From Nocardioides sp. (GTDB taxonomy: Bacteria > Actinomycetota > Actinomycetes > Propionibacteriales > Nocardioidaceae), in contig JAOPXM010000135.1 in assembly GCA_025965125.1 (NCBI GenBank), positions 1-46,327 of the forward strand: a DNA stretch of 46,327 bases, read 5' to 3'. The translations under genes were made by a program, and so were the position numbers. Positions 1 through 46,327 of the stretch are shown piece after piece; position 1 is the first letter of the stretch; the number at the start of each line of letters is the position of its first letter. The notes under the pieces are model-generated. The model was given only the letters and a program-made list of their open reading frames with translations, was not told the DNA's origin and did not search any database.

Positions 1-174
1 TTCGCCCGGGAGGTCGCGCTGGCTCGCAAGCTGTGCACCGACAAGGGCATGCAGATCGGGCTCGACGGCGTCCAGCTGCTCGGCGGCCACGGCTTCGTCA
101 AGGAGCACCCGGTGGAGCGGTGGTACCGCGACCTGCGGGCCATCGGAGTCATGGAGGGTTCGGTGCTTGTCTGA
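1..174 (+). CDS. Acyl-CoA dehydrogenase, C-terminal end (5' truncated by window)
   Basis: The reading frame is open from base 1 to a TGA at 172-174 and gives the last 57 residues of a protein. It contains GGHGFVKEHPVERWYRDLRA followed by IGVMEGSVLV, which is the C-terminal helical domain of acyl-CoA dehydrogenases, with the region that normally carries the flavin- and substrate-adjacent EG motif. The family oxidises acyl-CoA thioesters to enoyl-CoA with FAD and passes electrons to ETF. It is followed after 74 bp by a second, complete acyl-CoA dehydrogenase on the same strand, so the two probably form an operon and may act as a pair (inference). The substrate cannot be told from this fragment. 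Confidence 0.8.
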   Translation, partial: FAREVALARKLCTDKGMQIGLDGVQLLGGHGFVKEHPVERWYRDLRAIGVMEGSVLV

Positions 175-248
175 ATGTCCCCTGAGATTGCTCCCTCCTC
201 CCGCTTCGCTCCTTCCGTCCACAATCCCGAGGGGACCCCGAAACGCTG

Positions 249-1466
249 ATGATCAACCTCGACGATCCCAAGAAGTTCCGGCCGCTCACCGAGCAGGCCC
301 ACCAGGTCGCGATGAACATGCTCCGACCGATCTCGCGCAAGTACGACCTCGCCGAGCACGAGTACCCGAAGGAGCTCGACATGCTCGCGGCGATGATCGA
401 CGGGCTGTCGGAGTCCGGCGCATCCGAGGGTGCTGGTGCTGCCGGCGTCCGTCGCGAGGAGAAGGACGAGGACACCTCCGTCAAGAACGGCACCAACCTG
501 GCGTCGGTCATGTCCATCGCCGAGATGTGCTGGGGCGACGTCGGCCTGCTGCTGTCGATGCCCCGCCAGGGCCTTGGCAATTCCGCGATCGCCTCGGTGG
601 CCAACGATGAGCAGTCCAAGCGGTTCGAGGGCGTGTGGGCCGCCATGGCCATCACCGAGCCGAACACCGGCTCGGACTCCGCCAGCATCAGGACCACCGC
701 CACCCTGGACCCCGACACGGACTGCTACGTCCTGAACGGCGAAAAGATCTTCGTCACGTCCGGGGACCGGGCCGACGCGATCGTCGTCTGGGCCACGCTC
801 GACAGGGACCTCGGTCGCGCCGCCATCAAGTCGTTCGTCGTCCCCAAGGGCACCCCGGGCATGAAGGTCGAGCGGCTCGAGCACAAGCTTGGGATCCGGG
901 CCTCCGACACCGCGACGATCATCTTCGAGAACTGCCGGGTCCCCGCGGAGAACCTGATGGGCTCGCCGGAGGTCGACGTGAAGCAGGGCTTCGCCGGTGC
1001 GATGGCGACGTTCGACAACACCCGGCCGCTGGTCGCGGCGATGGCCGTCGGCTGCGCCAAGGCCGCTCTCGACCTGGTCCGTGACCTGCTCGAGCAGGCC
1101 GGTATCGAGATCGACTACGACCGCCCGGCGATCACCCAGTCGGCAGCCGCCGCCAAGTTCCTCCAGATGGAGGCCGACTGGGAGGCATCGCACCTGCTCA
1201 TGCTGCAGGCGGCCTGGATGGCAGACAACCGCGAGCCGAACTCCCTCGAGGCCTCGATGGCCAAGGCGAAGGCCGGCCGGGTCGGCTCGGACATCACGCT
1301 CAGCTGCGTTGAGCTGGCCGGCTCGATCGGCTACAGCGAGACCGAGCTGCTCGAGAAGTGGGCCCGCGACTCCAAGATCCTCGACATCTTCGAGGGCACC
1401 CAGCAGATCCAGCAGCTGATCGTCGCCCGCCGGATCCTGGGGCTGTCGAGCACCGAGCTCAAGTAG
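249..1466 (+). CDS. Acyl-CoA dehydrogenase family protein
   Basis: This 405-residue protein is full length for the acyl-CoA dehydrogenase family. The middle domain shows AMAITEPNTGSDSASIRT (about residues 130-147), the FAD/substrate-binding signature, then GEKIFVTSGDRAD. The C-terminal domain ends with KILDIFEGTQQIQQLIVARR, which carries the conserved EGT motif. It should perform FAD-dependent alpha,beta-dehydrogenation of an acyl-CoA, feeding electrons to ETF. The ATG at 249 is preceded by a GAGGGGA stretch. It lies 74 bp after another acyl-CoA dehydrogenase end, so the two are likely co-transcribed. The gene converges with the minus-strand kinase/LLM gene with only 4 bp between stops. The N-terminal region is somewhat unusual, with a Gly/Ala/Ser-rich stretch near residues 56-66. 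Substrate unknown. Confidence 0.88.
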   Translation: MINLDDPKKFRPLTEQAHQVAMNMLRPISRKYDLAEHEYPKELDMLAAMIDGLSESGASEGAGAAGVRREEKDEDTSVKNGTNLASVMSIAEMCWGDVGLLLSMPRQGLGNSAIASVANDEQSKRFEGVWAAMAITEPNTGSDSASIRTTATLDPDTDCYVLNGEKIFVTSGDRADAIVVWATLDRDLGRAAIKSFVVPKGTPGMKVERLEHKLGIRASDTATIIFENCRVPAENLMGSPEVDVKQGFAGAMATFDNTRPLVAAMAVGCAKAALDLVRDLLEQAGIEIDYDRPAITQSAAAAKFLQMEADWEASHLLMLQAAWMADNREPNSLEASMAKAKAGRVGSDITLSCVELAGSIGYSETELLEKWARDSKILDIFEGTQQIQQLIVARRILGLSSTELK

Positions 1467-1470
1467 CCCG

Positions 1471-2952
1471 TCACTCGCAGAGCGCCGCGACCCTCTCGAT
1501 GTCCTGCGGACCGTCGAGGTCGCCGAGCGAGACGAACACCGTGTCGACACCACGGTCGGCCAGCGCACCGTAGCGGTCCCGCTGTTCGGCCGGGGTTCCG
1601 GCGTTGGTGCGTCGCACGTAGGAGCCGGCGGGCGTGCGGCCGCGCAGCTTCTCGACCCGGGCCCAGGTGTCCTCACGGTCCAGCCCGACGACCGGCAGGT
1701 CGAGCACGGTGATCGCGACCTCGGACGGGTCTCGACCCACGTCGCGGCAGTGAGCGCGTAGGACCTCGATCTTCCGGTCGACCACGGGAAGCGCGGAAGG
1801 AACGTTGATGGCGTCGGCCAGCCGCGCCGCGATGCGTAGCGTTCGTTGCTCGCCCGAGCCGCCGACGATGACGGGGATACGTCCGACCGGTCGTGGGTAG
1901 CCCGTTGTTTCCGGCAGACTCGCGTGCTCGCCGACGTACGCCTTGGTGCCGGGACTCCACAGCGCGCGCACGGTCTCGATGGCTGTCTCCAGGGCGTCCA
2001 GCCGGTCGCCGGCGGACGGGAACGGAAGCCCGTACGCCGCGTGCTCGCGATCCCACCATCCAGCGCCGATCCCGACGAACGCCCGCCCGCCGCTCAGGAC
2101 GTCCAGCGTCGCGGCGGCCTTCGCGATCACTCCGGCCGGACGGAACGTCACGGGCGTCACGAGCGGGCCCAGGTCGAGGGCGGTGTCCAGCCCGGCCAGC
2201 ATGCCGAGCGACACCCAGGGCTCGGGAATCGGCTCCCAGGCCCGGCCCACTTGGGGGATCTGGATGAGGTGGTCCATCAGCGCGATCCCGGCGAACCCCG
2301 CAGCGTCCGCGGCGAGCGCGATGTCCCGCAACCAGGTCATCGGGTTCTCACCCCACGGGAATCGCGAGACGTGAAGGACGATGCGCAGGCCCTGGGAGCT
2401 GCGCCGGTCGGGCCGTGGTGACTGGCTCGTGTGCCTCACGACGCCCTCCCGGGCGTTCTCAGGCACCCGACTCGTCTCGTGGGGTTCGGAGACCACGTGC
2501 ACCAGGTCCCACGCCTCGGAGTCGAGCCGGGCGGCAACCTCGCGGTGTCGCGTGAGCTGGCCCGACAAGACGCCGGCCGGGACCGGACGGTCCCTGGCGG
2601 CGTTGCGGCGCCGACATTCGGCATCCGGGGTGTCCAGGACGACCACAACGGCTGGAAGTCCGCCTCGTCTCGCCAGGTCGAGCCAACGACCGCGCCTGGC
2701 CGCGTCGGTGCCGAGCGTGTCGATCACGACCGTGAGCCCCCGCGCGACGCGAGCGTCGACGACCTGCTCGAGGATCGCGAACGCATCGCCGGTGGCGTCC
2801 AGGTCATGGGGACCGCTGCCGACGACTCCGCGCAGGGCGTCGGAGGACACGATCTCCTCACGCCGGTAGTGGGAGGCCGCCCACGTCGACTTGGCGGACC
2901 CGGACGGTCCGACGAGGACCACGAGCGCCGGATCGAGGATCCGGTCGGCCAT
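1471..2952 (-). CDS. Fusion: P-loop (polynucleotide-kinase-like) kinase + F420-type LLM oxidoreductase
   Basis: The 493-residue product has two parts. Residues 1-160 form a small P-loop kinase: the Walker A is GPSGSAKST (15-23), then IVSSDALRG (34-42) and a RRRNAARDRPVP lid-like segment (114-125), as in AAA_33/PNKP-type kinases. A Ser/Arg-rich linker (about 160-188) leads into a luciferase-like monooxygenase (LLM) barrel at 189-493, with FAGIALMDHL, a GGRAFVGIGAGWWDREH segment and a VIVGGSGEQRTLRIAARLAD segment typical of F420-dependent oxidoreductases. I chose the ATG at 2952 because an upstream extension would run through the preceding gene and looks like an out-of-frame shadow. It starts 13 nt after the stop of the Lys/Ala-rich gene, so they are probably co-transcribed. 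The substrate of neither half is known. Confidence 0.82.
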   Translation of the reverse strand: MADRILDPALVVLVGPSGSAKSTWAASHYRREEIVSSDALRGVVGSGPHDLDATGDAFAILEQVVDARVARGLTVVIDTLGTDAARRGRWLDLARRGGLPAVVVVLDTPDAECRRRNAARDRPVPAGVLSGQLTRHREVAARLDSEAWDLVHVVSEPHETSRVPENAREGVVRHTSQSPRPDRRSSQGLRIVLHVSRFPWGENPMTWLRDIALAADAAGFAGIALMDHLIQIPQVGRAWEPIPEPWVSLGMLAGLDTALDLGPLVTPVTFRPAGVIAKAAATLDVLSGGRAFVGIGAGWWDREHAAYGLPFPSAGDRLDALETAIETVRALWSPGTKAYVGEHASLPETTGYPRPVGRIPVIVGGSGEQRTLRIAARLADAINVPSALPVVDRKIEVLRAHCRDVGRDPSEVAITVLDLPVVGLDREDTWARVEKLRGRTPAGSYVRRTNAGTPAEQRDRYGALADRGVDTVFVSLGDLDGPQDIERVAALCE

Positions 2953-2965
2953 GGTCACTTCGCGA

Positions 2966-3511
2966 CTATCCCTTGTCGACGTCGCTCGCGCGACCGAGAA
3001 CATCGGCCTCCGCGGCGACCTTCTTCGTGGTCGCGGGGTCGATGAGCGGTGTCGGGGCCGGCGGGGGCGTGGCCTTCCGTGGCGGCAGCTTCGCCCCAGG
3101 CGCCGACTTCTTCGTCGGCGCCGGCTTCCTGGAAGCCGGCTTGCTCGGACCCGGCTTGCGGACGGATGCCTTCTTCGCGACGACCTTGGCCACGTCCGCT
3201 GGACTGACTTCGGGGACCCGGCCCTCCTTCGACGCCGCGGCCGCCGCCTTCGGCGTGGGCGTCGGGGCCGGTGTGCGCGACTCCGGTGCCCGCGAGGGTG
3301 CTGTCCGGCCCGTCGTCCTGGTGGTGGCCCGACTCGCGCGGGAGACAACAGACTTCGTCACCTGTCCGGCCAGCACCTTGCCGAGACCGACCGTGCCCTT
3401 GGCCTGGACGATTGCCTTCCCGACCACCCTTTCCGCGGTGGCCGCCACGGGGCCCTTGAGGGTGTCGATCGCGGTGTCCTTGAACTTGCCCAGAGCGTTC
3501 CTGCGGTTCAC
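2966..3511 (-). CDS. Lys/Ala/Pro-rich basic protein of unknown function
   Basis: A 181-residue protein starting at GTG 3511 (VNRRNALGKFKD). A GAAGGGA Shine-Dalgarno lies about 8 nt upstream, and the longer ATG start at 3742 would overlap the 3' end of galK. Residues 1-55 could form amphipathic helices (KDTAIDTLKGPVAATAERVV). The rest is low complexity with Ala, Lys, Pro and Thr, including AKVVAKKASVRKPGPSKPAS and repeated KPAP/KKSAP steps, like histone H1-type or DNA-binding tails. No catalytic motif is visible. It sits between galK and the kinase/LLM fusion on the same strand. A nucleoid-associated role is possible from composition only; I do not recognise a named family. Confidence 0.65.
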   Translation of the reverse strand: MNRRNALGKFKDTAIDTLKGPVAATAERVVGKAIVQAKGTVGLGKVLAGQVTKSVVSRASRATTRTTGRTAPSRAPESRTPAPTPTPKAAAAASKEGRVPEVSPADVAKVVAKKASVRKPGPSKPASRKPAPTKKSAPGAKLPPRKATPPPAPTPLIDPATTKKVAAEADVLGRASDVDKG

Positions 3512-3596
3512 GTGAGCGGTCCCTTCGTCTCGTCGGTCGGCTGAGCCCGAGTCAAGCATGGACGTGGGTGAGGGGCGCCCGCGCCTGGTCGATGCG

Positions 3597-6266
<2,670 letters not shown>

Positions 6267-6269
6267 GGC

Positions 6270-6857
6270 TCAGCCGCGAGAGCTGCGCTCGGTCCGACCG
6301 CGCACGATACCGATGAACGTCTGCACCCGCGGGTCGTCGTTGTCGATGCGCCAGGCCAGCCCGACCTGGGTGGGTGGCAGGTCGGTGACCGGCCGGTGCA
6401 CGACGTCCTTGCGGGTGTAGAGGCGGGCCACGGACATGGGCACGATGGCGACGCCGGTGCCGGCTGCAACCGTCTCCACGGCCTCGCGGGCCGTCATCGT
6501 CGGCCAGTCCAGCTGAGCCGCGGACGGCCGCCAGCCCGAGACGTGCGGGAGGACGAGCTGCTCGTCGTCGAGGTCCGCAAGGACGACGTCCGTCGCGATG
6601 CTCACCAGATGCTCGGCCCCGGCCACGACGACGGCCACCTCGTCGTACAAGGGGATGCAGTGCAGGCCGTCCCGGTCGATGGGAAGGCGGACCAGGCACA
6701 CGTCCAGCGAGCCGTCCCGGACCCCCACCTCCTGCTCGTCCTGTTCCACAGGAACCAGCTCGAGCGGGTCACGAGGATGCCGCTGGCGCCAGATGCCCGC
6801 CCACTTGTCGGGCGTCGCCCCGGTCACGAAACCGACGCGGAAAGGAGGTGGCTTCAC
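6270..6857 (-). CDS. LysR-type substrate-binding domain protein lacking the HTH
   Basis: The 195-residue protein resembles only the effector-binding half of LysR regulators. It begins KPPPFRVGFVTGATPDKW (the RVG start of the first lobe), has DGSLDVCLVRLPI and PLYDEVAVVVA, and ends with AAGTGVAIVPMSVARLY and IDNDDPRVQTFIGIVRG, which are typical of the second lobe. The usual 60-90-residue N-terminal winged HTH is absent. The GTG at 6857 has a TAACCT -10 hexamer just 6 nt upstream, so the short form looks like the true gene and not a mis-called start. It may be a ligand-binding decoy or co-regulator (inference). It is divergent from the transglutaminase-like gene. Confidence 0.78.
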   Translation of the reverse strand: MKPPPFRVGFVTGATPDKWAGIWRQRHPRDPLELVPVEQDEQEVGVRDGSLDVCLVRLPIDRDGLHCIPLYDEVAVVVAGAEHLVSIATDVVLADLDDEQLVLPHVSGWRPSAAQLDWPTMTAREAVETVAAGTGVAIVPMSVARLYTRKDVVHRPVTDLPPTQVGLAWRIDNDDPRVQTFIGIVRGRTERSSRG

Positions 6858-6863
6858 GACCCG

Positions 6864-6869
6864 AGGTTA
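6864..6869 (-). promoter_or_regulatory. Leaderless -10 of LysR-like gene
   Basis: TAACCT on the minus strand, 6 nt before the GTG at 6857. It supports the HTH-less start. Confidence 0.5.
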
Positions 6870-6914
6870 GTGGCCCCGGCGGCGGGTGCCGACATTCCAA
6901 GGGAGGATGTGCGC

Positions 6915-7712
6915 ATGCGACGTTCCGTGACCGCCCGACTGGTCTACTGGGTCGCCGCGCCGGCCGTGCTCGAGCTCCAGGTCGCCGTGTCTGCGCAGCA
7001 CCCCGTCGACGAGGAGCTCTCGGTCAAGCTGGACGGCGCCCCGGTCGAGGTGACCGAGCTGATGGGGCCTGTCGGCACCCGGCACCACCTGGTCGAGGTG
7101 CCCGCCGGACTGGTGGAGGTCGACTACGCCGCAACGATCACCGGTCCGATCCGGCCCGCACCCGTTGAGCCCCTCGACCGGTATGTCTTCACCCGGCCCA
7201 GCCGCTACTGCGAGTCGGACCGCCTGGCCGGTTTCGCCGTGGGGCAGTTCCGCGGGCTCAACGACCCCGCCGACCTGCTGCCGGCCGTGTCGTCCTGGGT
7301 CGGCGAGCGGCTCGAGTACGTCCCCGGATCGAGCGGGCCCACGGACGGCGCGGTCGCCACCCTGCTCGCTGCCAGGGGGGTCTGCCGTGACTACGCGCAC
7401 CTCACGGTGGCGCTGCTCCGGGCCTGCGGCGTGCCGGCCCGGATCGTCGCGGTGTACGCCCCGGGCCTGTCGCCGATGGACTTCCACGCCGTTGCCGAGG
7501 CGGTTGTCGACGGCGCGTGGCGGGTTGTCGACCCCAGCCTGCTGGCTCCTCGCACGTCGCTGGTGCGCATCGCGACCGGTCGCGACGCCGCGGACACGGC
7601 GTTCTTGACCAACCACGGTGGGAACATCTACCTCGACTCCATGGAGGTGAGCGCCGTGGTCGACGGGTTCCTGCCGACCGACGACGTGACCGACCTCGTG
7701 AGCCTCACCTAG
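6915..7712 (+). CDS. Transglutaminase-like family protein
   Basis: The 265-residue protein has an N-terminal beta-rich domain (about 1-110) followed by a transglutaminase/papain-like core. The triad is visible: Cys in AARGVCRDYAHLTVALLRA, His in SPMDFHAVAEAVVDG and Asp in WRVVDPSLLAP. Members of this group may be cysteine proteases or amidases; the substrate is not predictable. No signal peptide is apparent, so it is probably cytoplasmic. The ATG at 6915 is favoured because GGGAGG at 6901-6906 gives an 8-nt spacing; an in-frame GTG at 6909 would be too close. It diverges from the LysR-like gene (57 bp gap) and converges with the LuxR regulator. Confidence 0.83.
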   Translation: MRRSVTARLVYWVAAPAVLELQVAVSAQHPVDEELSVKLDGAPVEVTELMGPVGTRHHLVEVPAGLVEVDYAATITGPIRPAPVEPLDRYVFTRPSRYCESDRLAGFAVGQFRGLNDPADLLPAVSSWVGERLEYVPGSSGPTDGAVATLLAARGVCRDYAHLTVALLRACGVPARIVAVYAPGLSPMDFHAVAEAVVDGAWRVVDPSLLAPRTSLVRIATGRDAADTAFLTNHGGNIYLDSMEVSAVVDGFLPTDDVTDLVSLT

Positions 7713-7743
7713 GGCGGGGCCTGTGCCGGGAGGCCGCGGCCGG

Positions 7744-10470
7744 TCACGTTCCGTCGTACGACGTCATCCGCGCACCGAGCTCGGCACGCGACGAGATCCC
7801 GAGCTTGCGGTAGACGCGGGCCAGGTTCGCCTCCACGGTCTTGGGGCTGACGAAGGCTTGCTCCGCGACCTGCCGGTTCGTCAGGCCGCTCCCGGCGAGC
7901 TCGGCGATTCGCCGCTCACTGGGCGTCAGCTCCAGAGAGCTCTCCACTCGCCCGCCGACTCGAGAGAGCTCAGCTTCGGCACGCGAAGCCCAGGCCGTCG
8001 CACCCAGGAGCGCGAACACCTCAAGGGCTTCGCCGACGGCTCTAGCCGCTTCCCGCTTGGCCCGTCGGCGCCGATGAGTCGTGCCTTCGAGAAGAAGAGT
8101 CCGGCCCCGCTCGAACGGAAGGGGAGCGAGGTCGTGAAGCTCCAACGCCTCGTGGAACGCCACCACCGCCGAGTCCAGGTCCCCCGTCGTGGCAGCGAGA
8201 AGCCCGCGACTGCGTCGTGCCACGGCCTGGGCCGAGATCCGCCCCGCGCGGTCCGCGCGCCCCTCGAAGTCATCGAGCCGCTCCTCGGCAGCCGACACCG
8301 CGCCGTCAGCCAGAAGTGCCTCGATGTGGTCGCCGTGAAAGCGCGAGATACCGGTGTCCCGGACCCCTGCCTCTTCGCAGGCGGTCGCCCACCTGTCGAA
8401 CCACTGCCGGGCCGATGACGCGTCCTGCCTGGTGAGGGAGAGGAATCCCAGAATCCCCGTCGCGGACATCTCCAGCCAAGGATCCTGCTCGGCAACACCC
8501 CATTCGAGCACGCGTTCTGCGGCCACGGAGGCAGCCTCGAGCCTGCCGCACTGGGCATCGACGCTGGCTGTGTTCACCAGCGCCTGCACCCGCTGGCTCT
8601 CCTGCCCGGTCGACTCGGCATGGGCGAGGTGCGCCACCGCGAGCGCGGCGGCCTCGTCCGTGCGGCCGAGTCGCAGGGCCACCCCCGACAGGTGCCCGAG
8701 GGCATAGGGCACCAGGCCCTCGTTGCCTTCTTCCACGGCCTTGGCATGCAGCTCGACGAGGGCGTCGTACGCCTCCTCGAGGTGGTCCGACCACTTGAGC
8801 AGGACCGGGCGAATCGCGGCGACCTGATCGTTGCTGCGCCAAGCCCGGCCGCTGCGCTCGAGGACGAGTGCACGGTCGAGCTCCGCGCGGTCCAGCCCGG
8901 CGCCGAGATGGAAACGCGCCGACACCTGCTCGCAGAGGGCCCAGGCTCGCAGCTCCGGGCTCTCCAGGCCGGTCCCGTCGAGGCGCTCCTGCGCGCGAGC
9001 CGCGAATGTCGCCTGGTCCTCGGGGCTCGCCGCGAGCGTTGCCATGGACAGGAGTGACCTCACGCTCAGGGCAGGGTCGTCCCCGGCGTCCTCCAGGGCG
9101 GACGATGCACAGTCGAGCGCGTGTTGGACGGAGCTGGTCTGGTAGGCGACCTCGGTCAGGATCAGCCAACCCGTGGCCCGCACCGGGCCCGGCGGACAGT
9201 CCGTCTCGAGCCGGGCCAGGACCTCGCCAGCCTCGGCGGTTGCACCGACCACGTGCAGCAGCTCGGCCAACCGAACCCGTCGTCGCCAGGCGTCCAGCGA
9301 CCCGTCGTCCTCGGTGCGCTCGACGGCGAGACGGGCCAGGTCCGTCGCCGTGCTCGACGCTCCGCGAGCGACGGCCGACGTGACGCCCGCGTCGAGTGCG
9401 GCCGCGATCTTCGGATCGGGGTCCGGCGTGGACAGGGCCGAGTGACGGGCTCGCGCCTCGGGGTCGGGCGTGTGCTGGGCCAGTCGGCGGTGGAGCTCAC
9501 GTGTCTCGGAAGGGGTTGCGAGCTCGAGCGCCGCGGACGCGAGGAGCGGGTGGGTGAAGTCGACCCGCCCCTGTTCGACAGCGACGATGCCGGCATCCTC
9601 GGCCTCGGTGAGTGGTTCGCGTAGCCCGAGTGCCGCGAGCAGGGTCGTGGTCGGTCTCCCGGCACACGCGACGGCGAGGATGGCCTCTCGGGCCGGAGGT
9701 GTCAGCGGCGCCAGGCGTTCGGCTGTCAACGAGTACAGGCTGTCCGGCACGACCAGCCCGTTGCGAGCCAGCTCGACGGCGATGTACGGATTGCCGGCCG
9801 ACGCCTCGGTGATCCGGATCAGCGTGGGTCGCGCGAGTGAGACACCCAGCTCCTGGCGTACGACGTGGAAGAGCGCTCCAGCGCTCAGGCCGTCGAGCCG
9901 GAGCTCGCGTCTCCACCCCGGTGCCTCCAGGGCGGCGGACAGCTCCGGTGGACCGGCGCTTCCCGACCGACGGGATGTCAGAAGACCGATCGGGAGCGAC
10001 TCGACCCGACGCAACGCGAAGGTCAGGGCCTCGTGGGAAGGCAGGTCGAGCCACTGCTCGTCATCGATGACGAGCAGCACTGGTCCCTCGGCCGCCAGCA
10101 GGCCGAGCAACCCCAGCAGCCCGGTGCCGATGACGCGCGCCTCCGGGGGATCGTGACCTGGGCTCGAGCGCAGCGTCGCAGCGCCGAGCGCATCGCGTTG
10201 CGGGACGGCCAGTCGGTCGAGCATCGCGTCGTCGACGGGCGCCAGCAGGTCCGTCAGCGCGACGAAGCTGAATCCCCGCTCGACCAGGGTCGAGCGACAC
10301 TCGAGCACCGTCGTGCCCGCAGCGACCGCCTGGGCCACCGTGTGCCGACACAGGGTTGTCTTGCCGATCCCGGCGTCGCCGGTCAGGGAAAGGGCCGCTG
10401 GAGCCGACGCAGCCGCAGCGAGGAAGGTCGCGGTGGCGTCGCGCTCGTGCTCCCGACCGGCAACGTCCAC
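7744..10470 (-). CDS. Large ATP-binding LuxR-family regulator (LAL/AAA-LuxR)
   Basis: The 908-residue protein has an N-terminal AAA/STAND ATPase with Walker A GDAGIGKTTL (about 31-40) and Walker B-like VLLVIDDEQWLD. A long alpha-helical, TPR-like middle follows, and a C-terminal LuxR HTH begins LTPSERRIAELAGSGLTNRQ and continues VSPKTVEANLARVYRKL. This is the LAL architecture, in which an inducer-responsive ATPase controls DNA binding. Several starts are possible. I choose the GTG at 10470 (VDVAGREHER) because TACCGT lies 7 nt upstream and the protein then begins right at the ATPase domain; a GTG at 10479 and a TTG at 10521 are alternatives. No target can be inferred; its divergent neighbour is a lipoprotein gene. 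Confidence 0.87.
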   Translation of the reverse strand: MDVAGREHERDATATFLAAAASAPAALSLTGDAGIGKTTLCRHTVAQAVAAGTTVLECRSTLVERGFSFVALTDLLAPVDDAMLDRLAVPQRDALGAATLRSSPGHDPPEARVIGTGLLGLLGLLAAEGPVLLVIDDEQWLDLPSHEALTFALRRVESLPIGLLTSRRSGSAGPPELSAALEAPGWRRELRLDGLSAGALFHVVRQELGVSLARPTLIRITEASAGNPYIAVELARNGLVVPDSLYSLTAERLAPLTPPAREAILAVACAGRPTTTLLAALGLREPLTEAEDAGIVAVEQGRVDFTHPLLASAALELATPSETRELHRRLAQHTPDPEARARHSALSTPDPDPKIAAALDAGVTSAVARGASSTATDLARLAVERTEDDGSLDAWRRRVRLAELLHVVGATAEAGEVLARLETDCPPGPVRATGWLILTEVAYQTSSVQHALDCASSALEDAGDDPALSVRSLLSMATLAASPEDQATFAARAQERLDGTGLESPELRAWALCEQVSARFHLGAGLDRAELDRALVLERSGRAWRSNDQVAAIRPVLLKWSDHLEEAYDALVELHAKAVEEGNEGLVPYALGHLSGVALRLGRTDEAAALAVAHLAHAESTGQESQRVQALVNTASVDAQCGRLEAASVAAERVLEWGVAEQDPWLEMSATGILGFLSLTRQDASSARQWFDRWATACEEAGVRDTGISRFHGDHIEALLADGAVSAAEERLDDFEGRADRAGRISAQAVARRSRGLLAATTGDLDSAVVAFHEALELHDLAPLPFERGRTLLLEGTTHRRRRAKREAARAVGEALEVFALLGATAWASRAEAELSRVGGRVESSLELTPSERRIAELAGSGLTNRQVAEQAFVSPKTVEANLARVYRKLGISSRAELGARMTSYDGT

Positions 10471-10477
10471 GCCCGCC

Positions 10478-10483
10478 ACGGTA
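10478..10483 (-). promoter_or_regulatory. Leaderless -10 of LAL regulator
   Basis: TACCGT on the minus strand lies 7 nt before the GTG at 10470. Confidence 0.4.
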
Positions 10484-10560
10484 GGGGTCCGGCATCCCCG
10501 GCGTGAAGGATGACGGCACAACGTAGGGAAACACCCGGTTCGTAGGCCGTCCGTCGCTCA

Positions 10561-10566
10561 TAGCCT
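10561..10566 (+). promoter_or_regulatory. Leaderless -10 of lipoprotein gene
   Basis: TAGCCT ends 7 nt before the ATG at 10574, with no Shine-Dalgarno between. Confidence 0.5.
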
Positions 10567-10573
10567 CACGGCC

Positions 10574-11161
10574 ATGAGAACTCTCGCAGCCACGGCCACG
10601 GTGCTGCTGCTCCTCGTGGGCGGCTGCCAGTCCAAGGACAACGCCGACACGACGGTCGACAACCCGACCTCCGCGGCCACTTCGGGGACACCGACGCCGA
10701 CTTCCCGCATCACTGAGACCCCGGTCGCCGAGACCCCGTCGAGCGCATCGGGCGACACGTCCGGAGTCGCGGACCCCTGTGACCTCCTCACCGCCGACAT
10801 CGCTCGAGAGGCTCTGGGCGTCGCCGTGAAGCCGCCGACGACGACCCCCGGGAAGGGCAACGTCACGTGCTCCTACGCCCCAGCAGACGGTCGACCCAAC
10901 GTCTTCGTCCTCCTCACCACCTACGAGGCATCGGGCGAGGCCGCGCTGCGGGACGCCACAAAGGCGTTCCCGGACGCGCAGCCGGTCCCAGATCTCGGCG
11001 ACGCTGCGTACGTCTCACCGCGTGGGCACGCGATCGGGGTGTCGGCGGGAGACCTCCTGTTCGGCGTGAGCCTGCTCACCCCCCAGGGTCTCGAGCAGTC
11101 GGCCGCCACCACGGTGCACGAGCTGACGGCCGTCGCCCAGGCAGTCCTCGAGGCTCAGTAG
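10574..11161 (+). CDS. Secreted lipoprotein, DUF3558-like
   Basis: A 195-residue lipoprotein. The N-terminus MRTLAATATVLLLLVGGC is a lipoprotein signal peptide with Cys18 as the predicted lipidation site. A Thr/Ser/Pro-rich linker (about 20-60) follows, typical of cell-wall-spanning spacers. The globular part starts ADPCDLLTADIAREALGV and contains VTCSYAP, which recalls the DUF3558-type fold with its conserved Cys pair. It should be anchored on the outer face of the membrane; function unknown. The 90-residue gene begins directly after its TAG stop, so the two are translationally coupled. It diverges from the LAL regulator, with about 100 bp between starts. Confidence 0.8.
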   Translation: MRTLAATATVLLLLVGGCQSKDNADTTVDNPTSAATSGTPTPTSRITETPVAETPSSASGDTSGVADPCDLLTADIAREALGVAVKPPTTTPGKGNVTCSYAPADGRPNVFVLLTTYEASGEAALRDATKAFPDAQPVPDLGDAAYVSPRGHAIGVSAGDLLFGVSLLTPQGLEQSAATTVHELTAVAQAVLEAQ

Positions 11162-11434
11162 GTGGCCACCGTGCAGTTCGTCGCGGAGCGTTTCTGGCCG
11201 GGAGCAACCGAGGCCGCCGCCCGGTCGTCGATGGCGAAGATCCGCGCCAGCTGTGAGCAGCTCGCGGCGTCCGGAGTGCCGGTGCGGTGGCTGGGTGGCA
11301 CGTTCCTGGCCGGCGACGAGGTCGTCTCCCTGCGGTTCGAGGGGACGGCCCAGGCGGTCCGGGCGGTGCACGAGCTGGCGGGTGTGCCGTTTGACCGGTT
11401 GCTGCCGTCGGTGGACGTCGATTCCGGAGACTGA
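11162..11434 (+). CDS. Small conserved-looking protein of unknown function
   Basis: A 90-residue protein whose GTG start follows the lipoprotein stop with no gap (TAG-GTG), so it is probably translated by re-initiating ribosomes. It begins VATVQFVAERFWPGATEAA and has RWLGGTFLAGDEVVSLRFEG. The pattern suggests a small ferredoxin-like alpha/beta fold, as in DUF4242-like proteins, but I cannot assign it firmly. No signal peptide, cysteine cluster or catalytic motif is evident. It converges with the flavoprotein gene with 4 bp between stops. Confidence 0.65.
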   Translation: MATVQFVAERFWPGATEAAARSSMAKIRASCEQLAASGVPVRWLGGTFLAGDEVVSLRFEGTAQAVRAVHELAGVPFDRLLPSVDVDSGD

Positions 11435-11438
11435 GCCG

Positions 11439-12137
11439 TCAGCCGGTGGCCCCGAACTGCTCGACCCGGATGCTGCTGGACCGGACGCCCACCTCGCCCA
11501 GGAGCCTGGTTGCGAACGACGCGAAGCCGACCGAACCGCAGACGTAGGCGGTCTCGGCGGCCGCGACGAGAGGTGCCATCTCGTCCGGGTACGGCGGGTG
11601 GGCGATCCGGTCGCCCCGGTTCTCTCGGGTGAGGGCGACGAACGCGCCATGCTCGAGGAGTTCCTGGGCGTAGGGCAGCTCCTCCAGGGTGCGCGCCACC
11701 GCCACCACCCGCAGCCTGTCGGTGGCGCCGATGCGTCGCGCGTGCCGCAGCATCGAGATCAGCGGGACCACCCCCGAGCCACCGCCCACGCACACGGCGG
11801 TCACCTCACCAGCCCAGGTGAACCAGCCGCCGATCGGCCCGCGGAGCTCGAAGATGTCGCCTTGCTCGGCCACGTCGTGCATGAAACCGGACACCTCGCC
11901 GCCCGGCAGGCACTCGACCATGAGCTCCAGCAGGGGATCGGCCGGCTCCGAGGCGACGGAGTACGAGCGCTGCGCGGTGTAACCGTCCTCCGCTCGCAGC
12001 CGCAGCACATAGTGCTGGCCGGGGAGATGCTCGACCTGGTTCTCGACGTCGAAGCGCAGCCGCACCAGCCGGTCGCTCGGCCGGTCCAGCTCGACCAGCC
12101 GGCCCGTCGTCCAGGGGCCGGTCGGCGCATCGCTCAC
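11439..12137 (-). CDS. FAD/NAD-binding ferredoxin reductase-like oxidoreductase
   Basis: The 232-residue protein has the ferredoxin-NADP reductase fold. The FAD motif is RSYSVAS (RxYS), the NAD(P) pocket is VGGGSGVVPLISMLRHA, and the C-terminal YVCGSVGFASFATRLL is the CGS-type motif. It lacks a C-terminal 2Fe-2S domain, so it is a simple flavin reductase module. The GTG start at 12137 overlaps the stop of the upstream molybdoenzyme gene by 4 bp (GTGA), so the two are translationally coupled. It most likely supplies or accepts electrons for that enzyme (inference from coupling and the family pairing). Confidence 0.88.
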   Translation of the reverse strand: MSDAPTGPWTTGRLVELDRPSDRLVRLRFDVENQVEHLPGQHYVLRLRAEDGYTAQRSYSVASEPADPLLELMVECLPGGEVSGFMHDVAEQGDIFELRGPIGGWFTWAGEVTAVCVGGGSGVVPLISMLRHARRIGATDRLRVVAVARTLEELPYAQELLEHGAFVALTRENRGDRIAHPPYPDEMAPLVAAAETAYVCGSVGFASFATRLLGEVGVRSSSIRVEQFGATG

Positions 12138-12745
12138 GGGTCGCCCTGGTAGCGCTGCTCGAGCCACGGGTCGCCCCGGTCGTGGTAGCCGTTCTGCTCC
12201 CAGAACCCCGGCCGGTCGTCTGACATGAGCTCGAGCCGGGCCACCCACTTGGCCGACTTCCAGAAGTAAAGATGCGGCACGAGCAGCCGCAACGGGCCGC
12301 CGTGCTCCGCGGCGAGCGGGCGCCCGTCGTACTCCCACGCGATCCAGGCCTTGCCTCCCGTGATGTCGGCGAGTGGCAGGTTGGTCGTGTAGCCGGTGGT
12401 CGAGTGGGCCATGACGTACGCCGCTTCGCGCTTCGGCGCGGCCAGCTCGAGCAGGGTGTCGACGCTGACACCGGCGAACGTCGTGTCGATCATCGACCAC
12501 GTGGTGACGCAGTGGATGTCGCCGAAGTACGACGAGCCAGGCAGGGCGTGCAGGTCACGCCACGACCACGTCCGAGGCCGGTCCACCAACCCGTCCACGG
12601 TCATCGTGCAGTGCTCGGGGTCGAGATCGGGCTGGGCCTCGGCCGTGAGCACCGGCCAGTCCCTGCCGGTGTCGTACTGCCCCGGTGGGAGTCTCTCGGG
12701 GCGACCACGGCGGCGGCCGCTGCCGAATCCTCGCGTGACGGGCAT
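12134..12745 (-). CDS. Sulfite-oxidase-fold molybdopterin-dependent oxidoreductase
   Basis: The 203-residue protein resembles the single-domain sulfite-oxidase/YedY-like molybdoenzymes. It has the molybdenum-ligand Cys in GDIHCVTTWSM and the pterin-binding YVMAHSTTGYTTNLPLAD and GGPLRLLVPHLYFWKSAKWV segments. It has no Tat or Sec signal, unlike MsrP, so it appears cytoplasmic. The ATG at 12745 is preceded by GGGAGG with good spacing; a longer frame upstream runs through the tRNA gene and is rejected. Its stop overlaps the start of the flavoprotein gene. The pair probably forms a two-component oxidoreductase; the substrate is unknown. Confidence 0.87.
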   Translation of the reverse strand: MPVTRGFGSGRRRGRPERLPPGQYDTGRDWPVLTAEAQPDLDPEHCTMTVDGLVDRPRTWSWRDLHALPGSSYFGDIHCVTTWSMIDTTFAGVSVDTLLELAAPKREAAYVMAHSTTGYTTNLPLADITGGKAWIAWEYDGRPLAAEHGGPLRLLVPHLYFWKSAKWVARLELMSDDRPGFWEQNGYHDRGDPWLEQRYQGDP

Positions 12746-12796
12746 CGGAGCCTCCCGGTGTCGTGCTGCCGAGGAGCACGCTGACGAACCGAAGTC

Positions 12797-12885
12797 TGGT
12801 GTCCGAGGGGGGACTTGAACCCCCACAACCGTTAAAGGTCACTAGCACCTCAAGCTAGCGCGTCTGCCAATTCCGCCACCCGGAC
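12797..12885 (-). tRNA. tRNA-Leu (anticodon GAG), CCA encoded
   Basis: The minus strand from 12885 reads GTCCGGGTGGCGGAATTGGC, a typical class II tRNA-Leu acceptor and D-arm. The anticodon stem-loop is CTAGC-TTGAGGT-GCTAG, giving anticodon GAG. A variable arm with GACC...GGTT follows, then the T-arm GGGGGTTCAAGTCCCCC. The acceptor 3' side CTCGGAC pairs with GTCCGGG with one G-U pair; discriminator A is at 12800 and the CCA at 12797-12799 is encoded. It is transcribed toward the molybdoenzyme operon and away from the M20 peptidase gene. Confidence 0.97.
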
Positions 12886-12963
12886 GAGTGCCTCGGAACT
12901 GTAGCAAAGCAGGGGCGTGGTTCTCACATCGGGAGCGGCCTCCTGAAGTGACATGCTGGGGCC

Positions 12964-14304
12964 ATGTCCAACGACGTCGGAGGCCCCAAGGGCGCGGATT
13001 CTTCGGGGCCCGATCAGGACCCAGCCGGAGAGGTCGTCGACCTGTGCCGGGAGCTCATCCGGATCGACACATCGAACTACGGTGACGAGGACGGACCTGG
13101 GGAGCGCAAGGCCGCCGAGTACGTCGCGACCCTGCTCGACGAGGTCGGCATCCGGTCGGACTTCTACGAGTCGGTGCCCGGTCGCACGACCGTGGTGGCT
13201 CGCTGGGGCGGGCCTGAGGGAGACGCCCTGCTCCTTCACGGTCACCTGGACGTGGTGCCTGCCGCGGCCGAGGACTGGCAGGTGGACCCGTTCTCCGGGG
13301 AGATCCAGGACGGCTATGTCTGGGGCCGCGGCGCGGTCGACATGAAGGACTTCGACGCCATGCTGTTGTCGGTCGTCCGGGCCCGGACCCGTGCCGGACG
13401 AGTGCCCGAACGCCCGATCGTGCTGTGCTTCACAGCCGACGAGGAGGCGGGCGGCCACCACGGTGCGCAACTCATCGTCGAGGACCACCCCGAGGCGCTC
13501 GAGGGCGTCACGGAGGCCGTGGGGGAGGTGGGCGGTTTCAGCACCACCATCCGCGGGCGCCGGCTTTACCTGATCGAGGCCGCCGAGAAGGGGATGGCGT
13601 GGATGCGCCTCACGGCCCGGGGCCGGGCCGGACACGGCTCGATGATCAATAACGAGAACGCCGTCACCGACCTCGCCGCCGCCGTCGCGCGCATCGGTGC
13701 GCACCGGTGGCCGGTCCGGCTCACGCCCACCATGAAGACCCTGCTGGCGGCGGTCGCCGAGATCGCGGGCACCGAGGCGACTCCGGAGAACGCGGAGGCC
13801 CTCATCGACGAGTTCGGGGGAGCGACCCGGATGCTCGGCGCGGTCCTGCGCAACACCACCAACCCGACCATGTTCACGGCGGGCTACAAGGTGAACGTCA
13901 TCCCGACCGAGGCCACCGCGTACGTCGACGGTCGTTTCCTCCCGGGATTCGAGGACGAGTTCTTCACGACGCTGGCCGAGCTGTGCGGCGAGAACATCTC
14001 CATCGACTACGTGTCGAAGCAGCAGCCCTGGGAGACGCCGTACGACGGGGACCTCGTCGAGGCGATGGGCAGGGCGATCCTGGCCGAGGACCCGGACGCG
14101 GTCGTGGCGCCGTACCTGATGAGCGGTGGCACCGACGCCAAGCACTTCAACAAGCTTGGGATGCGGTCCTACGGCTTCGCGCCGCTGCGGCTGCCCGCGG
14201 ACCTGGACTTCACGGCGTTGTTCCACGGGGTCGACGAGCGGGTGCCGGTGGACGCGCTGGAGTTCGGGGCGCGGGTGTTCGACCGGTTCCTCGACGACAT
14301 CTGA
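12964..14304 (+). CDS. M20-family metallopeptidase / dipeptidase-like hydrolase
   Basis: The 446-residue protein carries the full M20 di-zinc site: LLLHGHLDVVPA (metal His and adjacent Asp), GRGAVDMKDFDAM (bridging Asp), FTADEEAGGHHGA (general base and metal Glu pair) and MSGGTDAKHF (metal His near the C-terminus). A dimerisation domain with GRAGHGSMI lies in the middle. It should hydrolyse a peptide or N-acyl amino acid bond in the cytoplasm. It starts about 80 bp from the 5' end of the divergent tRNA-Leu gene. The DUF5703 gene downstream is on the opposite strand. A clear -10 is not visible. Confidence 0.9.
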   Translation: MSNDVGGPKGADSSGPDQDPAGEVVDLCRELIRIDTSNYGDEDGPGERKAAEYVATLLDEVGIRSDFYESVPGRTTVVARWGGPEGDALLLHGHLDVVPAAAEDWQVDPFSGEIQDGYVWGRGAVDMKDFDAMLLSVVRARTRAGRVPERPIVLCFTADEEAGGHHGAQLIVEDHPEALEGVTEAVGEVGGFSTTIRGRRLYLIEAAEKGMAWMRLTARGRAGHGSMINNENAVTDLAAAVARIGAHRWPVRLTPTMKTLLAAVAEIAGTEATPENAEALIDEFGGATRMLGAVLRNTTNPTMFTAGYKVNVIPTEATAYVDGRFLPGFEDEFFTTLAELCGENISIDYVSKQQPWETPYDGDLVEAMGRAILAEDPDAVVAPYLMSGGTDAKHFNKLGMRSYGFAPLRLPADLDFTALFHGVDERVPVDALEFGARVFDRFLDDI

Positions 14305-14349
14305 CCGTTTCCAGGAGGTCGGTTTCGAGAAGGTCGCATCGCGGCCTCC

Positions 14350-14574
14350 TCAACCACCGAGTCTTCGGAGCTGCCGGATGATCTTGCGGCGCAGCACCAC
14401 CCGGCGGGTGCCGTCGGGCGTGATCCGCACCCGGTCCAGCTCCCAGCCACCATGCTCGGCTCGGTCGACGAGCAGCCTCGTGACGACGTTCCGGGAGAAG
14501 TCACGCGAGAACGTCAGCCGCTCGAACTCCCACTCCACCCCATGACCCGGCGCACGCCTGGAAGCTCTGGACAA
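14350..14574 (-). CDS. DUF5703 family small protein
   Basis: A 74-residue basic protein whose core VEWEFERLTFSRDFSRN and ITPDGTRRVVLRRKIIRQ matches what I recall of the actinobacterial DUF5703 family. The TTG at 14574 has a GGAGAG Shine-Dalgarno at 14581-14586 with 6-nt spacing and sits just after the aldo/keto reductase stop, so it is chosen. A GTG at 14538 would give a 62-residue protein that fits the usual family start (V-E-W-E-F) better. Function unknown; the C-terminus is Arg/Lys-rich. It is probably co-transcribed with the aldo/keto reductase gene. Confidence 0.72.
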   Translation of the reverse strand: MSRASRRAPGHGVEWEFERLTFSRDFSRNVVTRLLVDRAEHGGWELDRVRITPDGTRRVVLRRKIIRQLRRLGG

Positions 14575-14577
14575 CGG

Positions 14578-15525
14578 TCACTCTCCGGATACGTCGTCGA
14601 GCGCCTCGACGATCTCGGGTGGCAGGGACAGCTCCTCGACGCCCAGGGCGCCTCGCAGCTGGGCTGCGGTGCGGGCCCCGAGGATCGGCGAGGTGACCCC
14701 TGGGCGGTCGCGCACCCACACCAGGGCAACCTCGAGCGGGGTCCAGCCGAGCCCTTCGGCGGCGCGGACAACGGCCTCGACGATCGCGGCTGAACGCTCG
14801 TTGAGGTAGGAGCCCACGAAGTTGGCGAAGTGCTGGGACGCGGCCCGCGAGTCCGAAGGAGTGCCGGTGCGGTACTTGCCGGTCAGGACGCCGCGGCCGA
14901 GCGGCGACCACGGGAGCACCCCGAGCCCCAGCGCAGCGGCGGCGGGCAGGACCTCGTGCTCCACGGTCCGGCTGAGCAGGGAGTACTCGACCTGCGTCGA
15001 GGCAATCGCCGCGCGACCCGGTACGGCGCGCTGCCACGTCGCGGCCTGGGCGGTCTGCCACCCGGAGTAGTTCGAGATGCCGACGTACATCGCGCGGCCG
15101 GAGGCGACGGCCTGGTCGAGGGCGCCCAGCGTCTCCTCGATCGGGGTGTCGTCGGACCAGATGTGGACCTGCCACAGGTCGACGTGGTCGACGCCCAGCC
15201 GCTTCAAGGACGCGTCGAGGGTGGTGAGCAGGCTGCCCCGGGAGACGTTGTAGTCGCGCCCGCCGCGAGTGGCGCTGATGCCGGCCTTCGTGGCGAGCAC
15301 GATCTCGTCGCGGGCGACGACATCGCCGATGAGGGTGCCGATGAGCTCTTCGGAGGCGCCGTTGCCGTAGCCGGCAGCGGTGTCCACCAGGGTGCCCCCC
15401 ACCTCGGCGAACGAGATGAGCTGGTCGCGTGCCTCGTGCTCGTCGGTGTCGCGACCCCAGGTCATCGTGCCCAGCCCGAGACGCGAGACCTTGAGGCCCG
15501 TGGCGCCGAGCGACCTGTGCTGCAT
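14578..15525 (-). CDS. Aldo/keto reductase
   Basis: The 315-residue protein is a typical AKR barrel. It starts MQHRSLGATGLKVSRLGLGT, has the catalytic-site segment FAEVGGTLVDTAAGYGNGAS (Asp and Tyr), and LGVDHVDLWQVHIWSD with the catalytic His. The NADPH-binding C-terminal part has PILGARTAAQLRGALGV. It reduces a carbonyl with NADPH; the substrate is unknown. The ATG at 15525 has TACGGT 6 nt upstream and no Shine-Dalgarno (leaderless type). The DUF5703 gene follows 3 nt after its stop. The gene diverges from uppP. Confidence 0.9.
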   Translation of the reverse strand: MQHRSLGATGLKVSRLGLGTMTWGRDTDEHEARDQLISFAEVGGTLVDTAAGYGNGASEELIGTLIGDVVARDEIVLATKAGISATRGGRDYNVSRGSLLTTLDASLKRLGVDHVDLWQVHIWSDDTPIEETLGALDQAVASGRAMYVGISNYSGWQTAQAATWQRAVPGRAAIASTQVEYSLLSRTVEHEVLPAAAALGLGVLPWSPLGRGVLTGKYRTGTPSDSRAASQHFANFVGSYLNERSAAIVEAVVRAAEGLGWTPLEVALVWVRDRPGVTSPILGARTAAQLRGALGVEELSLPPEIVEALDDVSGE

Positions 15526-15531
15526 GGCGCA

Positions 15532-15537
15532 ACCGTA
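15532..15537 (-). promoter_or_regulatory. Leaderless -10 of aldo/keto reductase
   Basis: TACGGT on the minus strand lies 6 nt before the ATG at 15525. Confidence 0.5.
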
Positions 15538-15606
15538 TCGAGGCCGAGCCAATTCCGCGGGACCGCCACGGCAAGGGGCAGTCATGTCATCGGCAGGTTG
15601 CCCTCG

Positions 15607-15612
15607 TAGGCT
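15607..15612 (+). promoter_or_regulatory. -10 of uppP (leadered)
   Basis: TAGGCT predicts a start site near 15619 and a leader of about 33 nt with AGGTG before the ATG at 15652. Confidence 0.4.
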
Positions 15613-15651
15613 GTGCCGCACCCCGTCCGGACCGAACGTCAGGTGCGATCC

Positions 15652-16479
15652 ATGAACTACTTCGACGCGGTGGTCCTCGGTGTCGTGGAGGGACTCACAG
15701 AGTTCCTCCCCGTCTCCAGCACGGGCCACCTCACCATCGCCGAGAAGATGCTCGGCCTCAAGGTCGACGACCCGGCGATCACCGGCTACACAGCGGTGAT
15801 CCAGATGGGCGCCATCGGGGCGGTGATCGTCTACTTCGTTCGAGACATCCTGAACATCATCAAGGCCTGGACCCTCGGTCTGGTGAAGCCGGAGTACCGC
15901 GGGCAGCTCGACCACCGGATGGGCTGGTACATCATCGTCGGCAGCATCCCGGTCGGGATCGTGGGGCTGCTTGCCAAGGACTTCATCAAGGGCGACCTGC
16001 GCACGCTCTGGGTGGTGGCATTCGCGCTGATCGGCTGGAGCGCGGTCATGTGGTTCGCCGAGCGCGTGGCCCGCCAGGTGCGCGGCGAACGTGAGCTGAC
16101 GATGAAGGACGCCGTCGTCGTCGGCGTCACCCAGGTCATCTCCCTGGCACCCGGTGTGTCACGTTCGGGAGCGACCATCTCGGCCGGCCTGCTGCGCGGG
16201 CTCGACCGCACCACCGCCACCAAGCTGAGCTTCTTCCTCTCGATCCCGGCGCTGGTGGCCGCGGGGCTCTTCGAGCTCAAGGACGCCCTCGGCGGCGACA
16301 TCCACGCGGGCGAGGCCATCGTGGGAGTGGTCGTCGCCTTCGTCGTGGCATACGCCTCGATCGCCTGGCTCCTGAGGTTCGTGGCGCACCACCCGATCAC
16401 GTGGTTCGTGCCCTACCGCGTGGCGCTGGGCGTCGTGCTGATCGCGCTGCTGGCGACCAACACCATCTCCGCAACCTGA
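15652..16479 (+). CDS. uppP: Undecaprenyl-diphosphate phosphatase
   Basis: The 275-residue integral membrane protein has both UppP/BacA catalytic motifs: EGLTEFLPVSSTGHL near the N-terminus and PGVSRSGATI near residues 165-174. Several hydrophobic helices follow, including IVGVVVAFVVAYASIAWLL. It dephosphorylates undecaprenyl diphosphate to recycle the lipid carrier for peptidoglycan, and confers bacitracin tolerance when abundant. The ATG at 15652 is chosen because the protein then begins MNYFDAVVLGVVEG, the family start; AGGTG lies upstream. It converges with corA with 4 bp between stops. Confidence 0.96.
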   Translation: MNYFDAVVLGVVEGLTEFLPVSSTGHLTIAEKMLGLKVDDPAITGYTAVIQMGAIGAVIVYFVRDILNIIKAWTLGLVKPEYRGQLDHRMGWYIIVGSIPVGIVGLLAKDFIKGDLRTLWVVAFALIGWSAVMWFAERVARQVRGERELTMKDAVVVGVTQVISLAPGVSRSGATISAGLLRGLDRTTATKLSFFLSIPALVAAGLFELKDALGGDIHAGEAIVGVVVAFVVAYASIAWLLRFVAHHPITWFVPYRVALGVVLIALLATNTISAT

Positions 16480-16483
16480 GCCT

Positions 16484-17464
16484 CTAGAGCCAACCCGACT
16501 TCTTGAAGAAGACCCACAGCGCGGCCGAGGTGGCCACCATCAGCAGCACCGCCATCGGGTAGCCGAGGTACCAGCCGAGCTCCGGCATGTGCTGGAAGTT
16601 CATCCCGTACACCCCCGCGATGAGGGTGGGGGCGGCGACGAGGCCGACGCCGGCAGAGATCTTGCGCATGTCGTTGTTCTGCTGGACCTGGATCTGAGCG
16701 AGGTGGGCCTCGAACGCCGAGGTCAGCAGCGACTCCATGGTGTCGACGTTCTCGACCGCGATGGCCAGGTGGTCCTGGATGTCGCGGAAGAAGGGCGCGT
16801 CGTCACCTTCGACCGACGTGATCTCCCCGATCGCGAACCGCCGGATCGGCTCACGCAGCGGCAACACGGCCCGGCGTACCTCCGCGAGCTCGCGTTTGAG
16901 CGTGTAGATGCGGCTCGAGTCGTTGGTGCGCCCGTCGGAGAAGACCGAGGTCTCTACCTCGTCGACATCCTCCTGGAGGGACATGATCACGTCGGCGTAC
17001 CCGTCGACGACGGTGTCGCACACGGCGTAGACCACGGCCGTGGGCCCGTGGGTGAGCACCGACTCCTTGCCTTCCAGCATGTTGCGCGCCGTGTGCAGTT
17101 CCGAGCCCTGACCGTGGCGCACGCTGACGATGAAGTCGGGCCCGACGAACAGGTTGATCTCACCGGTCTCGACGGCATCGTTCGCGTCGATGTACCAAAG
17201 CGTCTTCAGGATGAGGAACAGGCTGTCGTCGTACCGCTCGAGCTTCGGACGCTGGTGCGCCTTGTACGCGTCCTCGACAGCAAGCGGGTGCAGGCCGAAC
17301 GCCCGGGCAACGTCCTCGAGCTCGGTCTCCGATGGCTCGTGCAGCCCGACCCAGACAAAGTCGTCCTTGCCGGTGGCCTTGGACCGCAGCTTCTCGAAGT
17401 CCTGAATGGCACAGTCCACCGGTACCCGGGTGCCGTTCCGGTACAAGGCACTGTCCACGATCAC
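16484..17464 (-). CDS. corA: CorA-type magnesium/cobalt transporter
   Basis: The 326-residue protein has the CorA layout: a soluble N-terminal funnel domain, a long helix, and two C-terminal membrane helices. The signature YGMNFQHMPE (GMN) sits between TM1 (VGLVAAPTLIAGV) and TM2 (PMAVLLMVATSAALWVF), and a basic C-terminus KKSGWL ends the chain. It transports Mg2+ or other divalent cations across the membrane as a pentamer. The GTG at 17464 has TAGCGT 7 nt upstream. The divergent histidine phosphatase start is only 34 bp away, so the promoters overlap. An in-frame GTG at 17473 is an alternative. Confidence 0.94.
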   Translation of the reverse strand: MIVDSALYRNGTRVPVDCAIQDFEKLRSKATGKDDFVWVGLHEPSETELEDVARAFGLHPLAVEDAYKAHQRPKLERYDDSLFLILKTLWYIDANDAVETGEINLFVGPDFIVSVRHGQGSELHTARNMLEGKESVLTHGPTAVVYAVCDTVVDGYADVIMSLQEDVDEVETSVFSDGRTNDSSRIYTLKRELAEVRRAVLPLREPIRRFAIGEITSVEGDDAPFFRDIQDHLAIAVENVDTMESLLTSAFEAHLAQIQVQQNNDMRKISAGVGLVAAPTLIAGVYGMNFQHMPELGWYLGYPMAVLLMVATSAALWVFFKKSGWL

Positions 17465-17471
17465 GGGCGCC

Positions 17472-17477
17472 ACGCTA
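17472..17477 (-). promoter_or_regulatory. Leaderless -10 of corA
   Basis: TAGCGT on the minus strand lies 7 nt before the corA GTG and only 7 bp from the -10 of the divergent gene. Confidence 0.45.
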
Positions 17478-17484
17478 GCCCTAC

Positions 17485-17490
17485 TACGCT
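17485..17490 (+). promoter_or_regulatory. Leaderless -10 of histidine phosphatase gene
   Basis: TACGCT ends 7 nt before the ATG at 17498. Confidence 0.45.
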
Positions 17491-17497
17491 CGCCGGC

Positions 17498-18223
17498 ATG
17501 GCAACCGTGATCCTCGTCCGCCACGGACGTACGACGGCGAACGCGACCGGCGTGCTGGCCGGGCGGCTCCCCGGCGTGCGGCTGGACGAGATCGGCCAGG
17601 CCCAGGCTGACCGGGCCGGCGCCCGTATCGGGTCGGTTCCGGTCGCAGCGATCGTCAGCAGCCCGCTGGAACGTTGCCGACAGACGGCGAAGGCGCTTCT
17701 GGCTGTCCAGGGCGGCACGCTGACGATTGCCAGCGAGCGGGGGATCACGGAGTGCGACTACGGCGACTGGCAGGGTCGGCCGCTGCGTGAGCTCGCGAAG
17801 GAGAAGCTCTGGGGCGTCGTCCAGACGCAGCCATCGGCGGCAGCCTTCCCGGGTGGCGAGTCGCTGGCGTCGATGCAGGCCCGGGCCGTTGCCGCCATCC
17901 GTCGTCGTGACACCGACCTGGAGGCGGCCCACGGGCCGGACGCAGTCTGGGTCGCGGTCAGTCACGGCGACATCATCAAGTCGATCCTGGCCGACGCCCT
18001 CGGCATGCACCTGGACCTGTTCCAGCGGATCAACGTCGACCCCGCGTCCGTCTCGATCATCCGCTACACCGGGACGCGACCGTACGTCCTGGCGACCAAC
18101 ACGCACGAGGGCGACCTCTCGTGGCTCGCCCCGAAGCCCGCCAAAAGGGCAGGACGGGCACGCCGCGTCAAGGACGCGGTGGTCGGGGGCGGAGCCGGGC
18201 CTTCCGGCCCGCCTCTAGGCTGA
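17498..18223 (+). CDS. Histidine phosphatase (phosphoglycerate-mutase-like)
   Basis: The 241-residue protein starts MATVILVRHGRTTANATG, the RHG phosphohistidine motif. It has a VSSPLERCRQTAKA segment, the ECDYGDWQG loop and VAVSHGDIIKSI with the second catalytic His. It is a broad phosphatase-fold member; the exact substrate is not known. The Mtb relative Rv2135c occupies the same position beside a DUF3090 and SCO1664 gene, from memory. The C-terminal tail is Lys/Arg/Gly-rich and contains the next gene's -10. It probably forms a conserved set with the next three genes. Confidence 0.9.
   Translation: MATVILVRHGRTTANATGVLAGRLPGVRLDEIGQAQADRAGARIGSVPVAAIVSSPLERCRQTAKALLAVQGGTLTIASERGITECDYGDWQGRPLRELAKEKLWGVVQTQPSAAAFPGGESLASMQARAVAAIRRRDTDLEAAHGPDAVWVAVSHGDIIKSILADALGMHLDLFQRINVDPASVSIIRYTGTRPYVLATNTHEGDLSWLAPKPAKRAGRARRVKDAVVGGGAGPSGPPLG
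18196..18211 (+). other. Short GC hairpin near gene end
   Basis: CGGGCC-TTCC-GGCCCG forms a perfect 6-bp stem just before the stop of the histidine phosphatase and next to the DUF3090 -10. It has no T-tract, so it is not a canonical terminator. Confidence 0.35.
18216..18221 (+). promoter_or_regulatory. Leaderless -10 of DUF3090 gene
   Basis: TAGGCT lies 6 nt before the ATG at 18228 and overlaps the upstream stop codon (TGA at 18221-18223). Confidence 0.5.
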
Positions 18224-18227
18224 ATCC

Positions 18228-18806
18228 ATGGCACCTCTCGTCCACGGCTTCGACCCGCCCGAGCGGTTCGTGACCGGCACGGTCGGATCTCCCGGGTCTC
18301 GCACGTTCTTCCTGCAGGCACGCTCCGGCGCGCGCGTCGTCAGTGTCGCGCTCGAGAAGCAGCAGGTCGCGGCGCTCGCAGAGCGGATCGACGAGCTGCT
18401 CGACGAGGTGATGGCCAGCGGCCGGTACGACGCGCTGATCCCGGCCGTGGCCCCCCTGGGCCTGGACGACTCCGACCCCCTGGAACAGCCGATCGAGGAG
18501 GAGTTCCGGGCGGGCACGATGACGTTGTCGTGGGACCCCGACGACCAGCGCGTGGTGATCGAGGTCTTCCCCTACACCGAGGCTGCCGTGGTGTCTCCCG
18601 AGCAGGTCGACGAGGACTTCGAGGAGCCGGAGCCCGACGAGGTGCTCCTGGTCAGGCTCGCCGCCGGTCACGCCCGTGCCTTTGTGAAGCGTGCCAGCCA
18701 AGTGCTCGAGGCCGGCCGCCCCAGCTGTCCGTTCTGCGGCAACCCGATCGACCCGGAAGGCCACCTCTGCGTGCGGGCCAACGGTTTCCGCCGACGGGAC
18801 CCGTGA
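18228..18806 (+). CDS. DUF3090 family protein
   Basis: The 192-residue protein matches the actinobacterial DUF3090 family. It begins MAPLVHGFDPPERFVTGTVG, has RTFFLQARSGARVVSVALEK and VAALAERIDELLDEV, and ends in CPFCGNPIDPEGHLCVRANG, a zinc-ribbon-like CxxC...C tail. An acidic middle segment (VDEDFEEPEPDEV) is also typical. Function is unknown in the family. It is the first of three closely spaced genes leading to mshC; the SCO1664-type gene starts 8 nt after its stop. The cluster likely forms an operon with readthrough. Confidence 0.9.
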   Translation: MAPLVHGFDPPERFVTGTVGSPGSRTFFLQARSGARVVSVALEKQQVAALAERIDELLDEVMASGRYDALIPAVAPLGLDDSDPLEQPIEEEFRAGTMTLSWDPDDQRVVIEVFPYTEAAVVSPEQVDEDFEEPEPDEVLLVRLAAGHARAFVKRASQVLEAGRPSCPFCGNPIDPEGHLCVRANGFRRRDP

Positions 18807-18813
18807 CCGACCG

Positions 18814-19605
18814 GTGAGCCACGCTGCTGCGGGCCGCGAGCCGGACCTGGTCGAGGACGAGATCGTCCTGCACGGTCGGATCATGCCTGCGTCCAATGCC
18901 ACCTTCGTGGGCGAGATCGGGGGCTCGGGCGGCCTACGCGTGGTCTACAAGCCGATCGCGGGGGAGCGGCCGCTGTGGGACTTCCCCGACGGCAACCTCG
19001 CTTCACGGGAGGTGGCGGCGTACCTCGTCTCCGAGGCCTTCGGCTGGGACGTCGTTCCCCAGACTTGGCTGCGGGACGGACCGCACGGCCGCGGCATGGT
19101 CCAGCGTTGGCAGGAGCCGGACGAGGACCAGGTGGCGGTCACGCTCGTCCCGGAGGGCGAGGTCCCGTCGGGTTGGCGCCGCGTGTTCGACGGCGTCGAC
19201 GGCCACGACCAACCGGTCTCCCTGATTCACGAGGACTCCGAGGCCCTGCGTCGGATGGCAGTCTTCGACGTTGTGGTCAACAACGCCGATCGCAAGGGCG
19301 GACACGTGCTCGAGATGACCGACGGCCACCGCTACGGCGTCGACCACGGCATCACGTTCCACACCGACCACAAGCTCCGGACGGTGCTGTGGGGCTGGCT
19401 GGGTGAGGAGCTCACCGAGAACGAGGTCCGCGCCCTCCGTCGCCTGCGCGCTGACCTGCGCGGCGATCTGGGTACTGCCCTGTCCCAGCACCTGACCGAT
19501 CTCGAGGTCGACTCGGTGGCCCGGCGCTGCGACCGGTTGTTGGGCCGAGGGCTGATGCCATCGCCGCGCGGGGAGTACCCCGCGATCCCGTGGCCGCCGT
19601 TCTGA
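18814..19605 (+). CDS. SCO1664-family, PI3/4-kinase-like fold protein
   Basis: The 263-residue protein resembles the SCO1664 family, whose fold is related to PI3/4- and HipA-type kinases. Visible active-site elements are the ATP Lys in VVYKPIAGERPLWDFP (Lys46), the catalytic loop DVVVNNADRKGGHVL (Asp159) and the metal-binding Asp in YGVDHG (Asp177), then FHTDHKLRTVLWGW. The substrate is unknown; it may phosphorylate a protein or small molecule. The GTG at 18814 follows the DUF3090 stop by 7 nt with only a weak Shine-Dalgarno. It is immediately upstream of mshC, consistent with the conserved actinobacterial neighbourhood. Confidence 0.86.
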   Translation: MSHAAAGREPDLVEDEIVLHGRIMPASNATFVGEIGGSGGLRVVYKPIAGERPLWDFPDGNLASREVAAYLVSEAFGWDVVPQTWLRDGPHGRGMVQRWQEPDEDQVAVTLVPEGEVPSGWRRVFDGVDGHDQPVSLIHEDSEALRRMAVFDVVVNNADRKGGHVLEMTDGHRYGVDHGITFHTDHKLRTVLWGWLGEELTENEVRALRRLRADLRGDLGTALSQHLTDLEVDSVARRCDRLLGRGLMPSPRGEYPAIPWPPF

Positions 19606-19634
19606 CCGTGGTCGGCCGCTCACTCGCGGACCAT

Positions 19635-19640
19635 TAGGCT
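19635..19640 (+). promoter_or_regulatory. Leaderless -10 of mshC
   Basis: TAGGCT ends 7 nt before the ATG at 19648. No Shine-Dalgarno is present. Confidence 0.5.
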
Positions 19641-19647
19641 TCGGGAC

Positions 19648-20886
19648 ATGCGTGCCTGGCCCTCACCGGAGATCTCGACCCTGCCCGTCGTGGGGCCACC
19701 GGTCGCCATCCACGACACCGCAACCGGAGCGTTGGTGACGACACGGCCCGACGGGCCGGCGCGGCTCTACGCCTGCGGGATCACGCCGTACGACGCCACC
19801 CACATGGGGCACGCCGCGACGTACCTCGCGATGGACCTGCTGAACCGCGCCTGGCGCAGCGCGGGACACGACGTGACGTATGTCCAGAACGTCACCGACG
19901 TCGACGACCCCCTTCTGGAGCGCGCGGCGAAGGTCCACGTCGACTGGGTCGAGCTCGCTGAGCGGGAGACGGAGCTCTTCCGCCAGGACATGACGGCGCT
20001 CCGGGTGCTGCCGCCGGCGCACTATGTCGGGGCGGTCGAGTCCATCCCGCTGGTGGTCGAGCTGATCGAGCGGCTCAACGCCGCCGGAGCCGTCTACCGC
20101 GTCGAGGACGACTGGTACTTCTCGGTCACCGCCGACCCTGCCTTCGGGGACGAGTCCAACTACGACCGCGAGACGATGCTGCGGATCTATCCGGAGCGCG
20201 GCGGCGACCCGGACCGACCCGGCAAGAAGGACCCGCTGGACTGCATCGTGTGGCGGGGCGAGAGGGACGGCGAGCCGTCGTGGCCGAGCCCGTTCGGCCC
20301 GGGTCGTCCCGGTTGGCACATCGAGTGCACGGCCATCGCGCAGCACCACCTGGGTGGCTCCTTCGACGTCCAGGGCGGCGGCAGCGACCTGGTCTTCCCG
20401 CACCACGAGATGTGCGCCGGGCACGCGCACGTGGCCGTCCCCGGGACCCCGTTCGCCCAGGTCTACGCCCACGCGGGAATGGTGGCCTATGACGGAGAGA
20501 AGATGTCGAAGTCGAAGGGCAACCTGGTCTTCGTCTCGGCCCTCCGCAACAGCGACGTTGACCCGATGGCGATCCGGCTCACGTTGCTGCGTCATCACTA
20601 CCGCTCCGACTGGGAGTGGACCGATGGAGAGCTGTGGGACTCCGTCGACACCCTTTCGGCCTGGCGCAAGGCGCTGTCCTTGGGCGCCGGCGCACCTGCG
20701 CGTCCGGTTGTCGAGGCAATTCTCGCGGCGCTGGCCGATGACCTCGACGCACCTCGGGCGGCCGCCGCGGTGGACGGATGGGTGGCGGCCACGCTCGGCA
20801 CCGACGGGCTCGCGGACACCAGTGACCCGGACGCCGCGATGGCGATGCTGGCGGCGCTCGACGCGGCCCTGGGCCTCGCCGTCTGA
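19648..20886 (+). CDS. mshC: Mycothiol ligase MshC
   Basis: The 412-residue protein is a class I aminoacyl-tRNA-synthetase-like ligase, close to CysRS but shorter. It has a zinc Cys in [16 protein letters not shown], which also holds the HIGH-like element, the [20 protein letters not shown] segment and the KMSKS loop [10 protein letters not shown]. MshC couples Cys to GlcN-Ins with ATP, the penultimate step of mycothiol synthesis. Mycothiol is the major thiol of actinobacteria. The C-terminal tRNA-binding domain of CysRS is absent, supporting MshC over CysS. It converges with PAC2, with 1 bp between stops. Confidence 0.95.
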
Positions 20887-20887
20887 G

Positions 20888-21736
20888 TCAGCCCTCTTCG
20901 GTCCGCCGCTTGAGGTACCGCTCGAACTCGCGGGCGATCGCCTCGCCCGAGGCCTCGGGGAGGTCGGTCGTGTCGCGGGTCTCCTCGAGGGCGCGCACGT
21001 AGTCGGCGACGTCCTCGTCCTCCTCGGCGAGCTCGTCGACGCCGCGCTCCCAGGCACGGGCGTCCTCGGGCAGGTCGCCCAGCGGGATGCTGACCTCGAG
21101 GAGGTCCTCGAGCTGGCCGATGAGGGCCAGCGTGGCCTTCGGACAGGGCGGCTGGGCGACGTAATGGGGCACGGCGGCCCAGTAGGACACGGCCGGGATG
21201 TCGAGCTTCACGCAGGCGTCCTGGAAGACCCCGACGATGCCGGTCGGCCCTTCGTACGTCGACTGCTCCAGCTTGAGCCGGTCGACCAGGTCGGGCTCGG
21301 TGGCGGTGCCGGTGACCGGGATCGGCCGCGTGTGCGGGGTGTCGGCCAGCAGCGCGCCGAGCGTCACCACCAGCTCGCCGCCCAGGTCGTCGCAGGCCGC
21401 GAGCAGCTCGGCGCAGAACTGGCGCCAGCGCATGTTCGGCTCGATCCCGCGGATCAGGATCACGTCGCGGTCGAGGTCAGGAGGCGAGGCGACCGCGATC
21501 TGGGTGCTGGGCCAGGTGATCCGACGGTGCCCGAGCTCGTCGCTGCCGACGATGGGCCGGTTCACCTGGAAGTCGTAGAACTCCTCGGGGTCTATCGCGC
21601 CCACGATCCGCGCGTTCCACACCCGGATGAGGTGGTCGACGACCGACGATGCCGCGTCGGCCGCGTCGTTCCAGCCCTCGAAGGCTGCGATCACCAGGGG
21701 ATCAACCAGGTCGGGCGCGTCGTCGAACTCAATCAC
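20888..21736 (-). CDS. PAC2 family protein
   Basis: The 282-residue protein has the PAC2 family pattern: the start DAPDLVDPLVIAAFEGWNDA, then VVDHLI, ILIRGIEPNMRWRQFCAELL, VTLGALLADTPHTRPIPVTG, and VPHYVAQPPCPKATLALIGQ. The eukaryotic relatives are proteasome assembly chaperones, while bacterial members are of unknown role. The C-terminus is acidic and helical (DELAEEDEDVADYVRALEET). The GTG at 21736 has TAGGCT 6 nt upstream. The Pup-proteasome genes are about 16 kb away, so a link to the proteasome is only suggestive. Confidence 0.9.
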   Translation of the reverse strand: MIEFDDAPDLVDPLVIAAFEGWNDAADAASSVVDHLIRVWNARIVGAIDPEEFYDFQVNRPIVGSDELGHRRITWPSTQIAVASPPDLDRDVILIRGIEPNMRWRQFCAELLAACDDLGGELVVTLGALLADTPHTRPIPVTGTATEPDLVDRLKLEQSTYEGPTGIVGVFQDACVKLDIPAVSYWAAVPHYVAQPPCPKATLALIGQLEDLLEVSIPLGDLPEDARAWERGVDELAEEDEDVADYVRALEETRDTTDLPEASGEAIAREFERYLKRRTEEG

Positions 21737-21742
21737 GTACTG

Positions 21743-21748
21743 AGCCTA
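21743..21748 (-). promoter_or_regulatory. Leaderless -10 of PAC2 gene
   Basis: TAGGCT on the minus strand lies 6 nt before the GTG at 21736. Confidence 0.5.
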
Positions 21749-21872
21749 GTCATGTGGGTCGTACGGCGGGTGGGTTGCCGCATCCTCGTGACGCGCCCGG
21801 GGCTGTGTCGTTGACGTCCCTGTCCGAGGATTTCTCCGGCCGCTCGCCCGGGTGTCACCATTCGGTCAGGGG

Positions 21873-21887
21873 GTCCACCACGTGGAC
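21873..21887 (+). promoter_or_regulatory. Palindrome over the metH -35 region
   Basis: GTCCAC-CAC-GTGGAC is a perfect 6+6 bp inverted repeat. Given the -10 at 21896-21901 its left arm sits at the expected -35 position, where a repressor or activator could bind. Confidence 0.45.
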
Positions 21888-21895
21888 ACGCTTCC

Positions 21896-21901
21896 TACGC
21901 T
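21896..21901 (+). promoter_or_regulatory. -10 of metH
   Basis: TACGCT predicts transcription start at about A21908, which is the first base of a hairpin. Confidence 0.4.
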
Positions 21902-21907
21902 TGACAC

Positions 21908-21926
21908 AGCCGCCCTTCCGGCGGCT
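21908..21926 (+). other. 5'-terminal hairpin of metH leader
   Basis: AGCCGCC-CTTCC-GGCGGCT forms a perfect 7-bp stem starting at the predicted +1, followed by the Shine-Dalgarno GAGGAG and the GTG at 21941. It may stabilise the mRNA 5' end. No B12 or SAM riboswitch core was recognised. Confidence 0.45.
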
Positions 21927-21940
21927 CGAGAGGAGTATCC

Positions 21941-25693
<3,753 letters not shown>

Positions 25694-26363
25694 TCCTTCC
25701 CGCAGCCGTCCTGTGGGACATGGACGGCACACTCGTCGACACCGAGCCCTACTGGATCGATGCCGAGTTCGAGCTGGCCGAGGAGCACGACGGCGCCTGG
25801 AGTCACGAGCACGCGCTCAACCTGGTGGGTCACGAGCTGATCGCCTCCGGTCACTACATCCGTGAGCACATGGGCATCGACCTCGCCCCGGAGCAGATCG
25901 TCGAAGAGCTGCTCGACCGCGTGGTCGCCCGCGTCGAGCAGCGGGTGCCGTGGTGCCCGGGGGCGGTCGACCTGGTGACCAGCCTGTCCTCGGCGGGTGT
26001 GCCGTGTGCGCTGGTCACGATGTCCTACACGCGCTTCGTGGCCCCCATCCTCGCCAACCTCCCGAACGGGACGTTTCGCGCGATCGTCACCGGGGACGAG
26101 GTGTCGCAGGGCAAGCCCCACCCGGAGCCGTACCTCACCGCAGCTGCCCTGCTGGGAGTCGACCCATCAGACTGCCTGGCCATCGAGGACTCGAACACCG
26201 GGGCCACGTCTGCGGCCGAGGCGGGCTGTCGGGTGCTGGTCGTGCCCAACAACGTCCGGGTGCCGCCCGGACCGCGTCGGATATTCGCCGACTCGCTGGT
26301 GGGTCTGGACGTCGAAGCCGTCTGGCGGGGTGGCTTGTCCATGGTCAGGGATGATCAGAGATG

Positions 26364-26481
26364 ACTAGGCGAAACCAGGACATGGTCCTAGTACCACCGG
26401 ACAATGGTGTGCCGTACCTCGCTTGGGCGAGGCTTCGAGCAACTCGGGGGAGCCTGCTACTTCCCTCGAAGAGGAAGCAGG
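26364..26481 (+). other. Structured leader with three hairpins before the secreted-protein gene
   Basis: Three hairpins lie in this stretch. The first is ACTAGG(cgaa)ACCA-loop-TGGTCCTAGT at 26364-26392. The second is CCTCGC-TTGG-GCGAGG at 26417-26432. The third is CCTGC(tac)TTCC-loop-GGAAGCAGG at 26453-26481. The third includes the purine-rich GAGGAAG that would act as Shine-Dalgarno for the GTG at 26487. In-frame codons here are AGG, CTA, GTA and CGA-rich, unlike the neighbours, so it looks non-coding. The ATG at 26361 that overlaps the HAD stop is therefore not preferred. Confidence 0.5.
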
Positions 26482-26486
26482 TTCCA

Positions 26487-26885
26487 GTGTTCGTCCGACG
26501 CAGTCCCGCCATCGTGCTCAGCCTAGTTCTGAGCTCAGCGGCCCTCGCCATGATGCCTTCGGCTCTGGCGAGTGATGGCGGGCCTGCGAAGGACGTTGAC
26601 GACTGCATGAACGCCAGCACGTACAAGCTCAAGGTCAGCATCGACGAAGACGGGCGACTGGCCGTCGTTGGAGCGGTGTTCAGCGAGGACGACGACTACT
26701 GGTCGTGGAAGCTCCGGCACAACGGCGACTTGTCTGCTTCGGGCGAGGTCAAGGCCCGCGAGGACATCGACCGTTCGTTCCGCGTCGTCCGCACGATGGG
26801 GAACTTTGATGGCCCCGACTGGATCGTGTTCCGCGCCGAGAACGAGCGCTCTGGTGAGGTCTGCAGGGGCGAGCTCTACTACTAG
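26487..26885 (+). CDS. Small secreted protein of unknown function
   Basis: A 132-residue protein with a Sec signal peptide: VFVRRSPAIVLSLVLSSAAL then an Ala-rich cut site near SALA-SDGG. The mature part is about 100 residues with one Cys near its start (DVDDCMNAS) and one near its end (GEVCRGELYY), suggesting a disulfide. Short beta-strand motifs (RLAVVGAVFS, DWIVFRAEN) suggest a beta sandwich. I recognise no family. Codon third positions are less GC-rich than in flanking genes, a possible sign of transfer. It lies between the HAD gene and a sensor kinase gene. An alternative 174-residue form would start at ATG 26361, overlapping the HAD stop. Confidence 0.6.
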   Translation: MFVRRSPAIVLSLVLSSAALAMMPSALASDGGPAKDVDDCMNASTYKLKVSIDEDGRLAVVGAVFSEDDDYWSWKLRHNGDLSASGEVKAREDIDRSFRVVRTMGNFDGPDWIVFRAENERSGEVCRGELYY

Positions 26886-26886
26886 C

Positions 26887-26907
26887 CCACATGTGGACCA
26901 CTATCCT
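26887..26907 (+). promoter_or_regulatory. Palindrome and -10 before the two-component system
   Basis: CCACATGTGG at 26887-26896 is a perfect 10-bp palindrome. It precedes TATCCT at 26902-26907, a plausible -10. The palindrome would occupy the promoter spacer, where a repressor could act. Confidence 0.35.
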
Positions 26908-26955
26908 GTCCCACCAGCACGACACTCGTCCGGAAAGGCGACCTCGCTGGTGCGC

Positions 26956-28242
26956 ATGCTCAGGAGCCCGCTCGCCCAGTTCCTGTTCATCGGGGTACTC
27001 ACCGTCGTCGGCATCATCATCACCAGCGACTACCTCGCTGGCCGCTCGGCCGCGGACGAGGCGCTCGCCGAGGCGGGCCGCACCACCGAAATCCTTGCTC
27101 GTTCCGTTGCCGAACCGGACTTTCCGAAGGCGCTCCTCGGCGACGAGGTGAAGTACGGCGTCGCCGACAAGTACGACCGGGAGGTGCTCAAGCGCCTCAA
27201 GCCCCAGGAACCGAACGTCGAGCACATCATCATCTGGCGCCCAGACGGCCGCGTCGTCTACGCCGACCCGCTCAAGCTGGTGGGGCACTCATTTGCCTTG
27301 GACGCCGAGCAGCAGCAAACCCTGTCGAGTCGAAGCGGGACGCGTTCATCGCCGGCCGACCCCAACTCGGCGCAGAACCGCCTGATTGGTGACACCGATG
27401 GGCTGGTTCAGATCTACACCCGGATGGAGGCGCCCACGGGTGAGCCGCTGCTCTTCGAGGCGTACTACTCGTTTGACGAGATCGACAAGAGGCAGCAGGA
27501 GATCTACGGCTCCTTCCGGTGGCTGGCCATCGGCCCCGTCCTCCTGCTGATGGGCGTCGTCACGATCATGTTGACGTTCCTCACCCGGCAGATCACGAGT
27601 GCCGGTACGGAGCGCGAGCGGCTGCTGCGCTCGGCGATCGACGCCTCCGATGCCGAGCGTCGCAGGATCGCCCGGGACCTGCATGACGGCGTCGTCCAGG
27701 ACCTGGCCGGCACGACGTACTCGATCTCGGCGGTGGCGCGCGATGCAGGGACCCCGACGGAGACCAGGGCCAGCCTCCAGGGCGCGACGGTCGCGCTGCG
27801 GGCCAGCCTGCGCGGACTTCGTTCGCTGCTGGCTGAGATCCACCCTCCCGAGCTCCATGCCGAAGGGCTCGCCGCCGCCCTCGCCGACCTGATCGCCCCG
27901 GCGAGCGCGGCCGGGATCCAGGCCTCGGTGAGCGTCGAGGGAGCGGAGATCGGGTCGGACGCGGGGGTGGCGCTGGTGTGGCGGGTGGCCCAGGAGGCGG
28001 TCCGCAACGCGATCCGGCACTCGGGCGCGTCAACGCTCGCGGTGACGGTGCGACGAGACGACACCAAGCTCGTCCTCGAGGTAGTCGATGACGGCGCCGG
28101 CTTCGACCCGGCCGTCAGGGATCCCGATCGCTTCGGTCTGCGCGGGCTCCGCAGTCTGGTCACCGACATCGGGGGCAAGCTGGAGGTGCGCTCCGCGGTG
28201 GGTGAGGGGACCACGGTCCGGATGGAGGTGGACGTGCAGTGA
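26956..28242 (+). CDS. Sensor histidine kinase (HisKA_3, NarL-type)
   Basis: The 428-residue protein has TM1 near residues 5-25 (FLFIGVLTVVGIIITSDYL), an extracytoplasmic sensor region (about 30-190) and TM2 near 195-215 (IGPVLLLMGVVTIMLTFL). The dimerisation/phosphoacceptor motif ASDAERRRIARDLHDGVVQD has His243. The ATPase domain shows AQEAVRNAIRHSGA (N box) and VVDDGAGFDP (G box). It phosphorylates the LuxR-type regulator encoded just downstream, whose start overlaps its stop by 4 bp. The signal sensed is unknown. The ATG at 26956 is preferred; an in-frame GTG at 26950 is possible and the Shine-Dalgarno is weak. Confidence 0.9.
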   Translation: MLRSPLAQFLFIGVLTVVGIIITSDYLAGRSAADEALAEAGRTTEILARSVAEPDFPKALLGDEVKYGVADKYDREVLKRLKPQEPNVEHIIIWRPDGRVVYADPLKLVGHSFALDAEQQQTLSSRSGTRSSPADPNSAQNRLIGDTDGLVQIYTRMEAPTGEPLLFEAYYSFDEIDKRQQEIYGSFRWLAIGPVLLLMGVVTIMLTFLTRQITSAGTERERLLRSAIDASDAERRRIARDLHDGVVQDLAGTTYSISAVARDAGTPTETRASLQGATVALRASLRGLRSLLAEIHPPELHAEGLAAALADLIAPASAAGIQASVSVEGAEIGSDAGVALVWRVAQEAVRNAIRHSGASTLAVTVRRDDTKLVLEVVDDGAGFDPAVRDPDRFGLRGLRSLVTDIGGKLEVRSAVGEGTTVRMEVDVQ

Positions 28243-28880
28243 CGGACACCTACGACGAGACCCCGCCCATCAGGGTGGTCCTCGTGGACGACCATGCGGT
28301 GATCCGCGCGGGTCTCCAGCAGCTCCTCGGTGGCACCCACGACATCGAGGTCGTCGGGCAGGCGGAGAACGGCGCCCAGGCCCTCGAGGTCGTGCGCGAG
28401 CTGCGACCCGACGTGGTGCTGATGGACCTGCAGATGCCCGGTGTCGACGGGGTCACGGCGACCCGCAACATCATGGCGGAGAAGCTGGGCGTGGACGTCC
28501 TGGTGCTGACGTCCTACTCCGACGGTGAACGGATCGTGGGGGCCCTGGACGCCGGTGCGGTCGGCTACCTGCTCAAGGACGCGGACCCCGAGGACGTGCT
28601 GGAGGGCATCCGGGCCGTCAGCCGGGGCGAGTCGCCGATCCATCCCCGCGCCGCCCGCGCGCTCCTCGGCTTCCGCTCGGGATCGAACCAGGTCCAGCTC
28701 ACCACGCGCGAGACCGAGGTCCTGGGACTGGTGCGCGAGGGCCTTGCGAACAAGCAGATCGCGCGCCGGCTCGAGATCAGCGAGCGCACCGTGAAGGCCC
28801 ACCTGACCTCCGCGTTCGCCAGGATCGGCGTGAGTGACCGGACCCAGGCGGCCCTGTGGGCCGAGCGCAACGGCCTCTGA
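28239..28880 (+). CDS. NarL/FixJ-type response regulator
   Basis: The 213-residue protein is a classic LuxR-type response regulator. The receiver has the acidic pair VDDH (17-19), the phospho-acceptor Asp63 in VVLMDLQMPG, VLTSYSD and the Lys in GYLLKDADP. The HTH reads LTTRETEVLGLVREGLANKQ and ISERTVKAHLTSAFARIG. Its GTG overlaps the sensor kinase stop by 4 bp (GTGA). It lies 171 bp upstream of the substrate-binding-protein gene of an ABC importer, and may regulate it (inference). Confidence 0.95.
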   Translation: MTDTYDETPPIRVVLVDDHAVIRAGLQQLLGGTHDIEVVGQAENGAQALEVVRELRPDVVLMDLQMPGVDGVTATRNIMAEKLGVDVLVLTSYSDGERIVGALDAGAVGYLLKDADPEDVLEGIRAVSRGESPIHPRAARALLGFRSGSNQVQLTTRETEVLGLVREGLANKQIARRLEISERTVKAHLTSAFARIGVSDRTQAALWAERNGL

Positions 28881-28925
28881 GCACCGGCTCGACCGCAGAT
28901 GCTTCGGCCGCGCCGCGCCCAGGAC

Positions 28926-28946
28926 CGCAATCGTTGCCGGATTGCG
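28926..28946 (+). terminator. Terminator-like hairpin after the response regulator
   Basis: CGCAATC-GTTGCCG-GATTGCG is a perfect 7-bp stem with a 7-nt loop 45 bp after the stop. There is no T-run, so the call is weak. Confidence 0.35.
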
Positions 28947-28992
28947 ACCTTCTGCGCCGATTCCTGTGGTGACGGGACCGACCCATGACGAG

Positions 28993-28998
28993 TAGGTT
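28993..28998 (+). promoter_or_regulatory. -10 of ABC importer operon
   Basis: TAGGTT predicts transcription from about 29005. The leader then holds GACCCC (29010-29015) and GGGGTC (29026-29031), a 6-bp stem, before the Shine-Dalgarno GAGG and the GTG at 29052. Confidence 0.35.
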
Positions 28999-29051
28999 CC
29001 GATCCGACCGACCCCACAGAGACGGGGGGTCCGGACTCATGAGGTGGTTAG

Positions 29052-30674
29052 GTGAACGGCAAGAAGAAGAATGTACTCGCACTGGTGGGGGCGGGCGTCC
29101 TGCTCGTATCACTGGCGGCATGCGGCGGCGACAACAACGGTGACAACGGGAGCGGCGGCAGCGGGGGAGGCGCTGACGGCACTCCCTGGATCCTCGGTAC
29201 GACGGATCCGGTCACCGCGGTCGACCCGGCCGGCTCCTACGACTTCGGTTCGTGGAACATGCAGTACAACATCTTCGAGCAGCTCGTCTCGATCCCGGCA
29301 GGTGGCGACACCCCGGTCGGGGATGCGGCCAAGTCCTGTGACTACGACAACCCGACGACGGTCACCTGCACCCTCCGCAGTGGTCTGACGTTCTCCAACG
29401 GCGACGCGCTCACGTCTTCGGACGTGATGTTCTCGTTCAAGCGGAACATCGAGATCGCGGACCCCAACGGCTCCTCGGTGCTGCTCGGCGCGATCAGCAA
29501 CGGCGACGAGAAGAGCCCGACTCTCGCCGACGGTGCCATCGAGACACCCGACGACACGACCGTGGTCTTCCACCTCAACCAGCCAGACCTGACGTTCATC
29601 AAGGTCCTGTCCACGGCAACCTCGTCGATCGTCGACGAGGAGGTCTTCCCGGCTGACAAGCTCCTGGCCGACGACGCCGTCATCGGCTCCGGCCCCTTCG
29701 TGCTCAGCCAGTACAAGCCCGGTGAGCAGGCAGTGTTTGAGGCCAACACGGCCTACGACGGCCCGCGTGCCGCTCAGGCCTCGCAGGTGTTCGTGAAGTA
29801 CTACAGCGACCCGGCACCGCTGAAGACCGATGTGGAGAACGGCGCCGTCGACATCGCCTGGCGCACGCTGAGCCCGACCGACCTGACGTCCCTGGAGGAC
29901 GGCGGCAAGGTCGACGTCGTCCGCGGCAAGGGCTCGGAGTTCCGTTACTGGGTCTGGCAGCTCAACAACGACGTTGCCAAGGACACGGCGACCCGCCAGG
30001 CCGCCGCGCAGATCATCGACCGCGATGCGATCGCGCAGAACGCCTACGACGGGACCGTCGCGCCGGCCTACTCGATCGTGCCTCCCGGCTTCGGCGGGCA
30101 GAAGGACTCCTTCCAGGAGAAGTACGGCGAGCCCAGCGTCGACGCGGCCAAGAAGATCCTCGACGACGCCGGGATCGCGACCCCGGTGAAGATCACGCTG
30201 GGCTACACCCCGACCCACTACGGCCCCAACGCCGTGGACGAGGCCAACGAGTTCGCCGACCAGCTGAACAGCAGCGGCCTGTTCGAGGTCAAGACCCAGG
30301 ACGCGGAGTGGGAGGAGTACCAGACCCTCTACAAGGAGGGTGCCTACGACCTGTTCATCCTGGGTTGGTACCCCGACTTCCTGGACGCCGACAACTACCT
30401 CACGCCGTTCATCCGTGACGGTGGCTTCTTCGCCAACGGCTACACCAACGACAAGGTCAACACACTGCTTGACCAGGAGCTCGGCGAGACGGACGAGGCT
30501 GCCCGCAACGACGAGATCGGTCAGCTCCAGGACATCGTGGCCGAGGACGTGCCGCTGATCCCCTCCTGGAACGGTCAGAACGTCGCGGTCGCGTCGAAGT
30601 CGATGAGTGGAGTCGCGGACACGCTCGACCCGACGTACATCTTCCGCTTCTGGATGATCAGCAAGAGCGGCTGA
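29052..30674 (+). CDS. ABC importer substrate-binding lipoprotein (family 5)
   Basis: The 540-residue lipoprotein has the signal peptide VLALVGAGVLLVSLAAC with the lipidated Cys24, then a Gly/Asn/Asp-rich spacer. The mature protein has the family 5 (peptide/nickel/opine type) pattern: LTFSNGDALTSSDVMFSFKR, VIGSGPFVLSQYKPGEQ and the C-terminal DIVAEDVPLIPSWNGQN. It should bind peptides or related compounds outside the membrane and deliver them to the two permeases encoded downstream. GTG start, Shine-Dalgarno GAGG 7 nt upstream. The substrate cannot be inferred from sequence. Confidence 0.94.
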   Translation: MNGKKKNVLALVGAGVLLVSLAACGGDNNGDNGSGGSGGGADGTPWILGTTDPVTAVDPAGSYDFGSWNMQYNIFEQLVSIPAGGDTPVGDAAKSCDYDNPTTVTCTLRSGLTFSNGDALTSSDVMFSFKRNIEIADPNGSSVLLGAISNGDEKSPTLADGAIETPDDTTVVFHLNQPDLTFIKVLSTATSSIVDEEVFPADKLLADDAVIGSGPFVLSQYKPGEQAVFEANTAYDGPRAAQASQVFVKYYSDPAPLKTDVENGAVDIAWRTLSPTDLTSLEDGGKVDVVRGKGSEFRYWVWQLNNDVAKDTATRQAAAQIIDRDAIAQNAYDGTVAPAYSIVPPGFGGQKDSFQEKYGEPSVDAAKKILDDAGIATPVKITLGYTPTHYGPNAVDEANEFADQLNSSGLFEVKTQDAEWEEYQTLYKEGAYDLFILGWYPDFLDADNYLTPFIRDGGFFANGYTNDKVNTLLDQELGETDEAARNDEIGQLQDIVAEDVPLIPSWNGQNVAVASKSMSGVADTLDPTYIFRFWMISKSG

Positions 30675-30689
30675 GCGCAGGTCCGTCAG

Positions 30690-30723
30690 GGGGAGGGCGT
30701 CCACCGAGGTGTGCGCCCTCCCC
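30690..30723 (+). other. Strong intercistronic hairpin between SBP and permease
   Basis: GGGGAGGGCG and CGCCCTCCCC form a perfect 10-bp stem with a 14-nt loop, 15 bp after the SBP stop. It likely limits readthrough or shields the SBP mRNA from 3' decay, giving excess binding protein over permease. Confidence 0.55.
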
Positions 30724-30750
30724 GCACTCACGCGGTGAGGAGGCAGGCGT

Positions 30751-31779
30751 TTGAGTTCGGCTTCGGGGTCCCTGCCCCGCTACATCCTGGTCCGCCTGGC
30801 ACTGGTCCTCCCCATGATGTGGGTGCTGTTGACGGTCGTGTTCATCCTGCTGCGGGTCGCTCCCGGTGACCCCGTCTCGGCCGCGGTCGGCGGCAAGCTG
30901 AACCAGGAGGCTCTCGACGCACGACGGGCCACCCTGGGTCTGGACCGACCGCTGATCACCCAGTACCTCGACTATCTCGGCAACGTCGCCCACCTCGACT
31001 TCGGGAAGACGATCAGCGACAACCGACCGGTCCTCGACATCATCAAGGACCAGGGCGGCGCCACCCTCACCCTGACCCTCGGCGCGTTCCTCGTCGCGAT
31101 GGTGATCGGGCTGCCGCTCGGGCGCCTGGCCGGCCGCTACCGCGACACCTCCGCCGACGCCGCGATCCGGGTCTTCGGGGTGGTGACCTACGCCGCCCCG
31201 ATCTTCTGGACCGGGATCATGTTCGTGCTGCTCGTGGTGAAGCTGTTCCCGGGCTGGCCGACCAACGACATCGCGTCGGTCGTCACCAAGTTCGAGGTCA
31301 CCCCCAAGAGCCACATCCTGCTGTTCGACGCAGCGTTGGAGGGGAACGGCAGCGCGGTGTCCGACATCCTCAAGCACCACGTGCTGCCGTGTCTGACCCT
31401 CGGCCTCCTGCTGTCGGGCGTGATCATCCGGCTGGTCCGGATCAACGTCATCCAGGCGATGAAGGGCGACTACGTGGAGGCGGCCCGGGCCCGGGGCATC
31501 TCCGAGCGCCGTGTGGTGCGTTACCACGCCTTCCGCAACGCGCTGGTCCCGGTCATCACCGTGATCGGCCTGCAGGTGGCCATCACCCTGTCGGGTGCGC
31601 TGGTGACCGAGCGGACCTTCAACTGGCCGGGGCTGGGCACCGAGCTGATCCAGTACGTCACGGCGCGCGACTACATCGCCGTACAGGGCCTGGTGACGTT
31701 CTTCGCGCTGATCGTCGTGGTGGTCAGCGTCTTCGTCGACATCCTGACCGCCCTGGTCGACCCGAGGGTGAGGTACTGA
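30751..31779 (+). CDS. ABC importer permease (DppB/OppB type)
   Basis: The 342-residue protein is a peptide-type permease with about six hydrophobic helices. It begins FSSASGSLPRYILVRLALVL in the ORF sense but starts at TTG 30751, supported by GAGGAGG at 30737-30743. The cytoplasmic EAA loop reads YVEAARARGISERRVVRYHA, followed by FRNALVPVITVIGLQ. It forms the membrane channel with the next permease. Its TGA stop overlaps the next start (TGATG). Confidence 0.93.
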   Translation: MSSASGSLPRYILVRLALVLPMMWVLLTVVFILLRVAPGDPVSAAVGGKLNQEALDARRATLGLDRPLITQYLDYLGNVAHLDFGKTISDNRPVLDIIKDQGGATLTLTLGAFLVAMVIGLPLGRLAGRYRDTSADAAIRVFGVVTYAAPIFWTGIMFVLLVVKLFPGWPTNDIASVVTKFEVTPKSHILLFDAALEGNGSAVSDILKHHVLPCLTLGLLLSGVIIRLVRINVIQAMKGDYVEAARARGISERRVVRYHAFRNALVPVITVIGLQVAITLSGALVTERTFNWPGLGTELIQYVTARDYIAVQGLVTFFALIVVVVSVFVDILTALVDPRVRY

Positions 31780-32711
31780 TGGGGAGCTTCTTCCGAGGCA
31801 TCTGGAACACCAAGGGACAGGCCCGCTGGATCCTGCTCGTCGGTGTCGTCATCACCCTCGTCTTCATCGTGTTCGCGGTCCTCGCGCCCTGGGTCGCGCC
31901 GTACGACTTCAACCAGACCAAGCTCGACGGCGCGAAGCTGCCGAAGCTGGCCCCCCCGTCCGGCACCTACTGGTTCGGCACCAACGACCAGTTCTACGAC
32001 ATCTACTCGCGCGTCGTCTGGGGCGCCCGGACCGCGCTCGAGGTCATCGTGCTGTCGCTGGTGATCTCGATCGTAATCGGCGTGCCGCTCGGGATCGCCT
32101 CGGGATTCATCGGCGGGTGGTTCGACCGGATCCTGGTCTTCGTGAACGACGCCATCTACTCGCTGCCGTCGTTGCTCCTGGCGATCGTGTTCTCGTTCCT
32201 GCTGCGCGGTCCGCTGGGCGGTGGCGTGACGGCGGCGGCCCTGTCCATCACGGCGGTCTACATCCCGCAGTACTTCCGCGTCGTCCGCAACACGACCGTG
32301 TCGGCGCGTGAGGCGACCTACGTCGAGGCGGCGCGTGCCCTGGGGGCCAAACCCTTCACCATCATGCGCAAGTACCTCTTCGGCAACGTGGTCCAGTCGG
32401 TGCCCGTGCTCGGCACGCTGAACGCCGCCGACGCCCTGGGCACGCTCGCGGCCCTGGGTTTCCTCGGGTTCGGCATCCAACCCAACGAAGCCTCCGAGTG
32501 GGGCTACGACCTGAGCCGCGCGCTCGATGACGCGCAGGCCGGCACCTGGTGGCCCACCCTGTTCCCGGGCCTGGCGCTGATCCTGTTGATCACCGCCCTC
32601 ACGCTCGTGGGAGAGGGGCTCAACGAGACCGCCAACCCCGCCCTGCGGCGACGTCGGCTGCGACCGGTCGTCTTCCCGCGCCGCGAACAGGACGAGGAGC
32701 GCACCCGATGA
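31779..32711 (+). CDS. ABC importer permease (DppC/OppC type)
   Basis: The 310-residue permease starts at ATG 31779, one base inside the previous stop codon. It begins [20 protein letters not shown] with TM1 ([20 protein letters not shown]) and an OppC_N-type segment ending APYDFNQTK. The EAA loop reads [20 protein letters not shown]. It pairs with the upstream permease. The next ATPase gene overlaps its stop by 4 bp (ATGA). The operon is thus tightly coupled. Confidence 0.93.
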
Positions 32712-33784
32712 CCCCCATCGAGCTCGAGGAGCAGGACGCCACAGGGGTGGATCGAGGCCCGGTGCTCGAGGCGCGGGACCTGCGCGTCTGGTACGGCACC
32801 GACCGAGGCCCGGTACGTGCGGTCGACGGCGTCAGCTTCGAGCTGCGCCGCGGCGAGATCCTAGGCCTGGTGGGGGAGTCGGGCTGCGGCAAGTCCACAC
32901 TGGGCCGCGGGCTGCTCGGCCTGCTTCCGGACGGGGCGGCCCGAGACGGCGAGCTCCGTTTCCAGGGCCGCGACATGCTGGCGCTCAAGCCGCGTGAGCA
33001 GCACGCTCTGCGCGGGCGCGACCTGGGGATGATCTTCCAGGAGCCGCTGACCCGGCTGAATCCACTGATGCGGATCTCCGAGCACTTCTCGGAGACGCTC
33101 AGGACCCACGACAAGAGCATCTCCAAGGCCGAGATCGAACGACGCTCGCTCGACGTGCTCCGCGTGATGGGCATCCCGCCGACCCGCTTCCGTGCCTACC
33201 CGCACGAATTCTCCGGCGGCATGCGGCAGCGTCTGATGATCGCGCTCACCCTGGTGATGCGCCCAGCGTTCGTCGTCGCGGACGAGCCGACCACGGCCCT
33301 CGACGTGCTGGTCGAGGCCCAGATCATCCGGATCCTGCACGACCTGCGCCGCGAGTACGACACCTCCCTGTTGCTGATCACCCACAACCTCGGGATCATC
33401 GCCGAGGCCTGCGACCGGGTCGCAGTGATGTACGCCGGCGAGATCGTGGAGATCGGCGAGGCTCGCGAGGTGTTCTCGCGACCCCGGCACCCGTACACGC
33501 GTGAGCTGCTCCGCTCCACGATCTCGTTGCGCACCACCGGCCTGAACTACATCGAGGGGGCGCCACCGGACCTCGTGGACCCGCCGCCGGCCTGCCGGTT
33601 CCACCCGAGGTGTCCGGACGCGATGAACGTCTGCGCGCAGCGGCACCCGGTCGACCGTGACCACGGGGCCGGGACGCGCGCGGCGTGCTGGGCGGCCGAC
33701 GTGGCCCAGGGTCTGGTCAAGCTCGACGACCGCGAGGCCGCACCACTGCCCCGAGGGGAGATCTCCGTTGCCGACGAAGCCTGA
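32708..33784 (+). CDS. ABC importer ATPase 1 (DppD/OppD type)
   Basis: The 358-residue ATPase has Walker [11 protein letters not shown]-loop [12 protein letters not shown], signature FSGGMRQR, Walker [13 protein letters not shown] and the H-loop ITHNLG. The C-terminal oligopeptide-type domain contains [14 protein letters not shown], a four-Cys motif (C-x5-C-x6-C) found in this subfamily that may bind an iron-sulfur cluster. It hydrolyses ATP to drive import, as a heterodimer with the next ATPase. ATG at 32708 overlaps the upstream stop. The next gene starts 17 bp before its end. Confidence 0.94.
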
Positions 33785-35039
33785 ACCGGTCCTCGACATC
33801 CGCGACCTGGTGGTGCACTTCCAGCTCCAGGGAGGCGCACTGTCGCGGCTGCTCGGACTGGGCGTCCGCACCGTGAAGGCCGTCGACGGCGTGAACCTCA
33901 CGCTGGCGCGCGGGGAGGTCCTCGGCGTGGTGGGGGAGTCCGGCAGCGGGAAGACCACGCTGGGCCGGGCCCTGCTCGGCCTGGTGGCGACGACCGACGG
34001 CGAGGTCGTCTACCACGACCGGGAGCGTGGGGAGCGCCGGGTCTCGCACATGCGGGGACGCGAGCTGCGCCAGCTGCGGACCGATCTCCAGATGGTCTTC
34101 CAGGACCCGCACGCGGCACTGAACCCCTCGATGACGATCGAGGAGGCCGTTGGTCACCCGCTGGTCATCCACGGCATTGCCAAGGGAGACGAGCTGCGGC
34201 GCCGGGTCGGGGAAGCCCTCGAGCGGGTCGGGCTGGCGCCCGTCGAACGCTTCCTGTCGAAGTACCCCTCGGATCTCTCCGGAGGACAGAAGCAGCGGGC
34301 CGTGATCGCCCGGGCGATCATCCTGGACCCCGAGGTCCTGGTCGCAGACGAGCCGGTGTCGATGCTCGACATGAGCGTCCGCGCGAAAATCCTCCAGCTG
34401 ATGCTGGACCTCAAGACCGACCTGGGGCTGACCTACGTCTACATCACCCACGACCTCGCGAGCGCGAAGTACTTCTGCGACCGGATCGCGATCATGTACC
34501 TCGGCCGCGTCGTCGAGGTCGGGCCGACCGAGGAGGTCTTCGCCAACCCGCGACACCCGTACACCAAGGCTCTGCTCAAGGCGATCCCCGAGCCGGACCC
34601 GGAGCGGATGGTTCCTCGGGACCTGCCTCGCGGAGAGATCCCGGACGCCGCGGTCCCGCCGCTCGGCTGCTCCTTCCACCCGAGATGTCCCGAGGCCACC
34701 TCGATCTGCGGCTGGGAGTCGCGCGACCTGCGGGCGCTGATCGAGGAGCACTGGACCCGTGGCTCGGCCGAGACCTACGCCCGCGAGCGCGACCTCGTGG
34801 GCGACCTCGAGCACCTGGACCGCCCGGACACCCGGCCCAGGGTCGGCGCGGGAGGTGCCCTGGAGGTCCGCGGCCTGCTCGCCGAGATGCGCGCTGAGGA
34901 CCCCGACGAGCCTCTGTGGCTCGGGGTCGACGCCATCGACGACGACGGCGACGGCGTGCGGGTGAGCTTCCATCCGGGCGAGGACCCCCAGTTGCGGGCC
35001 GCGGGGGACGTGGACGTCGCCTGCGTGCTCTACCCCTGA
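33768..35039 (+). CDS. ABC importer ATPase 2 (DppF/OppF type) with long C-terminal extension
   Basis: The 423-residue ATPase starts at TTG 33768 with GAGGGGAG at a good distance. It has Walker A GESGSGKTT, signature LSGGQKQR, Walker B VLVADEPVSMLD and H-loop THDLA. The Cys motif SFHPRCPEATSIC ends the usual oligopeptide domain (about residue 310). After it come about 105 residues not normally in OppF: a Glu-rich helix region (RALIEEHWTRGSAETYARER) and a compact segment with LEVRGLLAEMRAEDPDEPLW and DGDGVRVSFHPGEDPQLRA. I do not recognise this domain. It ends in convergent overlap with the nuclease gene (10 bp). Confidence 0.92.
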   Translation: MPTKPEPVLDIRDLVVHFQLQGGALSRLLGLGVRTVKAVDGVNLTLARGEVLGVVGESGSGKTTLGRALLGLVATTDGEVVYHDRERGERRVSHMRGRELRQLRTDLQMVFQDPHAALNPSMTIEEAVGHPLVIHGIAKGDELRRRVGEALERVGLAPVERFLSKYPSDLSGGQKQRAVIARAIILDPEVLVADEPVSMLDMSVRAKILQLMLDLKTDLGLTYVYITHDLASAKYFCDRIAIMYLGRVVEVGPTEEVFANPRHPYTKALLKAIPEPDPERMVPRDLPRGEIPDAAVPPLGCSFHPRCPEATSICGWESRDLRALIEEHWTRGSAETYARERDLVGDLEHLDRPDTRPRVGAGGALEVRGLLAEMRAEDPDEPLWLGVDAIDDDGDGVRVSFHPGEDPQLRAAGDVDVACVLYP

Positions 35040-35953
35040 GGCTCGACCAGGGACTCCGTCATGGGCGCCGTCAGCGGTGGCGTGACCGGCTCGTCCGGCT
35101 GCGCGGTCACCGGGGGAGGCAGTGGCGGGGGAGTGCCGCCGAATGCTGGACAGATCGCCTGGTGGGCGCACCAGGCGCAGAGCGGCCCGGGGCTCGGCTG
35201 CCAGTTGCCGGACTCCTGGGACAGGCGGATGGCGCGCCAGATCGCCTCCACCTTGCGTTCGGTGGCCAGCAGGTCCTGCTCGTCGGGGACGTAACGCAAC
35301 ATCTCGCCGTTGCCGAGGTAGATCAGCTGGAGCATCGCCGGCACCGTGCCACGCATCCGCCAGATCACGAGCGCGTAGAACTTCATCTGGAACAGGGCCT
35401 TGGCCTCGAAGGCCTCGCCCGGGGATCGCCCGGTCTTGTAGTCGACCACCCGGATGGCGCCGTCCGGTGCCACGTCGATGCGATCGACGAAGCCGCGCAG
35501 GAGCAGGCGTGAGTCGAGGAGCGTCTCGACGTACAGCTCGCGTTCGGCGGGCTCGAGTCGACGCGGGTCCTCGAGCGTGAAGTAGCGGTCGAGCACGTCG
35601 CGGCAGCTCATCAGCCAGGCGGCGACATCGGGGCCTTCTCCACCGAACATCTCTGCGATCGTCGGCTCCTCCTCGAGCAGGTGGTCCCAGGCCGGCACGA
35701 TCATGTCGCGGGCCTGCTCGGGAGTGCGCTGGACAGCAGGCAGGTCGAAGAGGTCCTCGAGCACCTTGTGCACCACGGTGCCGCGCACGGCGTCGGGCGA
35801 GAACGGCTCGGGAAGGTGGTCGATCGTGCGGTAGCGGTAGAGCAGCGGGCAGCTCATGAAGTCGCCGGCGCGGCTGGGCGAGAGCGCGCCGAGCACCTGC
35901 ACTCCGTCGACGGGAGTCGAGACCGGCTCGGCCGGTGAGTGCTGCGAGCTCAT
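35030..35953 (-). CDS. RecB-like PD-(D/E)XK nuclease with Fe-S cluster
   Basis: The 307-residue protein is a RecB-family nuclease. The catalytic Asp/Lys pair is in IRVVDYKTGRSPGEAF, with the conserved YALVIWRM helix after it. One Cys near the N-terminus (DFMSCPLLYRY) and three near the C-terminus (CAWCAHQAIC, about 259-268) form the 4Fe-4S pattern of AddB/Cas4-like nucleases. The Pro-rich tail is disordered. It is a likely DNA-repair nuclease; its Mtb counterpart beside TrmI is Rv2119, from memory. The ATG at 35953 has TAGGGT 7 nt upstream and is probably leaderless. It diverges from the site-2 protease gene. Confidence 0.88.
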   Translation of the reverse strand: MSSQHSPAEPVSTPVDGVQVLGALSPSRAGDFMSCPLLYRYRTIDHLPEPFSPDAVRGTVVHKVLEDLFDLPAVQRTPEQARDMIVPAWDHLLEEEPTIAEMFGGEGPDVAAWLMSCRDVLDRYFTLEDPRRLEPAERELYVETLLDSRLLLRGFVDRIDVAPDGAIRVVDYKTGRSPGEAFEAKALFQMKFYALVIWRMRGTVPAMLQLIYLGNGEMLRYVPDEQDLLATERKVEAIWRAIRLSQESGNWQPSPGPLCAWCAHQAICPAFGGTPPPLPPPVTAQPDEPVTPPLTAPMTESLVEPQG

Positions 35954-35960
35954 CCTCCGC

Positions 35961-35966
35961 ACCCTA
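35961..35966 (-). promoter_or_regulatory. Leaderless -10 of RecB-like gene
   Basis: TAGGGT on the minus strand lies 7 nt before the ATG at 35953. Confidence 0.5.
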
Positions 35967-36011
35967 GGTGACGGCACCGACACTGGACGGCTGCCGACAG
36001 GGTGGGTCGGA

Positions 36012-36017
36012 TAGCCT
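36012..36017 (+). promoter_or_regulatory. Leaderless -10 of site-2 protease gene
   Basis: TAGCCT lies 6 nt before the GTG at 36024. Confidence 0.5.
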
Positions 36018-36023
36018 CGTGAC

Positions 36024-37205
36024 GTGGCCGACGATGACCTTCGCGGGGACGCCCGTAAGGGACCGTCCGGGGGTGGTCGAGCCCCGACGCCTCGGTCGCC
36101 GGGCACGTTCAAGGTCGGCACCATCGCCGGCAGCGACGTGCTGGTGTCGTCCTCGTGGTTCCTCGTTGCCGGTCTCATTGCGGTGGTGATGGCGCCGCGC
36201 GTCGAGGAGGTGTCGCCCGGCCTCGGTGCCCTCAAGTACGTCGCCGGCCTTGCGTTCGCGGTCGTTCTCTACCTGTCCGTGCTGCTGCACGAGGCCTCGC
36301 ATGCCATCGTGGCCAAGCGCTACGGGTTCCCGGTCACCTCGATCACGCTGCACTTCCTCGGCGGCATGACCGCCATCGAGGGTGAGGCGCGCAAGCCCCG
36401 CGAGGAGTTCTGGATCGCGGTCGTCGGACCTTTGACGTCACTGGCGGTCGGCGGGGCCGCAGTCCTGGGGCTGTGGGGTCTGGCTCTGGAGGGCCTGCTC
36501 CTCATGGCGTTGCAGGGTCTGGCCGGGGCCAACCTCATCGTCGGCGTGCTGAACCTGATCCCGGGGCTGCCGCTCGACGGTGGCCGCGTCCTGAAAGCGG
36601 TCGTGTGGGGCGCCACCGGTGACGTCCACCGCGGGACCATTGTCGCCGGGTGGGGCGGCCGGCTCACGGCCTGCGCCGTGATGCTGTGGCCGCTGCTCCA
36701 GGAGCAGTGGTTCGGGCCCCCGGACTTCCTGGACCTCATCTTCGCCTTCGTCATCGCGATGTTCCTCTGGTCCGGTGCCACCGCGGCCATGACCTCCGCC
36801 CGGCTCCGGCGCAAGGTGCCCGGCCTCGTGGCCCGCGACCTTGCTCGACGTACCCTCACGGTGCCTGCGGACCTGCCCCTTTCCGAGGCCGTACGCCGTG
36901 CCCAGGAGGCCCACGCGGGCAGCATCGTGACCGTCACCGGGAGCGGCAGCCCGGTCGGCGTGGTCAACGAGGCCGCACTCCTGGCGACACCCGACGAGCG
37001 CAGGCCCTGGGTGGCCGTGTCGGCCGTCGCGCGCACCCTCGAGGCAGGCCTCAGCCTGCCCGCGACCATCACCGGCGAGGACCTGATCCTTGCCATCAGC
37101 AGGCAACCGGCCGCCGAGTACCTCCTGCTCGAGGACGACGGCTCGATCTACGGCGTCCTGTCCACCGCCGACGTGGACCAGGCCTTCCGGGAGTCCACGC
37201 GCTGA
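36024..37205 (+). CDS. Site-2 protease family membrane metalloprotease (M50) with CBS pair
   Basis: The 393-residue protein has the S2P zinc motif HEASH at residues 89-93 in LSVLLHEASHAIVAKRYG, and the second motif LNLIPGLPLDGGRVLKA (DG). Several membrane helices lie between about 40 and 250. The C-terminal cytoplasmic part (about 255-393) resembles a CBS pair (LARRTLTVPADLPLSEAVRR and SIYGVLSTADVDQAF), which may bind adenine nucleotides. It probably cleaves a membrane-anchored regulator within the bilayer. GTG start with leaderless -10. The substrate is unknown; trmI follows after 32 bp. Confidence 0.92.
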   Translation: MADDDLRGDARKGPSGGGRAPTPRSPGTFKVGTIAGSDVLVSSSWFLVAGLIAVVMAPRVEEVSPGLGALKYVAGLAFAVVLYLSVLLHEASHAIVAKRYGFPVTSITLHFLGGMTAIEGEARKPREEFWIAVVGPLTSLAVGGAAVLGLWGLALEGLLLMALQGLAGANLIVGVLNLIPGLPLDGGRVLKAVVWGATGDVHRGTIVAGWGGRLTACAVMLWPLLQEQWFGPPDFLDLIFAFVIAMFLWSGATAAMTSARLRRKVPGLVARDLARRTLTVPADLPLSEAVRRAQEAHAGSIVTVTGSGSPVGVVNEAALLATPDERRPWVAVSAVARTLEAGLSLPATITGEDLILAISRQPAAEYLLLEDDGSIYGVLSTADVDQAFRESTR

Positions 37206-37224
37206 CGCGCGCAAGCACCTCATC

Positions 37225-37230
37225 TAGGGT
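37225..37230 (+). promoter_or_regulatory. Leaderless -10 of trmI
   Basis: TAGGGT ends 7 nt before the ATG at 37238. Confidence 0.5.
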
Positions 37231-37237
37231 TCCGCGC

Positions 37238-38170
37238 ATGTCCGAACCCACCGACCCGCTCCCGGACGTCAGCACCGACGCGTGGTCCGGCGTCCACCGC
37301 GGCCACCTGCGCGAAGGGGAGTGGGTGCGCCTGGTCGACAGCAAGGGCCGGCGCCACAACATCTGCCTCGAGGCCGGCAAGCGATTCTTCTCGAACCGCG
37401 GGCACTTCGAGCACGACGAGCTGATCGGCCGGGAAGAGGGCTTCACGGTCACGTCGTCGGCCGGGGGCGAGTACCTCGTGTTCCGCCCGCTGCTCTCGGA
37501 GTTCGTGGTGTCGATGCCGCGGGGCGCCGCCGTGGTCTATCCGAAGGACGCTGCCCAGATCGTGGCCATGGTCGACGTGTTCCCGGGGGCCCACGTGGTC
37601 GAGGCCGGCGTCGGGTCCGGTGCGCTCACCTGCTCGCTGCTACGGGCGGTGGGGCCACACGGGCGGGTGTCGTCGTACGAGCGCCGCGAGGAGTTCGCTG
37701 ATGTGGCCCGGCAGAACGTCACCCAGTTCTTCGGGGGCCACCACCCGGCGTGGAGCCTGACGCTCGGCGACCTGGCCGAGGAGCTTCCAGCGTCCGGTGA
37801 GCGCTGCGACCGGATCATCCTGGACATGCTCGCGCCCTGGGAGTGCCTGGATGCGGCGGCGGCGGCGCTGCTGCCCGGCGGCATCGTGTGCGCGTACGTC
37901 GCCACCACGACCCAGCTGTCCCGCTTCGTCGAGACCGTCCGGGTCCACGGGGGGTTCACCGAGCCGCAGGCCTGGGAATCCCTGGTGCGCGACTGGCACG
38001 TCGAGGGACTGGCAGTGCGGCCGGGGCACAAGATGATCGGCCACACGGCGTTCCTGGTCACCGCCCGACGCATGGCGCCCGGGCAGAAGCCGCCGCTGAA
38101 GCGCCGCCGGCCCGCTCCCGGGGCCTACGGGGAGGACTACACCGGTCCCAGGCCTGCTTCCGAATCGTGA
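37238..38170 (+). CDS. trmI: tRNA (adenine-N1-)-methyltransferase TrmI
   Basis: The 310-residue protein has an N-terminal small beta domain and a Rossmann methyltransferase domain. The SAM-binding motif I is VVEAGVGSGALTCSLLRAVG, and the catalytic region is RIILDMLAPWECLD. The family methylates A58 of tRNA T-loops; the Mtb homologue Rv2118c is a tetrameric TrmI. The start at ATG 37238 is supported by the -10 at 7 nt and by the N-terminus. The basic C-terminal tail (GQKPPLKRRRPAPG) may contact RNA. The arc gene follows with its own promoter. Confidence 0.93.
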   Translation: MSEPTDPLPDVSTDAWSGVHRGHLREGEWVRLVDSKGRRHNICLEAGKRFFSNRGHFEHDELIGREEGFTVTSSAGGEYLVFRPLLSEFVVSMPRGAAVVYPKDAAQIVAMVDVFPGAHVVEAGVGSGALTCSLLRAVGPHGRVSSYERREEFADVARQNVTQFFGGHHPAWSLTLGDLAEELPASGERCDRIILDMLAPWECLDAAAAALLPGGIVCAYVATTTQLSRFVETVRVHGGFTEPQAWESLVRDWHVEGLAVRPGHKMIGHTAFLVTARRMAPGQKPPLKRRRPAPGAYGEDYTGPRPASES

Positions 38171-38213
38171 CCAACACCGCTGGTTAATGACTTCCGTTGT
38201 GACATCTCCCCGG

Positions 38214-38219
38214 TAGGGT
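38214..38219 (+). promoter_or_regulatory. -10 of arc/mpa
   Basis: TAGGGT gives a start site near A38226 and a short leader with AGGAGG at 38229-38234, 8 nt before the ATG. Confidence 0.45.
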
Positions 38220-38242
38220 CGCAAGAACAGGAGGTGACGTCG

Positions 38243-39997
38243 ATGCCCACATCAGAAGGCGTTTCCAGCACGGGTGGCCGTAGTCCCGACGAGCTCATGA
38301 GCCAGGTGCGTTTCCTCGAGGCTGAGGTCTCCGACCTTCGACGTCGGCTCAGTGACGGGCCCACGCAGTCGCGCGGCCTGGAGCTCCGGCTCGCGGACAC
38401 GCAGCGCTCACTTTCCGCCGTCACGTCCCAGAACGAGCGCCTCGCTGAGACCCTGCGCGAGGCCCGCGACCAGATCATGAAGCTCAAGGAGGAGGTCGAC
38501 CGGCTGGCGCAGCCCCCGGCCGGCTTCGGCACCTTCTTGACCCGCAACGAGGACGACTCCATCGACGTCTTCACCGGCGGCCGCAAGCTCCGCGTCAACG
38601 TGAGCCCCTCGGTCGACCTCGACCGGCTGTTCCGGGGCCAGGAGGTCATGCTCAACGAGGCCCTCAACGTCGTCGCGGCCCTCGAGTACGAGCAGGTCGG
38701 TGAGGTCGTGATGTTCAAGGAGCTGCTCGCCGACGGCGACCGCGCCCTGGTCATCGCGAACGCCGACGAGGAGCGTGTCGTGCGCCTCGCCGAGCCGCTG
38801 CTGCACGAGCACATCCGGGCCGGTGACTCCCTGCTGCTCGACTCGCGGGCGGGCTACGTCTACGAGAAGGTTCCGAAGTCCGAGGTCGAGGAGCTCGTCC
38901 TCGAAGAGGTCCCCGACATCGCCTACGAGTCGATCGGCGGCCTCGGCGGCCAGATCGAGCAGATCCGCGACGCCGTCGAGCTGCCCTACCTCCACCCCGA
39001 GCTCTTCAAGGAGCACCAGCTCAAGCCACCGAAGGGCGTCCTCCTCTACGGCCCGCCCGGGTGCGGCAAGACGCTCATCGCCAAGGCGGTCGCCAACTCT
39101 CTCGCCAAGAAGGTCGCGGCGAAGACGGGCCAGGAGGGGAAGTCCTACTTCCTCAACATCAAGGGCCCTGAGCTGCTGAACAAGTACGTCGGCGAGACCG
39201 AGCGCCACATCCGGCTGGTCTTCCAGCGGGCCCGCGAGAAGGCCAGCGAGGGCACGCCCGTCATCGTCTTCTTCGACGAGATGGACTCGCTGTTCCGCAC
39301 CCGCGGGTCCGGTGTCTCCTCCGACGTCGAGTACACGATCGTGCCGCAGCTGCTGAGTGAGATCGACGGTGTCGAGCTGCTGGAGAACGTCCTGGTCATC
39401 GGCGCCTCCAACCGTGAGGACATGATCGACCCGGCGATCCTGCGGCCCGGTCGCCTGGACGTGAAGATCAAGATCGAGCGCCCCGACGCCGAGTCGGCCC
39501 GCGACATCTTCTCCAAGTACCTCCTCGCGAGCCTGCCGCTGCACGCCGAGGACGTCGCCGAGTTCGGCGGCGACCGTGACGCGTGCGTCGCCGGCATGAT
39601 CCAGGCCACGGTGGAGCGGATGTACACCGAGACCGAGGAGAACCGCTTCCTCGAGGTCACCTACGCCAACGGCGACAAGGAAGTTCTCTACTTCAAGGAC
39701 TTCAACTCGGGCGCGATGATCCAGAACATCGTCGACCGAGCGAAGAAGATGGCGATCAAGGACCTCCTCGACCACGACCAGCGCGGCCTGCGGGTCTCAC
39801 ACCTGATGCAGGCGTGCGTGGACGAGTTCAAGGAGAACGAGGACCTCCCCAACACCACCAACCCCGACGACTGGGCTCGCATCTCCGGCAAGAAGGGCGA
39901 GCGGATCGTGTTCATCCGCACGCTCATCACCGGCAAGCAGGGCACCGAGCCGGGCCGCTCCATCGACACGGTCGCGAACACGGGCCAGTACCTGTAG
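38243..39997 (+). CDS. arc: Proteasomal ATPase ARC/Mpa
   Basis: The 584-residue AAA+ unfoldase begins with an N-terminal coiled coil (about 17-85: [20 protein letters not shown]), which in Mpa recruits Pup. Two OB domains follow (about 85-235). The ATPase domain has Walker A GPPGCGKT (about 270-277), Walker [13 protein letters not shown] and [19 protein letters not shown]. The C-terminus GQYL is the docking tail that opens the 20S gate. The ATG at 38243 is preferred to GTG 38234 because AGGAGG is 8 nt upstream. It translocates pupylated proteins into the proteasome. Confidence 0.97.
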
Positions 39998-40067
39998 GCA
40001 GCGCCGGTTCGTCCGTGCCTGTGGGCCGGGTCGGTCCGTCCGTGCCTGTGGGCAGCGCCGGTTCGTC
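39997..40067 (+). repeat. 27-bp tandem repeat, about 2.6 copies
   Basis: Units start at 39997, 40024 and 40051. Units 1 and 2 share their last 14 bp (TCCGTGCCTGTGGG-type core) and diverge in the first half; unit 3 repeats the first 17 bp of unit 1 exactly (GGCAGCGCCGGTTCGTC). It begins at the last base of the arc stop codon. A 27-bp period is a multiple of three, but no gene fits convincingly. Confidence 0.75.
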
Positions 40068-40105
40068 AGGTAGCAAGCTCCAACGGGCGGATTCGCGCGC
40101 GTATT

Positions 40106-40170
40106 CGTTCAATTGCTGGGAATGGGACCAGTAACGGGGCGAATCGCGACCATTTCCCAGCAATTGAACG
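40106..40170. repeat. Perfect 17-bp inverted repeat with 31-nt loop
   Basis: CGTTCAATTGCTGGGAA at 40106-40122 is the exact reverse complement of TTCCCAGCAATTGAACG at 40154-40170. It is AT-richer than its surroundings and lies between the convergent ends of arc and the YbaK-like gene. It may act as a bidirectional terminator or be a dispersed palindromic element; no T-run is present. Confidence 0.8.
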
Positions 40171-40189
40171 GTTAGGTGCGACCGGCCGG

Positions 40190-40657
40190 CTAGGTCACGT
40201 CCGCGACCGTCGCACCGAGAGCCGCCACGAGCTCATCGGCGTCGACACTGAGAGCGACGCCGTGCGCGCCGCCTCCGATCGATACCCGACCGGCGATCGA
40301 GGCGTCGACGACGACCGGCAGGAGAGTGCGGCTGCCGAGCGGTGTGATCGTGCCCCGCACGTAGCCGGTCACCTCCCGGGCCTCCTCCGCGCTCGGCAGC
40401 GAGAGCCGGTTGGCGGCGAGGAGGGCCCGGAGTTTCGGCCAGGCGATGTCGCGGTCTCCCGGGACCAGGACGAAGCGGTGGTCACCCTCGCTCACCCGCA
40501 CCACCATCGTCTTGACGATCTGCCTCGGCTCGACACCGCGTGCCGCGGCCGCCTCCTCGAGGGAGCGCACCGGGCCGTGCCGGGTGACGGTGTACGGGAG
40601 GCCGAGGTCCTCGGCCGCAGCGATGGCGCGCTCCGAGTGGTCCGTGTCGTCGGTCAC
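40190..40657 (-). CDS. YbaK/EbsC-type aminoacyl-tRNA deacylase
   Basis: The 155-residue protein resembles YbaK/ProX editing domains. It has the segments ARGVEPRQIVKTMVVRVSEG, FVLVPGDRDIAWPKLRALL (with LVPGD) and the GYVRGTITPLGSRTLLPVVVD loop, whose G-x-x-x-P pattern and the invariant Lys (KTMV) are family features. Such proteins hydrolyse mischarged Cys- or Ala-tRNA(Pro) in trans. GTG at 40657 with a leaderless TAGGTT. It is read against arc and dop, splitting the proteasome locus. Precise specificity is unknown. Confidence 0.9.
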   Translation of the reverse strand: MTDDTDHSERAIAAAEDLGLPYTVTRHGPVRSLEEAAAARGVEPRQIVKTMVVRVSEGDHRFVLVPGDRDIAWPKLRALLAANRLSLPSAEEAREVTGYVRGTITPLGSRTLLPVVVDASIAGRVSIGGGAHGVALSVDADELVAALGATVADVT

Positions 40658-40663
40658 CGGCCG

Positions 40664-40669
40664 AACCTA
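40664..40669 (-). promoter_or_regulatory. Leaderless -10 of YbaK-like gene
   Basis: TAGGTT on the minus strand lies 6 nt before the GTG at 40657. Confidence 0.5.
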
Positions 40670-40687
40670 CTGCGGACCCACTCGGAC

Positions 40688-41314
40688 CTACACCGGGCGA
40701 ACGGCCCGGCCCAGGTAGCCGTAGCTCCAGGGACGGCCGATCCGGGGGCCGGGCAGATAGCTCTGCTCGAGCATCGTGACGTCCAGGCCGGCGGCCCCGA
40801 CGAGGGCGGGGACGTCCCGCGTCAGGTGGCAGCCGGCGAAGACCCGCCTCTGGACCGGCTCGAGACGGCGCTGCCACGCCACGACGTTGTCGTCGGGAGC
40901 CCGGCCGTGCTCGAGGAAGTGGAACGCCCCGCCAGGCCGGAGCACCCGCCGTACCTCTGCCAGCGCCGCGACGGCGTCGGGGATGGTGCACAGCGTGAAC
41001 GTCGACAGGACGCCGTCGTACGACGCATCCGGCGCATCGAGGCGCTGACCGTCCAGGCCGGCACGCTCGACCGGGACCGAGGAGCGGCCGCGCCGCTTCT
41101 CCGAAAGGGCCCAGCCCAGGTCGGCCGGCTCGACCGCGCTGACCGACGTGACCTCGGGCGGGTAGTGCGGCAGGTTCAGGCCGCTTCCGAACCCGATCTC
41201 GAGCACCCGCCCATGAAGACCCGAGCACGCGACGGCGCGGAACTGGCCGATCTCGTCGTTGCCCAGCGCCTTGTCGGTGAGACGCGGCACCACCCTGTCG
41301 GCCCAGAGACCCAT
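40688..41314 (-). CDS. Class I SAM-dependent methyltransferase
   Basis: The 208-residue protein has motif I VLEIGFGSGLNLPHYP, motif II-like LSTFTLCTIPDAVAALAEVR and RVLRPGGAFHFLEHG, which place it among UbiE/small-molecule methyltransferases. The N-terminus MGLWADRVVPRLTDKALGND fits the family. The ATG at 41314 has GGAGG at 41321-41325 with 6-nt spacing, so this gene is leadered, unlike its neighbour dop on the other strand. Its stop is 30 bp from the start of the YbaK-like gene. Substrate unknown. Confidence 0.9.
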   Translation of the reverse strand: MGLWADRVVPRLTDKALGNDEIGQFRAVACSGLHGRVLEIGFGSGLNLPHYPPEVTSVSAVEPADLGWALSEKRRGRSSVPVERAGLDGQRLDAPDASYDGVLSTFTLCTIPDAVAALAEVRRVLRPGGAFHFLEHGRAPDDNVVAWQRRLEPVQRRVFAGCHLTRDVPALVGAAGLDVTMLEQSYLPGPRIGRPWSYGYLGRAVRPV

Positions 41315-41346
41315 GACACACCTCCGTTGAAGTCGGGCCCCGAGCG

Positions 41347-41352
41347 TAGGCT
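41347..41352 (+). promoter_or_regulatory. Leaderless -10 of dop
   Basis: TAGGCT lies 6 nt before the ATG at 41359, with no Shine-Dalgarno. Confidence 0.5.
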
Positions 41353-41358
41353 CATCTC

Positions 41359-42873
41359 ATGAGTGTGCGCCGGGTCATGGGGGTCGAGGTCGAGTACGGC
41401 ATCTCGGTCCAGGGCCAGCCGATGGCCAACCCAATGGTGGCGTCCTCACAGGTCGTCAACGCCTACGCTTCGGCCACCGTACGGGCGCGCCGCGCCCGCT
41501 GGGACTTCGAGGAGGAGTCTCCGCTGCGCGACGCCCGCGGCTTCGAGATGTCGCGCCAGGCCGCCGATCCGGCCCAGCTGACCGACGAGGACATGGGCCT
41601 TGCCAACGTCATCCTCACCAACGGCGCGCGGCTCTACGTCGACCACGCCCACCCGGAGTACTCCACGCCCGAGGTCACCTCGCCCCTGGACATCGTGAAG
41701 TGGGACAAGGCGGGAGAGCAGGTGATGCTCGACGCCCAGCGTCGGGCCAGCCAGCTGCCGGGTGGAGCCCCCATCGCCCTGTACAAGAACAACACCGACA
41801 ACAAGGGCGCGTCGTACGGCGCCCACGAGAACTACCTGATGCGGCGCTCGACACCGTTCGCCGACATCGTGCGCCACCTGACGCCGTTCTTCGTGAGCCG
41901 CCAGGTCATTGTCGGCTCTGGTCGGGTCGGCATCGGACAGGACGGGCGCGAGCACGGCTTCCAGGTCAGCCAGCGAGCGGACTACTTCGAGGTCGAGGTC
42001 GGGCTCGAGACCACACTCAAGCGCCCGATCATCAACACCCGCGACGAGCCCCACGCCGACCCGGAGAAGTACCGCCGCCTGCACGTGATCATCGGCGACG
42101 CGAACCTCTCCGAGGTGTCGACGTACCTCAAGGTCGGCACGACCGCGCTGGTGCTTGCGATGATCGAGGACCGCTTCATCACCCGTGACCTCAGCATCGA
42201 CGGTCCGGTCTCGGCCCTGCGTGCGGTGTCGCACGACCCGACTCTCCGCCAGCTCATCTCTCTCAGCGACGGGCGCAAGCTGACGGGCATCCAGCTCCAG
42301 CTCGAGTACCTAGACCTGGCCAAGAAGTACGTCGAGGACCGGTACGGCGACGCCGCGGACCCGCAGACCGTGGACATCCTGGCCCGTTGGGAGTCCGTGC
42401 TGGACCGACTGGAGCGGGACCCGATGCTCTGTGCGCGTGAGCTGGACTGGGTGGCCAAGCTGAAGCTGCTCGAGCAGTACCGCGACCGCGACGGGCTGGA
42501 GTGGAGCGACGCCAAGCTGCAGCTGATCGACTACCAGTACTCCGACATCCGCCCCGAGAAGGGGCTCTACCACCGGCTGGTGGGCATGGGCCGGATCGAG
42601 CGGCTGCTGGACGACGCGTCGATCACCGCGGCCATGCACGACCCGCCGGAGGACACTCGCGCCTACTTCCGCGGCCGGTGCCTGGAGAAGTACGCCGAGC
42701 ACGTCGCGGCGGCGTCGTGGGACTCGGTGATCTTCGACCTGCCCGGGCGCGAGTCGCTCCAGCGCGTCCCCACGATCGATCCGCTGCGCGGCAGCAAGGC
42801 GCATGTGGGCGAGCTGCTCGACCGCTCCGAGACCGCCGAGGCCCTGTTCACAGCTCTGACGCGGGGGCGCTGA
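41359..42873 (+). CDS. dop: Depupylase/Pup deamidase Dop
   Basis: The 504-residue protein has the glutamine-synthetase-like fold of the PafA/Dop family, starting [20 protein letters not shown]. After the first strand it has the extra loop typical of Dop (about residues 35-80, [20 protein letters not shown]), which PafA lacks. Shared signatures are [38 protein letters not shown] and [20 protein letters not shown]. It deamidates the C-terminal Gln of Pup to Glu and removes Pup from substrates. Pup, encoded 57 bp downstream, ends in Gln, so Dop is required here. Confidence 0.96.
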
Positions 42874-42918
42874 GGGTCCGCAGGGCCGCTAGGGCCCACG
42901 AATGTGGGTCGGACTGGA

Positions 42919-42924
42919 TAGGGT
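42919..42924 (+). promoter_or_regulatory. Leaderless -10 of pup
   Basis: TAGGGT lies 6 nt before the pup ATG at 42931. A small inverted repeat CCCAC-GAAT-GTGGG (42895-42908) precedes it. Confidence 0.5.
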
Positions 42925-42930
42925 CGGGAC

Positions 42931-43128
42931 ATGGCACAGGAGCAGAAGCAACCGCGCAAGTCGTCAGAGACCGAGGAGGCGACCGAGGTCGCCCCGGAGA
43001 CCGACGTCGCCGAGCGCAAGGAAGCCCTGGACGACGACATCGACGCGATCCTCGACGAGATCGACGAGGTGCTCGAGTCGAATGCCGAGGACTTCGTGAA
43101 GTCGTTCATCCAGAAGGGCGGACAGTGA
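42931..43128 (+). CDS. pup: Prokaryotic ubiquitin-like protein Pup
   Basis: The 65-residue acidic, mostly disordered protein ends [12 protein letters not shown]. The GGQ C-terminus is diagnostic of Pup that needs deamidation to GGE by Dop before PafA attaches it to substrate lysines. The helix-forming segment [20 protein letters not shown] is the part that docks on the ARC coiled coil. It has its own leaderless -10. Its TGA stop overlaps a GTG by 4 bp that could start a 19-codon mini-ORF leading to prcB. Confidence 0.98.
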
Positions 43129-43184
43129 TCAACGCCCCACGCGGATCCTCGCGTCGCTGCGGGTCACGACGGGGCCAAGCATGA
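43125..43184 (+). CDS. Candidate 19-codon relay mini-ORF between pup and prcB
   Basis: GTG at 43125 overlaps the pup stop (GTGA) and the frame ends at TGA 43182-43184, overlapping the prcB ATG (ATGA). The predicted peptide [19 protein letters not shown] is Arg-rich. prcB has no clear Shine-Dalgarno, so ribosomes ending this ORF could supply its initiation. It could also be chance. Confidence 0.35.
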
Positions 43185-44011
43185 CTGGTCCCCGTCTCCC
43201 GGCCGCGTTCCTGCAGCCGGGTGTCTCGTCGTTCAGTGAGTTCCTCGCCGAGCAGTCGCCGGACCTGCTGCCGGGGCGGCGTGCCATCCCCCAGGGCCAG
43301 GCCGGCGACCTCGCACCGCACGGCACCACCATCGTCGCCGCGACGTTCACGGGGGGTGTGGTCATGGCCGGCGACCGCCGCGCCACGATGGGCAACATCA
43401 TCGCCCAGCGCGACATCGAGAAGGTCTTCCCGGCCGACGAGTTCTCTGCGGTCGGCATCGCCGGCACGGCCGGGCTCGCGGTCGAGATGGTCCGTCTGTT
43501 CCAGACCGAGCTCGAGCACTACGAGAAGATCGAGGGCACCACGCTGTCGATGGACGGCAAGGCCAACCGGCTCGCAGCACTGATCCGGGCCAACCTCGGG
43601 ATGGCCATGCAGGGCCTCGCCGTGGTGCCGCTGTTCGCCGGCTACGACCTCCAGGCGGGGCAGGGCCGCATCTTCAGCTACGACGTAACGGGTGGGCGCT
43701 ACGAGGAGACCGCGTTCCACTCGGTCGGCTCGGGGTCGCTGTTCGCTCGCGGCTCGCTGAAGAAGCTCTACCGCGACGACCTCGACGAGACCGGTTGCGT
43801 GACCGCGACCATCCAGGCGCTCTACGACGCCGCCGACGACGACTCCGCCACGGGTGGGCCCGACCTGACCCGGCGGATCTTCCCCGTCGTCCAGGTGATC
43901 ACCGCCGAGGGTGCCCACCGGCTGCCCGACTCCGACGTCGCCGACATCGCCGACCGGGTGATAGCCGGCCGAATGACTCGTCCCGACGGCCCGGCCGCGT
44001 CCCTGACGTGA
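43181..44011 (+). CDS. prcB: 20S proteasome beta subunit PrcB
   Basis: The 276-residue protein is the catalytic subunit. An N-terminal propeptide (1-48) ends LAPHG and is cleaved before Thr49, giving a mature [16 protein letters not shown] start. Counting mature Thr as 1, Asp17 (in AGDRRA) and Lys33 (in DIEKVF) complete the Ntn-hydrolase site. A later [15 protein letters not shown] segment is also typical. It forms the inner rings of the 20S core and degrades unfolded substrates. Only a weak GGGGCC lies before the ATG. Its stop overlaps a GTG for a second mini-ORF. Confidence 0.97.
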
Positions 44012-44052
44012 ACCTTCTCGACAGGCTCGATCACCAGGAGCTACCCGCATGA
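44008..44052 (+). CDS. Candidate 14-codon relay mini-ORF between prcB and prcA
   Basis: GTG at 44008 overlaps the prcB stop (GTGA), and the frame ends at TGA 44050-44052 overlapping the prcA ATG (ATGA). The predicted peptide is [14 protein letters not shown]. It repeats the arrangement at the pup-prcB junction, but here prcA also has a good Shine-Dalgarno (AGGAG, 8 nt) inside it. Confidence 0.35.
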
Positions 44053-44933
44053 GCATGCCTTTCTACGTCTCGCCCGAGCAGTTGATGAAGGACCGGGCCG
44101 ACTTCGCGCGCAAGGGGATCGCCCGAGGCCGCTCGGTCGTGACCGTGCAGTACGCCGGTGGCATCCTCTTCGTGTCCGAGAACCCCTCGCAGGCGTTGCA
44201 CAAGGTCTCGGAGATCTACGACCGGATCGCGTTCGCCGCGGTCGGCCGCTACAACGAGTTCGAGAACCTTCGGATCGCCGGAGTCCGGCTCGCCGACATG
44301 CGCGGCTACGCCTACGACCGGCGCGACGTGACCGGTCGCGGGCTCGCCAACGCCTACGCCCAGACGCTCGGCACGATCTTCTCCAGCGGGGGTGAGAAGC
44401 CCTACGAGGTCGAGCTCTTCGTGGCGGAGATCGGTGACGAGGCCGCCGCCGACCAGATCTACCGCCTGACCTACGACGGCCAGGTCGCCGACGAGCACGG
44501 GTACGCCGTGATGGGTGGCGCGGCCGACGTGGTCGCCAGCTACCTGACGGAGCACTACACCGACGGCACCTCGCTCCAGGAGGCCGTCCGGATGGCCGTG
44601 GCGGCGCTGGGGCACTCGACGGACGACAAGGGGGCCACCACGGACCGGGTGATCCCGCTCAAGGATCTCGAGGTCGCAATTCTTGACCGCACCCGCACAC
44701 AGCCTCGCAAGTTCAGCCGGCTGAGCCCGGCCCGGCTCGAGACCCTGTTGGGGCACCGGGGTCCGGCCGTGGCGGCCCCGACCCAGCCCGGTGACTCGGC
44801 TCCGGGCACGGCGCCGTCGGACACCACTCCCGACGACCCCGCGGACCCGACGGACCAGGAGAGCGGCAACGTCTCCCCGCTCGAGGACCCCGGGACGGGC
44901 GAGCCGCCCACGGCACCGCCGGTGGCCCCGTAG
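44049..44933 (+). CDS. prcA: 20S proteasome alpha subunit PrcA
   Basis: The 294-residue protein starts [20 protein letters not shown], aligned with the Mtb PrcA start (MSFPYFISPEQ, from memory), and has the gate-forming N-terminal tail. The core includes [20 protein letters not shown] and [20 protein letters not shown]. It forms the outer rings and docks ARC. After about residue 235 comes a long Pro/Thr/Asp-rich, probably disordered tail (from [20 protein letters not shown]), longer than in Mtb. The pafA -10 starts in its stop codon. Confidence 0.97.
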
Positions 44934-44936
44934 GGT
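44931..44936 (+). promoter_or_regulatory. Leaderless -10 of pafA, embedded in the prcA stop codon
   Basis: TAGGGT, whose TAG is the prcA stop codon (44931-44933), lies 6 nt before the pafA ATG at 44943. Confidence 0.5.
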
Positions 44937-44942
44937 TGGGTC

Positions 44943-46304
44943 ATGGACCGGCGCATCTTCGGCATCGAGAACGAGTACGGCGTCACGTGCACGTTCAAGG
45001 GCCAGCGCCGTCTCAGCCCCGACGAGGTCGCCCGCTACCTGTTCCGCAAGGTTGTCAGCTGGGGTCGCAGCAGCAACGTGTTCCTCCGCAACGGTGCCCG
45101 CCTCTACCTCGACGTGGGCAGCCACCCCGAGTACGCCACCCCGGAGTGCGACGACATCAGCGAGCTCGTCACCCATGACAAGGCGGGGGAGCGGGTCCTC
45201 GAGGGACTGCTCCTCGACGCCGAGCAGCGCCTGCACGACGAGGGCATCCAGGGCGAGATCTACCTCTTCAAGAACAACACCGACTCCGCTGGCAACTCCT
45301 ACGGCTGCCACGAGAACTATCTCGTCGGACGGGCCGGCGAGTTCTCCCGGCTGGCCGACGTGCTCATCCCGTTCCTGGTGACCCGCCAGATCATCGTCGG
45401 TGCCGGCAAGATCACCCAGACCCCGCGCGGTGCCAGCTATTCGGTCTCGCAGCGCGCCGAGCACATCTGGGAGGGCGTCTCCAGCGCGACCACCCGGAGC
45501 CGCCCGATCATCAACACCCGCGATGAGCCCCACGCGGACGCGGAGAAGTATCGCCGGCTCCACGTGATCGTCGGTGACTCCAACATGAGCGAGACGACGA
45601 CAATGCTGAAGGTCGCCAGCTGCGACCTGGTGCTGCGGATGATCGAGGAGGGCGTGATCATGCGCGACCTCACGATGGAGAACCCGATCCGGGCGATCCG
45701 GGAGATCTCGCACGACGTCACCGGTCGCCGCAAGGTCCGCCTCGCCAACGGCCGCGAGGCCAGCGCCCTCGAGATCCAGGGCGAGTACCTCTCCAAGGCC
45801 CGCGACTTCGTCGACCGGCGGCAGATCAGCACACCGGTGATCGAGCAGTGCCTCGACCTGTGGGAGCGCGGGCTCAAGGCCATCGAGTCCGATGACCTGG
45901 GCCTGGTCGACCGCGAGATCGACTGGGTGATCAAGTGGAAGCTGATCGACCGCTACCGCGCGAAGCACGGGTTGCCGCTCGGGCACCCGCGGATCGCCCA
46001 GCTCGACCTCGCCTACCACGACATCCACCGCGACCGCGGGCTGTACTACCTGCTGGAGAAGCGTGGGGCAGTCAAGCGGGTAACCAACGACCTGGCCATC
46101 TTCCGCGCCAAGTCGGTGCCGCCCCAGACGACGCGGGCGCGGCTGCGCGGCAGCTTCATCAAGCGTGCGCAGGAGCGCCGTCGTGACTTCACCGTCGACT
46201 GGGTGCACCTGAAGCTCAACGACCAGGCCCAGCGCACGGTCCTGTGCAAGGACCCGTTCCGGGCCCACGACGACCGCGTGGACCGCCTGATCGCCTCGAT
46301 GTGA
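44943..46304 (+). CDS. pafA: Pup-protein ligase PafA
   Basis: The 453-residue protein starts [20 protein letters not shown], with the glutamate-containing metal/ATP site ENEYG. It has [39 protein letters not shown] and [20 protein letters not shown], as in Dop, but lacks the Dop loop. It phosphorylates the Pup C-terminal Glu with ATP and attaches it to substrate lysines. It has its own leaderless -10, and in Mtb pafA lies apart from prcA, so it may be expressed separately. Only 23 bp follow in the window; nothing is seen there. Confidence 0.97.
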
Positions 46305-46327
46305 TGCAGGTGACGTCGGGGTGACAC

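Follow-up and report, generated by a model that had tools for sequence, protein, structure and literature searches.

A probable MIRU-like dispersed element with a candidate pass-through mini-frame at the pup-prcB junction of Nocardioides sp.

Introduction

The closest described systems to the locus considered here are the MIRUs of mycobacteria. In the excerpts of the literature cited here, MIRUs are repeats of 40-100 bp (PMC2734929), with units of 77 and 53 bp (PMC4213456), which appear to be mobile and to insert at start codons (PMC12548453, a 2025 review citing Supply 1997). An ORF within a MIRU is described as coupled to a gene with a spacing of -4 nt (PMC12548453). As for their distribution, one excerpt confines them to M. 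leprae and the M. tuberculosis complex (PMC4213456), whereas another places them in many mycobacteria (PMC12548453). Two further mechanisms of ribosome delivery are mentioned in excerpts of the same kind, namely, translational coupling by termination-reinitiation at ATGA overlaps (PMC6728339) and translated uORFs, which deliver ribosomes to the next gene (PMC12548453).

The present analysis concerns a stretch of 46,327 nt of Nocardioides sp. DNA (contig JAOPXM010000135.1, hereafter the window), which carries the proteasome operon pup-prcB-prcA. The element found at its pup-prcB junction is, like the MIRUs, short and dispersed at many genomic places. It sits at start codons or stop/start overlaps with its ORF joined to the downstream gene, and it is mostly 53-71 nt long, with tandem copies of 53-nt period, as in MIRU-VNTR loci. 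It differs from them in its hosts, which are Nocardioides, Marmoricola, Frankiales, and a Micromonosporaceae MAG. The element family thus would appear to work like MIRUs but is not filed here as MIRU, as the two are likened by description and not by sequence. With coupling at ATGA overlaps the locus shares NTGA overlaps, as they are seen at both junctions of its sister group, but here an element with its own mini-frame stands between two overlaps. As with uORFs, the short ORF would serve to deliver a ribosome; unlike them, it lies between two genes and is part of a dispersed repeat.

REP elements are short palindromic dispersed repeats mobilised by Y1 (RAYT) transposases. The element described here is also palindromic and dispersed, with a hairpin that pairs better on one strand, but no Y1 transposase was found in the 20 genomes searched, and its copies are located at coding overlaps.

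Literature searches returned no open-access account of the element in Nocardioides and none of such a coupling in prcBA, which is no proof of absence. An initial sequence-only reading of the locus had stated that it knew of no relay described for the operon; this agrees with the searches as far as prcBA is concerned, but a relay of the same kind is described for mycobacterial MIRUs in the excerpt of PMC12548453. The locus most likely contains a MIRU-like pass-through element, which as far as the searches show is new for this bacterial group.

The proteasome operon and its two mini-frames

The genes pup, prcB, and prcA form one run, flanked by two genes of the Pup-ligase family. The features of the run, all on the + strand, are as follows:

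42931..43128, +, pup (Pfam Pup, E=5.7e-26); its stop TGA 43126-43128 lies within GTGA 43125-43128
43125..43184, +, mini-frame 1, GTG 43125, TGA 43182-43184, 19 codons; bridges the pup stop and the prcB start
43181..44011, +, prcB, proteasome beta subunit (Pfam Proteasome); recovered by a purpose-written gene finder
44008..44052, +, mini-frame 2, GTG 44008, TGA 44050-44052, 14 codons; bridges the prcB stop and the prcA start
44036..44040, +, AGGAG, Shine-Dalgarno-like site for prcA, read from the sequence
44049..44933, +, prcA, proteasome alpha subunit (Pfam Proteasome)

The gaps between the genes amount to 52 nt (pup-prcB) and 37 nt (prcB-prcA), and in neither case does the downstream start overlap the upstream stop. 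The architecture claimed by the sequence-only reading is borne out to the letter: a GTG lies within the upstream stop (GTGA) at both junctions, and the frames of 19 and 14 codons each end in a TGA that overlaps the next ATG (ATGA), which for mini-frame 1 is the prcB ATGA 43181-43184. The absence of a strong Shine-Dalgarno sequence before prcB was likewise confirmed, as inspection by eye revealed no AGGAG-type site upstream of it. The further claim that both junctions have the same design holds for the GTGA/ATGA overlaps but not for the ribosome-binding signals, since only prcA has an AGGAG, 8 nt 5′ of its ATG. Rfam 15 gave no matches up to E=1 within positions 42800-45000 of the window.

The junctions among relatives

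PrcB was found in 289 of the 294 genomes of the family sample, and 226 unique loci were gathered, from which 225 pup-prcB and 223 prcB-prcA junctions were scored. Fifteen duplicates, L121-L126, and L060 (prcB interrupted) were left out of the junction counts, and the prcB-prcA count also leaves out L213 (no prcB stop) and L231 (no prcA match). In L060 (G001:C23:104470-105280), which comes from a draft genome, prcB is seemingly broken by a frame change or a stop.

The commonest single state of the scored junctions is a possible direct overlap, that is, an NTGA whose start is in frame with the downstream gene (111/225 pup-prcB and 83/223 prcB-prcA junctions). It occurs at one junction at least in 152 of 225 loci and at both in 42; at 40 of the 111 direct-overlap pup-prcB junctions, another in-frame start follows at least 10 nt further on. 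In a tree built from the two genes prcB and prcA, the clade of the window (support 0.93) also includes L022, L011, L017, and L004; the nodes deeper than this clade are weaker (0.83, 0.59). The members of this sister group have direct NTGA overlaps at both junctions. The nearest loci by branch length are L171 and L002, where pup ends in TAG and the prcB-prcA overlap is direct. Given the direct overlaps at both junctions in the sister group, the pair of mini-frames is not conserved in the operon. The idea of a conserved relay specific to this operon was dropped, as direct overlaps at one or both junctions are frequent in relatives; the check on retained overlaps that had been proposed with it argues, when run, against a conserved relay here.

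Different considerations apply to the phase of those relays that do exist. Among out-of-frame NTGA junctions, 29 of 41 at pup-prcB and 18 of 19 at prcB-prcA have a mini-frame whose end coincides exactly with an in-frame start of the downstream gene. Eleven of the twelve pup-prcB exceptions have a prcB start only 3 to 9 nt past the first base of the stop; in the twelfth, L240, the prcB start directly follows the stop, judging from match length and letters, though it was scored as phase 2. Where the first in-frame start lies at least 10 nt from the stop, the mini-frame of out-of-frame NTGA junctions ends on it in 14/14 pup-prcB and 15/16 prcB-prcA cases, as against 19/51 for prcB-prcA junctions with CTGA, which have no overlapping start, at the same distance; all three counts ignore shared ancestry. 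Over all out-of-frame prcB-prcA junctions, the comparison is 18/19 for NTGA versus 35/70 for CTGA (Fisher p=0.0004, kinship ignored). When pup ends in TAG or TAA, all three phases are seen (15, 46, and 12 of 73).

As a control, the purpose-written gene finder was applied to 800 kb of the ~4.2 Mb of one related genome. At gaps of 10-150 nt, 7 of 29 out-of-frame NTGA and 25 of 81 CTGA junctions end on a start. A single arbitrary out-of-frame junction is therefore unremarkable, and a general rule by which NTGA junctions carry relays is ruled out. The recurrence of relays across relatives of this operon, on the other hand, does appear from these comparisons to exceed chance.

A dispersed element as the probable source of the pup-prcB spacer

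An alignment of eleven pup-prcB inserts (53-62 nt) with one prcB-prcA insert shows them to be mostly related in sequence. The pup-prcB inserts are scattered among direct-overlap loci, and among the 14 leaves with relays of at least 4 codons no two form a clade in the two-gene tree. In the comparison of an empty site with a filled one (L079 versus L090), about 53 nt are set into ATGA, which is now present at both ends.

A sequence model (R1) of the 12 inserts, with the window copy included in its training, gave at E<=1 between 8 and 49 matches in each of 20/20 chosen genomes of the genus, with 45 in the window's own genome. In a stricter scan (E<=0.001), 37 of 246 genomes of the class matched, and the own genome had 18 matches. 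Among the class matches, L367, L368, L369, and L370 look by eye like coding sequence, and L367, L368, and L370, from genomes of genus g64, match model positions 3-41 only. An exact pattern of the element was found in 17 stretches from Nocardioides, Marmoricola, Frankiales/Frankiaceae, one Micromonosporaceae MAG, and one Actinomycetota MAG, and had no match in viral contigs. Rigid patterns gave almost no further copies in the own genome and, in 14 genomes, 6 places of which 5 were the pup-prcB site; the single-locus insert that they suggested was overturned by the matches of the sequence model across genomes.

The consensus of the element, read by eye, is approximately ATGAnCACCCCACGAAnnnGCTCGCTgCGCTCnnnnnTCCGCGGGGnCCCCGcATGA. 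Its body measures ~53 nt, and other size classes are 65, 68, and 71. Matches of 69 and 75 nt, with multiples of 3 added, are frequent in some genomes (e.g., G262, G178, G141, and G221). Tandem copies with a 53-nt period occur, as at G218:C1:516135/516188/516241 and in L379. Such tandems were noted at G218:C1:516135-516292, at L379 691-775, and in L351, L346, and L311; the period is mostly 53 nt, and 71 in L311. In L350 and L354, element copies stand directly before a gene starting MIQQESRLRVADNTGAKELL (by eye), which we take to be that of ribosomal protein L14; if this identity holds, a ribosomal protein operon has been entered too.

Element copies in the window and a second repeat

The window contains three stretches of dispersed sequence:

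43129..43184, +, divergent 56-nt variant of the ~53-nt dispersed element; R1 E=2.6e-9, this copy being in the training set
175..249, +, second element copy; the independent model matches 185-242 in nhmmer (E=0.0031)
44016..44035, +, TCTCGACAGGCTCGATCACC, core of another dispersed repeat, not related to the element, in the prcB-prcA spacer; pattern matches across genomes

The independent model was built from 22 copies, with all pup-prcB inserts excluded. It recovers the pup-prcB copy of the window at 13.0 bits (E=0.0034 in the window, E=0.58 for 8 Mb). At the 8-Mb size, eight other pup-prcB inserts are matched with E from 1.9e-6 down to 6.6e-14, and the prcB-prcA insert L115 with E=0.0014. The model gave no match in 5 of 14 long pup-prcB inserts (L117, L163, L215, L216, and L225) and none in 14 of 15 long prcB-prcA inserts.

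At the second copy, a mini-frame of 24 codons (MSPEIAPSSRFAPSVHNPEGTPKR, 175-249) begins directly after the stop (TGA 172-174) of a gene of acyl-CoA dehydrogenase type, and its TGA 247-249 overlaps the next ATG (249) by 1 nt, i.e., as TGATG. This mini-frame bridges two acyl-CoA dehydrogenase-type genes.

The prcB-prcA spacer is unrelated to the pup-prcB spacer, and each of them holds a dispersed repeat. With up to 2 mismatches, TCTCGACAGGCTCGATCACC is found in 15 of 26 genomes, with 145 matches in one (G114), 107 in another, and 3 in the own genome, whereas a reversed-pattern control gave 0 in 26/26. The sequence TCTCGACAGGCTCGAYCACC is an abundant dispersed repeat in G114, G264, and G256 (145, 107, and 59 matches) and is absent in 11 of the 26 genomes searched. 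Still other types of insert are present at the prcB-prcA junction of other relatives. Those of L178, L206, L112, L075, and L174 carry GAGCGAAGCGAG-like motifs or end in GGCCGGAGGC(A/G)TCGC before the ATG; the mini-frame still closes at the start of prcA in all of them except L075, which has a CTGA stop and another phase.

Site and phase of the element copies

The position of the element relative to genes was examined in 79 rows, 21 of them from the own genome. At the 5′ end of the element, a long open frame from upstream terminates in 14/21 own and 52/58 other rows, with a positive coding score of the upstream frame in 12 and 43, respectively, and a start lies at the 3′ end in 19/21 own and 49/58 other rows. 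Most copies bridge two genes. Seven of the 21 own copies are without an overlapping upstream stop, some of them behind a gene on the opposite strand. L323, L326, L340, L341, and L336 of the own genome are such cases; they lie at a start codon and either lack an upstream stop that overlaps it or follow an opposite-strand gene. The mini-frame of copies that sit at a start codon only would act as an upstream ORF and not as a bridge.

Phase was taken as the distance from the first NTG of the element to the downstream start, the starts being chosen by our own scripts. Fourteen of the 79 rows, among them the first copies of tandem pairs, were dropped for want of a usable end or start. The 65 analysable rows show phase 2 in 61 cases, phase 0 in 3, and phase 1 in 1; exactly 53 nt separate the two points in 36 of them. 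As a length of 53 nt equals 2 mod 3, the element in part brings phase 2 with it, and selection is tested only by the length variants. The 29 rows that are not 53 nt have phases 2, 0, and 1 in 25, 3, and 1 cases (25 versus 1, binomial p=8e-7 if independent, which is not assured, as ancestry may be shared). Ten of the 65 rows are pup-prcB inserts that were also used to build the model; without them the counts become 51, 3, and 1 of 55, and those of the subset other than 53 nt become 21, 3, and 1 of 25. Lengths of 56, 59, 62, 65, 68, and 71 are all of phase 2, and four rows have lengths of 51 or 57 (phase 0) or 52 (phase 1). In L387, a loss plus a later gain, seen by eye, leaves the length at 53.

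Of the 61 phase-2 mini-frames, 57 were scored as open exactly to the downstream start; four were scored as not open, and in two of these, L296 and L297, the sequence stretch was too short. In the pattern-found set, for which the last 25 nt were left free, the mini-frame closes on the downstream start in 17 of 18 cases and on the following tandem copy in the remaining one. Four of the 18, the tandem one included, were already among the earlier loci, and the new ones agree in 14 of 14 cases. The upstream coding score is supportive in 16 of 18, the exceptions being L375 and the second copy of a tandem pair.

Arm pairing and a possible mobiliser

The pairing of the two arms was measured in 25 hand-picked full-length copies of 57 nt (A2), with the pairing derived from a single one of these sequences. 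On the coding strand 71% of cells are standard pairs, and on its complement 84%; sliding the partners gives 32-52%, and shuffling gives 58% and 70%. Changes on both sides of a pair affect 53 and 54 cells versus 21 and 23 when shuffled, and none of 500 shuffles is as high. The arms of the element covary, more strongly on the non-coding strand. By two of the five pairing measures the shuffles do as well: at least as many pairs with a both-side change (8/13) arise in 187 and 250 of 500 shuffles, and at least as many further pair types in 268 and 402 of 500. RNAalifold applied to the alignment gave 5 pairs only, with no covariation, and on neither strand does the folding of the window copy surpass that of shuffled sequences (z 0.73, -0.59).

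A near-fixed A-C on the coding strand corresponds to a G-U on the other strand, so that the hairpin is better on the non-coding strand, as would be expected if that strand is the one recognised. A Y1 transposase (PF01797) was found in none of 20 genomes, ten with and ten without element matches, with a control search positive in 5 of 14 known genomes. Given this absence in the 20 genomes searched, a Y1 transposase was set aside as the mobiliser.

Origin and possible function of the mini-frames

We consider, with a probability of roughly three in four, that a short dispersed element with a pass-through mini-frame, similar in its habits to MIRUs, gave rise to the pup-prcB spacer, which would be an old and divergent copy of it. 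The element sits at an NTGA stop/start overlap, or at a start codon alone, and NTGA is then present at each end, which would correspond to a target duplication, as the empty and filled sites suggest. Before the insertion, ribosomes finishing pup could have started prcB on the GTG within the stop. The insertion would have shifted prcB by 2 mod 3, and the old start would now open a mini-frame that closes on the new one. A ribosome would end pup, re-initiate at GTG 43125, and read 19 codons up to ATGA, where it would stop and begin again on prcB. With an insert of 1 mod 3, ribosomes would enter prcB in the wrong frame, and one of 0 mod 3 would only lengthen the protein, consequences which fit the low frequency of phase 1. 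About 7 nt ahead of the start, close to the 3′ end of the element, stands a GGGG that can pair with the CCCC close to its 5′ end, and the passage of ribosomes through the mini-frame might also make the start region accessible. The prcB-prcA spacer may have a similar origin from a different dispersed repeat, with prcA also having its own Shine-Dalgarno-like site.

The sequence-only reading had proposed that ribosomes pass from Pup through PrcB to PrcA by successive re-initiation, which would fix the protein ratios. The passage itself fits the comparative data: phase is kept while lengths and sequences vary, and ribosomes crossing the mini-frames are thereby supported at the level of sequence comparison. 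The ratio-fixing design found no support. A purpose-built, conserved relay of the proteasome operon that sets Pup:PrcB:PrcA ratios could appeal to the fact that both mini-frames are real and that relays recur at both junctions among relatives, but we regard it as very improbable in view of the direct overlaps at both junctions of the sister group, of the unrelatedness of the two spacers, and of the many other genes at which the pup-prcB element occurs. Improbable, too, in our judgement is an origin by chance, in which frames are open in high-GC DNA, GTGA and ATGA are common, and the mini-frames are untranslated. The 800-kb control, where 7/29 NTGA and 25/81 CTGA out-of-frame junctions end on a start, is in line with such an origin for a single junction, but the proteasome junctions with a start at least 10 nt away (14/14 and 15/16 versus 19/51 for CTGA) and the length variants outside pup-prcB (21 of phase 2 versus 1 of phase 1) depart from it.

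The dispersed repeats might also keep their phase only through the fixed length of the element, with coupling being irrelevant. The 36 of 65 analysable copies that are exactly 53 nt apart and the lack of an overlapping upstream stop in 7 of 21 own copies are in line with this explanation, but the variants of 56, 59, 62, 65, 68, and 71 nt all keep phase 2, with 4 rows of other lengths differing, and the loss and gain in L387 leave the length at 53; we find it unlikely. On our preferred reading, that of an inserted element with a pass-through mini-frame, the rarity of phase-breaking copies and variants may be read as purifying selection for the hand-over of ribosomes.

A wider proposal, to which we give somewhat less than even odds, is that translation-transparent mobile elements are widespread in Actinomycetia beyond mycobacteria. 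They would be recognised as a hairpin on the non-coding strand, moved by a mobiliser other than Y1, directed to NTGA coupling sites, and harmless because of a length of 2 mod 3 and an open frame. If this is true, operons, ribosomal protein and proteasome ones included, can be invaded without losing the hand-over of ribosomes.

Significance

A single element that occurs in many copies at stop/start overlaps and start codons of many genes, and whose length variants preserve the phase, amounts to a natural experiment, which would give comparative evidence for the travel of ribosomes through mini-frames. The MIRU-like way of life would be extended past mycobacteria. Translated relays may be overlooked when the short intergenic gaps of actinobacterial operons are annotated.
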